A stretch of DNA of 62,146 nucleotides. It comes from Demequina sp. (lineage in GTDB: Bacteria; Actinomycetota; Actinomycetes; Actinomycetales; Demequinaceae). The notes beneath the pieces are model-generated. The model did not search any database. It saw only the letters and a list, made by a program, of their open reading frames with translations, and was not told the origin of the DNA. The first letter of the stretch is position 1. Each line of letters starts with the position of its first letter. Location: assembly GCA_030148645.1 (NCBI GenBank), contig JASBTB010000032.1:1-62146 (forward strand), written 5' to 3'. Both the position numbers and the translations under genes were made by a program. This document shows, one piece after another, positions 1-62,146 of this stretch.

Positions 1-1
1 G

Positions 2-904
2 CGTAGCGCGGCACGGGTGGCGGCCCAGTCCCGTCACGGCGATCTGGCGCTGGGGGTGGTCTCGCTAGGGGACGCCGATCCGCTCAGGGCCGTCCACGTG
101 CGCGATGCGCTCGCCGAGCGCATCGACCAAGGCCGGATCGATACCCGCCACCGCCGCACCAGGGACGGCCGCGTGATGCTCGTGGGCTCTGGGCCGGGGG
201 CCGATGACCTCATCACGGTGCGAGGCATGCGAGCGCTCACAGAAGCGGATGTGGTGATCGCCGATCGCCTCGCCGCCACGGGTCTACTCGAACGCCTGCC
301 CGTCGACGTGGAAGTCATCGACGTCGGCAAGTCTCGCGACAACCATCCCGTGCCCCAACACCAGATCAACACCCTGGTGGTGGACCGTGCCCGGGCAGGC
401 AAGTGCGTCGTGCGCCTCAAGGGCGGCGACCCGTTCGTCTTTGGGCGCGGCGGCGAGGAGGTCCATGCGTGCCTGGAGGCGGGGGTCAGCGTCGAGGTGG
501 TGCCGGGGGTCAGTTCGGCCCTTGGACTGCCCACTTTGGCGTGGATACCGGTCACCCAACGCTCCGTCGCCGCGACCGTCGTGATTACGTCGGGCCACGC
601 TGGCCCCGACGCCACGGCGAAGGCGGCAATGGCCGCGGGCGCCACGGTGGTGGCGCTCATGGCCGTCCACCATCTTCACGAGTTTGTGACCGCGGGCCTG
701 AGCGCGGGCGCCTCGCCCGACACGCCCGTCGCGATCATCGAGAGCGGCTCCACGCCCCGGGAGCGCATCACACGCGCCACACTGGCACGCGTCAGTCTTA
801 TTGCGGACGAAACGGGCGTGAAACCTCCTGCGGTTATCGTCATCGGAGACGTCGCGCAACCGGGGCTCCTTGCCTCAGAGGTAGCTCGGACCGCACGCCC
901 GTAG
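2..904 (+). CDS. cysG: Siroheme synthase CysG-type / uroporphyrinogen-III C-methyltransferase, 5' truncated by window edge
   Basis: The reading frame is open to the left edge, so the start is missing. The first ~50 residues look like the tail of a precorrin-2 dehydrogenase/ferrochelatase domain. A complete uroporphyrinogen-III C-methyltransferase (tetrapyrrole methylase) domain then starts near nt 170: VGSGPG glycine-rich loop, GGDPFVFGRGGEE signature near nt 420, and conserved PGVSSALG. The enzyme uses S-adenosylmethionine to methylate uroporphyrinogen III to precorrin-2 in the cytosol. The downstream chelatase gene starts 23 nt after the stop, so the pair is probably one siroheme operon. 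The N-terminal domain assignment is inference because most of it lies outside. Confidence 0.88.
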   Translation, partial: RSAARVAAQSRHGDLALGVVSLGDADPLRAVHVRDALAERIDQGRIDTRHRRTRDGRVMLVGSGPGADDLITVRGMRALTEADVVIADRLAATGLLERLPVDVEVIDVGKSRDNHPVPQHQINTLVVDRARAGKCVVRLKGGDPFVFGRGGEEVHACLEAGVSVEVVPGVSSALGLPTLAWIPVTQRSVAATVVITSGHAGPDATAKAAMAAGATVVALMAVHHLHEFVTAGLSAGASPDTPVAIIESGSTPRERITRATLARVSLIADETGVKPPAVIVIGDVAQPGLLASEVARTARP

Positions 905-927
905 GGAAGTCCGGAGGTGAACATGCT

Positions 928-1632
928 GTGAGACAGGCGCCGATTCTCATCGGTTGTGCCCATGGAACGGCCTCTGAGGAGGGGCAGGCCGCGGTACGCG
1001 AGCTCCTTGCGGCGGTGCGCGGTGCGATGCCCGATGTGGTGGTCAGGGAGGCGTACGTCGATGTGCACGGGCCGTTCCTTGACGACGTCATCGGACAGGT
1101 TCCCGTCCGCGCCGAGGGGCTGTCCGCCGTCGTCGTGCCACTGCTGTTGGCCAGTGGATACCACGTGTACCACGACATCTCCACGGCGGTGGACTCACGT
1201 CCAGACGTCGTGAGTACGCAAGCGCTCGGGCCCGACCCGCGATTGGTCGGCATCGTGCTTGACCGTCTGCGGGAGGCGCGCGTACCGCCCGACGCCACCT
1301 TGGTTCTGGCTGCCGCAGGGTCCTCCGATCCGCGTTCGCGGGCGGACACCGAGGCGGCGGCCGAGACCCTGCGTAGTGCGTGGGGTGGGCCGGTGCGGGT
1401 GGGCTTTGCCGCTGGTCACAGCCCATCGGTTGCCGACGCGGTGGCTCAAGCGCGCGAGTTTGGGGAGGGCGGCGCGGTCGCGGTCGCGTCTTTCCTCCTG
1501 GCACCGGGCGTGTTTCAGAAACGGTTGGGCGAGGTCGGCGCGGACCACGTGACCGGACCCCTCGCGCCTCACCCGGACCTGGCTGGCGTCGTGATGACGC
1601 GCTACCGCGAGTTGACCCTTGGGCATGATTGA
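928..1632 (+). CDS. Sirohydrochlorin chelatase (SirB/CbiX family)
   Basis: A 234-residue protein with the family's early GCAHGT motif (residues ~9-14) and a second half beginning PDATLVLAAAGSSDP, the internal duplication typical of CbiX/SirB. It inserts iron (or cobalt) into sirohydrochlorin. GTG at 928 is chosen because GGAGGTGA lies ~10 nt upstream and the HGT motif is then at the expected distance. The same frame stays open upstream to 403 but that part is the shadow of the preceding gene. Next to a CysG-type gene the substrate metal is more likely iron for siroheme, used by sulfite or nitrite reductases; cobalt cannot be excluded from sequence. Confidence 0.85.
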   Translation: MRQAPILIGCAHGTASEEGQAAVRELLAAVRGAMPDVVVREAYVDVHGPFLDDVIGQVPVRAEGLSAVVVPLLLASGYHVYHDISTAVDSRPDVVSTQALGPDPRLVGIVLDRLREARVPPDATLVLAAAGSSDPRSRADTEAAAETLRSAWGGPVRVGFAAGHSPSVADAVAQAREFGEGGAVAVASFLLAPGVFQKRLGEVGADHVTGPLAPHPDLAGVVMTRYRELTLGHD

Positions 1633-1810
1633 CCCTGTCGTGCGCGTGTCGGCGTAGCCGTTGGCGGTTTTCAGGCGCATCGGGCGCCATGAGATCGTTC
1701 GAGTGCGCGATCGCCCGATGTAGTAGCGCTGACAATGTGGAACCCCAGGTCGCTTGGCCGTGCCGACGCACCCCCGGCACGTGGCAGGTTTCAGCGAAGC
1801 AGCCGCGGCG
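1633..1810. other. Intergenic region between convergent genes
   Basis: No gene is supported in these 178 bases. They hold an inverted repeat of CATCGGGCG (1678-1686) and CGCCCGATG (1712-1720) with a 25-nt loop and no T-tract, which may act as a weak or factor-dependent terminator between the chelatase gene and the leftward regulator. Confidence 0.35.
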
Positions 1811-2470
1811 CTAGGCGAGATACAGACGGCATGCGCCCGCCTGAGCAAAAGGGTTCAGGCGTACCGCCGTGGCGGAAGCGCCCCGGGCGGCGAGCGCCCC
1901 CCGGGCCAGGCCCAGGTGCACCGCACACACGATGTCGGGTGCGGCGCGTACCGCGTCGAGCAGGGGGCACCGGCGTAGCGCAATGGAGCCGGTCGCGCTG
2001 TCGACCTCGGGCGCGAACCCCAGTTCGTCGAGCAGTGCCAGGACTGTGGCGTTGCTGGTGCTCGCGTCGTGGCGTGGCGCTAGGGCGAGTTCCGTGCCCC
2101 AGGCCTCGCCCGCCGCGATGGCATCTCGGCGCGGGTTGTCGCTCGTCGCGGCGATATGGCGTGCCAACGCACTGGCCAGGCCCACGTTGCCGCGCACCCT
2201 GGCATCGGGCTCCGCGTGGTGGGGGAGCGCCCGGTATGAGAATCCGGGGCGCCCACGGCCGACGGAGACGCCTGGGGTGCGCTCAAGGAGTCCTCGGTGG
2301 GCAAGCCCCTCGAGGTGCTTTCGCGCCGTGTTCTCGTGTAGCCCCAACTGGAGCGCGACCTGTGCCGCCGATGCCGCGGCGGTGCTGCGCTGCATCGCCT
2401 CGAGCACGCGCGCTCGCGGGTTCGACAGCGGCGGCTGCGCGGGGTTGAACCGCGATGGAGAGGGCCCCAT
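1811..2470 (-). CDS. SufR-like winged-helix transcriptional regulator
   Basis: A 219-residue protein. Residues ~15-80 form a winged helix-turn-helix (two-helix stretch around LQLGLHENTARKHLEGL). The C-terminal half carries a CP-x-LLDAVRAAPDIVCAVHLG stretch and a last Cys eight residues from a typical ...CRLYLA end, the pattern of SufR-type regulators that may bind an Fe-S cluster or metal. I start at the ATG at 2470 rather than the further upstream in-frame start at 2515, because the latter would place the probable operator inside the gene. It is divergent from the DUF2249/copper gene set, so it probably senses a redox, NO or metal signal and controls those genes. The ligand is unknown. Confidence 0.72.
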   Translation of the reverse strand: MGPSPSRFNPAQPPLSNPRARVLEAMQRSTAAASAAQVALQLGLHENTARKHLEGLAHRGLLERTPGVSVGRGRPGFSYRALPHHAEPDARVRGNVGLASALARHIAATSDNPRRDAIAAGEAWGTELALAPRHDASTSNATVLALLDELGFAPEVDSATGSIALRRCPLLDAVRAAPDIVCAVHLGLARGALAARGASATAVRLNPFAQAGACRLYLA

Positions 2471-2480
2471 ATTTTCCACG

Positions 2481-2495
2481 TAGTACAGTGTAGTA
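2481..2495. promoter_or_regulatory. Putative operator, imperfect palindrome between divergent genes
   Basis: TAGTACAGTGTAGTA agrees with its own reverse complement at 12 of 15 positions. It lies in the 65-bp gap between the regulator start (2470, minus) and the DUF2249 gene (2536, plus), the natural place for an autoregulatory site of the SufR-like protein. Function is inferred from position and symmetry only. Confidence 0.45.
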
Positions 2496-2535
2496 AATTG
2501 TGTACGAGACCGCACCGGATCGAAAAGGAACCTTC

Positions 2536-2871
2536 ATGACTCACTCAGCACCGGAGAATCTGCTCGCCGACACGGGAGTGTCCGCCACCGACGAGGCAGG
2601 TGGCTGCAGCGACGGCCAGTGCTCGTGCGGCGCCAACAACGCCGACGCGCCGGAGTTGGACGTCAAGAGCATTCCCGGGCCGGTGCGCCACACCGCGATC
2701 TTCGGGGCGCTCGAGTCGATCGCGCCCGGAGCGTCACTCATCCTGATCGCCCCGCACGAGCCCGTCCCGCTTCTCGAACAACTCGCCGCGGCGCAACCGG
2801 GCGTGTGGACGTCGACGATCGACCAGGCCGGACCCGAGGTCTGGCGCGTGCGCCTCACTCGCGCGTCGTAA
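2536..2871 (+). CDS. DUF2249 domain protein
   Basis: A 111-residue cytosolic protein. Residues ~45-110 match the DUF2249 layout: IPGPVRHTAIFGALESIAPG, then LILIAPHEPVPLLEQL, ending in a WRVRLTR strand. The N-terminal third is acidic and has a CSDGQCSCG cysteine cluster that could bind metal. ATG at 2536 is preceded by AAAAGGA at 2523-2529; the open frame further left has no such signal. DUF2249 proteins are commonly found near nitric-oxide and copper nitrite reductase genes, and the two genes downstream (5-nt gap, then overlap) fit that setting. No enzymatic role is established. Confidence 0.75.
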   Translation: MTHSAPENLLADTGVSATDEAGGCSDGQCSCGANNADAPELDVKSIPGPVRHTAIFGALESIAPGASLILIAPHEPVPLLEQLAAAQPGVWTSTIDQAGPEVWRVRLTRAS

Positions 2872-2875
2872 CACC

Positions 2876-3988
2876 ATGGCGGTCCGTGCGGCCCACGTGG
2901 GGCGCACCGCTACCGGATGGCGCGTGGGGATCGCACTGGCCGCTGTGGTCGCGCTCCTGGCGGGCCTCAATGGCGGACTGCAACTGCTGGGGCTCGACGC
3001 GCCCGTGACGTCGGGGCGCTTGCCGCAGGTACACGCTGTGGTGCTCACGCTCGGCTTTGTCGGCACGGTCATAGCGCTCGAGCGAGCCGTCGCGCTCGCA
3101 TCCAGGGCGGCGTGTGCCGCGCCAGCGCTACTCGCCATCGGCGCATTGTCGCTCGTCTTACCCGTGCCGCTGGTCCTCGCCAAGGCGTTTCTCCTAGCGG
3201 GCACGCTCGGGCTCGTATTCGTGTATGTGCGGTTGTGGAGGCGCCAGCGCGATCACGCGGTGTTGATTTCCGCGCTGGGGGCCGTGCTCGCGGTGGGTGC
3301 GAACATCCTGTGGTGGGGGCAGTTGCCCGTGCCACTCCTGCTTCCGTGGCTCGTCGGATTCGTGGTGCTCACGATTGCGGGCGAACGGCTCGAGCTCGCA
3401 AGGGTCGCCATTCCTGCCTCCGGTGAGACGGCTCTGGTCGCGGGCGCGGCCAGCATCGTCGTCGCCGCCATCGCGTCGCTACTGTGGCCCTATGGGGGAG
3501 TGGTCGGCTTCGGCGCGGCTGTACTGGCGCTGCTGGTCGTCTTGGTGCGCTACGACGTCGCGCGTCGCACCGTCCGCTCGCGAGGCCTGGCCCGGTACAT
3601 GGCCGCAGGGATGCTGGCCGCATACGGCTGGCTCGCCGTGGCTGGCGTCATCTGGCTGGTGGCAGGCCCCGCCTACCAAGGGGCACGTCTCGACGTCGTC
3701 GTCCACGCCGTATTCCTGGGCTTCGCCTTTTCGACGATCATGGCCCACGCCCCCGTGATCCTTCCGGCAATCACGCGCGGGGCCGTGGCGTACCGGTACG
3801 TCCTGTGGGTGCCCGTCGCAGCACTTCAGGCCGCGTTGATCCTGCGCCTAGTCGTGGGAGACGGGTTTGGTGTCGAAAGCGCATGGCGCGTGGGAGGCGT
3901 GGCGGGAGTGGCGGCACTCCTGCTGTTCCTCGCGACGGTGGCAGCCATGATGCTCCATGCGGGCCTTGCCAAGAACACGGTGTCGTGA
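2876..3988 (+). CDS. Multi-pass membrane protein, NnrS-like (tentative)
   Basis: A 370-residue integral membrane protein with about 10-12 hydrophobic segments and few charged loops. Motifs of note are QVHAVVLTLGFVGTVIALERAVAL (residues ~44-67) and HAVFLGFAFSTIMAHAPVILPAI (~270-292). Conserved His in membrane segments is reminiscent of the haem/copper NnrS family involved in nitrosative stress, but this is a style match, not a domain hit. It starts 5 nt after the DUF2249 gene and its TGA overlaps the ATG of the next gene (ATGA), so it is translationally coupled to the cupredoxin membrane protein. Confidence 0.6.
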   Translation: MAVRAAHVGRTATGWRVGIALAAVVALLAGLNGGLQLLGLDAPVTSGRLPQVHAVVLTLGFVGTVIALERAVALASRAACAAPALLAIGALSLVLPVPLVLAKAFLLAGTLGLVFVYVRLWRRQRDHAVLISALGAVLAVGANILWWGQLPVPLLLPWLVGFVVLTIAGERLELARVAIPASGETALVAGAASIVVAAIASLLWPYGGVVGFGAAVLALLVVLVRYDVARRTVRSRGLARYMAAGMLAAYGWLAVAGVIWLVAGPAYQGARLDVVVHAVFLGFAFSTIMAHAPVILPAITRGAVAYRYVLWVPVAALQAALILRLVVGDGFGVESAWRVGGVAGVAALLLFLATVAAMMLHAGLAKNTVS

Positions 3989-5685
3989 TGGCGAAGAGAC
4001 GAGGCTTCTCTGCGCTACGCGACATCCCTACCGTGCTGTGGCTCGTCGCGACGGTCGTGGTGGCGCTCGCCCATACGTCCGTTCCGGTGCCGCGGTGGCT
4101 CATGATTCACCTTCTGTTGCTTGGTGCGGTCAGTCATTCGATTCTGGTGTGGAGTCAACACTTCGCCGACGCGCTCTTGCGTACGCGGCCGCCACGCCAC
4201 CGGCTCGCTCGCATGGGAGTGCGGCTGGGCCTACTCAACGCGGGCGCCGTCCTGGTCGTGGGTGGCGTGGTGCTCGCCCGATGGGGGGTGACCGTCACGG
4301 GTGCGGCGGCGATCATCGTCGCCAGCGGCACCCATACCGCACTGTTGGTGCGCCAGATTCGCAGGTCGCTGCCCGCACGATTCGCGCCGACGGTACGTTT
4401 CTATGTGGTCGCGGCCGTGCTGCTCGTCCTGGGCGCGGCCATCGGCGCGATCCTGGCACGGGACATTTCGCAGGCCCTGCACGAGCGCCTCCAGGTGGCG
4501 CACGTCACACTCAACGTGCTCGGGTGGATCGGGATGACCGTGCTGGGGACCCTGATCACGCTGTGGCCCACCGTGCTCGGCACTCGCATCGAGCAAGGTT
4601 GCGCCGCGATGGCGATCAGGGCACTGCCGGTACTCACGGCTGGCGTCGTCTTCGCGGCATTGGGCGCCGTCGTCAACCAGCGTTGGTGGGTCACGATCGG
4701 GGTGGTGGCGTACCTCGTCGGGGTGGGGATGGTGGCCAGGGGACTGGTGTCTCATGCGTGGAGGCGACCCCCCGTCACGTACGCGACGCTCTCCATCGCG
4801 TCGGGCCTGCTGTGGGGAGCTGGCAGTCTTGGGGTGATTGCGTGGGCCAGCGCGAGCGCGCCCACGTGGACTGCCTTGGCGGGAACCTTCGATTCCGTCG
4901 CGCCCTTGCTCGCCGCGGGCTTCGCCGCTCAGGTGTTGGTGGGTGCGCTGTCCTTCCTGATTCCCGCCGTCCTTGGGGGAGGCCCGGCGAGTGCCCGCGT
5001 GTCGCATCGAGAGTTCGACAGGGGGGCTCAGTTGCGTATTGTCGTGATCAACGGGGGGCTGGCAGTGTGGGCGGTGGCAGTTCCCGCAGCGGTACGCGTC
5101 GCATCGTCCATGGCGGTATTGGCCGCGTTCGCCGCGTTCCTCGTGTTACTCGTGCGCGCGACCCGAGCATGGCGGTTGAGCCGCGAGGCCGCTCAGGGTC
5201 TCGTCACGCCGGGTTCCACGGGGTCGGGTGCGACGCCAGTGACGGTGCCGTGGCATGCGCGACCTCGGGGCCAACGCGCGGGGCTGGCCGCGACGGGACT
5301 CGCGATCGTCGCGCTCGTGGTCGCCATCGGCGTTGCCCTGGACCCCGCACCCTTCGCAGCCGCGGCCAACGCGGGGCCACTGGATGCGGCGGCGGTGCCC
5401 ACCGGTCGCACGGTCGAGGTACGAGTGAATGCCGCGGACATGCGCTTCACCCCCGACACGATCACTGTCGATCCCGGCGACCGCCTGATTGTCACGGTGG
5501 ACAACGCCGACGCCACACACGTCCACGATCTGGTGCTCGACTCGGGGGACACCACAGCCAGGCTCGTGCCGGGGCAGATCGAAGTGCTCGACGTTGGCCT
5601 CGTGGGCCGGAACGCGCAGGGATGGTGCTCCGTGCTTGGACACCGATCGATGGGAATGGTGCTGTCGATCGATGTCACGGGCTAG
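3988..5685 (+). CDS. Membrane protein with C-terminal type-1 copper cupredoxin domain
   Basis: A 565-residue protein: residues 1-~450 are ~10-12 transmembrane segments with HLLLLGAVSHSILVWSQHFADALLR near the start and HVTLNVLGWIGMTVLGTLITLWP in the middle. Residues ~470-565 form a cupredoxin domain with type-1 copper ligands visible as the His of HDL and C-x4-H-x4-M in CSVLGHRSMGM. Where a multicopper oxidase would have HCH, this has W-C-S, so trinuclear-site histidines are absent. The membrane part resembles the N-terminal part of long actinobacterial NirK-like proteins, but the two catalytic NirK domains are missing. It probably transfers electrons or handles copper/NO at the outer membrane face; substrate unknown. 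Confidence 0.68.
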   Translation: MAKRRGFSALRDIPTVLWLVATVVVALAHTSVPVPRWLMIHLLLLGAVSHSILVWSQHFADALLRTRPPRHRLARMGVRLGLLNAGAVLVVGGVVLARWGVTVTGAAAIIVASGTHTALLVRQIRRSLPARFAPTVRFYVVAAVLLVLGAAIGAILARDISQALHERLQVAHVTLNVLGWIGMTVLGTLITLWPTVLGTRIEQGCAAMAIRALPVLTAGVVFAALGAVVNQRWWVTIGVVAYLVGVGMVARGLVSHAWRRPPVTYATLSIASGLLWGAGSLGVIAWASASAPTWTALAGTFDSVAPLLAAGFAAQVLVGALSFLIPAVLGGGPASARVSHREFDRGAQLRIVVINGGLAVWAVAVPAAVRVASSMAVLAAFAAFLVLLVRATRAWRLSREAAQGLVTPGSTGSGATPVTVPWHARPRGQRAGLAATGLAIVALVVAIGVALDPAPFAAAANAGPLDAAAVPTGRTVEVRVNAADMRFTPDTITVDPGDRLIVTVDNADATHVHDLVLDSGDTTARLVPGQIEVLDVGLVGRNAQGWCSVLGHRSMGMVLSIDVTG

Positions 5686-5878
5686 GCGTTCGGGCTCGTG
5701 ACCCTCAACGACGTGGGTGTTGCTCGGGCCCCTCATGGCTGGGCGTTCGCTGTATGCAGTCCCAATACGCCCGGCGGGGTGTTTATACTCCTGGGCGTGT
5801 GCGGGCGTCCGAGACGGTGAGTTGCCCGGGTTCATGGTCTAGTGAGGACAGTCCGCGCTAGGGTAGTTCGCACCTGGG
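5686..5878. other. Intergenic region between convergent genes
   Basis: 193 bases with no supported gene. A TTTATACT stretch near 5780 could be a -10 element, but no reading frame follows it on the plus strand, so a small RNA is possible but unproven. Confidence 0.25.
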
Positions 5879-6400
5879 CTACGCGGAGGAGTGGTCGTCG
5901 TCGTCGAGTGTGTCGTTGAGCTCGTTGTAGAGCATTGCATGGACCTTTGCCACGTGCGGGATGTCGTCGAACTCAAGTGGCTCGTCTGAGGCTGACTCGA
6001 CGATCAGCGTGCCGGTGCGGAACATCCGGTCGATGAGGCTATGGCGAAACTGCACCGAGTTGATGCGCGCCATGGGAATGTCGATTCCGGTCTTCGTGAA
6101 TACTCCCGTGCGGAACATGAGCCGGCGATTCGTGATGGCGAAGTGCGTGGTGGCCCATCTTGCGAGCGGAGCGATGGTCCACCAGGAGAATGCTGTCAGC
6201 CATGCGACACCCAGCGCGATCCCAAGAACCCACCGCCAGAGCGAGTCCACATCCCGGCCCTGGAGCAACACCAGGAGTGTTACTGAGGCCGCGGTGCTCA
6301 CCACGGCGACGACGATGGCGCCCAGGATCGTCTTCCAGTGCTTGTGTCGATGCAGCAGCAGTTCTTCGTCTGGAGCGAGTCCGTCTTCCATGATTCCCAT
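5879..6400 (-). CDS. PH domain-containing membrane protein (bPH2/YdbS-like)
   Basis: A 173-residue protein with two transmembrane helices (residues ~25-50 and ~58-80) followed by a bacterial pleckstrin-homology domain. The stretch TNRRLMFRTGVFTKTGIDIP, then MARINSVQFRHSLIDRMF and GTLIVESAS, is typical of bPH2. The acidic C-terminus is DDDDHSSA. ATG at 6400 is preferred; ATG at 6391 is equally possible. Function in such proteins is not known beyond a membrane role. It is divergent from the ATP-grasp gene, with about 100 bp shared as promoter region. Confidence 0.8.
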   Translation of the reverse strand: MGIMEDGLAPDEELLLHRHKHWKTILGAIVVAVVSTAASVTLLVLLQGRDVDSLWRWVLGIALGVAWLTAFSWWTIAPLARWATTHFAITNRRLMFRTGVFTKTGIDIPMARINSVQFRHSLIDRMFRTGTLIVESASDEPLEFDDIPHVAKVHAMLYNELNDTLDDDDHSSA

Positions 6401-6489
6401 GAGGCAGAAACTATCAGCGCGCCCGAGCGGGCGGAAGGGACCTCGCAAAGCGACCGCGGACGTGAAACGCGGCGGATACCTGACGCAGA

Positions 6490-6495
6490 TACCCT
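6490..6495 (+). promoter_or_regulatory. -10 element of a likely leaderless promoter (ATP-grasp operon)
   Basis: TACCCT ends 6 nt before the ATG at 6502 and there is no Shine-Dalgarno sequence, which places the transcription start at or next to the start codon. Confidence 0.5.
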
Positions 6496-6501
6496 GGGCA
6501 C

Positions 6502-8085
6502 ATGGCTGGCGACGCTACGACACCCTGGACTGGGTACTCGCCCGCCGCCGCGTGGGACGAGGCAGTCGACGTTCAGGGTGAGGTGAGGGAACCGTACGCG
6601 AAGGTCTACTCCGAGATCGAGAGGATGTCGGGCGAGGACCTCCAGGCCAGGGCGGAAGCGCTCGCCAACACGTATCTTGCCCAGGGTGTGACGTTCGACC
6701 ACGCGGGCGAGGAGCGGCCATTCCCGCTCGATATCGTGCCCCGTGTAGTGGGCGCAGACGAATGGGAGATCATCTCGCCGGGCGTCGCTCAGCGGGTGCG
6801 GACGCTCGAGGCGTTCCTCGCGGATGTGTACGGGTCTCAGCGGTGCGTCACGGACGGCATCATCCCGCGGCGCCTCATCACTACGTCCCAATACTTCCAC
6901 CGCGTGGTGGGTGCGGTCGATCCCGCCAACGGGGTGCGGGTGCACGTGTCGGGCATCGACCTGGTGCGCGACCACCACGGGATCTGGCGCGTGCTCGAAG
7001 ACAACGTGCGCGTGCCCTCGGGCGTGAGTTACGTGCTGTCCAACCGTCGCGCCATGAGCCAGATGTTCCCCGACCTGTTCGGCGCGATGGGCGTGCGGCC
7101 CGTGCTCGAGTACAGCCAGCGGCTGCGGTCCGCGCTCGCGAAGGCCGCGCCCGAAGGCGTCGAAGATCCGTCGATCGTGGTGCTGTCGCCCGGCGTGTTC
7201 AACTCCGCCTACTACGAGCACTCATTGCTGGCGCGCACCATGGGCGTCGAGCTCGTTGAGGGTCGCGACCTTGAGACCCACGCCGGCCGCGTGTACATGC
7301 GGACGACGGCGGGGCGGCGCCGCGTGGACGTCATCTACCGGCGGGTAGACGACGAATACCTCGACCCCGTGGTGTTTCGCCCCGACTCCGCCTTGGGTGC
7401 CCCTGGCATCGTCCACGCCGCCCGCTTGGGCAACGTCGCCATTGCCAACGCGATCGGCAACGGCGTGGCCGACGACAAGCTGATCTACACGTACATGCCA
7501 GAGCTCACGCGCTACTACCTGGGCGAGGAGCCGATCCTGCCCAACGTGGACACGTGGCGCCTCGAGGACCCTGAAGCGCTCGAGGAGGTCATGGATCGAT
7601 TCGACGAACTCGTGACCAAGCCGGTGGACGGGGCAGGAGGCAAGGGCGTGCTGATCGGCCCGGCCGCCTCCAAGAGCGAGCTCGAGGCCGCGCGCCAGCA
7701 CATCTTGGAGGATCCCCGCGGGTGGATTGCGCAGCCAGTCGTGCAGCTGTCCACCGTGCCCACGCTCACGTCCGAGGGGCTCGAGCCGCGTCACGTGGAC
7801 CTCAGGCCGTTCGCCATCAACGACGGCGACGACGTCTGGGTGCTGCCGGGCGGCCTCACCCGCGTGGCGCTGCAGCGCGGCCAACTCATCGTCAATTCCT
7901 CTCAAGGCGGCGGGTCCAAGGACACCTGGGTGCTGGGCGGGGTGCGCCACCGTGGCTCCGTGCCGCCTCCCGAGTCGCGCGTCGAGTTCGCGGGGGTGGA
8001 GCCGGTGCCGCAGTCAGCACACCCCGAGGATTACGTGCACGGGCAACAGCAAATGCAGCAGCAACAGCAGGGGTCGACATGCTGA
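6502..8085 (+). CDS. Circularly permuted ATP-grasp protein (DUF404/DUF407 family)
   Basis: A 527-residue cytosolic protein of the circularly permuted ATP-grasp type 2 family. Family signatures include the Asn/Asp-rich VLEDNVRVPSGVSYVLSNRRAM near residue 165, PVDGAGGKGVLIGP near 375 (ATP-binding loop) and a late WVLPGGLTRVAL. Members are predicted to form peptide or amide bonds using ATP and are encoded with alpha-E and transglutaminase-like partners, as here. The last 20 residues contain a glutamine tract (QQQMQQQQQ) encoded by a CAR-rich stretch at 8047-8070. The next gene's ATG overlaps the 3' end by 7 nt. Confidence 0.88.
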   Translation: MAGDATTPWTGYSPAAAWDEAVDVQGEVREPYAKVYSEIERMSGEDLQARAEALANTYLAQGVTFDHAGEERPFPLDIVPRVVGADEWEIISPGVAQRVRTLEAFLADVYGSQRCVTDGIIPRRLITTSQYFHRVVGAVDPANGVRVHVSGIDLVRDHHGIWRVLEDNVRVPSGVSYVLSNRRAMSQMFPDLFGAMGVRPVLEYSQRLRSALAKAAPEGVEDPSIVVLSPGVFNSAYYEHSLLARTMGVELVEGRDLETHAGRVYMRTTAGRRRVDVIYRRVDDEYLDPVVFRPDSALGAPGIVHAARLGNVAIANAIGNGVADDKLIYTYMPELTRYYLGEEPILPNVDTWRLEDPEALEEVMDRFDELVTKPVDGAGGKGVLIGPAASKSELEAARQHILEDPRGWIAQPVVQLSTVPTLTSEGLEPRHVDLRPFAINDGDDVWVLPGGLTRVALQRGQLIVNSSQGGGSKDTWVLGGVRHRGSVPPPESRVEFAGVEPVPQSAHPEDYVHGQQQMQQQQQGSTC

Positions 8086-9002
8086 GCCGGATCGCCGAGT
8101 CGCTCTTCTGGATCGGGCGCTACGTGGAGCGTGCGGACAACACCGCGCGTCTGCTCGACGTGCACCTCAACGTGCTGCTCGAAGACCCGTGGGTGGACGA
8201 GCCCACCGCCAACGCGTCACTCCTTGCCGTGATGCACGTGCCCGTGGACGGCGCGGTCACGCGCGACGCGGTGATCAGGGCGCTCGCGACGGACGCCACC
8301 CTGTCGTCGTCCATCTCAGGGACCCTTGGCGCCGCCCGCGACAACGCGCGTCGTGCCCGCGAGGTAATCTCCACCGAGGTGTGGGAGTCGCTCAACACCA
8401 CGTACATGCAGCTGGGTGCGCGCTCGCGCACGCCTCGCCCGCACGACTTCTTCACGTGGGTGAGGGAGCGTGCCGCGGTGGTGTGGGGGCTGCACAGCGC
8501 CACCACGTCGCGCGACGATGCGTGGAACTTCATGGAGTTGGGGCGTTCACTTGAGCGTGCCGACATGATCGCCAGGCTGCTCATGACCAAGGCGCTCGCA
8601 GGCACCACCGGCCCCAACTGGACCACGCTGCTGCGCACCTGCTCCGCCCACGAGGCCTACCTGCGCACCGTGAGGTCGCTCGTGACCGAGGAGCGCGCGG
8701 CGGAGTTCCTGCTCATTGACAGGCTGTTCCCGCGCTCGATCGCATACAACCTTGACAAGGCCGAGACCACCCTTGCGCTCATCGAGCCGGGGCTGGCGCG
8801 CCACTCGCAGACCGACCACGCCAGGCTGGCGCTTGGCAGGGCGCGCACCAACCTCGAATACCAGGCAATCGACGAGATTCTGGAGGACCTGCCCGCCCAG
8901 ATGCGCCAGGTGCAGCGGGCCTGCGCGTCGGCGTCGGACATCATCAGGGACCGGTTCTTCCTGCCGTCGTCGTCCGTGCTGTGGAGTCAGGAGGCGGTGT
9001 GA
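8079..9002 (+). CDS. Alpha-E domain protein (DUF403)
   Basis: A 307-residue, largely alpha-helical protein starting MLSRIAESLFWIGRYVERADN, the hallmark of the alpha-E family, with a second SLERADMIARLL motif near residue 160 and LEDLPAQMRQVQRAC near the end. The role is unproven; the family is almost always encoded between a permuted ATP-grasp and a transglutaminase, suggesting it is part of a peptide-modifying system. ATG at 8079 is chosen because the family signature begins there; the frame is open further upstream only as a shadow. It overlaps both neighbours, indicating translational coupling. Confidence 0.88.
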   Translation: MLSRIAESLFWIGRYVERADNTARLLDVHLNVLLEDPWVDEPTANASLLAVMHVPVDGAVTRDAVIRALATDATLSSSISGTLGAARDNARRAREVISTEVWESLNTTYMQLGARSRTPRPHDFFTWVRERAAVVWGLHSATTSRDDAWNFMELGRSLERADMIARLLMTKALAGTTGPNWTTLLRTCSAHEAYLRTVRSLVTEERAAEFLLIDRLFPRSIAYNLDKAETTLALIEPGLARHSQTDHARLALGRARTNLEYQAIDEILEDLPAQMRQVQRACASASDIIRDRFFLPSSSVLWSQEAV

Positions 9003-9871
9003 GTATCCTCAAAGTGGTGCACAACACCACCTTCAACTACGCGACGCCCATCCAGAACTCGTACAACGAGGCGAGGCTCACGCCCGCATGGCTGCCGCGC
9101 CAGCGCGTGCTCGAGTCCAAGCTGGAGATTCACCCTGTGTCGTGGAAGTCGTCGTACCGCGACTACTGGGAGACCGCCGTGGTGGTGTTCGAGGTCACCG
9201 AGCCGCACACGTCGCTGTCAGTGACCGCCACGTCTCAGGTCGAGGTGCTACCCGTCACGCACAAGGCGGAACGCGTGGAGTGGGACGCCCTTCAGGGGCC
9301 GATGTTCCAGGACCTGCTGTCGGAGTACCTTGCGGTGTCCAAGGCCACGGAGCCGAGCGACGACCTGGCGGATTTTGCGCGCGAGGTCAAGGCCAAGGGC
9401 GGCCCTGATGAGGCGGCGCGGGCCATCTGCGACCACCTCAACGCCTCCATGATGTACGTGCCTGGCTCCACCAATGTGCACAGCCTGGCGCGCGAGGCAT
9501 GGGCCGAGAAGTCAGGCGTCTGCCAAGACTTTGCCCACCTCGCCATCGGCGCACTGCGCAGTATCGGCATCCCCGCGCGCTACGTGTCCGGCTACCTCCA
9601 CCCCAATCCGGACGCGCCCATCGGCGAGACGGTGCGGGGCGAGAGCCACGCGTGGGTCGAGTGGTGGACAGGGGACTGGTTTGGCTTTGACCCCACCAAC
9701 GACCGCGAGGCTGGCGATCACCACGTGATCGTGGCGCGTGCGCGCGAGTATCGCGACGTGGCGCCGCTGACCGGCGTGTTCGGTGGTTCGACCAGCAACC
9801 TTGAGGTCTCCGTCAAGGTGACGCTGCTCGGTGAGGCCGACAGCGTCGGCCGTGCCCGCCTGCCTCGCTAG
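8999..9871 (+). CDS. Transglutaminase-like cysteine peptidase family protein
   Basis: A 290-residue protein with an N-terminal beta-rich region (residues 1-~105, bacterial transglutaminase-like N-terminal type) and a transglutaminase core. The catalytic triad is visible: Cys in SGVCQDFAHL (~residue 173), His in ESHAWVEWW (~214) and Asp in GFDPTND (~228). GTG at 8999 is selected because AGGAGG lies at 8989-8994 and the GTG overlaps the alpha-E stop (GTGTGA). It probably hydrolyses or forms amide bonds on a peptide made with the upstream ATP-grasp protein; the substrate is not known. Confidence 0.88.
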   Translation: MSILKVVHNTTFNYATPIQNSYNEARLTPAWLPRQRVLESKLEIHPVSWKSSYRDYWETAVVVFEVTEPHTSLSVTATSQVEVLPVTHKAERVEWDALQGPMFQDLLSEYLAVSKATEPSDDLADFAREVKAKGGPDEAARAICDHLNASMMYVPGSTNVHSLAREAWAEKSGVCQDFAHLAIGALRSIGIPARYVSGYLHPNPDAPIGETVRGESHAWVEWWTGDWFGFDPTNDREAGDHHVIVARAREYRDVAPLTGVFGGSTSNLEVSVKVTLLGEADSVGRARLPR

Positions 9872-9874
9872 AAT
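9869..9874 (+). promoter_or_regulatory. -10 element of a likely leaderless promoter for leuS
   Basis: TAGAAT sits 6 nt before the GTG of leuS. Its TAG is also the stop codon of the transglutaminase gene, so leuS seems to have its own promoter inside the end of the preceding operon. Confidence 0.55.
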
Positions 9875-9880
9875 CCTGGG

Positions 9881-12391
9881 GTGACCTCCCCCGAGACTTC
9901 CCTGGACGACGCGCGCTACGACTTTCACATGATCGAGCAGCGGTGGCAGCCGGTGTGGGCGGACAAGCAGCCGTTCCGATCTTGCGACGTCGACGACGAG
10001 CGTCCCACCAAGTACGTGCTGGACATGTTCCCGTACCCTTCCGGTGACCTTCACATGGGTCACGCGGAGGCGTACGCGCTGGGAGACGTGATCTCGCGCT
10101 ACTGGACCCTCAAGGGCTTCAACGTGCTGCACCCCATCGGCTGGGACTCGTTCGGCCTGCCCGCCGAGAACGCGGCGATCAAGCGCGGCGTTGACCCTGC
10201 CGGGTGGACAGAGGCGAACATCGCTCAGCAGCGCACCTCGATGGAGCGCTACGCGTGCTCCTTCGACTGGGACCGGGTGCTCATGACCCACCGTCCGGAG
10301 TACTACCGCTGGAACCAGTGGATCTTCACCCGACTGTTCGACCGCGGCCTGGCGTATCGCAAGCCGTCCCTGGTCAACTGGTGCCCCTTCGACCAGACGG
10401 TGCTCGCCAACGAGCAGGTCGTGGCCGGGCTGTGCGAACGCTGCGACACCCCCGTCACCAAGAAGAAGCTCACCCAGTGGTATTTCAAGGTCACCGACTA
10501 CGCCGACGAGCTCCTGGACGGCCTGGAGACACTGCGCGAGACGTGGCCCTCCAAGGTCATCGCGATGCAGCGCAACTGGATCGGTCGCTCCCGCGGCGCC
10601 GATGTCCAGTTTGTGATCGAAGGTCGCAAGGCGCCAATTCCGATCTACACGACGCGCCCCGACACGCTCTTTGGTGCGACGTTTATGGTGGTCGCGGTCG
10701 ATTCCGACCTGGCCGCAGAGCTCCTGGCCGACACCGACGAGGCGACCAAGGCGGAGTTCGCCGCGTACGCTGAGAAGGTCAAGGGCGACACCGAGATCGA
10801 GCGCCTCAGCACCGAGCGGCCCAAGACGGGCGTGTTCCTGAGCCGCTACGCGATCAACCCGGTCAACGGGGAGAGGCTGCCGATCTGGGCCTCCGACTAT
10901 GTGCTCGCCGACTATGGACACGGCGCCATCATGGCCGTGCCCGCCCACGACCAGCGCGACCTCGACTTCGCGCGCGCCATGGGCCTGCCGGTGCGCACCG
11001 TCCTGGATTGTCGCGACGACGACGGCAACCCGCTGCCCGATCCCGTCGAGTCGGGTGTGGCGACCGTGGGCGACGGCACGCTCATCAACTCCGGGTCGAT
11101 CAATGGCCTGGACAAGGCGGACGCGATCACCGCGATCGTCGCCGAACTCGAGAAGGCGGGCACAGCGTCGGCGTCCGTCAACTATCGCCTGCGCGACTGG
11201 CTGATCTCGCGCCAGCGCTACTGGGGCACGCCCATCCCGATCGTTCACTGCGACGCGTGCGGCGAGGTTCCCGTCCCCGACGACCAACTCCCCGTGACGC
11301 TGCCGCCGACCGCGGGCCTCGACCTCAAGCCCAAGGGCCAGTCGCCCCTGGCCGCCGCGACCGACTGGGTCAACACGACCTGCCCCACGTGCGGCGGCGC
11401 CGCCCTACGCGACACCGACACGATGGACACCTTCGTGGATTCGTCCTGGTACTTCCTGCGCTTTCTGTCGCCCCACAAGAGCGATGGGCCCTTCGACGTC
11501 GACGAGGCCAAGAAGTGGGCGCCCATCGACCAGTACGTCGGCGGCGTGACCCACGCGATCCTGCACCTCCTGTACGCGCGCTTCTTCACCAAGGCGCTGC
11601 GCGACATGGGCATGATCGACTTCGGTGAGCCCTTCACCGCGCTGCTGAATCAGGGCATGGTGCAGATGGACGGCTCCGCGATGTCCAAGAGTCGCGGCAA
11701 CCTCGTGAGCCTTGCGGCACAACTCGACGAGTTTGGCGTGGACGCGATTCGCCTCACGATGTCGTTTGCGGGACCGCCCGAGGACGACATCGACTGGGCG
11801 GATGTGTCGCCTGCAGGCTCCGCCAAGTTCCTGGCGCGTGCCTGGCGACTCGCCCGCGACGTGACCAGCGAGCCCGGCGTGGACCCTGCCGAAGGTGACC
11901 GCGACCTGCGGGCCGTGACGCATCGGACACTTTCCGAGGCATTTGAATTGGTCGAGTCGTTCCGCTTCAACGTGGTCGTCGCGCGCGTGATGGAGCTCGT
12001 GAACGCGACGCGTAAGGCCATCGATACCGGGGTGGGGGCCGCGGATCCCGCAGTGCGGGAGGCCGCCGAGGTCGTGGCCACGCTGCTGAGCCTGTTCGCG
12101 CCGTACTGCGCCGAGGACATGTGGTCGATGCTCGGTCACGAGGACTTGGTGGCGCTGTCCGGCCTGCCCGAGGTGGACGACGCGCTGCTGGTTCAGGACA
12201 GTGTCACGTGCGTGGTGCAGGTCATGGGCAAGGTGCGCGACCGCCTGGAGGTCTCGCCCAACGCCACAGAAGACGAGTTGCGCGACCTTGCCCTGGCCTC
12301 ACCCACCGTGCAACGAGCCATGGGCGGCGCACCCGTGCGCACGGTGATCGTGCGCCCGCCTGGACTCGTCAACGTCGTCGTCAACACGTAG
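9881..12391 (+). CDS. leuS: Leucyl-tRNA synthetase
   Basis: An 836-residue class I aminoacyl-tRNA synthetase that charges tRNA-Leu. The HIGH motif is HMGH (~residue 56) after MFPYPSGDL; the CP1 editing domain is marked by [15 protein letters not shown] (~255) with its editing Thr-rich and Asp regions; the KMSKS loop reads AMSKSRGN (~598). A C-terminal anticodon-binding domain with a final beta domain ([13 protein letters not shown]) completes the bacterial layout. The first Lys of KMSKS is Ala, a substitution I associate with actinobacterial LeuRS. The GTG start at 9881 fits the leaderless -10 element immediately upstream. Confidence 0.97.
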
Positions 12392-12397
12392 GCCGCC

Positions 12398-13267
12398 GTG
12401 AGTTTCCGGGTGGCGGTCGCGACGGATTCTTCCTCTTGCCTGCCCACGGAACTCGCTTTGTCGTGGCGAGTGGCAGTTGTACCGCTGCAGGTGATCATCG
12501 ATGACGAGACATTTGTGGAGGGCGACGATGCGTCGCCCCAACGGGTGGTCGACTCGCTCCTAGCCGGCAGCAAGGTCAGCACCTCGCAACCGTCGCCGCA
12601 AGCGCTGGTGGACGTCGCCGAGTGGGCCAAGGCCGATGGTGCCGAGTCGCTCGTGTTCATCCCACTGTCGGCCAAGATCTCCGGCACCGCTCAGGCGATG
12701 GAGTGGGTGGCGGTGCGCGCGCCGTTGCCCGTGACCGTGGTCGATTCGGGCACGGTGGCGCTTGCTACGGGGCTGGCGGCGCTGTCCGCAAGCGCGGTCG
12801 CGGCGGCCGCAGGCGCGTACGACGACGTGGTCGCGGAAGCCAAGCGTGCCGCCCAGTCCTCCATGTGTCTGTTCACACCCGACTCCCTCGGATACCTCAG
12901 GCGCGGCGGTCGGGTGAGCCCAGCCGTCGCGGCGGTGGGCAGGGCGCTCGGCGTCAAGCCGGAACTCGGCATAGTCGACGGCGAGGTGGGCCAGATCGCA
13001 CGCCACAGATCGTCTGCGACGGCGCGTGCGGCCATGCTGGACAAGATCGCCGCGCGTGCGGCCACCATGCGCCATCCCGTGATTGGCATCATGACGTCGC
13101 CGGGGGACAACCACCTCGTCGCTCAGGCCAGGCAGATGCTGTCGGCCAGGGGAGCCTGGCCGGTACTGGAGGCGGGCCTGTCCGCGGCACTCGCCGCGCA
13201 CGCAGGTCCCGGCACCCTTGTCGTGGCCGTGGTCGACGTGCACGCCGACGTCGCGGCTTCCCTCTAG
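12398..13267 (+). CDS. DegV family fatty-acid-binding protein
   Basis: A 289-residue protein of the DegV/FakB type. The N-terminus RVAVATDSSSCLP, the STSQPSP motif (residues ~54-60, around the lipid carboxylate site), and LVFIPLSAKISGT then GYLRRGGRVSPA in the second half match the family. Such proteins hold a fatty acid for a fatty acid kinase, although no kinase gene is present nearby. GTG at 12398 follows leuS by only 6 nt, so the two are probably co-transcribed. Confidence 0.88.
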   Translation: MSFRVAVATDSSSCLPTELALSWRVAVVPLQVIIDDETFVEGDDASPQRVVDSLLAGSKVSTSQPSPQALVDVAEWAKADGAESLVFIPLSAKISGTAQAMEWVAVRAPLPVTVVDSGTVALATGLAALSASAVAAAAGAYDDVVAEAKRAAQSSMCLFTPDSLGYLRRGGRVSPAVAAVGRALGVKPELGIVDGEVGQIARHRSSATARAAMLDKIAARAATMRHPVIGIMTSPGDNHLVAQARQMLSARGAWPVLEAGLSAALAAHAGPGTLVVAVVDVHADVAASL

Positions 13268-13371
13268 CCGGTGCGAGCCCGCAACCCGGATGGCGTCGTC
13301 CCCAGGGCGGGCAAGGGAGCGTGTTTCCCCCCATCGGGACCGGACCGTGTCCACCGCATCGGCGTGAGTCC

Positions 13372-13377
13372 TAGCGT
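13372..13377 (+). promoter_or_regulatory. -10 element of a likely leaderless promoter for comEA
   Basis: TAGCGT lies 6 nt upstream of the ATG at 13384 with no Shine-Dalgarno sequence between them. Confidence 0.5.
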
Positions 13378-13383
13378 CTGCGT

Positions 13384-14103
13384 ATGGACGCCAGTGGGGA
13401 TGTGACTTCGCGGGTCGATCATGCCCTACGGCAGGCCGCGGCGCGGGCGTACGAAGCGGCCCATGGTGCCTTGGGCGATGACGTGGTTCAGGCCCAGCCC
13501 GCGCGCTGGAGGTGGGAGGTCTCCCCCCGGGTCATGGTGACCTTGGGGCTACTCGGGGCGATCATCGGCGCACTGGTGGTGTGGGCGCCGCGCCCCACAG
13601 ACGCGCTGGTCTCCGGTGCGCTCGTCGCAGAACAGGCGACGCCCGCGCCCGGCGCAGCGGGTGCGACACCCGCGCCAGGTGAAGCCAGTGCGGCCGGCAT
13701 GACGGTGCACGTGGCAGGAGCCGTGGCACGGCCCGGGGTCTACGAACTTCCCGTCGGCAGCCGTGTCACCGATGCGATCGAGGCTGCGGGCGGGCCGGTG
13801 GTGGGCGCCCAACTCGACTCGATCAATTTGGCGCGCCAGGTAGCGGACGGGGAACAGGTGCGCGTGCTCACCGAAGACGATGGCGGTATGGGGGTCGGAC
13901 GCACGGCCGACGGTCGGATCAACATCAACACGGCGGACACCTCCGTGCTTGAGGAGTTGCCGGGCGTCGGACCCGTTCTTGCGCAACGCATCGTCGCGTA
14001 CCGCGAGCAGAACGGGCAGTTCGTGTCCGTCGAGGCGCTCATCTCCGTCACCGGAGTGGGTCCAGCAATGGTCGCCAGTTTGGCGGATGCGGCCAGCGTG
14101 TGA
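13384..14103 (+). CDS. comEA: ComEA-like DNA-binding protein (SLBB + helix-hairpin-helix)
   Basis: A 239-residue protein anchored by one transmembrane helix (residues ~50-70), an Ala/Pro-rich linker, an SLBB domain (VHVAGAVARPGVYEL, ~108-122) and a C-terminal double helix-hairpin-helix (ININTADTSVLEELPGVGPVLAQRIVAYR, then SVTGVGPAMVASL). It binds double-stranded DNA at the cell surface and delivers it to ComEC in competence. Its stop overlaps the comEC start (GTGTGA), and holA follows comEC, a common actinobacterial order. Natural competence itself is not shown by the window. Confidence 0.9.
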   Translation: MDASGDVTSRVDHALRQAAARAYEAAHGALGDDVVQAQPARWRWEVSPRVMVTLGLLGAIIGALVVWAPRPTDALVSGALVAEQATPAPGAAGATPAPGEASAAGMTVHVAGAVARPGVYELPVGSRVTDAIEAAGGPVVGAQLDSINLARQVADGEQVRVLTEDDGGMGVGRTADGRININTADTSVLEELPGVGPVLAQRIVAYREQNGQFVSVEALISVTGVGPAMVASLADAASV

Positions 14104-16484
14104 GGGAGCACGACGCCCGGCTCCTGCCTGCGGCCGGCTCCGCCATCGTCACGGGTGCATGGGTGGCCTCCGGTGGGAGCCACTGGGCGCTGGCGGCCGT
14201 CGCATGGTTCGTTGTGCTCGCGCTGGCACTACTCGTGACAGGGATTCTGGCGCGTCGATCGCGTCGATTGCGTCGTCGCGACCCGGGGCACGCTCCGTCG
14301 CGCCTCTCGCAAGCGCGCCGCGTCGCCCGGCAGGCTGTCTTCACGGCTCTCCTCGTGACGATCGTCGCCGCGACGGCGGCGGCGAGCGCGAGAGAGCAGG
14401 TGCCACCGAACATCGCTACGGCGGTCGAGACCCGGGCGACCATCTCGGTGCTCGGCGTCGTCACCTCCGACGCGCGACCTGCGGGCCGCAATGCGTGGAC
14501 AGGCGCACCTCGGCAGGCCATCACCGTTGCCGTCCACAGCGCCTGCGCCAAGCCCTGCAAGCGTTCGTACGCCGCACACTTCACTGCCGACGCCATCGTC
14601 GAAGGCGTCACCGCCGCGAACCTCGGGGACACGGTTGCCGTGGCAGGTCGCGCCAGCGCCAACCGCAACAGTCGCGTCAGGGCAACTGTCTGGGAGGCGA
14701 GCATCGACGTGACGGAGCCTGCACGCGGGCCCCTTGCGTGGGTGGGGACGGTGCGGGCGAGCGCGCGCCAGGCCGCCGAGCCCCTCCCCGACGAGGTGCG
14801 CGGCCTGGTCCTGGGCATGGTCATCGGCGACACCGATCAGATGCCCGTGAGCCTGAGCGCCGACATGCGCACCACGAGCCTGACACACCTCACGGCGGTC
14901 TCCGGATCGCACTTCGCCATCGTGGTGTTGGTCCTCGGTTGGGTGCTCACCCGGCTCGTCTCACGCCGATGGCTGCGCGCCGCAGTACTGGCGATTGGCA
15001 TGACGAGCCTTGCCGCCGTCGTGCTGCCGGAGCCGTCCGTGCTCAGGGCACTGACCATGGCCATCGCCATAGCGCTGGGGTGGTGGTGGGGAAGGCCCGC
15101 CCATGCGCTACCCGCGCTCGGGGCAGGCGTCCTGGTGCTGCTGCTCATCGACCCAGGACTCGCGGGCGCCATCGGCTTTCAACTCTCGGTGGTGGCGGTG
15201 TCGGCCATCGTGGTGTGGGCGCCGCACCTCGCGCGACACCTCAGCCGCTGGATGACCGCCACTGTTGCGCGCGCGATGTCCATTCCGCTGGCGGCGTGGC
15301 TGGCAACCTGGCCGTTGCTGGTGACGTTGCAGCCGGGGCTTGGCCTCTACGCCGTGCCCGCGAACCTCGTGGCGGCGCTGGCCGCCTTCCCGGTGACCGT
15401 CGTGGGACTCGCGGCGATGGTGGCATCTCTCGTGTGGCCGGGTCTTGGGGTGGTGGGGATGCAGGTGGCGGGAGCGTTCGCCTGGCCCGTCGTGTGGTCC
15501 GCTCGCGCATTCTCGGCGGCCCCCGGCCACTGGCTGGCCTGGCCGTCGGGGTGGGTGGGCGTCGTGCTTGCCGCGGCGGTGACGGGCGCCCTGGCTTTCG
15601 CGTCCGCCGCGCGTCGTCCCCGTGGTGGGTTCAGGATGACGATGGCGCTGGTCGCGGTCGCAAGTGTGGCGGTGGTGCCCATGCTCACGCTACGCGTGGG
15701 GCCTGTTCTCGAGGACTGGACGATCGTGGTGTGCGACGTGGGTCAGGGAGACATGATGCTGCTACGAGTGAGCGACGATTCGGCAGCCGTCATCGACACA
15801 GGCCCGCCAGGTGGTGCGGGGGAGCAGTGCCTGCGGCGGTACGGCGTGCGTACCGTCCCGCTGTTGGTGCTCACGCATCCCCATGCGGATCACGATGGTG
15901 CCGTGGCGGAGGTCGCTGCGGCGGCGCGCATCGACCAGGTGTGGGTGTCGCCCGCGGCGGTGACGAGCGGACGCGACGCCGCGACGGCCGACGCGCGGGC
16001 AACGGGCGCCACGGTGAGCGTCCCCTCAGTCGGCCAGACGTGGACCGCAGCCGACGTCGACCTCGTTGTCCTGTATCCGCCCGCGGGCGCCGGCGACGCG
16101 GCGACGTCGAGCGAGATCAACGACGCGAGCATCGCCTTGTCCATCCGGGTGGGACCGTCGACGGCGCTCACGTGGGGAGACCTGGAGACCGCCGGACAGG
16201 CCGCATTCGCTGCAACGTTCAGCCGGTCCGAGGTCGTGGACCTGGTCAAGGTGGCACATCATGGCTCGTCCGCCCAGTTGCCCGAGTTGGCCGCCAAGGT
16301 GACCTCCAGGGTGGCCGCGATCAGCGTCGGTGCCAGCAACCCGTACGGTCATCCCAATGACGAGACGGTTGCGCTCTACGCTCGCTACGCGGCGGCCGTG
16401 ATGACCACGGCGCAATGCGGAGACATTGCTGTGGGTCGGGACGGCACCGTGGCGTCGGCGTGTCCCCCCGACGTGGCAGGCTAG
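14100..16484 (+). CDS. comEC: ComEC/Rec2 DNA-uptake channel protein
   Basis: A 794-residue polytopic membrane protein. After two N-terminal helices and a soluble DUF4131-like region comes the competence domain with the LTHLTAVSGSHFAIVV signature (~residue 262) and many helices. The C-terminal metallo-beta-lactamase-like domain starts near residue 540 and carries LTHPHADHDG (HxHxDH, ~591) and VAHHGSS (~718). The protein forms the pore for single-stranded DNA import, and the C-terminal domain may degrade the non-transported strand. It overlaps comEA by 4 nt and uses a GTG start at 14100 without a visible ribosome-binding site, so translation likely depends on coupling. Confidence 0.92.
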   Translation: MREHDARLLPAAGSAIVTGAWVASGGSHWALAAVAWFVVLALALLVTGILARRSRRLRRRDPGHAPSRLSQARRVARQAVFTALLVTIVAATAAASAREQVPPNIATAVETRATISVLGVVTSDARPAGRNAWTGAPRQAITVAVHSACAKPCKRSYAAHFTADAIVEGVTAANLGDTVAVAGRASANRNSRVRATVWEASIDVTEPARGPLAWVGTVRASARQAAEPLPDEVRGLVLGMVIGDTDQMPVSLSADMRTTSLTHLTAVSGSHFAIVVLVLGWVLTRLVSRRWLRAAVLAIGMTSLAAVVLPEPSVLRALTMAIAIALGWWWGRPAHALPALGAGVLVLLLIDPGLAGAIGFQLSVVAVSAIVVWAPHLARHLSRWMTATVARAMSIPLAAWLATWPLLVTLQPGLGLYAVPANLVAALAAFPVTVVGLAAMVASLVWPGLGVVGMQVAGAFAWPVVWSARAFSAAPGHWLAWPSGWVGVVLAAAVTGALAFASAARRPRGGFRMTMALVAVASVAVVPMLTLRVGPVLEDWTIVVCDVGQGDMMLLRVSDDSAAVIDTGPPGGAGEQCLRRYGVRTVPLLVLTHPHADHDGAVAEVAAAARIDQVWVSPAAVTSGRDAATADARATGATVSVPSVGQTWTAADVDLVVLYPPAGAGDAATSSEINDASIALSIRVGPSTALTWGDLETAGQAAFAATFSRSEVVDLVKVAHHGSSAQLPELAAKVTSRVAAISVGASNPYGHPNDETVALYARYAAAVMTTAQCGDIAVGRDGTVASACPPDVAG

Positions 16485-16488
16485 TGCC

Positions 16489-17514
16489 GTGCCAGCACCC
16501 ACGCCGCCTCGCCGCGGGAACTCGGCTGTGCCCGCGTGGCATCATGCCAAGCCTGCACCCGTGGTCCTCGTCTCCGGGCCCGAGACGCTGCTTGGGAGCC
16601 GCGCGCTCGGCCTCATCGTCGATGCCGTGAGGGCCCGTGATCCGGAAACGGATGTGCATCACGTCGAGGCCGCCACCTACACGGCGGGGCTGTTACGCTC
16701 CGCCGCCAGCCCTTCGCTGTTCGGTGGAACCGCGCTCGTGATCGTGGAGGGCGCCGAGTCCATGAACGATGCGTTCCTTGCCGACGCGGTCGAGTACGTC
16801 TCGGCGCCGGATCCAGAAGCCGTGGTGGTCGTCAGGCATGGCGGCGGAAACAGGGGCAAGAGGTTCCTGGATGCGGCACGCGCCGCGGGCGTTCCCGAAT
16901 ACGGTTGCCCCGCCGTCACGCGCGACGGCGACCTCGTCGATTTCACGGCCGCGGAGTTTTCCCGTGCCCGACGCACGGCGAGCGCCGCGGCGGTGCGGGC
17001 CTTGGTCGACTCCGTCGGTTCGGACGTGTCGCAGCTCGCGGCGGCCTGCTCGCAGTTGGTGCTTGACACCGAGGGCGGAATCGACGAAGCCGTGGTCGCC
17101 AGGTATTACGGCACGCGGGTCAACGCCACCGGGTTCGCGGTGGCGGACGCGGCCGTGGTGGGGGATCGTGCCAAGGCGTTGGCGTTGGTGCGCCACGCTC
17201 TGGAGACTGGAACCGATCCCGTGCCGCTCGTCGCCGCGCTCGCGATGAAGTTGCGCACACTGGCCAAGGTGGGCGCGGCACGCGGCAGGGGCGTAGACCC
17301 CACCAGAGATTTGGGTATCGCGCCGTGGCAAGTGGACCGCGCCCGCCGCGAGTTGCGGCACTGGGACGCTGACCGCCTCGCCGATGCCATCGAGCACGTC
17401 GCGGCGGCCGACCACGCGATCAAGGGAGGAGATCGGGCTCCCGCCTTCTCGGTGGAAAGACTGGTGCGTCACGTGGCGGATTTGGCGGCGGTCGCCTCGG
17501 GGGCGTACGGCTAG
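16489..17514 (+). CDS. holA: DNA polymerase III subunit delta
   Basis: A 341-residue clamp-loader subunit. The start of the fold is PVVLVSGPETLLGSRAL (residues ~22-38), followed by the RSAASPSLFGGTALVIVEG region and the C-terminal helical collar with LVAALAMKLRTLAKV and FSVERLVRHVADL. It opens the beta clamp in the cytosol. GTG at 16489 is chosen because it lies 4 nt after the comEC stop; GTG at 16528 would also preserve the fold. The bidirectional terminator at 17545-17564 follows. Confidence 0.92.
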   Translation: MPAPTPPRRGNSAVPAWHHAKPAPVVLVSGPETLLGSRALGLIVDAVRARDPETDVHHVEAATYTAGLLRSAASPSLFGGTALVIVEGAESMNDAFLADAVEYVSAPDPEAVVVVRHGGGNRGKRFLDAARAAGVPEYGCPAVTRDGDLVDFTAAEFSRARRTASAAAVRALVDSVGSDVSQLAAACSQLVLDTEGGIDEAVVARYYGTRVNATGFAVADAAVVGDRAKALALVRHALETGTDPVPLVAALAMKLRTLAKVGAARGRGVDPTRDLGIAPWQVDRARRELRHWDADRLADAIEHVAAADHAIKGGDRAPAFSVERLVRHVADLAAVASGAYG

Positions 17515-17544
17515 CTGACGTCGGGGCGCCCAGGGTGCGCAAAA

Positions 17545-17564
17545 GGCCCCGCGTTGGCGGGGCC
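17545..17564. terminator. Bidirectional intrinsic terminator between holA and rpsT
   Basis: GGCCCCGC and GCGGGGCC pair perfectly over 8 bp around a GTTG loop. AAAA on the left (TTTT for leftward transcripts) and TCTT on the right let it serve both rpsT and holA. Confidence 0.85.
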
Positions 17565-17585
17565 TCTTGCGGTGGGGCAGCGGCT

Positions 17586-17846
17586 CTAGAGTTGCCCCAC
17601 CTGCTTGGCCAATGCCGACTTGCGGTTCGCCGCCTGGTTGGCGTGAATGACGCCTTTCGAACTGGCTTTGTCGAGCTTCGTCGACGCGCTCTTCAGCGCG
17701 GACTCGGCCGCAGCCTTGTCGCCAGCAGCGATCGCCTCGCGTACCTTGCGCACGTGCGTCTTCAGTTCCGACTTGACTGCGACATTGCGCAGGCGCGACT
17801 TTTCGTTCGTGCCGATACGCTTGATCTTGGACTTGATGTTTGCCAC
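17586..17846 (-). CDS. rpsT: 30S ribosomal protein S20
   Basis: An 86-residue basic helical protein starting (M)[20 protein letters not shown] and ending [22 protein letters not shown], diagnostic of S20, which binds 16S rRNA in the small subunit. The GTG at 17846 (minus strand) is chosen because family members start with MANIKSQ/KIKR, and an AAGGGA ribosome-binding site lies just upstream; the frame continues further only by chance. It is transcribed leftward towards the terminator at 17545-17564. Confidence 0.97.
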
Positions 17847-17927
17847 GGGAATCCCTTGAGGTCTACGACGGTTCTCGTGCGTCGCTCTTGCGCGCACACG
17901 GCGTCCTAGCATACCAGCAAGGCTGGT

Positions 17928-18428
17928 TCACAGCGAGCCGATGACCTTGTCAAAGGTCTCCCGGTCAAGGACGGCACCCTCCCGGCGGACATCATCCGGA
18001 TGGATCCTGACGATCCTATCGAGTCGGACCTCGCTCGCACGCCGTTTCGTGTCCCACGCCCCGGCGCCGATGTCCATCCAGCGTCGCCCCCAGCGTGCAT
18101 CGTCGGCCGCGTCCCGGTCGTGATCCTTGGACGTGAGCATGAGGCACAGCAGCCAACCCCGGTCCGTTCCCACGGCGAGCACGGGACGGTCCTTGCCTTG
18201 CGTGTGATCGTCTTCGTAGGCAACCCAGGTCCACAGGATCTCGCCCGGGTCGGCATGACCGTCGAGACTGGCCGCATGGCGCGGGGTGAACCGACCGGTG
18301 AAGTCACCCGGATAGTGACGATGGCCCCGCGTCGCACGGACACGCTTGGGCGATGAGGGCGTTGTCCTGTTCGCCGAGCGCACCACCGTCGCGACGGCCT
18401 TGGCAACACTCGCGAAGGTCCGGCGCAT
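17928..18428 (-). CDS. PemK/MazF-like protein, no antitoxin partner visible
   Basis: A 166-residue protein with a ~70-residue charged N-terminal extension followed by a PemK/MazF-like beta-barrel core: DPGEILWTWVAYEDDHTQGKDRPVLAVG (~residues 61-88), which has the PGE-IVW and KDRPVL motifs of the superfamily, then a SKDHDRD loop and EVRLDRIVRI. MazF/PemK members cleave RNA, but this actinobacterial subgroup is usually found without an antitoxin and may not be a toxin. The -10-like TAGCCT 6 nt before the ATG suggests a separate leaderless transcript. It lies between the GGDEF-EAL gene and rpsT. Confidence 0.72.
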   Translation of the reverse strand: MRRTFASVAKAVATVVRSANRTTPSSPKRVRATRGHRHYPGDFTGRFTPRHAASLDGHADPGEILWTWVAYEDDHTQGKDRPVLAVGTDRGWLLCLMLTSKDHDRDAADDARWGRRWMDIGAGAWDTKRRASEVRLDRIVRIHPDDVRREGAVLDRETFDKVIGSL

Positions 18429-18434
18429 GCGTTC

Positions 18435-18440
18435 AGGCTA
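18435..18440 (-). promoter_or_regulatory. -10 element of a likely leaderless promoter for the PemK-like gene
   Basis: On the minus strand TAGCCT is followed by 6 nt and the ATG at 18428. Its TAG is the stop codon of the GGDEF-EAL gene, the same arrangement as at leuS. Confidence 0.45.
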
Positions 18441-20189
18441 GCGTCGGGCAGTCTGTTCGAGCCAACGCGGTACCGGGCCGGTGGAATCGACAACCACATC
18501 GGTCGCGTCCTCGGACAGCAGCGGTGTGGGCGTGACAGGCAAACCGAGGCTGATGTCGGTAGCCGCAACGGCGTGGCCGAACAGGAAGCCCTGAGCCAAC
18601 TGCCACCCGTGGCGTCGCGCAATCGCGAACTGCGCCTCCGTCTCGATGCCCTCGATCACGCCATACATGCTCAGTGACCGAGTCAGGGCCGCCATGGCCG
18701 TGGAGATGCGATCCCCGGTTCCTCGGTCTCCCAAGCGCAACGTGAACTCGCGGGCGAGTTTGAGGCCTGCCACCGGGTTCTGCAGCACTGACGACAGCGC
18801 CGAGTAGCCGGTACCAAAATCGTCGAGAATGAGATCGACCCCGAGATCCGTGAGCGCCTTGAGGTCCGCGCGCGCCGATGCGGTGGCCAGCAGCATTCCC
18901 GACTCGGTGATTTCCAGGCCCAGCTGGTGAGGCGACGCGCCGGACGTCTCGAGCGCGCTGCGGACCACCTGAGCAAGGTCGGCGGTGCCAATCTGACGCG
19001 TCGACACGTTCACGAACACCCGACCGGTGAAGTGGGGGCGCGCGGCAAGAAACTCGCACGCCTCATGCAACACCACGGACCCTAAAGGCACCACCAGGTT
19101 GGCATCCTCCGAAATGGGGATGAACTCGTCGGGAAGCAGTAGACCCCTGACGGGATGCTGCCACCGCACGAGCGCTTCGAAGGCGACGGTCTCGTGAGTC
19201 TCGAGGTCGACGACGGGTTGGTAGTGGACCACGAGTTCGCCATCGCGAATGGCCGAGCGGAGTTCCGATTCGATGGAAAGTTTGGTCAGGGCGCTCTGGC
19301 GCATCGACTCGTCAAAGACCTCCACGCAGGCGCGACCATTTTGCTTGGCTGCACACATGGCCATGTCGGCGTTGCGCACAAGAGATTCGGCGCTCAGACC
19401 CGGCGCGGCCATCGCCAGTCCTCCGGACACGGATGGCTCGAGTTCGTGGCTCTCGACATGGAACGGCTGATTGACCGCCGCCGCGATCCCGTGCAGCACG
19501 GACTTCGCGGCCCCGACCCCCATGACGTCCTCGACGATGACGACGAATTCGTCGCCGCCCAGCCGAGCCACCGTGTCGGCCGACCGCACGGCTCCCTCGA
19601 TGCGTCGGGCGATTTCGACGAGCATGGTGTCGCCCGCGTCGTGGCCGAGCGAGTCGTTGACCACCTTGAAGTGGTCGACGTCCAGGAAGATGCAGGCGAC
19701 GGTCGCCAGGCGTGGCTCGTGACTGTCGAGCGCGCGGTCGAGTCGCTCCATGAGCAGGGTGCGGTTCGCGAGCCCCGTGAGGGGGTCGTACAGGGTGCGC
19801 CGCTCGAGGAGGTCACGCGCACGCCGAATCTCGGTGATGTCCTCCACCTGGGCGACGTAGTGATGAACCGAGTTGTCAAGAGTCACCACATCGGACACGG
19901 TGACGCGCACCCAGATCGTGTCGCCGTCGCGATCCAGCAGCCGCTTGTGAACCTGATAGAAGGGCACCTCGCCTACGGCAAGCCGATTCATCAGTTCGAC
20001 GTCGCGGGGCAGATCGTCCGGGTGGGTGTATTCGGCAAAGTGACGATTCGCAAGTTCGTCGGCACTGCGACCCAGGATGCGAGCGAAGGCCTCGTTGACC
20101 TCCAGGTAGCGGCCACTGTGATCCATGACGACCATACCGATGGGCGAGTCGCGGAAGGTGTAGGGGAACAGGTCGTCATGCGTTGCCAT
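18438..20189 (-). CDS. PAS-GGDEF-EAL cyclic-di-GMP signalling protein
   Basis: A 583-residue cytosolic protein with a PAS domain (residues ~8-125: FRDSPIGMVVMDHSGRYLEVNEAFA, then EDITEIRRARDLLE), a GGDEF domain (~135-300) with an intact LGGDEFVV active-site loop, and an EAL domain (~315-560). The EAL domain keeps FEALVRW, the NVS asparagine, the ITES glutamate, LDDFGTGYS and EGIETEAQ, so both cyclase and phosphodiesterase activity are possible; the usual KID motif reads KLA. No membrane segment is visible. ATG at 20189 is chosen for the GGAAGGGAG site upstream. The divergent gene is lepA. Confidence 0.92.
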   Translation of the reverse strand: MATHDDLFPYTFRDSPIGMVVMDHSGRYLEVNEAFARILGRSADELANRHFAEYTHPDDLPRDVELMNRLAVGEVPFYQVHKRLLDRDGDTIWVRVTVSDVVTLDNSVHHYVAQVEDITEIRRARDLLERRTLYDPLTGLANRTLLMERLDRALDSHEPRLATVACIFLDVDHFKVVNDSLGHDAGDTMLVEIARRIEGAVRSADTVARLGGDEFVVIVEDVMGVGAAKSVLHGIAAAVNQPFHVESHELEPSVSGGLAMAAPGLSAESLVRNADMAMCAAKQNGRACVEVFDESMRQSALTKLSIESELRSAIRDGELVVHYQPVVDLETHETVAFEALVRWQHPVRGLLLPDEFIPISEDANLVVPLGSVVLHEACEFLAARPHFTGRVFVNVSTRQIGTADLAQVVRSALETSGASPHQLGLEITESGMLLATASARADLKALTDLGVDLILDDFGTGYSALSSVLQNPVAGLKLAREFTLRLGDRGTGDRISTAMAALTRSLSMYGVIEGIETEAQFAIARRHGWQLAQGFLFGHAVAATDISLGLPVTPTPLLSEDATDVVVDSTGPVPRWLEQTARR

Positions 20190-20271
20190 GTGGTGCTCCC
20201 TTCCTCGTGCTTGATGAGTCCGCAACGGCATCGTTGTCAATATCGGCACAATGTGAGATCACTGAAGCCCC

Positions 20272-22179
20272 ATGACATGGGACGATAGAAGCCCCCTGAC
20301 GTCGTCGAAGGAAGTCCCACAACTCGTGCCCGCATCCTCCATTGAGCCAGCCGCCACCGCGCCAGCGCTCCTTCGCAACTTTTGCATCATCGCTCACATC
20401 GACCACGGCAAGTCGACGCTGGCAGACCGGATGCTGGGCATCACGGGCGTGGTATCGGAGCGGGCGGCGCGCGCGCAGTACCTGGATCGCATGGACATCG
20501 AACGCGAACGCGGCATCACCATCAAGTCGCAGGCTGTGCGCATGCCGTGGACGTGTGAGGGTCAGGATCACGCTCTCAACATGATCGACACCCCGGGGCA
20601 CGTCGACTTCACCTACGAGGTGTCGAGGTCCCTCGCCGCGTGCGAGGGGGCCGTGCTGCTGGTCGACGCAGCCCAGGGCATCGAGGCGCAGACGCTGGCG
20701 AACCTCTACCTGGCCATGGAGAACGACCTCGTCATCATTCCGGTGCTCAACAAGATCGACCTGCCCTCAGCGGACCCCGACCGGTATGCGGCCGAGTTGG
20801 CGCAACTCATCGGTTGTGACGAGGACGACGTGTTGCGGGTCAGTGGCAAGACCGGCCAGGGCGTCGGCGAACTCCTCGACCGGGTGGTGCGCGACATCCC
20901 CGCGCCGGTGGGGGACGCCGCCGCGCCCACCAGGGCCATGATCTTCGACTCGGTGTACGACACCTACCGTGGCGTCGTCACCTACATTCGCGTGATCGAC
21001 GGCTCGCTCAAGCCGCGCGAAAAGATCGCCATGATGTCCACTCTTGCCACTCACGATCTGTTGGAGATCGGCGTCATCAGCCCCGAGCCGGTGCCCACTA
21101 AAGGTCTGGGCGTAGGGGAGGTCGGGTACCTGATCACCGGCGTGAAGGATGTGCGCCAGTCCAAGGTGGGCGACACGGTGACGCTCGCGGCGCGGCGCGC
21201 CCAGCAGTCGCTGCCGGGCTACCGCGATCCGCGACCCATGGTCTACTCCGGCCTGTTCCCCTTGGATGGCTCCGACTTCCCGATCCTGCGCGACGCACTC
21301 GACAAGCTGCAGCTCAACGACGCGTCGCTCGTGTACGAGCCCGAAAGTTCGGTGGCGCTCGGCTTCGGCTTCCGTTGCGGGTACCTGGGCCTGTTGCACC
21401 TCGAGATCGTTCGCGACAGGCTCGAGCGTGAGTTCCACCTCGACCTGATCTCGACCGCACCCAACGTGGTGTACGAGGTGGAGATGGAGGACGGCAAAGT
21501 CCACACCGTCACGAATCCATCCGAGTTTCCCGCAGGCAAGATTGCGCAAGTGCGTGAACCGGTCGTCAAGGCCACGATCTTGGTGCCAAGCGAATTCATC
21601 GGCACCGTCATGGAACTGTGCCAGGAGCGCCGTGGCGCCATGGGCACCATGAACTATCTGAGCGAGACCCGCGTCGAGATGCACTACACGTTGCCGTTGG
21701 CCGAGGTGGTCTTCGACTTCTTCGATCAGCTCAAGTCACGTACGCGCGGCTACGGCTCGCTCGACTACGAACCCTCCGGCGATCAGGCCTCCGATCTTGT
21801 CAAGGTCGACATTCTGTTGCAGGGGGAGGCTGTCGATGCCTTCAGCGCCGTGGTCCACAAGGACGCGGCCTACAAGTACGGACTGTCCATGGTGGGCAAG
21901 CTCAAGGACCTCATCGACCGCCAGCAGTTTGAGGTGCCCATTCAGGCGGCCATCGGATCGCGCATCATTGCTCGCGAGACCATCCGCGCCATCCGTAAGG
22001 ACGTGCTGGCCAAGTGCTACGGCGGAGACATCTCCCGCAAGCGCAAACTTCTCGAAAAGCAAAAGGCGGGCAAGAAGCGCATGAAGAACATCGGCTCGGT
22101 CGAAGTGCCGCCCGAGGCGTTCATCGCCGCACTCAGCACCTCGGACGATGCCTCGGACAAGGGCAAGAAGAAGTCGTGA
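20272..22179 (+). CDS. lepA: Elongation factor 4 (back-translocating GTPase LepA)
   Basis: A 635-residue (from this start) translational GTPase. The G domain carries [15 protein letters not shown] (G1), [12 protein letters not shown] (G2), DTPGHVDF (G3) and NKIDLP (G4). The LepA-specific C-terminal domain ends with [22 protein letters not shown]. It acts on stalled or mistranslocated ribosomes. The start is uncertain: ATG at 20272 gives a 34-residue leader, whereas GTG at 20326 has AAGGAAG 11 nt upstream and gives the leader length typical of relatives. The hemW start overlaps its stop by 4 nt. Confidence 0.96.
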
Positions 22180-23387
22180 CCGACACGGTGGCCGCCGCAC
22201 CACCGGCGTCCGATCCGGCCAGGCGCGACTTCGGCGTCTACATCCACGTCCCTTTTTGCACGGTGCGGTGCGGGTACTGCGACTTCAACACCTACGCGCC
22301 CGGCGAGGTCGACGGGGCCACCCGCGAGGGCTACGTTGAGGCAGCGCTGGCGGAGATGGCGATGGCGCGGCTGGCCATGGGTGCGGACGAGCGCCCCGCA
22401 TCGACCGTGTTCTTGGGCGGCGGCACGCCCACGATGCTCGACGCATCGGCCTTGGTGAGGCTTCTGGACGGCGTGCGCGATACCTGGGGGCTAGTCTCCG
22501 ACGCAGAGGTCACCACCGAGGCCAACCCGGACTCCGTGAGTGCGGCCTCGCTCGCCGCGCTCGCGGCAGCGGGCTTCACGCGGGTGTCTCTCGGCATGCA
22601 ATCCGCGGTACCCCACGTGCTTGCGACGCTCGAGCGCACCCACGACCCCGCCAACGTGGAGCGGGCCCTCGCATGGACGCGAGAGGCGGGCCTCGCGGTG
22701 AGCCTCGACCTCATCTACGGCACGCCCGGGGAGTCCCTATCCGACTGGCGCTCCAGCCTTGGCGAGGCAATCCGGCTGCAGCCCGACCACGTCAGCGCCT
22801 ATGCGCTCGTCATCGAGCCCGGGACCAAGATGGGGGCCCAACTGAGACGCGGACAGATCGCCGCAACCGATCCCGACACCCAGGCGGACATGTATGAGGC
22901 GGCGGACGAGGCCCTCGCCGACGCGGGTTTTGGCTGGTACGAGGTGTCCAACTGGGCGCGCAACCCGGGGCAGGCATGCCGCCACAACCTGGCGTACTGG
23001 CGCAGTCAGGACTGGTGGGGAATCGGGCCTGGCGCGCACTCCTACCTGGGCCCGCGCCGTGGCGCGCAGGGTCAAGCTCTTCCCGCGACGAGGTGGTGGA
23101 ACGTCAAGCATCCCCTCGCGTATGCGACGCGAGTGGGGGCGCGAGTGGACCCGGCACAGGGTCGTGAGGAACTGGGCGACTCGGACCTCGCGCTGGAGCG
23201 GATCATGCTTCGCCTGCGACTCGCGGAGGGTGTGCCCACATCGGCCGTCGCCCCCCACAAGGCCGACGCCATCGGCAGGCTTATCGCGGACGATGTGCTG
23301 GACGGGGCATCGGCACTGCGCGGGCAGTTGGTACTCACGCGTCGCGGCAGGCTTGTGGCCGATGCCGCGGTGCGCGTTCTCAGTTGA
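22176..23387 (+). CDS. hemW: HemW-like radical SAM protein (coproporphyrinogen III oxidase-like)
   Basis: A 403-residue radical SAM protein. The cluster motif [10 protein letters not shown] (CxxxCxxC, ~residues 28-37) lies after YIHVPF, followed by [10 protein letters not shown] (~85) and SLGMQSA. The C-terminal HemN-like domain contains [21 protein letters not shown] (~250-270). HemW proteins are haem chaperones; they lack the oxidase activity their names often suggest. The gene is coupled to lepA (GTGA overlap), the usual pairing in many bacteria. Confidence 0.93.
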
Positions 23388-23588
23388 GGGGTTCGGGGGC
23401 GTTTCGGGGGCCTGGCAATCGCGCCTTTTTTGCACGTGAGGGGATGGGCGTTGGGTGCGGGTGTGGGCCTCGGGACGGGGGCAGGCTCGTCCCGGTCGGC
23501 TCACGGCGCGGACTGGCCCTTGTAGGCGTAGCGTGAGGAGTGCAGGTGGACATCGACGCCCACCGCTGAGAGGAATCAAGGAGGACTC
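23388..23588. other. Intergenic region with terminator-like structures
   Basis: 201 bases without a supported gene. A T6 run near 23424 follows a GC-rich GGCG...CGCC stem, a plausible terminator for the lepA-hemW operon. A second hairpin CGGGAC/GTCCCG lies at 23471-23494. The last bases hold the AAGGAGG ribosome-binding site of the dehydrogenase gene. Confidence 0.4.
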
Positions 23589-24644
23589 ATGAAGGCACTC
23601 GTGTATCACGGTCCGGGAAACAAGAGTTGGGACGAGGTCCCCGACCCCGTTTTGATCGCTCCGACAGACGCGATTGTTCAGGTCGACACCACCACGATCT
23701 GCGGCACCGATCTGCATATCCTCAAGGGTGACGTGCCCGCGGTCACTCCCGGCAGGGTGCTCGGCCACGAGGCCGTCGGCACTGTGCTCGAGGTTGGCGG
23801 GTCGGTCACCAACGTGGCGGTGGGCGACCGGGTCATCGTGTCGTGCATCAGTTCCTGCGGCACATGTACGTACTGCCGCAGCGGCATCCCATCACACTGC
23901 CTTGCCGACGAAGGAGCATCCGGCATCGGCTGGATCCTTGGGCACCTCATCGACGGCACGCAGGCCGAGAAGGTCCGCATCCCGTTCGCGGACACCTCGC
24001 TGTACGCGCTCCCGGAGGCAGTCGCTGACTCCGCCGCGATTCTGCTGTCGGACATTTTCCCGACAGGCTTCGAGATCGGGGTCCAGGACGGGCGCGTCAA
24101 GCCGGGCGACACGGTCGCCGTCGTCGGCGCCGGGCCCGTCGGACTGGCCGTGATCGCCACCGCGGGACTGTATGGAGCCGCACAGATCATCTCGATCGAC
24201 CTCGACCCCAGCCGCCTGGCGCTCGCGCGGGAGGTGGGTGCGACACACGGGATCAACTCCGGTGACGCCGACTGGAAGGAACAGGTTCTCGCGCTGACCG
24301 ACGGGTACGGGGTGGACGTCGCAGTCGAGGCGGTTGGCGTTCCCGCGACGTTCGACATGTGCACCCGCCTGGTGCGACCCGGTGGCTCCATTGCCAACGT
24401 CGGCGTGCACGGCAAGCCCGTCGAACTCGAGTTGGATCGACTGTGGATTCAGAACATCTCCATCAGCATGGGTTTGGTGAAGACGACCACGTTGGGGATG
24501 CTCCTGAAGCTCATCGCTCAGGGCAAACTGCCGGTCGAGAAGTTTGTCACCCACCGCTTCGCGCTCGACGATCTCATGTCCGCGTACGAGACCTTTGGGA
24601 ACGCGGCGCAAAGCAAGGCACTGAAGGTCCTCATCAGTCGCTGA
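23589..24644 (+). CDS. Zinc-dependent alcohol dehydrogenase family protein
   Basis: A 351-residue medium-chain dehydrogenase. The catalytic zinc ligands appear in CGTDLHI (~38) and GHEAVG (~59-64). The structural zinc site is C-GT-C-TY-C-RSGIPSHC (~90-105). The NAD(P) Rossmann loop is VVGAGPVG (~178). The sequence resembles the group that oxidises secondary alcohols such as isopropanol, but substrate cannot be read from sequence. An AAGGAGG site lies 6 nt before the ATG. It stands alone, convergent with the DUF4870 genes. Confidence 0.9.
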   Translation: MKALVYHGPGNKSWDEVPDPVLIAPTDAIVQVDTTTICGTDLHILKGDVPAVTPGRVLGHEAVGTVLEVGGSVTNVAVGDRVIVSCISSCGTCTYCRSGIPSHCLADEGASGIGWILGHLIDGTQAEKVRIPFADTSLYALPEAVADSAAILLSDIFPTGFEIGVQDGRVKPGDTVAVVGAGPVGLAVIATAGLYGAAQIISIDLDPSRLALAREVGATHGINSGDADWKEQVLALTDGYGVDVAVEAVGVPATFDMCTRLVRPGGSIANVGVHGKPVELELDRLWIQNISISMGLVKTTTLGMLLKLIAQGKLPVEKFVTHRFALDDLMSAYETFGNAAQSKALKVLISR

Positions 24645-24807
24645 GGTCCCTGACAGGGCGGTCATCCGGCGAGCACCCCCGGGCCACGGAGCGGCTCGCC
24701 GCTTGGCCGCCGCGCCACACGCCACTGCCGAACCGACCCCACACCACTGCGACGGGTGCGCTCAGGTGAGGACATGTCGGCGCGAGCCGCTCCCAGGTGG
24801 CGCATGT

Positions 24808-24831
24808 CACGGCCCCGAATTGAAGGCCGTG
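24808..24831. terminator. Hairpin at the convergent end of the dehydrogenase and DUF4870 genes
   Basis: CACGGCC and GGCCGTG pair over 7 bp around a 10-nt loop, 4 bases before the stop of the leftward gene. No T-tract follows on either side, so termination strength is uncertain. Confidence 0.45.
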
Positions 24832-24834
24832 GCC

Positions 24835-25275
24835 TCACTTCACGAACTGAATCGCCAGCGGAATGCGGTAGTACTCGCCGTTCGAGGCCTTCGCGCCAGC
24901 CACGAACGAGATCACGATGGCGTAGAGCACGTACAGCCCCCACAACGGCAAGGTGACGGCGAGTCCCACCACAAACAGCATCAGGCCCACGACCACGGCC
25001 GCAGCACCGAACACGAGGGTGGTGATCTGGAGGTTGAGGTTCTGCTTGCCGTGGTGATCCACGAGAGCCGAGCGGTCCTTGTAGATGAGCCAGATCACCA
25101 GGGGGGCGACGATCGCGAGGGTGCCGCCGCTCAACAGTGCCGCGACCGCAGCGGTCACGTGCGCGAGCATCGCCCAAGTCCGGGCTTCGGATTCGAGCAT
25201 GGGCTGCGCCGTCGGATGAGTGGGCGGCGCGGCGGGTGTGTTCCCGTCTGAGGACGGGGAGGAGTTCTCTGTCAT
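24835..25275 (-). CDS. DUF4870 domain membrane protein (first of three)
   Basis: A 146-residue protein with a disordered Ser/Pro-rich N-terminus and the DUF4870 core: ARTWAMLAHVTAAVAALLSGG, PLVIWLIYKDRSALVDHHGKQNLNLQ and an ending ...EYYRIPLAIQFVK. It has three to four transmembrane segments. The function of DUF4870 is unknown. ATG at 25275 is preferred to the upstream in-frame start at 25311 because homology begins soon after. It is separated from the next DUF4870 gene by a strong terminator, so it has its own promoter. Confidence 0.8.
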   Translation of the reverse strand: MTENSSPSSDGNTPAAPPTHPTAQPMLESEARTWAMLAHVTAAVAALLSGGTLAIVAPLVIWLIYKDRSALVDHHGKQNLNLQITTLVFGAAAVVVGLMLFVVGLAVTLPLWGLYVLYAIVISFVAGAKASNGEYYRIPLAIQFVK

Positions 25276-25298
25276 GGCACCACTGTGGCAAAACGACT

Positions 25299-25338
25299 CA
25301 GGGCCCCGCATCGGCCTTGCGACCGATGTGGGGCCCTG
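25299..25338 (-). terminator. Intrinsic terminator downstream of the second DUF4870 gene
   Basis: A 16-bp stem (CAGGGCCCCGCATCGG with CCGATGTGGGGCCCTG, one wobble) around an 8-nt loop. Leftward transcripts then read GAGTCGTTTT, giving a U-tract after a short spacer. Confidence 0.8.
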
Positions 25339-25365
25339 AAAGCGATCAGGGTGAAACCCTGCGAA

Positions 25366-25731
25366 CTACTTGACGATGCGCCAGTTCAGGGGGTAGCGGT
25401 AGTTTTCGCCCTTGTTGGTCTTCATCGCAGCGGGGATGCAGAAGATGAGCGTCGCGGCGAAGACCGCAAGGCCCGTCAGTAGGCCAAGTCCGAAGACCGG
25501 AACGAGGATGATCGACACCACGTAGCCGATGGTGACGAGAATCGAGAAGTTGAGAGACTCCTTGCCTTCGGTGTCGACGAAGGCGCTGCGGTCTTTGCCG
25601 ATGAGCCAGAAGATCAGCGGCGGCAGGATGCCAAACAGGATGATTCCCGCATGCGAAAGTGTCGCGTAGAGGCGTGCGTCGCTGTCGGACAATGGCGCCG
25701 CAGGTTGCATCGGAGGGGGCGTTTCAGTCAT
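25366..25731 (-). CDS. DUF4870 domain membrane protein (second of three)
   Basis: A 121-residue membrane protein with the DUF4870 pattern: ARLYATLSHAGIILFGILPPLIFWLIGKDRSAFVDTEGKESLNFSI, two further hydrophobic segments, and a YRYPLNWRIVK end that parallels its neighbours. Its start overlaps the stop of the upstream paralogue by 8 nt, so the two form a transcription unit ending at the hairpin 25299-25338. Function is not known. Confidence 0.82.
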   Translation of the reverse strand: MTETPPPMQPAAPLSDSDARLYATLSHAGIILFGILPPLIFWLIGKDRSAFVDTEGKESLNFSILVTIGYVVSIILVPVFGLGLLTGLAVFAATLIFCIPAAMKTNKGENYRYPLNWRIVK

Positions 25732-26080
25732 GTGTTTTCACCACTTTGAGTTGGAACGGATAGTGTGCGGGACTGCCCTGCCGCGCCAGCCAAAATCCTG
25801 CCAGACTGAAGTAGATCGCCGCGACGGGAACCACCCACAGCGCCAATGTACCGAGAAAGCCGACCAAAGGTACATAGGTCCTCACCGCGACGGCGAGGAT
25901 CAAGACGGTGACCAGCGCGAAGGAGAAGTTTGCCGCCTTCACTGCCTCGGACGCGGCGAAGGCGTCGCCGCGTCGGCGCGCGGCGTAGATGACCAGGGGG
26001 ATGAGTGGTCCCGTCAGCCCCGTCAGGTGCGCTATGCCCGCCGTTGGCGTGTGGGTGCCCGGGTGTGGCCTGTGGGTCAT
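25724..26080 (-). CDS. DUF4870-like membrane protein (third, divergent member)
   Basis: A 118-residue protein with three hydrophobic segments: GLTGPLIPLVIYAARRRGDAFAASEAVKAANFSFAL, FLGTLALWVVPVAAIYFSLAGF, and the end HYPFQLKVVKTHD. It follows the DUF4870 plan, but the KDRSALVD stretch is replaced by RRGDAFAASEA. ATG at 26080 is chosen over the upstream open frame (to 26179), which would run into the hrcA control region. It is divergent from hrcA. Confidence 0.72.
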   Translation of the reverse strand: MTHRPHPGTHTPTAGIAHLTGLTGPLIPLVIYAARRRGDAFAASEAVKAANFSFALVTVLILAVAVRTYVPLVGFLGTLALWVVPVAAIYFSLAGFWLARQGSPAHYPFQLKVVKTHD

Positions 26081-26147
26081 CGTCGCCTCCGAAGCACACG
26101 CTAGCGCGCTGAGGACAAGACGCAGTCGCGGTGCGGCGAGGACTGCG

Positions 26148-26153
26148 TAGAAT
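26148..26153 (+). promoter_or_regulatory. -10 element of the hrcA promoter
   Basis: TAGAAT at this position shares its last T with the CIRCE element, so bound HrcA would cover the transcription start. Confidence 0.5.
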
Positions 26154-26179
26154 TGGCACTCGCGGCAATCGAGTGCCAA
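26153..26179. promoter_or_regulatory. CIRCE operator for HrcA
   Basis: TTGGCACTC, 9 spacer bases, GAGTGCCAA: a perfect 9-bp inverted repeat matching the CIRCE consensus (TTAGCACTC-N9-GAGTGCTAA) with symmetrical A-to-G and T-to-C changes. It lies between the -10 element and the GGGAGGTGAC ribosome-binding site of hrcA, so hrcA-dnaJ is autoregulated by heat shock. Confidence 0.93.
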
Positions 26180-26190
26180 CGGGAGGTGAC

Positions 26191-27198
26191 ATGAGCGAAC
26201 GCAGACGTGAGTCGGTGCTGAGGGCGATCGTCGAAGGCTACGTGTCCACGAGCGAGCCCGTGGGATCCAAGGCGCTTGCGCAACATCATGACCTAGGCGT
26301 ATCCCCGGCGACGATACGCAACGAGATGGCGGCCCTTGAGCAGGAGGGGCTCATTGCGCAACCCCACACCTCGGCGGGGCGCATCCCGACCGACAAGGGC
26401 TATCGGTACTTCGTGGACATGTTGGCCGCGACCGCTGTCCAGGACAGCCACAAGCGGGCCATCTCGACCTTCCTTTCCGACGCGGTCGATCTCAACGACG
26501 TCGTCGAACGGTCGGTCCGGCTGCTCAGCCAGTTGACCCGCCAAGTGGCGGTGGCGCAGTACCCGTCGTTGCGCGAGAGCCCCGTGCGGCGAGTCGAACT
26601 GGTGCGCATGACAAGCGATCGAGCACTCGTCGTCGTGGTAAGCGCTGACGCTCGGGTCGAACAGGCCACCATCGGTGTTCCCGGGGCGGTCACGGAGGAG
26701 GAGTTCGAACGCTTCGCGCGCGAACTCAACGAGGCGGCGTCTGGGTTGACCCCAGAGGCGCTCGACAAGGCACTGTCCGGCTGGACGCAGCGTCACACGA
26801 CGCAGCCCTGGCTACGCGACGTGGCGTCGTCCGTGGTGAGCGCATCACGCGGCGGAACCATCGAACGCGTGGTCTTTTCCGGTACCGGCAACCTCACGCG
26901 ACAGGGTTCCGACCTGAAGGCGGATGCGGTGACGTCGATTCTGGATGCGCTCGAGGAACAGGTTGTCCTCCTCCGGTTGTTGCATGAAATGGCATCAGAG
27001 GGAGGTGTGTCCGTGCGCATCGGCCGGGAGACCGGGCAGGCGGCACTGGCAGGCACGGCGATCGTGGCGGCCGGTTACGGCACCGTGACCTCGTCCGCAT
27101 TGTTGGGAGCGCTCGGACCGATGCGCATGGACTATCCGGGAACGATGGCTGCGGTGAGGGCTGTGGCGCGATACCTGTCGAAAGTGGTGGAGACGTGA
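26191..27198 (+). CDS. hrcA: Heat-inducible transcriptional repressor HrcA
   Basis: A 335-residue repressor of class I heat-shock genes. The N-terminal winged helix (residues ~5-75) includes VSTSEPVGSKALAQ, VSPATIRNEMAALE and HTSAGRIPTDKGYRYFVD, all highly conserved. The remainder is the dimerisation/GAF-like domain ending YLSKVVE. It binds the CIRCE site directly upstream. ATG at 26191 has an ideal GGGAGGTGAC site. dnaJ follows with a GTGA overlap; groE or dnaK are not in the window. Confidence 0.96.
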   Translation: MSERRRESVLRAIVEGYVSTSEPVGSKALAQHHDLGVSPATIRNEMAALEQEGLIAQPHTSAGRIPTDKGYRYFVDMLAATAVQDSHKRAISTFLSDAVDLNDVVERSVRLLSQLTRQVAVAQYPSLRESPVRRVELVRMTSDRALVVVVSADARVEQATIGVPGAVTEEEFERFARELNEAASGLTPEALDKALSGWTQRHTTQPWLRDVASSVVSASRGGTIERVVFSGTGNLTRQGSDLKADAVTSILDALEEQVVLLRLLHEMASEGGVSVRIGRETGQAALAGTAIVAAGYGTVTSSALLGALGPMRMDYPGTMAAVRAVARYLSKVVET

Positions 27199-28325
27199 AG
27201 GACTATTACGCCGTGCTCGGTGTGCCGAGAACCGCGACCGAGGCCGAGATCAAGAAGGCCTATCGCAAACTGGCGCGAGAATTGCACCCGGATGTGGCTG
27301 GCCCAGGGGCGGGCGACCGTTTCAAGGACGTTGCCGCCGCCTACGAGGTGCTGGGCAACGCGGACAAACGCGCCCAATTCGACCGGGGTGTTGACCCGCG
27401 GGGTGGCAACTCCTCAGCGGGCGCGGGGGCGGGGTTTGGCTTCGAGGATATCTTCGAGACGTTCTTTGGCTCGCCGATGGGCGGCTCGGCGCGCAGGGGC
27501 CCGGCGTCTCGCACTCAGCGCGGCGGCGACTCGCTCGTCGAGGTGGAGGTGACCTTGGAGGAGGCGGTCTTCGGCGCGCACCGCGAAGTCATGGTGGACC
27601 TTGCCGAGGTCTGCACCACCTGCCACGGCACCTGTTGCGCCCCGGGTACGCAACCCGCAACGTGTCCACAATGCCACGGGGCCGGAGTGGTGCAACGCGT
27701 CGCGCGCTCGCTACTCGGGCAGGTCATGACGACGGCCCCATGCCCGCGCTGCGGAGGCTACGGGTCGATCATCGACACCCCCTGCACCCAATGTTCCGGG
27801 CAGGGCCGCACGCGTGAGCGCAGGTCGATCGTTATCGACATTCCTGCGGGCGTGGAAACGGGTACCCGCATCCGGATGCCCGGTGCGGGCGATGCAGGCC
27901 CCGGTGGGGGGCCACGTGGCGACCTCTATGTCGAGATCCGTGAACGCCCCCATGAGTCCTTTGAGCGCAGGGGCGATGACCTTCACTGCACACTCGAACT
28001 GCCCATGACGGCGGCGGCGCTTGGCACGGTGGCCACGGTGGAGACCCTGGACGGACCGCGAGAGATCGATATTCGACCGGGAACGCACGCGGGGTCCACC
28101 GTGACACTCAAGGGTCTGGGAGTCGGCCGCTTGCAGCGTCCGGGTCGCGGCAACCTGCATGTCCACCTCGACATTCAGACGCCCACGGAACTGGATGACG
28201 ACCAGATGGAGTTGCTCGCCCGCTTGGCGCGGCTCCGGGGCGAAGAGTTCCCCGAGGCACGGCTGGCTCCGATCGGTGGCGGGGTGTTCTCGCGCCTGCG
28301 GGAAGCGTTCATGGGTCGGGGATAG
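27195..28325 (+). CDS. dnaJ: Chaperone DnaJ (second type, hrcA-linked)
   Basis: A 376-residue co-chaperone of DnaK. The J domain (1-~70) carries HPD at ~34-36. The Gly/Phe region follows (AGAGAGFGFEDIFETFFG), then four zinc-finger repeats at ~140-205: CTTCHGTC, CPQCHGAG, CPRCGGYG, CTQCSGQG. The first repeat has Cys where the consensus has Gly. Client-binding domains are C-terminal. Coupled to hrcA by a 4-nt overlap, as in other Actinobacteria with a dnaJ2. Confidence 0.95.
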   Translation: MKDYYAVLGVPRTATEAEIKKAYRKLARELHPDVAGPGAGDRFKDVAAAYEVLGNADKRAQFDRGVDPRGGNSSAGAGAGFGFEDIFETFFGSPMGGSARRGPASRTQRGGDSLVEVEVTLEEAVFGAHREVMVDLAEVCTTCHGTCCAPGTQPATCPQCHGAGVVQRVARSLLGQVMTTAPCPRCGGYGSIIDTPCTQCSGQGRTRERRSIVIDIPAGVETGTRIRMPGAGDAGPGGGPRGDLYVEIRERPHESFERRGDDLHCTLELPMTAAALGTVATVETLDGPREIDIRPGTHAGSTVTLKGLGVGRLQRPGRGNLHVHLDIQTPTELDDDQMELLARLARLRGEEFPEARLAPIGGGVFSRLREAFMGRG

Positions 28326-28435
28326 GTGTTGGCCCCCATGAGCGACACCGACTGCGGGTGTCCAGAGGTCGACTGCGCTGGCGGCGCCGCGGTGGCAGCA
28401 GTGCACAAGACGTGGTCGAGCGCGTCCGCGCGCAA

Positions 28436-28441
28436 TACGCT
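28436..28441 (+). promoter_or_regulatory. -10 element of a likely leaderless promoter for the HIT gene
   Basis: TACGCT lies 6 nt before the ATG at 28448, and no ribosome-binding site is present. Confidence 0.5.
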
Positions 28442-28447
28442 TGAGCC

Positions 28448-28786
28448 ATGACCGACTGCCTGTTCTGCCGGATTGCGGCCGGTGACATCCCTGCGGATAT
28501 CGTTGCGCGTACCGACACCGTGATCGCGTTCCGCGACATCGCCCCCAAGGCCCCTGTGCATGTGCTCGTTGTACCGTTCGCCCACGTCGCCAACGTGACG
28601 GAGGCTGCCGCTCAGATTCCCACGGTGCTTGCCGAGATGGTTCAGATCGCGCAACGCATCGCCGATGCCGAGACGGGCGGCGAATTCAGGCTCGTCTTCA
28701 ACACCGGACCGACGGCTGGTCAGAGCGTGTTTCACGCGCACGGCCATCTTCTCGGTGGCGCCGAACTGACCTGGGACGACGCGTGA
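28448..28786 (+). CDS. HIT family nucleotide-binding protein
   Basis: A 112-residue protein with the HIT fold: DCLFCRIAAGDIPADIV at the start (zinc-binding Cys pair CLFC), PKAPVHVLVVP in the middle and the catalytic HxHxH motif in VFHAHGHLLGG (~residues 96-106). Members hydrolyse nucleotide phosphoramidates such as adenosine 5'-phosphoramidate. The phoH gene overlaps its stop by 4 nt, so it probably leads the phoH-ybeY-CNNM-era operon. Confidence 0.92.
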   Translation: MTDCLFCRIAAGDIPADIVARTDTVIAFRDIAPKAPVHVLVVPFAHVANVTEAAAQIPTVLAEMVQIAQRIADAETGGEFRLVFNTGPTAGQSVFHAHGHLLGGAELTWDDA

Positions 28787-29871
28787 GCGCATCCCGAGTG
28801 GTGATCGTCGATGACGCCGCGACCATGCCGGACCTGCTCGGCTCCGGAGACTCGGTGCTACGCGAACTGGAGCGAGCCTTTCCGGCCGTTGATGTGTTGG
28901 TGCGCGGCAATCACATTTCCCTCACGGGCCGCGATGCGGACGTCTCGGAGTGCGCGGCCGCCATCGAGGAGCTCCGGTCGCTTCTGGCCGCAGGAGTTGC
29001 CTTGACCCCCGACGTGGCACGCGAGACGGTCCGCATGCTGCAAGGCGCGAGGTCCGCGGTGGCCGCCGCACGTCGCGAAGGCGCTCCCCGTGAGGCGACG
29101 TCCAGCCCCGTGACGATTCTTTCGCGGTCGATCCTCAGTTCCCGGGGGCGCACGATCCGCCCCAAGACGGAAGGACAGGCCGCGTACGTTCAGCAGATCG
29201 AGCGACACACCGTCACGTTCTGTATCGGCCCCGCTGGTACGGGTAAGACGTACCTCGCGATGGCGCAGGCCGTGGCCGCGCTCCAGACCAAGCAAGTGTC
29301 GCGCATCATCCTGACGAGGCCAGCGGTCGAGGCTGGGGAGAGACTTGGCTTCCTGCCCGGCACCCTGTCGGAGAAGATCGATCCGTATCTGCGGCCGCTG
29401 TACGACGCCCTCCATGACATGGTCGATCCGGAGTCGATCCCCCGACTGATCGAGGCTGGCACGGTTGAGGTGGCGCCACTGGCGTACATGCGTGGGCGCA
29501 CCCTCAACGACGCCTTCATCATTCTCGACGAGGCCCAGAACACTACGCGCGAACAGATGAAGATGTTCCTCACGCGCCTGGGATTCGGCTCCACCATGGT
29601 GGTCACGGGGGACATCACGCAGGTTGACCTTCCGGGCGGCACCACGTCCGGTCTGCGCGCCGCGCGAGACATTCTGCGTGGCGTCGACGACATCGGGTTC
29701 AGCGAGTTGGGGGCTCAAGACGTGGTGCGCCACCGACTCGTGAGCGACATCATCACCGCCTACGCCACCGACGAGGCGCGGCGGGAACGCCCGGACCGTG
29801 ACGGCCAACAGCGCCACTTTTCGCGTGGTGCGGAGCCTCGGGCCACCCCATACAAGGAGACTGGCCCGTGA
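28783..29871 (+). CDS. phoH: PhoH-like ATPase
   Basis: A 362-residue cytosolic P-loop NTPase. Residues ~1-90 are a KH-like N-terminal domain; the PhoH core has Walker A GPAGTGKTYLA (~148-158), RPAVEAGERLGFLPG and the Walker B region FIILDEAQNTTREQMKMFLTRLG (~245-267). PhoH proteins are linked to RNA metabolism and commonly precede ybeY. The GTG at 28783 overlaps the HIT stop, and ybeY begins within its last codon. Confidence 0.93.
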   Translation: MSASRVVIVDDAATMPDLLGSGDSVLRELERAFPAVDVLVRGNHISLTGRDADVSECAAAIEELRSLLAAGVALTPDVARETVRMLQGARSAVAAARREGAPREATSSPVTILSRSILSSRGRTIRPKTEGQAAYVQQIERHTVTFCIGPAGTGKTYLAMAQAVAALQTKQVSRIILTRPAVEAGERLGFLPGTLSEKIDPYLRPLYDALHDMVDPESIPRLIEAGTVEVAPLAYMRGRTLNDAFIILDEAQNTTREQMKMFLTRLGFGSTMVVTGDITQVDLPGGTTSGLRAARDILRGVDDIGFSELGAQDVVRHRLVSDIITAYATDEARRERPDRDGQQRHFSRGAEPRATPYKETGP

Positions 29872-30320
29872 TCGAGGTCAACAACGAGACGGACGTCAGT
29901 ATCGACGAGGCAGAGTTTGCGGCGCTCGGTGGCTTTGTTCTGCAGCGCATGCATGTCGCGCCCGATGCGGAACTGGCGATCCTCTTTGTGGACGAGGCCG
30001 CCATGGAGGATCTTCACCTCAAGTGGATGGACGAACCTGGCCCCACCGACGTGTTGAGTTTCCCGATGGACGAATTGCGGCCCGGCACCCCGGACACGCC
30101 CACGCCCGCTGGGCTGCTTGGCGATATCGTGGTGTGCCCGGCTGTCGCCGTCCGCCAGGCAAGAACAGCCGGTCACAGTACACAGGAGGAGATGCTCCTG
30201 CTGGTCACCCACGGGATTCTCCACCTGCTCGGTTACGACCATGCGGAACCGGAAGACGAGCAGGAGATGTTCGCCCTCCAACGCACCCTCCTGCTCACCT
30301 TCCTGGCGCAGAGGGCGTAG
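29868..30320 (+). CDS. ybeY: Endoribonuclease YbeY
   Basis: A 150-residue metal-dependent RNase acting in 16S rRNA 3'-end maturation and ribosome quality control. The zinc motif H-G-x-L-H-L-x-G-Y-D-H is intact (HGILHLLGYDH, ~residues 114-124), and the conserved TDVLSFPMDE lies at ~60. GTG at 29868 overlaps the phoH stop (GTGA). The next gene starts immediately after its stop. Confidence 0.95.
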   Translation: MIEVNNETDVSIDEAEFAALGGFVLQRMHVAPDAELAILFVDEAAMEDLHLKWMDEPGPTDVLSFPMDELRPGTPDTPTPAGLLGDIVVCPAVAVRQARTAGHSTQEEMLLLVTHGILHLLGYDHAEPEDEQEMFALQRTLLLTFLAQRA

Positions 30321-31658
30321 ATGAGTAGCGCGGCTGTGACGCTGCTGGTGTCACTCGGACTCGCGAGCATGCTGGGGGCAGCGGTGATGCACGCCATCGT
30401 GGCGGCGTTCGAGCAACTTCCTCACGCGCGGGAGCGGGTGATGGGCGAGGCCCGGCGTCCAGACGGGCGCCCGACTCTGGTCGCACGCCTCGCCCGTGAC
30501 ACCGACGAGGTGGCCAATGCCGCATCCGTCGTCTACGCCACCCTCGAAGCCGTCGCCTTGGTGTCGTGGAGCGTCCTCGCGTGGACGTGGGGGCGGGGCT
30601 TTTCGTGGCCTGGCTGGGCCGCGGCGCTTGCGACGATGGCGCTCGCTGCCGCCTATTCGCTGCTGCTGGTGCGCGCCGCCCCTCGGATGGTGGCGCGCGC
30701 TCACCCAGAGACCACGGTGCGTACCCTCGCTCCGCTCGGGGTGGCGTTGATCGCGTTGTCGACTCCGGTGCGTCGTGTCATTCCCGCCCTGCGCATGCCC
30801 GCGCTGTCGGAGGCAGAGGACTTGGTGGAGCAGGCCCAAGACGCGCTTGAGGATGAGGACGCGGAACTTTTGCGTGGTGTGGTGAACCTGGGCGACACGC
30901 TCGCGCGTGAGGTGATGGTGCCGCGCACGGACATGGTGACGATAGCGTCGGGCACGCCCCTGAGGAAGGCGATGGTGCTGTTCATGCGCTCCGGTTTCTC
31001 CCGCGTTCCCGTCATCGGCGATAGCACTGACGACGTGCGTGGGCTCCTGTATCTCAAGGACGTGGTGCGCGCGACGTGGGACCACCAGGATGTGCTCGAC
31101 GCTCCGGTGGACGATCTCATGCGTGAGCCGGTCTTCCTGCCGGAATCCGTGCCAGCGGACGACCTGCTGAGGCGCATGCAGGACGAGGTGTTCCACATGG
31201 CGATCGTGATCGACGAGTTCGGCGGCGTGGCGGGCCTCGTGACCATCGAGGACGCACTCGAAGAGATCGTGGGCGAGTTGACAGACGAACACGATCGCGC
31301 AGAGCCGCAGGTGGTCGACCTGGGGCACGGACGTTTTCGCGTGCCTGCGCGACTGGCGATCGATGAACTTGGCGAGCTGTTCGCCATCGAGATCGAGGAC
31401 GACGATGTTGACACCGCGGCTGGTTTGCTCACCAAGGCGCTCGGCAAGGTGCCGATTCCCGGATCGACCGCCCAGGCGCACGGCTTGACGCTCACGGCCG
31501 AACGCGCCGAGGGTCGCAGGCGTAGGCTCACGTGGCTCCTGGTCGAACGCAGTCCCGCTCCGACTGTGCGCGCCGACGAGCAGGACTCTGTTTCGCAGGG
31601 ACGAAGTCGTGCGTCGGGCCGTTCCAGTGGAAGAAGAAGGGCCGCCTCCGATGACTGA
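30321..31658 (+). CDS. CNNM/CBS-pair/CorC_HlyC membrane protein (hemolysin family)
   Basis: A 445-residue protein with a CNNM transmembrane domain (residues 1-~160), a CBS pair (~205-325, REVMVPRTDMVTIASGTPL and IVIDEFGGVAGLVTIEDALEEIVGEL) and a C-terminal CorC_HlyC transporter-associated domain (~345-425). Such proteins transport or regulate Mg2+ or other divalent cations; the haemolysin name is historical. It begins directly after the ybeY stop, and era starts inside its 3' end (8-nt overlap). Confidence 0.9.
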   Translation: MSSAAVTLLVSLGLASMLGAAVMHAIVAAFEQLPHARERVMGEARRPDGRPTLVARLARDTDEVANAASVVYATLEAVALVSWSVLAWTWGRGFSWPGWAAALATMALAAAYSLLLVRAAPRMVARAHPETTVRTLAPLGVALIALSTPVRRVIPALRMPALSEAEDLVEQAQDALEDEDAELLRGVVNLGDTLAREVMVPRTDMVTIASGTPLRKAMVLFMRSGFSRVPVIGDSTDDVRGLLYLKDVVRATWDHQDVLDAPVDDLMREPVFLPESVPADDLLRRMQDEVFHMAIVIDEFGGVAGLVTIEDALEEIVGELTDEHDRAEPQVVDLGHGRFRVPARLAIDELGELFAIEIEDDDVDTAAGLLTKALGKVPIPGSTAQAHGLTLTAERAEGRRRRLTWLLVERSPAPTVRADEQDSVSQGRSRASGRSSGRRRAASDD

Positions 31659-32556
31659 ATTTCGATCCGGCTTTGCCGCGTTTGTGGGTCGCCCCAACGC
31701 CGGCAAGTCGACCCTCATGAATGCGCTCGTGGGGGACAAGGTCACCATCATGTCGTCACGCCCTCAGACCACCCGCCGCGCTATTCGGGGCATCATCAAT
31801 CGGGACGATGCCCAACTGGTGGTGGTGGACACGCCAGGGTTGCATCGTCCACGCACGCTCCTGGGCGAACGGCTAAACGACGTCGTGCGGGAGACGTTCG
31901 CGGAGGTCGACGTCATCGGCTTCTGCCTGCCAGCGGACGAGAAAATCGGCCCCGGCGACACGTGGATCGCGCGCGAACTGAGCCACGCTCGGGCACCCGT
32001 GGTCGCCATCGTGACCAAGGTCGACAAGGTGTCTCGCGATCGCGTGGCAGCACATCTGATCCGGGTGCAGGAACTCGGCGACTTCGTAGACATCGTGCCC
32101 GTGTCCGCGGTGGGCGGCATCCAGGTGGATGTGCTGACGGACGTGTTGGTGAGTCATCTTCCCGCGGGGCCTGTGCTGTACACCGACGGCGAGGTCACCG
32201 ACGAGCCCGAGGACGTGATGATCGCGGAGCTGATCCGCGAAGCCGCCCTTGAGGGCGTGCGCGACGAGTTGCCGCACTCGATCGCCGTGATGGTGGAGGA
32301 GATGGTGGAGCGCGAACAGGCGGCCGATGACCCCCGGACCCCGCTACTGGAGATCCGCGCCCAGGTGTACGTCGAACGCGACAGCCAGAAGGGGATCATC
32401 ATCGGCAGGGGCGGATCCCGACTCAAAGAGGTGGGCGCCACCGCGCGCAACGGAATCGAACGACTCCTCGGCAGACGCGTCTACCTGGACCTCCATGTGA
32501 AGATCGCCAAGGAGTGGCAACGCGACCCCAAGCAGTTGGGGCGCATGGGCTTTTGA
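31651..32556 (+). CDS. era: GTPase Era
   Basis: A 301-residue GTPase involved in 30S assembly. The G motifs are GRPNAGKST (G1, ~12-20), TTRR (G2), DTPGLH (G3) and TKVDKV (G4). A C-terminal KH domain follows with QKGIIIGRGGSRLKEVG (~245-261). ATG at 31651 is chosen because the fold begins a few residues later; the longer frame from 31609 has no start signal. It ends the operon begun at the HIT gene. Confidence 0.95.
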   Translation: MTEFRSGFAAFVGRPNAGKSTLMNALVGDKVTIMSSRPQTTRRAIRGIINRDDAQLVVVDTPGLHRPRTLLGERLNDVVRETFAEVDVIGFCLPADEKIGPGDTWIARELSHARAPVVAIVTKVDKVSRDRVAAHLIRVQELGDFVDIVPVSAVGGIQVDVLTDVLVSHLPAGPVLYTDGEVTDEPEDVMIAELIREAALEGVRDELPHSIAVMVEEMVEREQAADDPRTPLLEIRAQVYVERDSQKGIIIGRGGSRLKEVGATARNGIERLLGRRVYLDLHVKIAKEWQRDPKQLGRMGF

Positions 32557-32568
32557 CAAGCGACCACT

Positions 32569-32578
32569 GAACCGGTTC
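32569..32578. promoter_or_regulatory. Putative LacI-type operator upstream of the 1150-residue protein gene
   Basis: GAACCGGTTC is a perfect 10-bp palindrome with the central CG typical of LacI-family sites for sugar genes. It lies between era and the gene starting at 32658. A GATACT -10-like element is at 32634-32639. No LacI regulator is encoded in the window, so the assignment is inference. Confidence 0.4.
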
Positions 32579-32657
32579 CATTGGGGGTGTGGTCGCGCTC
32601 TCACGGCGGTCGGATCACAGGACTCGCGGGGATCGATACTGCCCATGGAGGCGTGCA

Positions 32658-35600
32658 ATGACGGACGGACTGGCGGCCACTGCCGCTGCAACGTGGGGTT
32701 CACGGGGGCGCGTCGACGGTTCGCTCACGGACCTCGACGGCGAGCGTTTCTACCGCATCGGTACCTACGACCTCATGGACCCATTCCTCATGAGTATTGT
32801 GAGCGACTCCGATCACTGGATGTTCCTGTCCAGCACAGGGGGCCTCACCGCCGGTCGCCGCGACCCCGACAACGCCCTCTTCCCGTATTACACCGACGAC
32901 CGCATTCACGATGCCTCCGAGACCACGGGATCGATCAGCCTGGTGCGCGTGACTCGCGACGGGCGCACGACGTTGTGGGAGCCCTTCTCGACGCGCCAAC
33001 GGGGCCGTTTTCGCACGGAACGGGCGCTGTACAAGAGCGTGTATGGCAACCGTGTGGTGTTCGAGGAGGCCAACCACGATCTCGGCCTGGTCTTCCGCTA
33101 CTCGTGGTCCACCAGCGACGCCTACGGCTTGGTGCGCCAATCGGAGGTCCGCAACCTCGCCGACGGCGCAGCGTCCGTCGAGATAGTGGACGGCATCCGC
33201 AACGTGCTGCCTTCGGGAATCAGCCGCCGCTTCCAGGTGGAGTTCAGCACCCTCGTCGACGGCTACAAGCGCACCGAGACGGCCGAGGGCACCGACATCG
33301 CCCTGTTCCGCCTCAGCTCGATTCCGGTGGACACCGCCGAGCCGAGCGAGGCGCTGCGGGTGAACGTGGCATGGACCACGGGCCTGGATTCCGCCACGGT
33401 GTTGCTGTCGGAGATCCAGTGCGATGCGTTCCGCGCCGGTGCCGCCGTCACGGCGGAGACGGATATTCGCGGACGACGCGGCGCGTACCTGGTGTCCGGG
33501 GTGTTCGCCCTGGCGCCTGGGGAATCCGCGGACTGGCTCCTGGTCGCCGAGGTCGAACTCGACGCCTCGCGCGTGCGGGCCCTGATGCGCGATGTCGCCG
33601 CGCCCGGGATCAAGAATCGCGTCCTGGCCGATGTCGCGGGCGGCACGGCGAGGCTCATGCGGATCGTCGGCGCGACCGATGGTCTGCAGGCCACCGCCGA
33701 CGAGCCGAGCGTGTGGCGTCACTTTGCCAACACGCTGTTCAACGCGATGCGTGGCGGTGTGCCGGATGATGGCTACCGTGTCTCGCGCGATGACCTGCGC
33801 GCCTATCTTGCGAAGACCAACGCACCCGTCGGCGCCCGTCACGCGGCCTTCCTCGACGAGCTTCCCGCGTCGCTCCTGCGTCAGGACCTGATGGCCAGGG
33901 TCGCGGAGGTGGGCGACGTCGAGCTGGAGCGTCTTGCGGCGGAGTACCTGCCGCTGTCGTTCAGTCGCCGCCACGGCGACCCCAGTCGCCCCTGGAACAC
34001 CTTCTCGATTCGCCTGAAGGACGACCAGGGCCAGCCAATGCTGAATTACCAGGGCAATTGGCGCGATATCTTCCAGAACTGGGAGGCACTCGCGCTGTCG
34101 TATCCCGACTTTGTCGAGGCCATGATCTTCAAGTTCGTCAACTCGTCGACGGTTGACGGCCACAACCCGTATCGCGTGCTTCGCGAGGGGTACGAGTGGG
34201 AGATCTTGGACGGCGAGGACGACTGGGCGAACATCGGCTATTGGGGCGACCACCAGGTGATCTACCTCCTGCGCCTGCTCGCCGTGGCGGACCGCTACCG
34301 CCCCGGCGCCCTGGTGCCGTTGCTCAGTCGCAAGGTGTTCACCTTCGCCGACGTCCCCTACCGGATCCGGCCCTACGAGGACCTGTTGCGCAATCCCCGG
34401 GACACGATCGATTTCGACCACAGCGTGAACGATGCGGCGCTTGAGCGGGCGGGCCGCATTGGCTCCGACGGGAAGGCAGCGCTTGACGCCGCCGGTGACC
34501 TCTTGCGCGCAAATCTGACCGAGAAGCTCCTCATCGTGGCGTTATCCAAGCTGGCGAACTTCGTCCCAGGCGGCGGCATCTGGATGAATACCCAGCGACC
34601 CGAGTGGAACGACGCGAACAACGCGTTGGTCGGCAACGGCGTGTCCATGGTGACGCTGTGCTACCTCCGCCGTTATCTCGCATTCCTGGACGGGCAGTTC
34701 GCGGCGTCGGGGCTTGAGGGCGTCGAGACCGCAGTGCCCGTCGCCGCCCTCTTGCGTGCGCTTGCCACAGCCTTCGAGGACCACGCCGATCTGGCGAATG
34801 GCGACGTCTCGGATCGTGACCGCAAGGCGCTGCTCGACCGTCTGGGCACGGCAGGGACGCAGTATCGAGCCGCCGTCTATGACGAGACGTCTCGCGGGGC
34901 TACGACCACGGTGGCGATGTCGCAGATTCGCGATTTCATCGCCAGTGCACTGCGCCACATCGACAACACGATCGCCACCAACCGCCGCGATGACGGCCTT
35001 TACCACGCCTACAACGTCATGCTGGCCTCCGGCAGCGAAGTGCGGCTCACGCGCCTCGACGAGATGCTCGAGGGCCAAGTGGCGGCGCTCAGTTGCGGTC
35101 TGCTCGGGGCGGCAGAGGCGGCCGATCTCCTCGACGCGTTGCGGGCCAGCGCGCTGTACCGGGCGGACCAGAACAGCTACCTCCTGTACCCCGATCGTGA
35201 ACTGCCGCACTTTCTCGACAAGAACATCGTCTCTGAGGACGACGCCGGGGCGTGCGCCCTTGTCGCCGCGATGCTGGAACGCGGCGACACCCGCGTCGTC
35301 GCCAGGGATGTCGATGGAGGTATCCACTTCAATGCCGCGTTCCGCAACGCGGGCTACCTCGATGCGGCGCTGAGCGCACTTGGCGAGGGCGAGTACGGGT
35401 CGCTCGTCGACCAGGATCGCGCGCGCGTGCACGCTCTCTACGAGAAGGTATTCCAGCACGCGTCCTTCACGGGACGCTCGGGTACGTTCTACAAGTACGA
35501 AGGCCTCGGCTCGATCTACTGGCACATGGTATCCAAGCTCCTGCTCGCGGTCGACGAGGCGCGTCTGGAGGCGCTCCACTCGGGCGCACGTGCGGCCGAC

Positions 35601-36110
35601 GTGGTTCGCCTGGCGCGGCATTACGAACAGATCCGAGCCGGCATCGGCGTGCACAAGTCGCCCGCCGAGTATGGGGCCGTGCCCACCGATCCGTACTCCC
35701 ATACGCCCAGTTTCTCAGGCGTCCAGCAGCCGGGCATGACGGGGCAAGTCAAGGAAGACATCATCACCCGTGCGAGCGAGATGGGAGTTGTCGTGGACGG
35801 TGGCACTGTCCGGTTCGAGCCACGGATGGTGCGAGCGCGGGAGTTCCTGGAGGCTCCCGCGACACTGACGTATCTCGGTCTGGACGGGCAGTTCCATCGC
35901 CTCGAACTCGACGCGGGGACGATGGGCTTCACGCTGTGCCAGGTGCCCGTGGTACTTCATCGCGGCGCCTCCGCCAGCATCGTCGTCACGCGCGCCGATG
36001 CGGCTCAACGCATGGAGGGTTTGGGTTTGGACCAGACCGACTCGGCGGAGATCTTCGGACGTACAGGTCGGATCGCACGGCTGGACGTGTCGTTGGGCCT
36101 GACGGGCTGA
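32658..36110 (+). CDS. Large uncharacterised protein, probable (alpha/alpha)6-barrel glycoside hydrolase or phosphorylase
   Basis: An 1150-residue protein with no signal peptide. I do not recognise a named family. Residues 1-~340 look beta-rich, as in the N-terminal sandwich of GH94/GH65-like enzymes. A helical region follows with NWRDIFQNWEALALSYP (~465), ANIGYWGDHQVIYLLRLL (~527) and PEWNDANNALVGNG (~650). The last echoes the catalytic-Asp DWNDGMN motif of GH94 phosphorylases. The end (~1040-1150) is beta-rich again. ATG at 32658 has GGAGG 6 nt upstream. It is probably cytosolic and acts on oligosaccharides. Function and clan are inference; the gene stands alone. Confidence 0.6.
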   Translation: MTDGLAATAAATWGSRGRVDGSLTDLDGERFYRIGTYDLMDPFLMSIVSDSDHWMFLSSTGGLTAGRRDPDNALFPYYTDDRIHDASETTGSISLVRVTRDGRTTLWEPFSTRQRGRFRTERALYKSVYGNRVVFEEANHDLGLVFRYSWSTSDAYGLVRQSEVRNLADGAASVEIVDGIRNVLPSGISRRFQVEFSTLVDGYKRTETAEGTDIALFRLSSIPVDTAEPSEALRVNVAWTTGLDSATVLLSEIQCDAFRAGAAVTAETDIRGRRGAYLVSGVFALAPGESADWLLVAEVELDASRVRALMRDVAAPGIKNRVLADVAGGTARLMRIVGATDGLQATADEPSVWRHFANTLFNAMRGGVPDDGYRVSRDDLRAYLAKTNAPVGARHAAFLDELPASLLRQDLMARVAEVGDVELERLAAEYLPLSFSRRHGDPSRPWNTFSIRLKDDQGQPMLNYQGNWRDIFQNWEALALSYPDFVEAMIFKFVNSSTVDGHNPYRVLREGYEWEILDGEDDWANIGYWGDHQVIYLLRLLAVADRYRPGALVPLLSRKVFTFADVPYRIRPYEDLLRNPRDTIDFDHSVNDAALERAGRIGSDGKAALDAAGDLLRANLTEKLLIVALSKLANFVPGGGIWMNTQRPEWNDANNALVGNGVSMVTLCYLRRYLAFLDGQFAASGLEGVETAVPVAALLRALATAFEDHADLANGDVSDRDRKALLDRLGTAGTQYRAAVYDETSRGATTTVAMSQIRDFIASALRHIDNTIATNRRDDGLYHAYNVMLASGSEVRLTRLDEMLEGQVAALSCGLLGAAEAADLLDALRASALYRADQNSYLLYPDRELPHFLDKNIVSEDDAGACALVAAMLERGDTRVVARDVDGGIHFNAAFRNAGYLDAALSALGEGEYGSLVDQDRARVHALYEKVFQHASFTGRSGTFYKYEGLGSIYWHMVSKLLLAVDEARLEALHSGARAADVVRLARHYEQIRAGIGVHKSPAEYGAVPTDPYSHTPSFSGVQQPGMTGQVKEDIITRASEMGVVVDGGTVRFEPRMVRAREFLEAPATLTYLGLDGQFHRLELDAGTMGFTLCQVPVVLHRGASASIVVTRADAAQRMEGLGLDQTDSAEIFGRTGRIARLDVSLGLTG

Positions 36111-36195
36111 GCATGCGTGGGGCAACGCACGACGCCCCGGTCGCCACGAAGGTCACGAGGGCGTGGGGTTGTCGAGGCGGGCGCGTGCCTGCTTC

Positions 36196-36366
36196 TCAGT
36201 AGCCCATCGAGTCGAAGATCCTGATGGCGTTCGCGAGGAGCAGCATGAAGCCTCCTGTACTCAGCATGAGGATGGCGAGAATGGCGGGAACCGCGTAGTA
36301 TGGCGCGTTCTTGATGCGGTTGTTCTTGGGCTTGGGGCTTTGAGTCTCGACCTGCGCGTGGGACAT
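36196..36366 (-). CDS. 56-residue single-span membrane protein
   Basis: A short gene with clear support: an AAGGAG ribosome-binding site 7 nt before the ATG (36366), a hydrophilic N-terminus with a KPKNNRIKN basic patch, one hydrophobic helix (YYAVPAILAILMLSTGGFMLLLANAI) and a charged C-terminal tail ending DSMGY. It is preceded by a TTGACA -35 (36446-36441) and an operator-like repeat. No family is recognised. It could be a stress-induced membrane microprotein; this is inferred from the regulated promoter only. Confidence 0.72.
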   Translation of the reverse strand: MSHAQVETQSPKPKNNRIKNAPYYAVPAILAILMLSTGGFMLLLANAIRIFDSMGY

Positions 36367-36396
36367 GGGTTTCTCCTTAGGGGTGTGTTCGTACTT

Positions 36397-36446
36397 TGGT
36401 TAGTTGGTGTAGTAACTAACTAACCATCGTTCGACCCACCTGTCAA
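36397..36446 (-). promoter_or_regulatory. Promoter with operator-like inverted repeat for the 56-residue protein gene
   Basis: On the minus strand a perfect TTGACA (36446-36441) is followed by overlapping TTAGTTAGTTA direct repeats and the dyad TGGTTAGTT (36397-36405)/AACTAACCA (36418-36426). Repressors of the TetR, PadR or MarR type use such sites. The -10 element is not clear and would lie inside the repeat. Confidence 0.5.
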
Positions 36447-36473
36447 GAAGAAGGCGAGATTCCTGTGATCCGC

Positions 36474-36479
36474 TAAGGT
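36474..36479 (+). promoter_or_regulatory. -10 element of the leuA leader transcript
   Basis: TAAGGT lies 6 nt before the ATG of the leader peptide, so the transcript probably starts at that ATG. Confidence 0.5.
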
Positions 36480-36485
36480 GTCGCT

Positions 36486-36522
36486 ATGCGTGCACGGCGG
36501 GTCACCCTGCTCCTTGGTTGCC

Positions 36523-36536
<14 letters not shown>
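36486..36536 (+). CDS. leuA leader peptide (16 residues)
   Basis: The frame codes for MRARRVTLLLGCRDEA and includes three consecutive leucine codons (CTG CTC CTT) just ahead of a stable hairpin. Leader peptides with leucine runs before leuA are known in Actinobacteria and control leuA by attenuation or translation in response to charged tRNA-Leu. The -10 element before it indicates leaderless translation. It ends 71 nt before leuA. Confidence 0.72.
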
Positions 36537-38362
<1,826 letters not shown>

Positions 38363-38409
38363 CGACGCGCCGTTGCCACCATGGTCGCTTGCGCGAGAGA
38401 CAATGAGCC

Positions 38410-39144
38410 GTGCCCCTATACCGCGACGATGCCATCGTCCTGAGGACCCACAAGCTGGGGGAGGCGGATCGTATCGTGACGATGCTGACGCGTTCGCACG
38501 GCAAGGTGCGGGCCGTCGCGAAGGGGGTGCGACGGACCACCAGCAGGATTGGGGCGCGCATGGAGCCCTTCATGCTGGCGCAGGTGCAACTCTATGAGGG
38601 CCGCAACCTCGACATCGTGAGTCAGGTTGAGACCCAGGAGCCGTATGCGCGACGCATCTGTGAGGACTACGGCCTCTTCACCGCCGCGACGGCGATGGTG
38701 GAGACGGTCGACGCGCTCGTGAATCACGAGAAGGAGCCTGCCCGCGACCACTTCCTGCTCCTGCATGGCGGGCTCGGTGCGCTGAGCCGCCGCGAGCACA
38801 ATGCCGGACTCGTACTCGATTCGTTTCTGCTGCGCTCTCTCGCACTGGCGGGGTACGCACCCACCTTTGACGAGTGTGCGACGTGTGGCGCCCCTGGACC
38901 GCACCGCGCTTTCGCGGTCGCCGGGGGAGGGGCGACGTGCGAATCGTGCCGTCAGCCGGGTTCTGCCGCGCCCGCACCCGAGGTCTTCTCGCTGTTGGCC
39001 GCACTGATCGATGGACGATGGAGCCTGGCTGATTCGTCCGATGCCCGGCATCGTCGCGAGGCGGCGGGCTTGGTGGCCGCTTACGTGCAGTTCCACCTGG
39101 AGCGCAAGGTCCGCAGTTTGGCACTGGTGGACCGCGGTGCGTGA
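38410..39144 (+). CDS. recO: DNA repair protein RecO
   Basis: A 244-residue protein: the N-terminal OB fold starts PLYRDDAIVLRTHKLGEADRIVTMLTR, followed by a helical domain and a zinc-binding CATCGAPG ... CESC pair (~157-182). RecO helps load RecA on SSB-coated DNA. GTG at 38410 follows GACAAT by 5 nt, consistent with a leaderless start. uppS comes next with a separate -10 element; the era-recO-uppS linkage common in Actinobacteria is here interrupted by three genes. Confidence 0.94.
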   Translation: MPLYRDDAIVLRTHKLGEADRIVTMLTRSHGKVRAVAKGVRRTTSRIGARMEPFMLAQVQLYEGRNLDIVSQVETQEPYARRICEDYGLFTAATAMVETVDALVNHEKEPARDHFLLLHGGLGALSRREHNAGLVLDSFLLRSLALAGYAPTFDECATCGAPGPHRAFAVAGGGATCESCRQPGSAAPAPEVFSLLAALIDGRWSLADSSDARHRREAAGLVAAYVQFHLERKVRSLALVDRGA

Positions 39145-39170
39145 CCCCTCCTCGTTGCTCCACCCGCGGA

Positions 39171-39176
39171 TAGGCT
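39171..39176 (+). promoter_or_regulatory. -10 element of a likely leaderless promoter for uppS
   Basis: TAGGCT is 7 nt before GTG at 39184 and only 1 nt before GTG at 39178, so it favours the later start codon. Confidence 0.45.
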
Positions 39177-39183
39177 CGTGGGC

Positions 39184-39945
39184 GTGACCGCATCTCGACC
39201 CCTTCCGCACCCGTCTGGGGCGACGCCACCCCCTTTGCCAGCGTCGGCTGTGCCCGGCCACGTGGCCGTCGTGATGGATGGCAACGGCCGCTGGGCGAAG
39301 CAGCGAGGTCTGCCACGCACCGAGGGTCACGCCAGGGGAGAGGCGGCATTGCTCGACGTCGTCGCCGGGGCCATCGACATCGGGGTGACCCACCTCAGCG
39401 CCTACACCTTCAGTACCGAGAACTGGAAGCGCGGTCCGGATGAGGTGCGTTTCCTCATGGGATTCAATCGCGACGTCATTCGCCGCAGGCGCGACCAGAT
39501 GCACGAGTGGGGAGTGCGGGTTCGGTGGGCTGGGCGTCGACCCAAACTGTGGAAGTCCGTTCTCGACGAGTTGGAGAGCGCGGAGGCGATGACGCGCGAT
39601 AACACGGTGCTGACCTTGACGATGTGCGTCAACTACGGGGGCCGTGCGGAGATCGCCGACGCCGCCAAGGCGATCGCGTTGAAGGTGGCGACGGGGCAAC
39701 TCAATCCCGCACGAGTGACTGAGAAGACCCTCGCCGCACACTTGCATGAGCCGGACATGCCGGATGTGGACCTGTTCTGGCGATCAAGCGGGGAACAGCG
39801 CTCCAGCAACTTCTTGCTGTGGCAGGCCGCCTATGCCGAATACGTGTTCTCCGATGTGCTGTGGCCGGACGTCAACCGCACGCATCTGTGGGCGGCTATT
39901 GAGGAATATGCGCGCCGGAGCCGACGTTTCGGCGCAGCCGAGTGA
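39184..39945 (+). CDS. uppS: Isoprenyl (undecaprenyl/decaprenyl) diphosphate synthase, cis-type
   Basis: A 253-residue cis-prenyltransferase making the lipid carrier for cell-wall synthesis. [13 protein letters not shown] (~29-41, catalytic Asp), [10 protein letters not shown], and the C-terminal [25 protein letters not shown] (~198-222) are diagnostic. GTG at 39184 is preferred for the leaderless signal; GTG at 39178 would add two residues. The 3' end overlaps the convergent VTT-protein gene by 50 bp. Confidence 0.94.
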
Positions 39946-40408
39946 GTGCGAAGGTGAGCGCCGTCAGGCCCAGCAGGACGGCCACGCCGAGCGCCGGAGT
40001 TGCCGCGAACGCGCTGTAGATCGTGATGCCGAGGCCGGCGTAGACGATGGCCCACGCGACGCATCCGGGCACCATGGCGAGCGTGTAGAGGTCCCACCGC
40101 ATCCGCGAGTACCCGGCGGCCGCGTTGACCATGGTCTGGAAGCCGATCGTGAGGAACGACACCGGGATGCCGATGAACCCCCACCTATCGAGGAAGGCTC
40201 CCGCCCGGGCCATTCGGGGGCCCGAGAAGCGGCGCACCCATCGGGACCGGAAGGCCTCGGGCGAGCCCTGTGCTGCGGCGTCGGCGCGGCCGCGCACCCA
40301 GCGGCCCAGCCAATAGGTGCCCTGGGCTCGCACGAAGACGACGACAAGGAGGAACAGGAAAAGACCCAGCCATGGCCCGTCGGAGACGAAGGACGGCACT
40401 CCCGTCAT
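39896..40408 (-). CDS. DedA/VTT-like membrane protein
   Basis: A 170-residue membrane protein: hydrophobic segments at ~10-35, ~85-110, ~115-135 and ~140-160; the re-entrant-like stretch [28 protein letters not shown] resembles the VTT/DedA family, although short. DedA proteins may be lipid or ion transporters. It starts immediately next to the zur stop (ATG at 40408, TAA at 40411-40409), so it is the last gene of the leftward zinc operon. Its 3' end reads through the uppS terminus in antisense by 50 bp. Confidence 0.7.
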
Positions 40409-40813
40409 TTAGGCGCCCTCCGTCGCACACTGGTGGCACACGCCAGTCAGTTCCACCGTGTGCTCGATGCGAGAATAGCCGTGTTGGGCCGCCACCGAGG
40501 TTGCCCATGCCTCGAACGTCGGTATGTCGACATCTTCGGCAGCCCCACACGCACGGCATCGCAGGTGATGGTGGTGCACCTCACCCGCTTCGCACAGCCG
40601 GTACAACGTCTCGCCCGAATCGGTGACCACCGCATCGACGTCTCCCGACTCGGCCAGCGCTTGCAACGCTCTGTACACGGTCGCCAAGCCGATGGCGGCG
40701 CCGTCGTGACGCAAGACATCGTGCCAGTCCTGTGCGGAGCGAAAGCCGCCTCGGCCCAGCGCATCGACGATGGCGGCCCTTTGCTTGGTCTGGCGGGGCT
40801 TGGCGTCTGTCAC
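40409..40813 (-). CDS. zur: Fur-family regulator, probably Zur
   Basis: A 134-residue Fur-type repressor: winged helix RQTKQRAAIVDALG...IGLATVYRALQALAESGDVD, then the metal-binding region HHHHLRCRACG (~79-89) and a C-terminal CHQC pair; with RCRAC these Cys form the structural zinc site. The Zur identity is inferred from its place in the znuABC-like operon. GTG at 40813 overlaps the znuB stop (GTGA). The Zur-box-like site upstream of znuA suggests autoregulation of the whole operon. Confidence 0.82.
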   Translation of the reverse strand: MTDAKPRQTKQRAAIVDALGRGGFRSAQDWHDVLRHDGAAIGLATVYRALQALAESGDVDAVVTDSGETLYRLCEAGEVHHHHLRCRACGAAEDVDIPTFEAWATSVAAQHGYSRIEHTVELTGVCHQCATEGA

Positions 40814-41658
40814 GAGTTCGCTCCGCGACGCACTCCCTGACGAGCGGCCAGCACGACGGTGACCACGATGTACACGCCGACCCCCAGGACCACGATCAAC
40901 GCTCCTGGCTGAAGATTTTGGGTGAGGGTGACCCAGATTCCAGCGAGCGTGAGGCTCGCGCCGATCGCCATGGCCGCGTGCATGGTGCGAGAAAAGGATG
41001 TCGTGAGGCGTTGGGCGATCGCCACGGGCAGGATCATGAGGGCTGACACCAGGAGCACTCCGACCACCCGCATTGCCACGGTGATCGTGACCGCGGCGAG
41101 CACGGCGACGATCATGTTGAGCGCCTGGACGGGAAGGCCCGTGGAGCGTGCAAATTCCTGGTCGTGAGTGACAGCGAAGAGCGCTCCGCGAAGGCCCAGC
41201 CCGATGCCGACGATCAGGATGGCGAGCACGACCGTCACCCACACGTCGGTCCATGTGACTGTGGATATCGACCCGAACAGATAGCCGAGCAGGCTCGCGT
41301 TCGAACCGCCGGCTACGCCGATCAACAGCACTCCGGACGCGATTCCTCCGTAGAACAGGATCGCCATGACGACGTCGGCGGCCGCCCCTTTGGCTCGCAT
41401 CCGTTCGATGATGACGGCCCCTGCGATCGCGAACAGGACAGCGCCGGGTACGGCGAGCGCGTCGCGTTGAGCCAGGCCGGCGGCGGATCCGGCAAGCCAG
41501 CCTGCGGCGACGCCCGCCAGGGCGACATGGCCGATGCCGTCGCCGAGCAGGGCCATGCGGCGTTGCACAAGATATGTGCCGACTATGGGCGCCGCCACGC
41601 CGACGAGGAGGCCCACGAGGAGCATACGCTGGACCAGTGGGTCGGTGAGCAGAGTCAT
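40810..41658 (-). CDS. znuB: Zinc ABC transporter permease (ZnuB-like)
   Basis: A 282-residue ABC-3 family permease with about eight transmembrane helices, an N-terminal QRMLLVGLLVGVAAPIVGTYLVQRRMALLGDGIGHVALAG signature and a C-terminal MRVVGVLLVSALMILPVAIAQRL stretch. It forms the membrane channel for metal uptake. Overlaps of 4 nt with both neighbours show tight translational coupling. Manganese is a possible alternative substrate; the Zur-type regulator favours zinc. Confidence 0.88.
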   Translation of the reverse strand: MTLLTDPLVQRMLLVGLLVGVAAPIVGTYLVQRRMALLGDGIGHVALAGVAAGWLAGSAAGLAQRDALAVPGAVLFAIAGAVIIERMRAKGAAADVVMAILFYGGIASGVLLIGVAGGSNASLLGYLFGSISTVTWTDVWVTVVLAILIVGIGLGLRGALFAVTHDQEFARSTGLPVQALNMIVAVLAAVTITVAMRVVGVLLVSALMILPVAIAQRLTTSFSRTMHAAMAIGASLTLAGIWVTLTQNLQPGALIVVLGVGVYIVVTVVLAARQGVRRGANS

Positions 41659-42452
41659 GCCGGGCCGTCCAGGGCGACGCCGCCGCTCGTGGGCGGCTGG
41701 GGGTCGGCGTGGGCGTGTTCATGGTCATGCCCGGGCAGTGCGTGAATGCCGAGGTCCTGCGGGGGCGCACCTTCGTGCGTCACGCGGCCGCCTTCCAGCA
41801 CCACCGAACGGTCGATATGACGCGTGAGCGCACCCAGTTCGTGGAGCACGATGATGATGGCAACGCCGTCTTCCTTGAGGTGGCTGAGGGCATGCGCGAA
41901 CGCGACCTGAGACTGGAGGTCTACCCCCGCCATGGGCTCGTCGAGAAGGAGAATGTCGGGTCGACGAACCAAGGCTCGGGCAATGAGCACGCGTTGCTGT
42001 TGGCCGCCGGACAGGCGACTGACGTCGCGCCCGATAAGATCCTGGATGTCGAGTTGGGCCAGTGCCTGTGCGGCTCGGCTGCGGGCATCTCGCGGGGCGC
42101 GCAGCCTGTGATGGCCCAACAGGCCGGATCGCACGACCTCGTCGACGGTTGCCGCGATGCCACCGCCGACGCTCATGCGCTGGGGGACGTACCCGACTCG
42201 CGAGCGTGCGGAGCCAGTGGCGGGCGCGCCGAACAGTGCCACCGAACCGCCCGCGAGCGGGATTGCGCCGACGAGGGCGCGCACCAAGGTGGATTTGCCG
42301 GAGCCGTTGCCCCCCATCAGCGCGACCACTTCGCCAGGCGAGACGTCGATGCCGACTCCGTGGAGGATGGGTGTCCCGTTGAGGGACACGTGGACGTCCC
42401 GTGCCACGAGAACTCGGTCCGCGGCCTCCACAGGTGCGAAATCCTCAGCCAC
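41655..42452 (-). CDS. znuC: Zinc ABC transporter ATP-binding protein (ZnuC-like)
   Basis: A 265-residue ABC ATPase: Walker [15 protein letters not shown] (~46-59), Q-loop VPQRMSV, signature [15 protein letters not shown] (~145-159), Walker [14 protein letters not shown] and the H-loop His in VLHELG. The C-terminus is His-rich ([16 protein letters not shown]), as often in zinc-handling ATPases. Overlaps znuA and znuB. Confidence 0.9.
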
Positions 42453-43371
42453 AGTCGAGCGCCGTCCGCAGTGCGTCGAGGTTGCGCTTCATCACCACAA
42501 AATAGTCGTCGCCGTTCACGACGGACTCCAGTGGGTCGAGCACGGCGGTGGCGATGCCGGCGTCCGCGGCGAGCGACTCGGCAATGGCCGGGTTGATGAG
42601 TGGCTCCGTGAAGACCGTGGTGGTCCCGGTCGCGGTAACGAGGTCGCGAATCTCGCGCACTTGGGCAGGCGAGGGCTCGTTTTGGGGGTTGATGCCCGCG
42701 ATACCCACTTGCGTGAGATTATATGCTCGAGCGAGGTAGCCGAAGGCTTCGTGGCTGACGATGATGTCGCGTCGCGCGCATTGGGCCAAACCGGCAGAGT
42801 ACTGGTCTGCGAGCGAGGTGAGTTCCTGCGCGAGGTTCGCGGCATTCGTGACGTACGTGTCGCGGTTGGCGGGGTCGAGGCGGGCAAGGGCCTCACCGAC
42901 CCCCTGCGTGTAGGTGGCAAGAAGTGTCGGATCGAGCCAGAAGTTCCAGAAGGCGGTGTTGGCGTCGCCCGGCTGGTCACCTGGGAAGGCTTGTTGGCCC
43001 GCTGGGCCAAGGCTGAAGGCGCCAGCCACGTCGAGTCCGTAGGTTCCTGTCGACTCGATTGCGTCGTCGACTGCAGGCTGGAAGTTGCTGAGGTAGAGGA
43101 CAACGTCGGCGTTGCGCATGGTGCGCACGGTGACCGGGGACAGTTCGACGTCGTGTGGTTCGACTCCGGGCGAGGTGACGGTGGTGACGGTGCCCACGTC
43201 CCCGACTACGCGCTTGGCCACGAACTCGAAGGGGTAGAAGGCGGCCGCGACGGCGACGCCTTCGGTGGTAGTCGCCGCGTCGGTGGTGGTCGCCGTTGGG
43301 GTGGAACACGCGGTCGCGGCCAGCACCGTCAGGGTGGCCGCAGCGCTGACACGGGAAAGTTGGATTGTCAT
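42445..43371 (-). CDS. znuA: Zinc ABC transporter substrate-binding lipoprotein (ZnuA-like)
   Basis: A 308-residue cluster A-I solute-binding protein. A lipoprotein signal ([10 protein letters not shown]; lipobox Cys at ~22) is followed by a Thr-rich linker and the domain with [23 protein letters not shown] (His ligand) and later [12 protein letters not shown] (His ligand) and a final TEPLI...DPLES. The His-rich loop of proteobacterial ZnuA is absent. ATG at 43371 is chosen because a GGGTGG site lies upstream and the earlier TTG would overlap the Zur box. First gene of the operon. Confidence 0.9.
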
Positions 43372-43391
43372 AGCCGCCACCCTATGTATAG

Positions 43392-43406
43392 TGATAATCG
43401 TTGTCA
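43392..43406. promoter_or_regulatory. Zur-box-like operator
   Basis: TGATAATCGTTGTCA is an imperfect palindrome (TGATAA/TTGTCA, one mismatch) resembling Zur sites (TGATAATN-ATTATCA type). It lies 20 nt upstream of the znuA start, in the promoter region shared with divergent glyS. Confidence 0.65.
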
Positions 43407-43462
43407 AATAGAGTGGTCGCCCACCGGACGCGCAGAGGCGATTTTCCTCGACGCGGCGTCGC

Positions 43463-43468
43463 TAGACT
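43463..43468 (+). promoter_or_regulatory. Putative -10 element of glyS
   Basis: TAGACT with a 35-nt leader containing AGGAG before the GTG at 43504; the -35 region is weak. Confidence 0.35.
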
Positions 43469-43503
43469 TGGCGGGTTCCTCTCACCCCTTCAGGAGTGCA
43501 CTC

Positions 43504-44889
43504 GTGGCCAATACCAGCCGACTCGACAACGTGATCTCACTGGCCAAGCGCCGTGGGTTCGTCTTCCCGTGCGCAGAGATCTATGGCGGCACACGGTCGG
43601 CGTGGGACTATGGGCCACTGGGGGTCGAACTCAAGGAGAACATCAAGCGTCAATGGTGGCGCGCGATGGTCAACAGCCGGGACGACATCGTCGGCCTGGA
43701 CTCGTCGGTCATCCTGCCCCCGCAGGTGTGGGAAGCGTCGGGCCACCTCTCCGCGTTCGTCGACCCGCTTGTCGAGTGCCTCAGCTGTCACAAGCGTTAC
43801 CGCGAGGACCACCTGCTCGACGAGTTCGAGGAGAAGAAGGGACGCGCCCCCGAGAACGGTCTGAGCGACGTGGCGTGCGCGAACTGCGGTACCCGCGGCC
43901 AGTGGACCGAACCCAAGATGTTCAACGGGCTCCTGCGCACCTACCTGGGTGCCGCATCGGACGATTCGGGGCTGCACTACCTGCGTCCCGAGACGGCCCA
44001 GGGCATCTTCGTGAACTTCGCCAACGTGCTGGCCGCATCCCGCCAGCGGCCACCATTCGGCATTGGTCAGATTGGCAAGAGCTTCCGCAATGAGATCACG
44101 CCAGGGAACTTCATCTTCCGCACCCGCGAGTTCGAGCAGATGGAAATGGAATTCTTCGTCGTGCCCGGAACTGACGAGGAGTGGCACCAGTACTGGATCG
44201 ACACCCGCATGCAGTGGTACACGGACCTGGGGCTCAGCCCACAGAACCTGCGCCTGTACGAACATCCCCAAGAGAAGTTGTCCCACTACTCCAAGCGCAC
44301 CGTGGACATCGAATACCGCTTCGGATTCCACGGCAGCGAATTCGGTGAGCTCGAGGGCGTGGCGAACCGTACCGACTTCGACCTCAAGACCCATGCGGAG
44401 CACTCCGGCAAGGACCTCAGCTACTTCGACCCGGCCACGTCGGAGCGCTTTGTGCCGTACGTCATCGAGCCCGCCGCAGGCCTGACGCGCTCCCTCATGG
44501 CGTTCCTGGTGGAGGCCTACGAAGAGGAGGACGTGCCCACCGCCAAGGCAGGGACGGAGACCCGCACGGTGCTGCGCCTGGACCGCCGACTCGCACCCGT
44601 CAAGGCCGCCGTGTTGCCACTGTCGAAGACGGACGCGCTCAGACCGACCGCACAGAACCTTGCCAAGGAACTGCGCGGCGCCTGGAGCGTCGAGTACGAC
44701 GAGACACAAAGCATCGGCAAGCGGTACCGCCGTCAAGACGAGGTGGGAACCCCGTTCTGCGTCACCGTAGACTTCGACACTCTCGACGACCAGGCTGTCA
44801 CCATTCGCGACCGCGACACGATGCAGCAGGAGCGTGTCGCACTGGCGCAGGTGAAGGGCTACCTCGCGGAACGACTAATCGGCGCCTAG
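43504..44889 (+). CDS. glyS: Glycyl-tRNA synthetase (alpha2 type)
   Basis: A 461-residue class II synthetase that charges tRNA-Gly. The N-terminus [43 protein letters not shown] is diagnostic; motif 2 ([25 protein letters not shown]) and motif 3 ([14 protein letters not shown]) are intact, and the anticodon-binding domain starts near 360. GTG at 43504 has an AGGAG site; the open frame upstream to 42157 is only antisense to znuA and znuC. Confidence 0.96.
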
Positions 44890-45035
44890 CACACTCGCGC
44901 GGGTCGGGCGCGTGGCGTGCCGAGTGCCCGGAGACACTGCCTTGAGCCTGCAAGCCGACGATAGGGTCACCCGACGCGGCCCGCATCGGCCTTGTGCGGT
45001 GGCGGCCTCGGTGACGCCGGGCCCACAATTGCTTC
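44890..45035. other. Short intergenic region
   Basis: Nothing beyond a CACAAT -10-like element at 45024-45029, 6 nt before the next ATG. Confidence 0.3.
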
Positions 45036-46124
45036 ATGGCGGTCTTGGTGCGTCCGGACTTGGACACGACGTGGCGTTGGCTCGACGTCGCGCGGCACCC
45101 CGCAGCAGAGTTGCTGTTGCGGCGCGCGGGCCTTGAGGTGCCGTGGGGAAAGGGCCGGGTCGCGGCGAGCGCCGAACTGCTGGCCGATCCTGCACTCACG
45201 CACGCTTTTTCCATGCAGCGCGACGACGGCTCGTGGGGCATCGATGACAGGGCGGATGCCCGCATCCTGAGTACGCTGTGGGTGGTCAAGACGCTGATCG
45301 AGGCGGGCCTGGACGCGGCGGTCAACCAGGTCGATGCAGCCCTGACCTTTCTCGCTCACTACGCCACGACCAGCGACGGCTACTTCACGATCTCCGGCAC
45401 CGACATGGGCGTACTGCCGTGCTACGTAGGGCTCGCGGCGAGGGTTTTTCGCGATGCGGGCCGCGGTGACCTTGTTGAGACACAGACGCAGTGGCTGACG
45501 CGCCATCAGCAGGTGTCCGTGGCAGGCCAGACGCGCCGCGAAGCCGCCGAGTGGGGACACGGCCTCGATCACCGATACGGGGGCTGCTTCTCATCGACCT
45601 CGTGTCTGATCGGCATCGTCCGCGCCACGGAGGTGTGGCGGGAAGGCGACAGGCAGGAGCACCGCGATGCCTATGCGTGTGCGCGCGACGTGCTTCACGA
45701 GCGCTCGCTCGCCTTCACGAGGGACGGGAAACGTCTGCTCGACCTGCCCGCCCCCGCGAGGACTCCCTCCGCATGGACTCTGCCCGCCTTCCCCTCAGAT
45801 TGGCGTGTGGACCTGATCGACGTGATTCACGCGGTGGCGCGAAGCCCCCATGGCGCGGACCCACGGGCCCAACGTGCCGTCGATGTGCTCATGGCCAGCA
45901 GGCGCGAAGACGGCTCGTGGGCGCGCGGGTGGCACGTCACGTCACCGTTCCTCAAGGGGTTCGCAGTTGCCCCACGAGGTCGCGGAAACCCGATCGCGAC
46001 GACGCGAGCCTTCGTGGCCCTGACACTGCTTGCCCCTAACCCGGAGGGGCTTGGGCCCGGTGCACACGGTCCAGACGCCGCACAGCTCGGGGGACAATGG
46101 AGGGGTGATCTCTCGGACGACTGA
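45036..46124 (+). CDS. Prenyltransferase/squalene-oxidase repeat-type protein
   Basis: A 362-residue protein rich in helical repeats with QW-like motifs: MQRDDGSWGIDDRADARILSTLW (~60-82) and ASRREDGSWARGW near residue 295. This is the alpha/alpha toroid of terpene cyclases and prenyltransferases, but the catalytic DXDD motif of squalene-hopene cyclase is not seen, so it may be non-catalytic or belong to another toroid family. No signal peptide. It overlaps the dus start by 20 nt. No terpenoid genes are adjacent. Function unknown. Confidence 0.62.
   Translation: MAVLVRPDLDTTWRWLDVARHPAAELLLRRAGLEVPWGKGRVAASAELLADPALTHAFSMQRDDGSWGIDDRADARILSTLWVVKTLIEAGLDAAVNQVDAALTFLAHYATTSDGYFTISGTDMGVLPCYVGLAARVFRDAGRGDLVETQTQWLTRHQQVSVAGQTRREAAEWGHGLDHRYGGCFSSTSCLIGIVRATEVWREGDRQEHRDAYACARDVLHERSLAFTRDGKRLLDLPAPARTPSAWTLPAFPSDWRVDLIDVIHAVARSPHGADPRAQRAVDVLMASRREDGSWARGWHVTSPFLKGFAVAPRGRGNPIATTRAFVALTLLAPNPEGLGPGAHGPDAAQLGGQWRGDLSDD
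46093..46098 (+). promoter_or_regulatory. -10 element of a likely leaderless promoter for dus
   Basis: GACAAT is followed by 6 nt and GTG at 46105. It lies inside the end of the preceding gene and so decides the dus start. Confidence 0.4.
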
Positions 46125-47277
46125 CACGCGCCTGTTGGCTCCGCTGCGCATCGGGCCGCTGACGCTCGACACACCTGTGGTCCTCGCGCCCATGGCTGGC
46201 ATCACGAACGCCGCCTTCCGTCGGCTTTGCCGCGAACACGGCGGGGGCCTGTACGTGGCAGAGATGGTGACGTCCCGCGCGTTGGTAGAACGCTCTGCAG
46301 AGAGCCTGCGGATCATCGCCCACGACCCCGACGAGACGCCGCGCTCAGTCCAGGTCTACGGAGTGGACCCGGCGACCATCGGCGCGGCCGTGCGAATCCT
46401 CGTGGAAGAGGATCGCGCGGACCACATCGACATGAACTTCGGGTGCCCGGTGCCCAAAGTGACGCGCAAGGGTGGGGGTGCGGTGCTGCCGTGGAAGCGG
46501 GATCTCTTCCGCGACATCGTGCGCGCCGCCGTGCGGGAGGCGTCCAAGCGCGACATCCCCGTCACTGTGAAGATGCGCAAGGGCGTTGACGACGATCACC
46601 TCACCTATCTCGATGCGGGACGCATGGCCGAACGTGAGGGCGTCGCCGCAGTGGCGCTGCACGCCAGAACCGCAGCCGACTACTACTCGGGCCACGCCGA
46701 CTGGGAGGCGATCGCGCGCCTCAAGGACGCAGTCAAGACCATCCCTGTGCTGGGAAACGGGGACATCTGGGCCGCAGAGGATGCTCTCGCGATGGTGGAG
46801 CGGACGGGCTGTGACGGCGTCGTCGTGGGGCGCGGATGCATGGGAAGGCCGTGGCTCTTTGCAGACCTGCAGGCCGTTTTCGAAGGCCGACCGCACCGGG
46901 TGCAGCCCGACCTGCGCCACGTGGCCGACACGATCCACCGCCACGGCCAGTTGATGGTGTCCCACTTTGACAACGACGAGAACCGCGCAATGCGCGAGAT
47001 ACGCAAACATATCTCCTGGTATCTGAAGGGTTATCCGGTAGGGGGAGAGGTGCGTCGGCGCCTTGGCTTGGTCGAGTCTTTGACCCAGTTGCGGGGAATC
47101 CTTGACGAGATGGATCTTGACTCGCCCTTCCCCGGTCCCGATGCCGAGGGACCTCGTGGACGTCAAGGAACTGCCCGCAAGCCCGCCTGTCCCGACGGAT
47201 GGCTCGACACCCAAGACATCACTCCCGACCTTGAGCGCCGGCTGCGGGAGGCGGAACTGTCGGTGTCGGGCGGTTAG
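46105..47277 (+). CDS. dusB: tRNA-dihydrouridine synthase (DusB-like)
   Basis: A 390-residue FMN enzyme reducing uridines in tRNA. TPVVLAPMAGITNAAFRRLCREHG (~23-46) forms the FMN site; MNFGCPVPKVTRKGGGAVLPW has the catalytic Cys (GCP, ~113); the VKMRKGVDD, HARTAADYYSG and NGDIWAAEDA stretches follow. The C-terminal helical domain contains HISWYLKGYPVGGEVR. GTG at 46105 is supported by the leaderless -10 pattern and by length of relatives. DusB versus another Dus subtype is by resemblance only. Confidence 0.92.
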   Translation: MISRTTDTRLLAPLRIGPLTLDTPVVLAPMAGITNAAFRRLCREHGGGLYVAEMVTSRALVERSAESLRIIAHDPDETPRSVQVYGVDPATIGAAVRILVEEDRADHIDMNFGCPVPKVTRKGGGAVLPWKRDLFRDIVRAAVREASKRDIPVTVKMRKGVDDDHLTYLDAGRMAEREGVAAVALHARTAADYYSGHADWEAIARLKDAVKTIPVLGNGDIWAAEDALAMVERTGCDGVVVGRGCMGRPWLFADLQAVFEGRPHRVQPDLRHVADTIHRHGQLMVSHFDNDENRAMREIRKHISWYLKGYPVGGEVRRRLGLVESLTQLRGILDEMDLDSPFPGPDAEGPRGRQGTARKPACPDGWLDTQDITPDLERRLREAELSVSGG

Positions 47278-47301
47278 CCGCCGGACGTCACACCCCGGCG
47301 A

Positions 47302-47307
47302 TATCGT
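47302..47307 (+). promoter_or_regulatory. -10 element of a likely leaderless promoter for the DHFR-like gene
   Basis: TATCGT lies 6 nt before GTG at 47314, with no ribosome-binding site. Confidence 0.4.
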
Positions 47308-47313
47308 CATGGT

Positions 47314-47898
47314 GTGAGCATGATTCGCGCCTACGTGGCTACCTCGCTCGACGGGTTCGTCGCCGGAACCCACGACGAACTCGCGTGGCTCACCGGTCGT
47401 GACACGGGCGCGCCGCCATTCGGTGCTACGCCTTGGATCGACTCGCCGGGACACGGCGCGCTCGAATTCGATGCGTTGCTGTCTGGCACCGGGTGCATTC
47501 TGATGGGCAGGCGCACGTACGACATCGTGGCCGCGTTTCCCGAGTGGCCGTATGGCGAAGTGCCGATGAGAGTCGTCACGCATCGCCCACTCGCATCCCC
47601 ACGACCCTGGGTGGTGCCCGTCTCGGGTGAGGTCAGCGACCTGGTCACGCTGGCCCAAGATGTGGCGGGAGGGCGCGACGTCTACGTCGATGGTGCCGCG
47701 ATCATCCGCGAGGTGCTCGCCGGGTACCTCCTCGACCATCTGGTCGTCACCATAGTGCCCACGGTCCTTGGCCGCGGCATATCGCTATTCGGAGGGCTCA
47801 TGTTCCCGGTAGAACTGACGGTGGAACGCGTCGTGCGTTGGGGGGACGGCCTGGTGCAAATCCACCTGCGCCCTCCTGTGGCGGCATCGCCGGTCTGA
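47314..47898 (+). CDS. Dihydrofolate reductase family protein (RibD C-terminal-like)
   Basis: A 194-residue protein of the DHFR/RibD-C superfamily: RAYVATSLDGFVAG at the start, ILMGRRTYDIV (~68-78), DVYVDGAAIIREVLAGYLLDHLVVTIVPTVLGRGISLF (~125-162). These proteins are NAD(P)H-dependent reductases; housekeeping folA is usually different, so the substrate is unknown. ATG at 47320 is an alternative start. Confidence 0.87.
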   Translation: MSMIRAYVATSLDGFVAGTHDELAWLTGRDTGAPPFGATPWIDSPGHGALEFDALLSGTGCILMGRRTYDIVAAFPEWPYGEVPMRVVTHRPLASPRPWVVPVSGEVSDLVTLAQDVAGGRDVYVDGAAIIREVLAGYLLDHLVVTIVPTVLGRGISLFGGLMFPVELTVERVVRWGDGLVQIHLRPPVAASPV

Positions 47899-47957
47899 CC
47901 AAGGGGTTGCCGATCGCCACTGCGGAACGTCGTCGCCGAAGCGCGCTATAGCATCGG

Positions 47958-49238
47958 ATGGTGACCGCTTTCCCCGAGGGCTACGGCCCGCTCGACATCG
48001 AGAGGTTTGTTGACGAGCCGCCCAAGCAGGCCAACCGGACCCCCTTTGAGCGCGACCGGGCGCGCATCGTGCACTCGAGCGCGCTGCGGCGCCTCGGTGC
48101 CAAGACCCAGGTGTTGGGTGCGGGAACCGGGGACTTTGTGCGCACGCGACTGACGCACAGCCTCGAGGTGGCACAGGTGGGGCGCGGGCTTGGCAAGCAA
48201 CTCGGGTGCGACCCCGATGTGGTGGATGCGGCGTGTCTGGCGCACGACCTCGGCCACCCGCCGTTTGGTCACAACGGTGAGCGGGCTCTCGACGATGTGG
48301 CCAAAGACATCGGCGGCTTCGAGGGCAATGCCCAGACTTTGCGGCTGTTGACGCGGCTCGAACCCAAGTCCGTACATCCCCTCACAGGGGAAAGCGTGGG
48401 TCTCAACCTGACGCGCGCGACCCTTGACGCAAGCATCAAGTATCCGTGGCGCGAAAGGGCCACGCCGGTGCGCCCCGACGGCAAGCCCACGCGCAAGTTC
48501 GGCGTCTACGAAGACGACCTCGACGTTTTCGAGTGGCTGCGCCGCGGTGCCCCCGATCGCGAACCCAGCTTCGAGGCGCAAGTCATGGACGTCGCGGACG
48601 ATATCGCCTATTCGGTGCACGATGTCGAGGATGCCGTGGTGCACAACGGCGTGGCGCTCAGCAGGCTACGCGACGCCGGTCAGGCACAGGCCGTCGCGGC
48701 TCACGTGCGTGAGTGGTACGGCAAGGGTGACGAAGCGGCCGTGCTGGGTGCACTCGAGCGGCTACGCGCCGAGTCGTGGTGGATGGACGCCTACGATGGC
48801 TCCCACCGCGCGTTGGCGAGCCTCAAAGATATGACGAGTCAACTCATCGGCAGGCTGTTGTCCTCGATCAGCGATGCCACGCGCGCCGAGTACGGATCCG
48901 GTCCCTTCACGCGCCACGCCGCGCGCCTGGTGATCCCCGAGCAAATCGAGGCCGAGATTTTGTTGCTCAAGGGCGTGGCCGTACATTTCCTCATGGCACC
49001 ACGCGAGCGCAAGCCCGCCTACAAGGCTCAGCGTGAGCGGCTGATCGACCTGGTGGAAGCGCTCGCGGAGCGCGGCCCCGACGCTCTCGAGCCTCACTTC
49101 GCGGTCTCGTGGCAGGATGCGGCGGACGACGCCGGACGTTTGCGTGTCGCCGTGGACCAGGTTGCGTCGCTCACCGACAAATCGGCCTACGACTGGCATC
49201 ACAGATATGTGGTGAGGCCCAGGCGGGTCAAGGACTAG
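47958..49238 (+). CDS. dgt: dGTPase-like deoxynucleotide triphosphohydrolase
   Basis: A 426-residue HD-domain enzyme. The N-terminal RTPFERDRARIVHSSALRRLGAKTQV, RTRLTHSLEVAQVGR, and AHDLGHPPFGHNGE (HD motif) are diagnostic; a distal Asp lies in DVADDIAYSVHDVED. It hydrolyses dNTPs to deoxynucleosides and triphosphate. A TAGCAT stretch 6 nt before the in-frame GTG at 47961 makes that codon an alternative leaderless start. In Actinobacteria dgt commonly lies next to dnaG, as here with three genes between. Confidence 0.92.
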   Translation: MVTAFPEGYGPLDIERFVDEPPKQANRTPFERDRARIVHSSALRRLGAKTQVLGAGTGDFVRTRLTHSLEVAQVGRGLGKQLGCDPDVVDAACLAHDLGHPPFGHNGERALDDVAKDIGGFEGNAQTLRLLTRLEPKSVHPLTGESVGLNLTRATLDASIKYPWRERATPVRPDGKPTRKFGVYEDDLDVFEWLRRGAPDREPSFEAQVMDVADDIAYSVHDVEDAVVHNGVALSRLRDAGQAQAVAAHVREWYGKGDEAAVLGALERLRAESWWMDAYDGSHRALASLKDMTSQLIGRLLSSISDATRAEYGSGPFTRHAARLVIPEQIEAEILLLKGVAVHFLMAPRERKPAYKAQRERLIDLVEALAERGPDALEPHFAVSWQDAADDAGRLRVAVDQVASLTDKSAYDWHHRYVVRPRRVKD

Positions 49239-49633
49239 GGCTCGCTTCCGGGCCTTGCAGCGGCGGTGTGGCGCGTGCGCAACAGTGCCCACAGAGCCAA
49301 CACCGGCAGCATGAGCGGGACCCAGCCGTATGCGGAGCCGTAACCTGTCCACACTGTCTCATCCGGCCACCACGAGGATTCGATATACCCAAGCGTCCCG
49401 ACAATCACGACTCCGGCCAGCTCGATCGAGGTGCCGACCAGCGCCAATTGACTGAGGCCCTTGAACAGTGCGACCGCGATCACGGCATACAACACTGCGG
49501 AGAGCGTCGACACGGAGTAGGCGAGGGGAGCGTCCGGGAACTTGGTGGCGACCTGGTACGAAGACCTGCCGAGCGCTGCGAGCGCCAGCACAGCGTACGC
49601 GACGATCAGGCCGATGCGGGCAAGCGGGTTCAC
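49235..49633 (-). CDS. Uncharacterised four-helix membrane protein
   Basis: A 132-residue protein with four hydrophobic segments (LIVAYAVLALAALG, SVSTLSAVLYAVIAVALF, LVGTSIELAGVVIVGTLGYI, GWVPLMLPVLALWALL), conserved SSWWPDETVWTGYGSAYG between the third and fourth. I recall similar unnamed proteins next to dnaG/dgt in Actinobacteria but cannot assign a role. GTG at 49633 has AAGGAG upstream and overlaps the previous stop (GTGA). Its stop codon overlaps the dgt stop by 4 nt (convergent). Confidence 0.72.
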   Translation of the reverse strand: MNPLARIGLIVAYAVLALAALGRSSYQVATKFPDAPLAYSVSTLSAVLYAVIAVALFKGLSQLALVGTSIELAGVVIVGTLGYIESSWWPDETVWTGYGSAYGWVPLMLPVLALWALLRTRHTAAARPGSEP

Positions 49634-50043
49634 AACACTCCTTTGAAGATTTCGGCCAAGCGCCACGCCACCACCGCAGCGGCGACGGCGATGATCATGG
49701 CCGCCACGGCGTCGACGCGGGCGATCTGATCCTGTTGCAGCACCGGGCGGTCCGGGTCCGGGTCGTCGGGATCGGGTGAGCCCAAGCGGGAGATGCCGAG
49801 CAAGGGCAGCAGCGCGATCGCCGCGAGTCCGTAACCGACGGTGATCACTACCGGAACGCCGCCCGCGAAAATCGTCGCGAGGACCGTCAAGAATTCGACG
49901 AGCGTCACCACATAGAAGGCCGTGACCACCCACTGCAAGACGCGGTGGACCCGAATCCACGCAAGCGTGAGCGTCGCGACCGCAAAGAGGACCGCCGTCG
50001 CGACCAACACCGCCGGGTAGACGGCGTCGAGGAACGCGGTCAT
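49630..50043 (-). CDS. Uncharacterised membrane protein
   Basis: A 137-residue protein with an N-terminal signal-anchor-like helix (AVLVATAVLFAVATLTLAWI), two further helices, an acidic Pro/Asp loop (SPDPDDPDPDRP) and a last helix (AVAAMIIAVAAAVVAWRL). ATG at 50043 is chosen because it overlaps the upstream stop (ATGA). It is the middle gene of a three-gene coupled operon. Confidence 0.7.
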   Translation of the reverse strand: MTAFLDAVYPAVLVATAVLFAVATLTLAWIRVHRVLQWVVTAFYVVTLVEFLTVLATIFAGGVPVVITVGYGLAAIALLPLLGISRLGSPDPDDPDPDRPVLQQDQIARVDAVAAMIIAVAAAVVAWRLAEIFKGVL

Positions 50044-50498
50044 TGCTGTTGAGCCAACTGCACGCGCATGGGCAGACGTGCCTCTTCCGTGCCGTCTACG
50101 GACAAGACCCACGAGAACTTTGTCGGCTCTACGAAACGCATTCCGTCGACCGCGAACGCGAAGCAGGCCACCTGTTCGTCTCCGTCGACCAGCATCGGCG
50201 GCCTACCCAGCGTGAACTCCCCGCCCAGCGCCTGGATGGCCTCGGCCTTGCCATCATCGCCCATGCGCATGCCCACGGGGTACGGCTTGCCGTCCTCCGT
50301 CATCAGTCGCAGTTCAAAGCGGTGAGAGATGTTCGTGTCCGTGAAGGGGACGTGCACCACGGCCGCCACGGCAAGTCGCCGGTGCACCGCCGGGAAGGAG
50401 CGCACGAAGACCGTGTTCCACCCCGCCCCGAGGGAATAGATCTTGTTATTGACCACCTCTGCCGAATCGGCAAGGAAGGCATCGACCCTCACGCTCAT
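50040..50498 (-). CDS. Uncharacterised soluble protein (DUF6941-like, tentative)
   Basis: A 152-residue beta-rich protein without membrane segments: VRVDAFLADSAEVVNNKIYSLGAGWNTVF at the start and VEPTKFSWVLSVDGTEEARLPMRVQ at the end. The layout resembles DUF6941 proteins often found in Actinobacteria. First gene of the leftward three-gene operon; AGAGGAG precedes its ATG. Divergent from dnaG. Confidence 0.65.
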   Translation of the reverse strand: MSVRVDAFLADSAEVVNNKIYSLGAGWNTVFVRSFPAVHRRLAVAAVVHVPFTDTNISHRFELRLMTEDGKPYPVGMRMGDDGKAEAIQALGGEFTLGRPPMLVDGDEQVACFAFAVDGMRFVEPTKFSWVLSVDGTEEARLPMRVQLAQQQ

Positions 50499-50550
50499 CT
50501 CCTCTCGTCACTGCGCCTAGCCTACCTACGAACTCGGGGCGCGACGGGCC

Positions 50551-50556
50551 TAGAGT
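50551..50556 (+). promoter_or_regulatory. -10 element of a likely leaderless promoter for dnaG
   Basis: TAGAGT is 7 nt upstream of the ATG at 50564. Confidence 0.5.
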
Positions 50557-50563
50557 GTGACCC

Positions 50564-52447
50564 ATGGCGGGCACGATCAATCGGGACGATGTGGCGTCCG
50601 TGAGACAGCGCGCGTCGATCGAGCAGATCGTGGGGCAATACGTCACGCTCACGCCAGCGGGCGTCGGATCGATGCGTGGCCTGTGCCCATTCCACGACGA
50701 GAGATCGCCCTCCTTTCACGTGCGTCCCGCCGTGGGCCGCTACCACTGCTTTGGCTGTGGCGAGGGCGGCGACGTCATCGACTTCATCATGAAATTGGAT
50801 GGGATGAGTTTTGTCGAGGCGGTGGAGTATCTGGCGCCGCGCGCTGGCGTGGAATTGCGCTACGAGGCGGGCGGGCAGCGCCCCGAGCCGTCGGGACCGC
50901 AACGTGCGAGGCTGCTCGAGGTGCATCGCCTTGCCGCACAGTTCTATCGGGAGGCCCTCGCCGGTCCCGAGGCCGCGATCGGTCGCGAATTCCTGACCGG
51001 TAGGGGCTTTGGCAAGGAGGCCGCCGAGGATTTCGGCGTCGGCTATGCGCCGCAAGGGTGGTCGGCGTTGCTCGACTCCTTGCGGGGCCGCAACTTCACC
51101 GAGCCTGAACTCAAGGCGACCGGCCTGTTTTCCGAGGGACAGCGCGGCCTCTACGATCGCTTTCGCGGCAGACTCATATGGCCCATCAGGGACGTGACCG
51201 GTGAGGTCATCGGCTTCGGTGCCCGCCGTCTGCATGACGACGATCAGGGGCCCAAATACCTCAACACTCCGGACACGCAACTCTACAAGAAAGCCCAGGT
51301 ACTGTACGGGATTGACCTGGCCAAGAGTGCAATCCGTACCGACAGGACCGTTGTGGTGGTCGAGGGATACACCGACGTGATGGCATGCCATCTGGCAGGT
51401 GTCCGCAACGCCGTTGCGACATGCGGCACGGCCTTTGGCGAGGACCACGTCAAAATCGTCCGCCGGCTCATGGGCGACACGGGTGGCGCACGCCTCACCG
51501 TGGGCGCAGTGGGCGCCAAGGTAGTGTTCACCTTCGATGGAGATGAAGCGGGACAGAACGCCGCGTTGAAGTCTTTCGGTCTCGACCAACAGTTCCTTGC
51601 GCAGACCTTCGTCGCCGTCGACCCGGACGGCCTGGACCCGTGTGACGTGCGTCTACACCGTGGCGACGAAGCCGTGCGAGGCCTTCTTGAGGCGCGCGTG
51701 CCTCTGTTCGAGTTCGTCATCAAGACGACGCTTGCGGGCCACGATCTGAACACCCCCGAGGGGCGGGTGACTGCGCTGCGCGCGGCCGCCCCCGTGGTCG
51801 CACGGCTACGAGATTCCGCGCTCAGGCCAGAATACGGTCGCAGGCTGGCGGGCTGGCTCGGTATGGACACCGACACGGTGTTGGCGACCGTGACGAGGGC
51901 GGGAACCTCCGGCTCTCGGTCACCAACGGCCGACCAGGCGGCCAGCGCTTCAGGAGGGCAATCGTCAAGACGCCCCGATCGTCGGGACCCGATGGTGCGG
52001 GCCGAGGCGCTGTCGTTGGGCGCCTTACTTCAGGCGCCCGAGGCGATTCGCGCCGACCCTGCCGCGTTGCGGGTCGCCGATGACCTTGCGGCCGACGCGT
52101 ATGTCGTGCCGCAGTACCGCGCCGTGTTTTCTGCCGTGGCCGCGGCAGGGGGAGTGCGGGCCGCTGGCAAGGACTGGGTCACTCAGGTGGCACGTGAGGC
52201 GGGCGAGGACTTCGCAAGCGTCGTCAACGAGTTGGCTGTGACACCCCTACCGCACGACAAGCCGGACACACTGGGCGTCTATGGCGGCTCGGTCATGAGC
52301 AAGGTGCTCGACGGCTATCTCACCCGACGCATCGGCGACCTGAGAGGCGCGATGCAACGCGCAGGGGAGGGCACGGATGAGGCGCAACGGCTGTTTGTCG
52401 AGATGATCGCCTTGGAGACCAAGAGGCGGTCCCTGAGAAGCGACTAG
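50564..52447 (+). CDS. dnaG: DNA primase
   Basis: A 627-residue primase making RNA primers at the fork. The CHC2 zinc finger is CPFHDERSPSFHV...RYHCFGCGEGG (~39-66). The core has RLIWPIRD, GFGARRL and the TOPRIM motif VVVEGYTDVMA (~262-272), with FTFDGDEAGQNAAL. A linker with Ser/Gly/Asp (~445-475) leads to the DnaB-binding C-terminal domain. The last chromosomal gene before the integrated element. Confidence 0.96.
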   Translation: MAGTINRDDVASVRQRASIEQIVGQYVTLTPAGVGSMRGLCPFHDERSPSFHVRPAVGRYHCFGCGEGGDVIDFIMKLDGMSFVEAVEYLAPRAGVELRYEAGGQRPEPSGPQRARLLEVHRLAAQFYREALAGPEAAIGREFLTGRGFGKEAAEDFGVGYAPQGWSALLDSLRGRNFTEPELKATGLFSEGQRGLYDRFRGRLIWPIRDVTGEVIGFGARRLHDDDQGPKYLNTPDTQLYKKAQVLYGIDLAKSAIRTDRTVVVVEGYTDVMACHLAGVRNAVATCGTAFGEDHVKIVRRLMGDTGGARLTVGAVGAKVVFTFDGDEAGQNAALKSFGLDQQFLAQTFVAVDPDGLDPCDVRLHRGDEAVRGLLEARVPLFEFVIKTTLAGHDLNTPEGRVTALRAAAPVVARLRDSALRPEYGRRLAGWLGMDTDTVLATVTRAGTSGSRSPTADQAASASGGQSSRRPDRRDPMVRAEALSLGALLQAPEAIRADPAALRVADDLAADAYVVPQYRAVFSAVAAAGGVRAAGKDWVTQVAREAGEDFASVVNELAVTPLPHDKPDTLGVYGGSVMSKVLDGYLTRRIGDLRGAMQRAGEGTDEAQRLFVEMIALETKRRSLRSD

Positions 52448-52521
52448 CACGGCTGCGTGAGGCCACCCGATGTGAGACGTCCCTGGAACGTCCAGCGCCG
52501 CCTAGTCGGCGTCAGCCCGCG

Positions 52522-52559
52522 TGCTCCCCCGACTGGACTCGAACCAGTTCTATCCGGTT
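52522..52559 (-). repeat. tRNA-Asn 3' fragment: left attachment site of the integrated element
   Basis: Read on the minus strand the bases give AACCGGATA, then the T-arm ACTGG-TTCGAGT-CCAGT, then CGGGGGAG and CA: the 3' half of a tRNA-Asn (G discriminator). No D-arm, anticodon arm or 5' acceptor strand (TCCCCCG expected) follows to the right, so this is not a working tRNA. It sits between dnaG and an integrase, the classic remnant left when an element recombines into a tRNA 3' end and rebuilds the intact gene at its far side. Confidence 0.75.
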
Positions 52560-52692
52560 CGCTCCCGACTGGGTGAACCAGGCACGATGCCTGATTACCT
52601 GCGATATCGCCGACAATACCAGGGGACGCGACTGGACACAACCGGACACGGTGATACTCTGATGTTGCACGTTCGTTGCACGAGAGGGAGCC

Positions 52693-53790
52693 ATGGCAGA
52701 CGTTCGGAGACAGTGGGGGGCGCTGCGCAAGCTCCCCTCCGGGCGCTACCAGGCGTCCTACATGGACCCGCTCGGCGCCCGCCAGACCGCGCCCCACACC
52801 TTCGAGGATGCCGACGCCGCGAGAATTTGGCTCGCGAACATGCGCAAGATTGTCGAGTCAGGGGAGTGGTCGCCACATATGGCCGACCAAACGCCGCTGA
52901 CCTTTGGCGACTACGCCGCGCAATGGCTCGACGGCAGGACCCTCAAGCCGCGCACCCGCGATCACTACGCGAAGTTGCTTGACTCACGAATCCTGCCCAC
53001 GTTTCGGCGCGACCCGCTCAAGGCGATCACGCCCTCGCGTGTCAGGGACTGGCACGACAAGCAAGGCGGAGACACACCAACCATGCGCGCTCACGCTTAC
53101 GCCCTACTGCGGACGATCCTCAATTCGGCAGTGGCTGAGGAGCGGATCGCAGCGAACCCTTGCCGTATTCGCGGCGCTGGCGCCGTGAGGCGTGCAAAGC
53201 AGATCCGGCCGGCAACCCTTGGGGAACTTGAGCAGATCACCCACGCAATGCCCGACCGTCTTCGCGTGATGGTGATGCTTGCCGCCTGGTGCGCTTTGCG
53301 GTTCGGGGAGCTCGCGGAACTCCGCCGGTCGGATATCGACCTCGCGGCAGGCATCGTGCGAATCAGACGCGGCGTGACGTGGGTAAAGGGGGAGCCGATC
53401 GTCGGCACGCCCAAGTCCGCCGCCGGGGTGCGGGATGTCGCGATCCCGCCACACCTCATACCGGTACTCGAGCGCCACCTAGACGAGCACACAGCGGGCG
53501 GGGCAAAGGCGTTGCTGTTCCCGGCCGCGGACGGTCGCAACTACTCGGCATCCGCGCTCGACTACCACTGGCGCAGGGCACGTGAGGCCGCCGGACGGCC
53601 TGATCTGCGGTTCCATGACACCAGACACACCGGCGCCGTTCTCGCGGCGTCTACGGGAGCCACGCTGGCCGAACTCATGGCGCGCTTGGGGCACTCGTCA
53701 CCCTCGATGGCTATGCGATATCAACACGCCGCCGCTGACCGTGACAAGGTGATCGCGGCGGCGCTGTCGGGACTGGCGGGAGCGGAATGA
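52693..53790 (+). CDS. Tyrosine recombinase/integrase
   Basis: A 365-residue phage-type integrase. An arm-type DNA-binding AP2-like region (1-~60, GRYQASYMDPLGARQTAPHTF) and a SAM-like core-binding domain (~70-150) precede the catalytic domain, with Arg in CALRFGEL (~201), Lys-bearing beta-hairpin, H-x-x-R in RFHDTRHTG (~307), His in LGHSSP (~332) and Tyr in MRYQHA (~341). It should insert and excise the element at the tRNA-Asn site. GAGGGAG precedes the ATG. The next ORF overlaps its stop (ATGA). Confidence 0.93.
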   Translation: MADVRRQWGALRKLPSGRYQASYMDPLGARQTAPHTFEDADAARIWLANMRKIVESGEWSPHMADQTPLTFGDYAAQWLDGRTLKPRTRDHYAKLLDSRILPTFRRDPLKAITPSRVRDWHDKQGGDTPTMRAHAYALLRTILNSAVAEERIAANPCRIRGAGAVRRAKQIRPATLGELEQITHAMPDRLRVMVMLAAWCALRFGELAELRRSDIDLAAGIVRIRRGVTWVKGEPIVGTPKSAAGVRDVAIPPHLIPVLERHLDEHTAGGAKALLFPAADGRNYSASALDYHWRRAREAAGRPDLRFHDTRHTGAVLAASTGATLAELMARLGHSSPSMAMRYQHAAADRDKVIAAALSGLAGAE

Positions 53791-54287
53791 GCGACGCTCA
53801 ACCCACGCGGCGAGACCCGCTGGAAGAGTGGCTGGACGTGGTGCCCGACCAGGCAGAACTCGACGCTCTTGGGCGCCTGTTACGTGGCGCCAAGAGAAAG
53901 CCCACCGCGACGCTTCGATGCCCGCGCCACCACGCGCTAGCGAGGGTTTTCGACGTCGAGGGCGCAACAATCCTGGTCCGCGACCCGATCAGAGAGATCG
54001 GTGGCCCCCGGGCCGAGCCAGTCGGGACAGAGCGCAAGATCGAAACCGACGTGAAGCGACGGGGGAGCCACACCGGCTCGGTTTCGATGCGCTGTCGCTG
54101 CGGCAATTTCCATTCGTCTATCGCTGATGTGTGGGCGAGTCTGGACGCGCTTGACCCCGGCGAGACGGAGATATTCATCGATCACCGAACCTGGCCCACC
54201 ACAAACAACGAGGATTTCGCCGCGCGGCAACAACAGGCGAGCGACGCGCTGGCTCGCCGTACCCAGCGACACCCCGGGCGGCAGTAA
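53787..54287 (+). CDS. Hypothetical protein coupled to the integrase
   Basis: A 166-residue protein with possible zinc ligands (CPRHH at ~44 and RCRCGNFH at ~102) and no family I can name. N-terminal part acidic, C-terminal Gln/Arg-rich. The ATG overlaps the integrase stop by 4 nt, so it may assist or regulate integration. No membrane segment. Confidence 0.6.
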   Translation: MSDAQPTRRDPLEEWLDVVPDQAELDALGRLLRGAKRKPTATLRCPRHHALARVFDVEGATILVRDPIREIGGPRAEPVGTERKIETDVKRRGSHTGSVSMRCRCGNFHSSIADVWASLDALDPGETEIFIDHRTWPTTNNEDFAARQQQASDALARRTQRHPGRQ

Positions 54288-54314
54288 TTGCGGGACACAC
54301 CGTGGCTGGGACTG

Positions 54315-54343
54315 TTGTGGACATAGGGGTAAACCTGTACACT
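54315..54343 (+). promoter_or_regulatory. Putative promoter of the element's rightward operon
   Basis: TTGTGG (54315-54320), 17-bp spacer, TACACT (54338-54343), about 75 nt before the excisionase-like gene and in the only sizeable gap (133 bp) of the left part of the element. Confidence 0.45.
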
Positions 54344-54420
54344 TAATGGGAAGGCCCGCGCGCCATGCGCCGAACGTCGTGAACTAGGCATCACGCGAAA
54401 CCCGATTCGGGGTATTCGCT

Positions 54421-54639
54421 ATGCCCATTGCTTCCCGTTCGCGCCGACTAGTTCCCCTCGCTGAAGCGGCCGACTATTACGGCGTCTGCACCAAGACTCT
54501 CCGCCGCCGCATCTCCGAGGGCTCCCTGACCGCCTATCGCCTCCCTGGGGCCTCGCGCCTCATCCGCGTAGATGTCGCGGAGTTGGACGCCGCGCTCGCA
54601 CCGATCCCCAACGGGGCGGTGATGCGCGATGCAGTCTGA
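54421..54639 (+). CDS. Excisionase-like MerR-type helix-turn-helix protein
   Basis: A 72-residue DNA-binding protein: LVPLAEAADYYGVCTKTLRRRISEGSLTAYRLPGASRLIRVDVAELDAAL, the compact winged helix of helix_turn_helix_17/excisionase proteins. As the first gene of the operon after the integrase module, it probably directs excision or represses. The next gene overlaps by 11 nt. Confidence 0.8.
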   Translation: MPIASRSRRLVPLAEAADYYGVCTKTLRRRISEGSLTAYRLPGASRLIRVDVAELDAALAPIPNGAVMRDAV

Positions 54640-55024
54640 CCCCAGAAACAGCGCCGCCCCCGGCTGGGAAACCGAGGGCGAAGCAAAAACTCAGCAGGGT
54701 CACGCTGACACTCTCATTCTACAGCCTGACTCCGAGAAGCACCAGGACGCCCCGGGACCCAGCACACCGCAGGAACGCGAGGAACGCGCTCAACGCGCCC
54801 GTAGGCGTCTACGTGAGGCCGATGAGCGCCGCCGTGCGTCTCGTGCCCTCAACTCATTCACCGCTGAGGTGCGTGAGCGCGAGTCCTTCGGCTGGTTCGC
54901 ACCGTCCGAAGGCTGGACCCGTGACCTGGGCAACGAGTTTGTTCGCCAGGGCTTCACGGTCGAGTACACGGCCCGCCGCTTGGGCTTGCCCGCGCCTTCC
55001 AATGGTCGGGCGGTGAATGCATGA
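54629..55024 (+). CDS. Hypothetical protein
   Basis: A 131-residue protein. Residues ~45-80 are a highly charged helix (QEREERAQRARRRLREADERRRA), likely coiled coil; the C-terminal RESFGWFAPSEGWTRDLGNEFVRQGFTVEYTARRLGL looks like a folded motif of unknown role. Overlaps neighbours by 11 and 4 nt. Confidence 0.6.
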   Translation: MQSDPRNSAAPGWETEGEAKTQQGHADTLILQPDSEKHQDAPGPSTPQEREERAQRARRRLREADERRRASRALNSFTAEVRERESFGWFAPSEGWTRDLGNEFVRQGFTVEYTARRLGLPAPSNGRAVNA

Positions 55025-56148
55025 CCGGCGCGGAAGTTCTCGATGACGTACGCCGCCACCTAGAACGGTTCGTCGCATACCCGAATACGTGGACGGCCGA
55101 CGCGCACACGCTTTGGATCGCCCACACCCACCTCATGCTCGCGTGGGAGTCAACGCCGCGTATTGCGTTCCTCTCACCTGAACCTGGGAGCGGCAAGTCT
55201 CGCGCGCTAGAGGTGACCGAGCCGTTAGTGCCCCGTCCCGTCCACGCCGTGAACACCACCCCGGCCTACCTATTCCGAAAGGTCTCAGACGAAGCAGGCC
55301 CGCCGACGATCCTCTACGACGAGATAGACACCGTGTTTGGTCCCAAGGCCAAGGACAACGAGGACATTCGAGGGATGCTCAACGCGGGACACCGCAAGGG
55401 TGCGACCGCAGGGCGCTGCGTGGTCCGGGGCAAGGAGATATTCACCGAGGAGTTGCCGGCCTACTGTGCCGTAGCGCTCGCGGGTCTCAACGACCTCCCC
55501 GACACGATCATGACGCGGAGCGTGGTTATTCGAATGCGCCGACGGGCAAAGCATGAACGCGTAGAGCCGTGGCGACTTCGCATCAATGGCCCCGAGTCGC
55601 ATGTGCTATTCGAACGGCTCGCGAAGTGGGCGTCCTCCGTCGAATCCAAAGCGACGGCGCAATGGCCCCATATGCCCGAGGGCGTCGAGGACCGTAACGC
55701 CGACGTATGGGAAGCCCTTATCGCGGTCGCGGACCTAGCGGGAGGCGACTGGCCCCAGCGTGCGCGTGTAACGGCTGTAACGGCTGTAACGGACTTGTCG
55801 CGTCAAAGGGGAGAGAGCCTAGGCATCCGACTACTGAGTGACCTTCGCTCTGTGTTCGGCTCCAACGCCCGCATGTCCACGGTCGAGATTCTGGACGCGC
55901 TCAACGGGATGACCGAATCCCCCTGGGGAAATCTCCGGGGTAAGGAACTGGACGCGCGAGCACTTGCCCGGTTCCTGAGCAAGTACGACGTGAGACCTCG
56001 ACTCTTGAGGATCGAAGGACAGAGCGGACCGCTTCATGGATATGACGTGGCCGACCTTGCCGATCCGTGGAGCCGGTACGTCTCCCCCGTACAACCCCAG
56101 GAATCCATTACAAGCGTTACAAGCGATACAGATGGGGGCGCATTGTGA
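55021..56148 (+). CDS. DUF3631 P-loop ATPase of the element
   Basis: A 375-residue protein. Walker A is SPEPGSGKSRALE (~51-63) and Walker B ILYDEIDTVFG (~98-108), followed by GMLNAGHRKGATAGR and NDLPDTIMTRSVVIRMRRR (arginine-finger region), then the DUF3631 C-terminal domain with LARFLSKYDVRPRLLR. Such proteins are common in actinophages and integrated elements and are thought to be helicase-like replication ATPases. A tandem nonamer (GTAACGGCT x3) lies within it near 55768. ATGA overlap on the left and GTGA overlap with the WhiB gene on the right. Confidence 0.85.
   Translation: MTGAEVLDDVRRHLERFVAYPNTWTADAHTLWIAHTHLMLAWESTPRIAFLSPEPGSGKSRALEVTEPLVPRPVHAVNTTPAYLFRKVSDEAGPPTILYDEIDTVFGPKAKDNEDIRGMLNAGHRKGATAGRCVVRGKEIFTEELPAYCAVALAGLNDLPDTIMTRSVVIRMRRRAKHERVEPWRLRINGPESHVLFERLAKWASSVESKATAQWPHMPEGVEDRNADVWEALIAVADLAGGDWPQRARVTAVTAVTDLSRQRGESLGIRLLSDLRSVFGSNARMSTVEILDALNGMTESPWGNLRGKELDARALARFLSKYDVRPRLLRIEGQSGPLHGYDVADLADPWSRYVSPVQPQESITSVTSDTDGGAL
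55766..55793 (+). repeat. Tandem 9-bp repeats inside the DUF3631 gene
   Basis: Three successive copies of GTAACGGCT-like nonamers, encoding VTAVTAVT. A related pair of GTTACAAGC-like nonamers lies at the 3' end of the same gene near 56108-56131. They could be iteron-like or simply coding repeats. Confidence 0.45.
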
Positions 56149-56438
56149 GCAACGTCCCCCAAGTGATACCCGACGCCCTACGCCACGACTGGCGCAACCT
56201 GGCCGACCTCATCGAAGCCACCGCCCACCGGCAAGTGGTCCCGTGCTTCAACGGTCGCGACGTGTCGCACGCCTGGTGGACATCTGACAACGCGTCCGAG
56301 CGTAAAGAGGCGGCACGCGAATGCGGCACTTGTCCCATCGTCAACCAATGCCGCCAGTACGGAATTGACCGCCCCAAAGAAGTTGGCGTCTATGGCGGTC
56401 TCACCGAGAGCGAACGCACGAAGGAGGCGAAGCGATGA
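56145..56438 (+). CDS. WhiB-like Fe-S transcription factor of the element
   Basis: A 97-residue protein with the four WhiB cysteines (C in VVPCFNG, ~27; C in ARECGTCPIVNQC, ~65, 68, 74) that hold a [4Fe-4S] cluster, and the turn VGVYGGLTESER (~84-95), followed by a basic AKR tail. WhiB proteins bind sigma factor region 4; phage copies can repress host WhiB genes. GTG at 56145 overlaps the DUF3631 stop. The usual W of G-x-W-G-G is Y here. Confidence 0.85.
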   Translation: MSNVPQVIPDALRHDWRNLADLIEATAHRQVVPCFNGRDVSHAWWTSDNASERKEAARECGTCPIVNQCRQYGIDRPKEVGVYGGLTESERTKEAKR

Positions 56439-56542
56439 CCAAGGCAACCGACATCCCCATATGGCCAACCAGGCGCCGCAATGAGTGGCGACGCAAGGCT
56501 CGCAAGCGCGCGGGACGCACCACGTCAGGAGATCGCTCATGA
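56435..56542 (+). CDS. 35-residue basic small protein
   Basis: Codes for MTKATDIPIWPTRRRNEWRR and a further 15 residues, rich in Arg and Lys. An ideal AAGGAGG site precedes the ATG, and ATGA overlaps occur with both neighbours, which supports real translation despite the size. It could be a DNA- or RNA-binding peptide. Confidence 0.5.
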   Translation: MTKATDIPIWPTRRRNEWRRKARKRAGRTTSGDRS

Positions 56543-56763
56543 TGAGCCCCGCCGTCCGAATCCGCACCGTGAGCGCGGATCAGATCCTCGCATTTGTCAC
56601 CATCGCCAACGAGACCGAGACTCGCGTGCGTTGGTCGCCGGGCAACTGGCGATGCGATGTCTGCGGCCCGTCCCCTTGGCCTTCGTGCGCCCATGCACGC
56701 GCCGTCATCAACTCAGACCACTACACCCACGAGACCACGGCAACCGCCGCGTACATCAACTAA
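56539..56763 (+). CDS. Small Cys-rich protein, SWIM-like zinc motif
   Basis: A 74-residue protein: WRCDVCGPSPWPSCAHARAV gives C-x2-C-x7-C-x-H, close to the CxCxnCxH SWIM zinc pattern. ATG at 56539 has AGGAG upstream and overlaps the preceding small gene's stop; a longer frame to 56485 is a shadow. Confidence 0.6.
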   Translation: MMSPAVRIRTVSADQILAFVTIANETETRVRWSPGNWRCDVCGPSPWPSCAHARAVINSDHYTHETTATAAYIN

Positions 56764-56774
56764 GGAGAACCAGC

Positions 56775-57449
56775 ATGCGATCAGTCCAGCGCAAGACCAT
56801 TCAGCAGGGCGACTACCTCAACCCCAACGTGCGACCCCCCGCCCAGCACCTTCCCAAAGCATTCGCCAAGATCGCCGCCGAGCGCGACGACATCGAGGGA
56901 CGCAAGCAAAAGGCCGCGCGTGAGCTGCTCGATCTGAACCAAAACTGGCGCGTCTACGAGGACAAGGCCCGGCGCTCTGACGCCGACGCTGGAGCCAAGG
57001 CGGCACGGGCAGGCACCACGCTCGACAATCCCATGGCGAACGTCGACGCACTACGCCGCCGCAAGGAGGAACTTGAGAACGAGGTGGAGTCACTGGGCAA
57101 CGCACACAGGCTGGTGCTCAACGACTACTCAGAGATACGTGAGGCAGAGAAAGGCAAGCCCATCTACGCCGAAGCGGTCGCCAAGGCTCAGGCCAGGATG
57201 CAAGCCGCAGCGAACGAACTGCGAGCCGCAGCCGCCGAGGCTGGCCCGGTCCTGGGCGTGTATTCGTGGGTATGCGAGAACGGTGCCTACGACGGGTCTA
57301 CGTCCCTTGTGGCCCTTGAGGTTGCCCCCGGCCTGGCACGACACATCGGCGACTCAGCCACGCATCACACGCCCGTGAGTGTGGAACAGATCGCCAACGC
57401 CATCGAAGCCTTCGCAAGCCTGTCCGACCCGACCACCACCGAGAAGTAG
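56775..57449 (+). CDS. Coiled-coil protein of the element
   Basis: A 224-residue protein with a long helical region (KIAAERDDIEGRKQKAARELLDLNQN at ~30 and RRRKEELENEVESLGNAHRLVLNDY at ~95), likely coiled coil, and a C-terminal globular part. No family recognised. ATG at 56775 has AGGAG; the earlier frame is a shadow. Confidence 0.65.
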   Translation: MRSVQRKTIQQGDYLNPNVRPPAQHLPKAFAKIAAERDDIEGRKQKAARELLDLNQNWRVYEDKARRSDADAGAKAARAGTTLDNPMANVDALRRRKEELENEVESLGNAHRLVLNDYSEIREAEKGKPIYAEAVAKAQARMQAAANELRAAAAEAGPVLGVYSWVCENGAYDGSTSLVALEVAPGLARHIGDSATHHTPVSVEQIANAIEAFASLSDPTTTEK

Positions 57450-57461
57450 AGGAGCACCACT

Positions 57462-57650
57462 ATGACAACGCGACCACTTGACCCAGCGCCAGATTCCATC
57501 TACGCGCGCATCCTTGCCAAGCGAATGAACCGGCCACGGGTCGACGCGAACGGGCGACCCATCGACCCGAAGGCTTCACGTCGTCGCTTCACGTATGACG
57601 CAAAAGGACAACTCACTGACGTGCAGACAGTGAGCCACGAGGACGCGTGA
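57462..57650 (+). CDS. Hypothetical small protein
   Basis: 62 residues: RPLDPAPDSIYARILAKRMNRPRVDANGRP then a beta-like tail (FTYDAKGQLTDVQ). A GAGGAG site lies ~8 nt upstream. The next gene overlaps its stop by 4 nt. Confidence 0.55.
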   Translation: MTTRPLDPAPDSIYARILAKRMNRPRVDANGRPIDPKASRRRFTYDAKGQLTDVQTVSHEDA

Positions 57651-57847
57651 GTGATCCAAGAGCGTACGCGGTGCTGGGCCAAGACACGGCCCGGCACCGG
57701 GTACTGCTCACCGTGTTCACATACCAGGGCATGCAGGAGTACTCCTCACGCTGCCTCGAGTGTGGCTGGCAACAGATCACGACGACCAGCGATCACGCTG
57801 AACTGCTCGGACAAGCACACCGACGCGGACGCGAGCGAACACGATGA
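57647..57847 (+). CDS. Hypothetical small protein with CxxC motif
   Basis: 66 residues with SSRCLECGWQQ (~34-44), a possible zinc-ribbon half. The GTG start overlaps the previous gene's stop (GTGA). Confidence 0.5.
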   Translation: MSDPRAYAVLGQDTARHRVLLTVFTYQGMQEYSSRCLECGWQQITTTSDHAELLGQAHRRGRERTR

Positions 57848-57885
57848 AGGGGTGGCGGGGGCACAAACTCCCTGATAGACCCCGA

Positions 57886-57915
57886 CCCGCCGGGGATGGA
57901 GACAAACCCGGCGGG
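57886..57915. terminator. GC-rich hairpin, possible terminator or attenuator within the element operon
   Basis: CCCGCCGGG (57886-57894) and CCCGGCGGG (57907-57915) form a perfect 9-bp stem. TTTTT comes only 15 nt later. It lies in the 115-bp gap before the terminase-like gene, a place where read-through could be controlled. Confidence 0.45.
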
Positions 57916-57962
57916 ACCAAATAGCACTCATTTTTCGACCACCACACACCACCGGGAGCACC

Positions 57963-58307
57963 ATGAATGACACGCACTCACCGCCACCCGCAGGTCTCGC
58001 CACCCGTGGCGCTGGATTCTGGGCGGCAACCGTCAAACAGTACGAGCTCAGCGATGGGGAACTCACATTGCTTGCCGAAGCCTGCCGGACCCTAGACAAC
58101 CTCGACGCACTCGACGCCTCAATCCGTGAGAACGGGGCAATCGTCACGGGATCTATGGGCCAGCCGGTTGTTAACGGTGCCCTGACCGAGGCACGCGGTC
58201 AACGCGCATTGCTTCACCGCCTCCTAGCGGCCCTGGCACTACCGGATGCTGACGGCGCGGTCGTCCCGAGCGGCACGCAGATGCGCGGACGAAAGAGGAG
58301 CCGCTGA
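57963..58307 (+). CDS. P27-type phage terminase small subunit-like protein
   Basis: A 114-residue helical protein: GAGFWAATVKQYELSDGELTLLAEACRTLDNLDALDASIRENGAIV with VVNGALTEARGQRALLHRLLAALALP, the arrangement seen in P27-family small terminases of actinophages. These recognise packaging sites on phage DNA. No large terminase follows in the window. The next gene overlaps by 1 nt. Confidence 0.68.
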   Translation: MNDTHSPPPAGLATRGAGFWAATVKQYELSDGELTLLAEACRTLDNLDALDASIRENGAIVTGSMGQPVVNGALTEARGQRALLHRLLAALALPDADGAVVPSGTQMRGRKRSR

Positions 58308-58549
58308 TGGCCCGCGTGAGACCCCAGGGGCTTCCCTCGATCGACAACATGCCCCCCATGCTGCGCGAGCACTCGCCGAAGGACTGGCCACCACCGCTAG
58401 ATCGTGTCGAGGCAATGGCCCCCACGTTCGGACGCGCCCGCATGGTCGCCATCGTGTCTCGCTCACTATGGAGCACCGCGAGGCGTGAATGGCTGACCGC
58501 TCAAGGCCTGCGCACTATGCGCGACCTCGCGCCGGGGGAGGGCTCGTAG
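58307..58549 (+). CDS. Hypothetical protein
   Basis: 80 residues, Pro-rich N-terminus (PSIDNMPPMLREHSPKDWPPP) then a helix; ATG overlaps the terminase-like stop by 1 nt. No family recognised. Confidence 0.5.
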   Translation: MARVRPQGLPSIDNMPPMLREHSPKDWPPPLDRVEAMAPTFGRARMVAIVSRSLWSTARREWLTAQGLRTMRDLAPGEGS

Positions 58550-58801
58550 ATGGCCCGGCTACGACGCCCGACAGCCCCGCAACTGGAGATGCCCGCTTCC
58601 ATCGCGGATGGCCCAACGCATCCGGACTGGGCGAACACCGGGCGGCCCGAGCGGGATTGGCGTATCGCCGCCACGCACTGGTCGCTTTCCGTCTTGGGCA
58701 ATCACAACGGCTGGTGGAGTCACCTAGCCCCTGAAGTGCGCGAGCCGCTCATGGCGCGGTCCCGCCACAAGATCGAACGACATGGAGACCGTGATGACTG
58801 A
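58550..58801 (+). CDS. Hypothetical protein
   Basis: 83 residues, Trp-rich (DWANTG, DWRIAATHWS, GWWSHL). It starts directly after the previous stop and overlaps the next gene by 8 nt. No family recognised. Confidence 0.5.
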   Translation: MARLRRPTAPQLEMPASIADGPTHPDWANTGRPERDWRIAATHWSLSVLGNHNGWWSHLAPEVREPLMARSRHKIERHGDRDD

Positions 58802-59819
58802 TTCCTGCAACAACGAACCGCCCGCACAGTCCGCGATCAACCCCTGCGCTGAATGCCCGTGGCGCACCGAGAACAAGGGGCGCGCCGTGCCCGACGAGTA
58901 CAGCACCGCCTACACCCGTGAGCAGCGCGTCACCCTGTGGTCGGACCTGCGCAATTCACGAGCCCAGGACTGCCATATGGGCGCCGGTGACGGAGAGGCG
59001 TTCCCTCATGGCAAGGACCCGGCGTGGATCGGCGCGGGCTTCGCGGCAATCCCCGAGCACGCAAAGCCTCGCGAGTGTGCCGGATCGCTCGTGGCCGCAC
59101 GGCGCGAGTGGGAGCGCATGTGGGAGGCGGGAAGTTGGGAGGCGTATCACCAGGCGCATCCGAACGGCTTCACCAAGGAGGCCGCGCAGTTCTGGCACGC
59201 GCGATTCAGCGGCAAGACGGTGAGCGGCTTACCTCCCATCCGCGACGGCCTCACCCAAGACGTCGACGTCATCGACCCAGGGCACGAGGACGGCATGACG
59301 GGGATTGAGCTGATGGACGCCAACCACCTGTTGAGCATCGTCGAGCGAATGCAACGGGCGATGGGCGAAGATCCTACCGAGGCCGCAGCGCCCTACGAGC
59401 TGCATTGTACGTGCGCGGCTTGCGTCCGTCATGGCGAGGTGCACGCGCAGACGGAACTCGAGACCCTCGCGGGCTCCGCCATGATCGATGACGAACTGGT
59501 GCCGCTTGTCGAGGCGCTCACCGCCCACGGCGTGACCACGGTGGCATCTTGCGTGAACCTCCGCCAAGTCACGGATGCGCTCATGCCTGGCGAGTCTGAG
59601 CGGGTCATGACGGGAGACCACAGGGCCGCCAACTACCGGCACACTCTCGCAACCGGTGCCGCGTTCCTACGGTTCCTGGACAACACGCCAGAGGGTGCCG
59701 CGTACCTCGAGCGTCTTCAATCACTCGACGGACTTGAGATCCTGAGAGATCCCGGCATCGGCCTCGCGCACGTCACGTTCCCCGGAGCCAAGCTCGCTGA
59801 ACTAGAGGCCGCGGCATGA
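58794..59819 (+). CDS. DUF6283-like Cys-rich protein with extended C-terminal domain
   Basis: A 341-residue protein with an N-terminal Cys domain NPCAECPWRTEN...DCHMG...RECAG, the spacing of DUF6283-like proteins. A C-terminal part follows with CTCAACVRHGE (~206) and EALTAHGVTTVASC. ATG at 58794 has GGAGA 5 nt upstream and is preferred to ATG at 58782. The GNAT gene overlaps its stop (ATGA). Function unknown. Confidence 0.55.
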   Translation: MTDSCNNEPPAQSAINPCAECPWRTENKGRAVPDEYSTAYTREQRVTLWSDLRNSRAQDCHMGAGDGEAFPHGKDPAWIGAGFAAIPEHAKPRECAGSLVAARREWERMWEAGSWEAYHQAHPNGFTKEAAQFWHARFSGKTVSGLPPIRDGLTQDVDVIDPGHEDGMTGIELMDANHLLSIVERMQRAMGEDPTEAAAPYELHCTCAACVRHGEVHAQTELETLAGSAMIDDELVPLVEALTAHGVTTVASCVNLRQVTDALMPGESERVMTGDHRAANYRHTLATGAAFLRFLDNTPEGAAYLERLQSLDGLEILRDPGIGLAHVTFPGAKLAELEAAA

Positions 59820-60313
59820 GCGAGCTACTGGACGAACTGCGAGAGCACTACCGCGTGACCTACGGCTCGAGTGACATCGCGCAGGACGACCTCGACGGCA
59901 AGCACGTGATCGTCATCGAGTGCCAGGGCGAGCAGGCAGGCATGATCGCCGTACACGTCGAAGGGGAGACCGTCACCGCCAGCAGGCTCTACGTTCGCCC
60001 CGCACATCGAGGCCATGGGCACGCACGGACACTCATTCGCGGCGCCATCGCACATGCGCGGAGCCACGGTGCAGCCATCCTGCGCGGCGACATCGACCAC
60101 GAGATCGAGGCGCGCGTCTCGCGCGCAACCGGTGCGCGCCCCGTCGCGCCGTATGGGGCGCATGCCGACGATCCCACTACTCGGTGTATCGGGGTGTCGC
60201 TGTCAGCCCGTCGACCGGCGCCACACAGTCCGCACGCCTCGCCAATATCGCAGGAGTCGGAAGGGAGGCCGTCTAGCGGGCTACCATTCCCGTCAGATCT
60301 AGCGTCTCGCTAA
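59816..60313 (+). CDS. GNAT-family acetyltransferase-like protein
   Basis: A 165-residue protein with the GNAT core: GMIAVHVEGETVTASRLYVRPAHRGHGHARTLIRGAIAHARSHGA, where RGHGHA is the acetyl-CoA loop. The ~35 C-terminal residues are Ser/Pro-rich. Last gene of the rightward block; its 3' end overlaps a convergent ORF by 41 bp. Confidence 0.72.
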   Translation: MSELLDELREHYRVTYGSSDIAQDDLDGKHVIVIECQGEQAGMIAVHVEGETVTASRLYVRPAHRGHGHARTLIRGAIAHARSHGAAILRGDIDHEIEARVSRATGARPVAPYGAHADDPTTRCIGVSLSARRPAPHSPHASPISQESEGRPSSGLPFPSDLASR

Positions 60314-60680
60314 ATACCCCCGATGCCCCCGTTTCGCGCCACGTAATCGTGGCAGTCGCATGCTCGACTAACTGATCCCACCGCAGGACCGCCTCCACAG
60401 ACTCGCCTGTCTTGAGCACTTGCCGCGTAGTCCCACCGCTGGAGGTTTGCCGAACTGGTGGATCTGGGGTCAGTGCTACGTCTGCTGCCTCCGCTTCCAT
60501 GAGCCAGACCATCCTCAAGTGGACGCCCAGGCCCGTCCCGTCTATTCGCGGTAGAGCGCGCCACCGTGGCTGTCTCTTGACACGCCGTGTCTGCATGAAC
60601 TTATTGGCGCCCCAACCTGCCACAGCAATCAGGAGCGCTGCGACTACTGTCCCGGCGACCCACGCTATCCATTCGCCCAT
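60273..60680 (-). CDS. Membrane-anchored hypothetical protein
   Basis: 135 residues with an N-terminal helix (IAWVAGTVVAALLIAVAGWG), a basic patch (MQTRRVKRQPRWRALPRID) and a beta-rich remainder. N-terminally anchored, soluble domain probably cytosolic. No family recognised. Confidence 0.6.
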   Translation of the reverse strand: MGEWIAWVAGTVVAALLIAVAGWGANKFMQTRRVKRQPRWRALPRIDGTGLGVHLRMVWLMEAEAADVALTPDPPVRQTSSGGTTRQVLKTGESVEAVLRWDQLVEHATATITWRETGASGVFSETLDLTGMVAR

Positions 60681-60823
60681 CTTGCGATTGTGCCATCACG
60701 CGACAAAGCCCCCGCACGTCCGCCCAGTCTTGCGCACGGCCATAATCCGCGCCAACATGTACACACCCGCCCGGACGTGTCTCGCCCCCCCTGAGACCCC
60801 GGGCGGGGCTGTCTCAACCTGAG
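60681..60823. terminator. Intergenic region with imperfect hairpin
   Basis: TGAGACCCC (60792-60800) faces GGGG...GTCTCA (60805-60816), a possible terminator for the leftward gene ending at 60824. No T-tract is seen. Confidence 0.35.
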
Positions 60824-61027
60824 TCATTCCTTAAGCCGTCGCACGTCGCGCGAGAGTTCCCTCATGGCCATGCTTAGCGAGGTGACTGCCATCCCGAGCT
60901 CTTCGAACGCCCGGTCGCGAAAGTCCTCGCCCTCCGCTTCATTCATTGTGCGGACTGCCACATCGGCGTGAAGCGCGGCGTCATTCGCGAGTTCGTCGGC
61001 AGGTTTCCGAGAGCCAAGATCGGACAT
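60824..61027 (-). CDS. Small acidic helical protein of the element
   Basis: 67 residues: SDLGSRKPADELANDAALHADVAVRTMNEAEGEDFRDRAFEELGMAVTSLSMAMRELSRDVRRLKE, probably helical, and reminiscent of Xre/Cro accessory or toxin-inhibitor proteins in size only. AGGAG precedes the ATG, and the dyad operator at 61038-61056 lies in its leader. Confidence 0.55.
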   Translation of the reverse strand: MSDLGSRKPADELANDAALHADVAVRTMNEAEGEDFRDRAFEELGMAVTSLSMAMRELSRDVRRLKE

Positions 61028-61037
61028 GATAACTCCT

Positions 61038-61056
61038 CGTGATTGCAGGTATCACG
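61038..61056. promoter_or_regulatory. Operator-like inverted repeat before the 67-residue protein
   Basis: CGTGAT, 7 bases, ATCACG: a perfect 6-bp dyad ending 10 nt before the ATG and just upstream of the AGGAG. An obvious candidate binding site for the XRE-type regulator encoded next to it. Confidence 0.5.
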
Positions 61057-61097
61057 ATTGTCTCGCATCCTGCTGACAACCAGCGGCCGCACACGAC

Positions 61098-61133
61098 GAA
61101 ACCCCCCAGTGTGGTCGGTCACTAGGGGGTTTC
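61098..61133 (-). terminator. Intrinsic terminator downstream of the XRE-regulator gene
   Basis: GAAACCCCC and GGGGGTTTC pair over 9 bp, extended by AGTG/CACT. For leftward transcripts the right arm ends in TTTC, giving a partial U-tract. It separates the regulator operon (ending 61158) from the 67-residue gene. Confidence 0.75.
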
Positions 61134-61157
61134 TGGGGTGTCTCTCCCTGGGCAATC

Positions 61158-61481
61158 TTATGCGCGCTGCATCACCCACCCGTGCTCGTGCGCGTTTTGG
61201 AGCGCTTGCTCGAACGCGGCATCCGGATCGATCGGCTCTTGGATCCGGTCTGGCATGTTGCCCAGCAGGTCACCAACGGCGACTCTAAAGGCCTGCGACA
61301 ACTTTGCGAGGTGATCGGTGTTGAAAGGATCTTCACCGTCGATCATCCGCCGCAACTGTGGGCCCCGGATGTAGGCAAGGTCGGCGACTTGGTTGAGCGT
61401 TAGGCCCCGTTCGTCGGCCAACTCCAGCAAGTTCGCACCGATCGCCTGCGCGAGCGTGGCGCCCGGGTGTCGCGCCGTCAC
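61158..61481 (-). CDS. XRE-type helix-turn-helix regulator
   Basis: A 107-residue DNA-binding protein: GANLLELADERGLTLNQVADLAYIRGPQLRRMIDGEDPFNTDHLAKLSQAFRVAVGDLLG (~15-75) is a lambda-repressor-like HTH. It is probably the element's repressor or activator. The GTG/ATG start overlaps the stop of the upstream gene by 4 nt. The C-terminal PDRIQEPIDPDAAFEQAL tail lacks an autoproteolysis domain. Confidence 0.8.
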   Translation of the reverse strand: MTARHPGATLAQAIGANLLELADERGLTLNQVADLAYIRGPQLRRMIDGEDPFNTDHLAKLSQAFRVAVGDLLGNMPDRIQEPIDPDAAFEQALQNAHEHGWVMQRA

Positions 61482-61852
61482 AGGTTGCCTGCCTGAAGAC
61501 GTTCGGCGTCGTCTGCAACCTCAAGCAGAATCTGCGCGTAGCGGCGCATTGTGTCCGTGCTAGCGAATGCCGCGTGGAAGCCGTCCATCCCGCCGCCAAT
61601 TTGGTCGATGTACGGCGACTGCGGATCGGTTTCGTTCCCGCCAAGGGAACTGTCCACGAGTTCGAACGTGAGCGCGTCGTCATCCCGCGTGAAGTGGTGC
61701 GGTTCCTGGCCTGCGCCGGGCAGGAAGTAGCCGCGACCGATGGGAGCCACGAACCACGGCGCGAGGCCGTCATCCATGCCACGAGCCTCTACGGCCCACT
61801 CAGGGGCCTTGAAGTTGGCCAGCCATTCAGGCTTTGCGAGTTGATCAGTCAT
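61478..61852 (-). CDS. Hypothetical protein upstream of the XRE regulator
   Basis: A 124-residue protein: MTDQLAKPEWLANFKAPEWAVEARGM, APIGRGYFLPGAG, MRRYAQILLEVADDAERL. ATG at 61852 has AAAGG 7 nt upstream; further upstream starts at 61867 are less likely. The order resembles an ImmA/repressor arrangement only in position: no HExxH is present. Confidence 0.55.
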   Translation of the reverse strand: MTDQLAKPEWLANFKAPEWAVEARGMDDGLAPWFVAPIGRGYFLPGAGQEPHHFTRDDDALTFELVDSSLGGNETDPQSPYIDQIGGGMDGFHAAFASTDTMRRYAQILLEVADDAERLQAGNL

Positions 61853-61916
61853 GATTCGACCTTTCATGCTTGGCCCCCGGTCCATCCGGGGAGCCGATTC
61901 CACTGTGCCGTGAACC

Positions 61917-61944
61917 CCTGACATTTAGTCCAGGATATTTCAGG
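61917..61944. promoter_or_regulatory. Operator-like dyad upstream of the leftward regulator operon
   Basis: CCTGACATTTAG with a mirrored TATTTCAGG (CCTGA/TCAGG arms) gives an imperfect 28-bp dyad. A further AGTCCAGG (61927-61934) recurs inverted as CCTGGACT at 62017-62024. Promoter elements are not clear. Confidence 0.35.
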
Positions 61945-62013
61945 CAACAGCGCTCTATTCGTTTGCGTCTGTCCTGCTAGATGGCACAGCGCTAAGTCCA
62001 CGAGACTACGGGA

Positions 62014-62145
62014 CTACCTGGACTGACCCGCTGCGGCAGCCTCAGCGGCGCACCCTTCACAAGGTGGCGGGCGACTCTCGCCGACGGCGGGAGGCTCAAG
62101 CGGTGACGCCGCGGACACACGGGCCGTCTGGGCCACCACAATGCC
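62014..62145 (-). CDS. Partial CDS, 3' end only
   Basis: An open frame enters from the right edge and stops at TAG (62016-62014), coding for 43 residues ending PPPCEGCAAEAAAAGQSR. The CxxC and Ala-rich tail look like coding sequence of this genome, but only the end is seen. Confidence 0.35.
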   Translation of the reverse strand, partial: GIVVAQTARVSAASPLEPPAVGESRPPPCEGCAAEAAAAGQSR

Positions 62146-62146
62146 C

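Follow-up and report, generated by a model that had tools for sequence, protein, structure and literature searches.

A membrane-cupredoxin protein of Demequina with a predicted heme-copper oxidase fold, most likely a core-less derivative of an actinobacterial NirK fusion

The window, a stretch of 62,146 nucleotides from Demequina sp., encodes a protein of 565 residues (P0003, Table 1) in which 12 transmembrane (TM) helices, the memB domain, are followed by one more TM helix and by a cupredoxin with intact type-1 ligands, and which lacks the NirK core of its relatives. Sequence comparison indicates that P0003 is most likely a core-less derivative of the actinobacterial membrane-cupredoxin-NirK fusion, by origin a truncation, since the NirK catalytic core is present in 42 of the 46 relatives found in other genomes and the remaining four stop at a contig edge. 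The core appears to have been lost rather than never gained. From structure models, memB and the product of the adjoining gene, memA, are predicted to have the heme-copper oxidase/NOR subunit I fold (Z about 27), with invariant histidines and no CuB site, and this assignment is new here. The explanation that we tentatively favor, at a little less than an even chance, is that a repurposed heme-b electron-transfer or NO-handling module has outlived NirK, the locus being a NirK-less derivative of a membrane-anchored nitrite reductase.

Table 1. Features of the window around P0003.
Feature	Position	Strand	Basis or remark
Uroporphyrinogen-III methyltransferase (cobA/SUMT type), conserved flank	17..904	+	PF00590 3.5e-46; syntenic in G017, 74% identity
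CbiX-type chelatase, conserved flank	928..1632	+	PF01903 1.4e-21
Divergent HTH regulator, three conserved Cys	1811..2515	-	HTH_20 8.4e-7; 66% identical in G017
DUF2249 protein, 111 aa	2536..2871	+	PF10006 3e-22, residues 40-109
memA, 370 aa, 12 TM, predicted heme-copper oxidase subunit I fold	2876..3988	+	model pLDDT 87.5
P0003, memB membrane domain and cupredoxin, 565 aa, without NirK core of relatives	3988..5685	+	
memB domain, residues 1-404, 12 TM, predicted heme-copper oxidase subunit I fold	3988..5199	+	
Invariant memB His, H41 and H172	4108-4110; 4501-4503	+	conserved in 97/97 rows
Extra TM helix linking memB to cupredoxin, residues 429-451	5272..5340	+	DSSP on model
C-terminal type-1 cupredoxin, residues 473-565	5404..5682	+	PF13473; AcoP 7z3f_B E 1.3e-4
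Cupredoxin ligand codons, H513, C547, H552 and M557	5524-5526; 5626-5628; 5641-5643; 5656-5658	+	
Gap of 193 bases before convergent bPH gene	5686..5878	.	
bPH_2 protein, conserved downstream flank	5879..6448	-	PF03703 1.4e-19

The coordinates and features of P0003 in the preliminary description were right, and so was its reading of the type-1 site: H513, C547, H552 and M557, arranged as HDL and C-x4-H-x4-M, are all kept in 95 of 95 aligned domains, window included. Its W-C-S was also read correctly; this had been taken for a replaced HCH, and it is the ordinary state of the domain (W precedes the Cys in 92 of 95 aligned domains, S follows it in 71), with no trinuclear site lost. The AlphaFold model (pLDDT 88) places strands at 475-563, the top six Foldseek matches for the domain are the cupredoxins AcoP and auracyanin, and PF13473 matches at 4e-5 (24 bits, under the Pfam cut-off of 27). 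The domain thus combines the H, C, H and M of type-1 sites with a modelled cupredoxin fold, and copper binding is predicted. A PDB sequence search with P0003 returned a sole match, 2dv6 (E 0.87, not significant), and a comparison with plasmids returned none. The N-terminal cupredoxin of 2dv6, the Hyphomicrobium denitrificans NirK, holds its type-1 ligands in C-S-x-x-G-H-R-x-x-G-M and matches structurally at E 4.2e-3; unlike P0003, the 2dv6 chain (447 residues) keeps the NirK part and shows no 12-TM domain.

The same order of parts, a TM domain of ~400 aa and then an extra CX4HX4M cupredoxin, is given in passages of PMC4770552 for the long NirK of actinobacteria (~900 aa, Propionibacterium acnes type), and 31 rows of A1 are 38-53% identical to P0003 over the shared part. 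By homology, P0003 has both N-terminal parts of these fusions, whereas its frame stops past the first cupredoxin and lacks the two-domain core with type-1 and catalytic type-2 copper ligands. The likeness of its membrane part to the N-terminal part of longer NirK-like proteins, pointed out earlier, is borne out by the core-bearing relatives; in 41 of the 46, the best segment listed extends at least to residue 560. No remnant of the core was seen downstream when positions 5640-6520 were compared with 50 cores, where the best tblastn E was 0.009 versus 0.015 for a shuffled control. A separate nirK is absent from the window, as had been stated, and no NirK core was found in the 94%-complete genome (152 contigs) either; its only copper-oxidase match is CueO-like, and the searches gave no NarJ, no NnrS and one COX1. 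In the memB tree, the clade of the window falls within a starred set of 31 rows, 22 with the core, and core presence changes state at least nine times, by gain or loss with polarity not established; some stand-alone memB rows could predate the fusion. The earlier proviso that P0003 might be a truncation among full-length NirK relatives is matched by the 42 core-bearing proteins and not by the nearest relative, G017, which is core-less.

The membrane part of actinobacterial NirK (~400 residues) is described in the 2016 text as a TM domain "of unknown function" (PMC4770552), and no published assignment of a heme-copper oxidase fold to it was found in a literature search mostly outside subscription journals. 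The P0003 model aligns with cbb3 3mk7_A (Z 27.5, 381 residues, 3.5 Å) and NorB 4xyd_A (Z 26.0), and the memA model with cbb3 8smr_E (Z 27.8, 348 residues, 3.7 Å), so that both proteins are predicted to have the 12-TM fold of subunit I. Taken together, the matches to cbb3 CcoN and cNOR NorB have Z 24-28 over 335-387 residues at 7-14% identity. In heme-copper oxidase subunit I, the ligands are six histidines, in TM2, TM6, a TM7 pair and a TM10 pair. In contrast, the histidines conserved in at least 90% of rows lie only in TM2 and TM6 of memB (97 rows) and only in TM2 and TM10, two in the latter, of memA (65 rows); the TM2 His is thus shared with CcoN and NorB, while this survey found the CuB ligands in neither protein. 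Invariant in memA are H53, H277, H291, E69-R70 and E170 (65/65). The likeness is one of predicted structure: COX1 (PF00115) gave no sequence match to 32 memB-cupredoxin and 28 memA rows at E up to 10, and hhalign of memB or memA against COX1 gave a probability of 0.1% or less. Profile comparison of memB with memA (E 0.018 with small alignments; 7.5e-4 and 25% probability with larger ones) suggests common descent of the two. The memA gene lies between those for DUF2249 and P0003 and was not listed separately in the preliminary description.

In the favored explanation, memA and the memB part of P0003 would form a heme-b-bearing membrane unit that oxidizes menaquinol and delivers the electrons to the cupredoxin's type-1 copper at the outer face. 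In the relatives, this copper would feed the fused NirK core; in the window, the core would have been lost at the domain boundary and the unit retained, beside the Cys-containing HTH regulator and the DUF2249 protein, either to serve a different acceptor on the outer face or to handle NO/nitrite. Heme binding, quinol oxidation, the direction of electron flow, the present acceptor, NO handling and sensing by the regulator are what we infer here. According to PMC4770552, the distance between the N-terminal cupredoxin and the core of Hyphomicrobium NirK is too great for electrons to pass effectively, and a mutant of the T1 copper in this cupredoxin was more active, which argues against cupredoxin-to-core transfer in the relatives. 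Also, memB must do more than pass electrons to copper, because 12 memB-only loci have neither cupredoxin nor memA. A bolder proposal, which we regard as possible though rather doubtful, is that memB, with or without memA, represents a branch of the heme-copper-oxidase fold that has gone unrecognised, without oxidase function and without CuB. Heme would sit in other pockets (TM2/TM10 of memA, possibly TM2/TM6 of memB), and the branch would serve as a quinol-to-cupredoxin or NO-binding membrane module, fused to NirK, adjacent to NarGHJ or alone; the window would be an intermediate, with module and copper domain and no enzyme. The predicted oxidase fold with fixed histidines offers a testable claim on how nitrite/NO chemistry is wired to the membrane, and the window and its core-less relatives provide natural NirK-free settings for studying the module.

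Among these relatives, G017 belongs to the same genus, groups with the window in the tree (clade support 100), occupies the same chromosomal position and has no memA and no cupredoxin, the regulator and DUF2249 being kept in both loci. Membrane domains without the core turn up repeatedly across the class. Another core-less form with a cupredoxin (G051/L079) stands elsewhere in the tree, ends directly past the cupredoxin and keeps memA. In both core-less loci with a cupredoxin, memA adjoins memB, and it does so in none of the 12 memB-only loci; counting against the favored explanation, memA went undetected in 17 of the 51 core-bearing loci that have 4 kb or more on both sides. One survey of relatives judged core-lessness from matches at E 1e-20 only, and G223, G272 and G322, whose memB matches have spans that are not listed, were left unclassified. 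In G541, memA and a further memB stretch are also present on a different contig, so that it cannot count as a demonstrably core-less genome. L077 was considered as a pseudogene and rejected, as its 404-aa ORF is intact and the reported stops lie beyond its end.

The pattern in these loci could mean that the NirK core was deleted and that memA and memB-cupredoxin are an undecayed leftover, with G017 as a later stage. The sister indeed has less, the missing core has left no downstream trace, the frequent state changes on the tree could include such losses, neither G000 nor G017 gave a NarJ match, and window memA departs from the family at 9 of 76 near-invariant columns, where the median is 3 (rank 7 of 65), perhaps a sign of early relaxation. 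We nevertheless consider this unlikely. Both reading frames are intact, and window memB keeps 45 of 46 near-invariant positions (rank 50 of 97) and is not accelerated. The cupredoxin/memB divergence ratio of 0.87 is within the family range (median 0.83, rank 24 of 95), and the regulator and DUF2249 have stayed in both loci. Window and G017 memB are 67% identical with omega 0.03, in an old pair with saturated dS that does not date the core loss. Stand-alone memB is under purifying selection in the one measurable genus (omega 0.06-0.08). Of 18 pairs fitted by maximum-likelihood codon models, dS was below 10 in six (window-L077 memB, L042-L003 and L079-L042 cupredoxin, L126-L127, L127-L128 and L129-L042); in the others it exceeded 10 or was unbounded, the window-L005 cupredoxin fit being numerically invalid. 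P0003 is thus probably not mere debris. Between the "minimal redox module" and the "remnant" offered earlier, the module fits better, given the unrelaxed memB, the cupredoxin within family range and the selection on stand-alone memB, and the predicted respiratory-oxidase fold of the anchor suggests a job of its own; the module nonetheless descends from NirK, most likely by truncation.

Equally improbable in our view is that the main function is NnrS-like NO handling or sensing, in which the oxidase-fold proteins would bind NO via heme and either shield iron centres or relay a signal to HTH/DUF2249, the cupredoxin being accessory. This would fit the persistence of memB in the memB-only loci, where DUF2249 lies within 6 kb in 5 of 12 and an HTH relative in 4 of 12, but 7 of 12 show no DUF2249 nearby, and the fully conserved type-1 site in the core-less window and G051 is left unexplained. 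Parts of PMC6282519 and PMC11218638 connect DUF2249 proteins with denitrification and propose a nitrate-sensing role for them; the latter also mentions an association with heme-copper oxidases, in keeping with the predicted fold of memA and memB. The NnrS hint given earlier for P0003 was not borne out, with no match in any of the 32 memB-cupredoxin rows; at best it fits memA, where PF05940 gave sub-threshold matches that run colinear with most of the profile; in one-by-one scans, these came from 3 of 10 members (E 0.0093, 1.1 and 4). Overall, 4 of 28 memA members matched, at most at 15.8 bits versus the curated cut-off of 28, and hhalign of memA and memB with the single NnrS found (L165, G237) gave nothing significant. 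Genomes with a NarJ match numbered 4 of 14 where memB is core-less, 3 of 5 where a memB of the same genus carries the core and none of 12 where memB was taken to be absent; these counts are confounded by kinship and include G273 as memB-less only through its absence among the listed memB matches. NarJ absences are less certain, because the search did not report G503, yet the NarJ of L177 scores 5.4e-14. Elsewhere, narGHJ adjoins memB in one relative's locus, and MoeA, two NarK and DUF2249 adjoin another memB. These relatives speak for the favored explanation and support the NO and nitrite parts of the stress response suggested earlier, and nothing was found for copper stress, the sole copper-named neighbour seen being a sub-threshold CopD match beside a relative's memB (L182).

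A contig mis-joined past the cupredoxin, with the core missing only for that reason, is highly improbable, as the stop codon lies directly past the cupredoxin as in G051, both flanks are those of G017 in gene content, order and orientation, and no other contig yielded the core, even if the genome is fragmented and incomplete and the memB-to-bPH distance is 13.5 kb in G017 versus 193 bases here.

The flanking genes are conserved. The bPH_2 gene has the same series of genes after it in G017, G013 and G003, and the G017 locus is preceded by hemC-hemD-hemB-aminotransferase-cobA, which fits the favored explanation. The DUF2249 assignment made earlier stands (PF10006). SufR holds a [4Fe-4S] cluster by C-terminal cysteines. 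The "SufR-like" label of the regulator is weakly borne out: HTH_20 scores 29 bits versus a cut-off of 27, and three cysteines are conserved among relatives (38/38, 38/38 and 25/26) and may bind an Fe-S cluster, whereas the SufR model (TIGR02702) reaches 20.4 bits, over residues 38-95 only, versus 178.8. An operator search at 2440-2560 reported no inverted repeat of at least 8 bases, and scans for promoters and terminators each returned a single site (0.3 and 1.6, respectively, in shuffles).

P0003, the 565-aa protein that joins the membrane domain memB to a C-terminal cupredoxin, is an actinobacterial TM-cupredoxin-NirK protein without its core, the two-domain catalytic NirK part. Scanning GTDB contigs for relatives of P0003 yielded 46 loci; the core follows the cupredoxin in 42 of them, and the other four (L002, L003, L022, and L031) run to a contig edge. 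Four complete proteins read by eye (L004, L005, L036, and L042) have the order TM domain, cupredoxin, core, with the cupredoxin motif C-S-x-x-G-H-R-Q-M-G-M and the core motif Y-H-C-x7-H-x4-M. The P0003 model contains 12 TM helices, an additional TM helix (429–451), and the cupredoxin (473–565), whose type-1 ligands H513, C547, H552, and M557 are intact, as the preliminary description held, and are shared by 95/95 aligned domains. The W-C-S described there as replacing the trinuclear HCH motif is correctly read, but the history it implies is not right, since these residues normally flank the ligand Cys in this family. The finding is real and the architecture already known; the NirK-less variant is new, as far as our literature search reached.

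Genes of the P0003 locus in the window
Feature	Position	Strand	Remark
cobA-type methyltransferase	17-904		
CbiX chelatase	928-1632		
HTH regulator	1811-2515	minus	divergent
DUF2249	2536-2871		
memA	2876-3988		membrane protein, 370 aa
P0003	3988-5685		
bPH_2 gene	5879-6448		convergent; 193 bases past P0003

The earlier claim that the window shows no separate nirK holds. No core remnant was found downstream of P0003 (best of 50 cores, E 0.009 on 5640–6520; shuffled copy, 0.015; control of a core-bearing stretch against the core of another genome, E 1e-160), and in the whole genome (94% complete) the core query returned one multicopper oxidase only (28% identity, E 6e-10, contig C40). A reading of its ORFs suggests a CueO-like enzyme; it is the sole Cu-oxidase_3 match of the genome (G000:C40:6064-6582; L094, L095) and is a possible acceptor or unrelated. 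NarJ, NnrS, and a second COX1, sought as the expected signature of a qNOR, were not found in this genome.

In an order-wide survey with the full-length query, 132/396 genomes matched; three (G223, G272, and G322) are unclassified for the core and seven have none: the window's genome, G051, G017, G346, G335, G309, and G197. The G051 protein ends directly after the cupredoxin, with memA retained, and the other five, including G017, the nearest relative from the same genus, have the membrane domain alone. A looser core search in the seven reached no more than 40% identity (over 88 residues), with 26–30% in the remaining matches and nothing in G017 and G197. The class-wide survey (62/394 genomes matched) added membrane-only rows from G422, G503 (two loci), G425, G541, G413, G511, and G435; the G495 row is truncated by a contig end. 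A quickly built memB tree (108 rows, with two places present in duplicate; SH-aLRT as the sole support measure) puts the window and G017 in one clade (support 100), and of the 31 rows in the starred set around it 22 have the core; G051 falls in a different part of the tree, within a starred set that has five rows, two membrane-only and two with the core. With four contig-edge rows excluded, at least nine changes between core and no core, in either direction, are required. The fusion is also found split: in L131 (G268; 6613-9496) and L130 (G331), memB and cupredoxin-NirK are separate adjacent or overlapping genes in different frames. Apparent frameshifts within the fusion gene occur in L035 (8001-10582, Microbacterium radiodurans) and L081 (9267-10096, G026), the latter likely a sequencing error, as COX1 of G026 is also in two frames.

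The protein had been described as possibly a minimal redox module or a remnant. Between the window and G017, memB is 67% identical with omega 0.03 at saturated dS, which shows constraint across their whole separation and does not date the core loss. Cleaner evidence of constraint comes from membrane-only genes of one genus (L127–L128, omega 0.081 at dS 0.60; L126–L127, omega 0.065 at dS 2.25; third pair unbounded). Where a column is conserved in 90% or more of the other rows, memB deviates at 1/46 in the window (rank 50 of 97), 1/45 in G017, and 1/47 in G051; the window's HTH regulator, whose three Cys are kept in 38/38, 38/38, and 25/26 rows, deviates at 1/22, memA at 9/76 (rank 7 of 65, median 3), and DUF2249 at 2/19 (rank 10 of 45, median 0). 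The cupredoxin/memB divergence ratio of 0.87 is about proportional (median 0.83, rank 24 of 95 from the most divergent). These comparisons suggest that memB is being maintained, that the cupredoxin stays inside the family range, and that memA and DUF2249 are under slightly weaker constraint. That the locus is a decaying leftover of a NirK system is rather unlikely: the missing core and the slightly looser memA speak for it, the maintained memB against it.

The part of the result that has reach is the predicted fold. AlphaFold models of P0003 (pLDDT 88.0, pTM 0.84; 32 sequences) and memA (pLDDT 87.5, pTM 0.87; 28 sequences) were compared with the PDB. The P0003 membrane part matched cbb3 subunit I (3mk7_A, Z 27.5, 381 residues, 3.5 Å) and NorB (4xyd_A, Z 26.0, 373 residues, 3.5 Å), and memA matched 8smr_E (Z 27.8, 348 residues, 3.7 Å) and 4xyd_A (Z 25.8, 338 residues, 3.7 Å); among the 50 matches listed for each, all are heme-copper oxidases or NORs by title. 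For comparison, the best Z is typically 14 in a reference set of five mainly helical models that lack a clear Foldseek match. Plain Foldseek E values were weak (best 8.4e-4 for the P0003 membrane part, 0.041 for memA), and sequence profiles gave no link of either family to COX1. Invariant residues are H41 (TM2), H172 (TM6), and R350 across 97 memB rows, with Q315 (TM10) in 95, and H53 (TM2), H277 and H291 (TM10), E69-R70, and E170 across 65 memA rows. Oxidases hold the CuB site with a TM7 His; no His is conserved in TM7 in these rows, so these proteins lack an oxidase-type CuB site. Judged from the order of helices, the His pair in TM2/TM10 of memA lies in the place of the oxidase low-spin heme site; for the memB TM2/TM6 pair we know of no counterpart. 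We infer heme binding by the membrane proteins, helped by the hemC-hemD-hemB-aminotransferase-cobA run upstream of the G017 locus (where the class III aminotransferase is assigned as hemL from its position) and by a published link of DUF2249 to heme-copper oxidases (PMC11218638).

The likeliest of the readings considered, at just under even odds, is that memA and memB form a heme-b membrane unit through which menaquinol would reduce the outer-face cupredoxin; NirK would have been one acceptor, since lost. Against such transfer weighs Hyphomicrobium NirK, whose N-terminal cupredoxin is reported to be too distant from the core for effective transfer, a copper-site mutant being more active (PMC4770552). 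With two places that occur twice excluded, memA lies near memB in 34/51 core loci flanked on both sides by 4 kb or more (62/88 irrespective of room), in 2/2 core-less cupredoxin loci, and in 0/12 membrane-only loci; across the 14 genomes that carry core-less memB, memA was found only in G000, G051, and G541. Among core-less loci, memA thus goes with the copper domain. It seems dispensable in some lineages, since in Cryobacterium (L007, L009, L015–L019, L041, and L045) the NirK fusion stands straight after DUF2249 with no detectable memA. The 12 membrane-only loci, with neither copper domain nor memA, also weigh against electron transfer and favour an NnrS-like NO function of memB, a reading that is rather unlikely overall, on a par with decay, and that overlaps with electron transfer.

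In L177 (G503:C21:105000-113133; 43-7418), narG-narH-narJ precede a membrane-only memB, and as G503 has no NirK among the matches listed, the module there adjoins a nitrate reductase without NirK. In L176 (G503:C32:6000-20000), the neighbourhood of memB includes MoeA, DUF2249, a pair of NarK-family transporters, and an IS110 transposase. NarJ was found in 4/14 genomes with core-less memB, the window's not among them, in 3/5 same-genus genomes with the core, and in 0/12 taken as memB-less. Published work connects DUF2249 proteins with denitrification and, for Thermus, proposes that they act as nitrate sensors (PMC11218638, PMC6282519).

The window and G017 loci are orthologous, as they share the cobA-CbiX-HTH-DUF2249-memB run (CbiX of G017 seen via an antisense ORF match) and the downstream bPH-ATP-grasp block. 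That the core is missing through assembly is very improbable. The 193 bases between P0003 and the bPH block in the window (5686-5878) stand against 13.5 kb between memB and that block in G017 (G017:C1:1165905-1179432), a change in either direction; genes for a HerA-like ATPase and a class II ribonucleotide reductase lie in the G017 stretch. The block at 6502-9871 of the window, a circularly permuted ATP-grasp gene followed by apparent alpha-E and transglutaminase-type genes, is retained in all three same-genus genomes compared (G003, G013, and G017).
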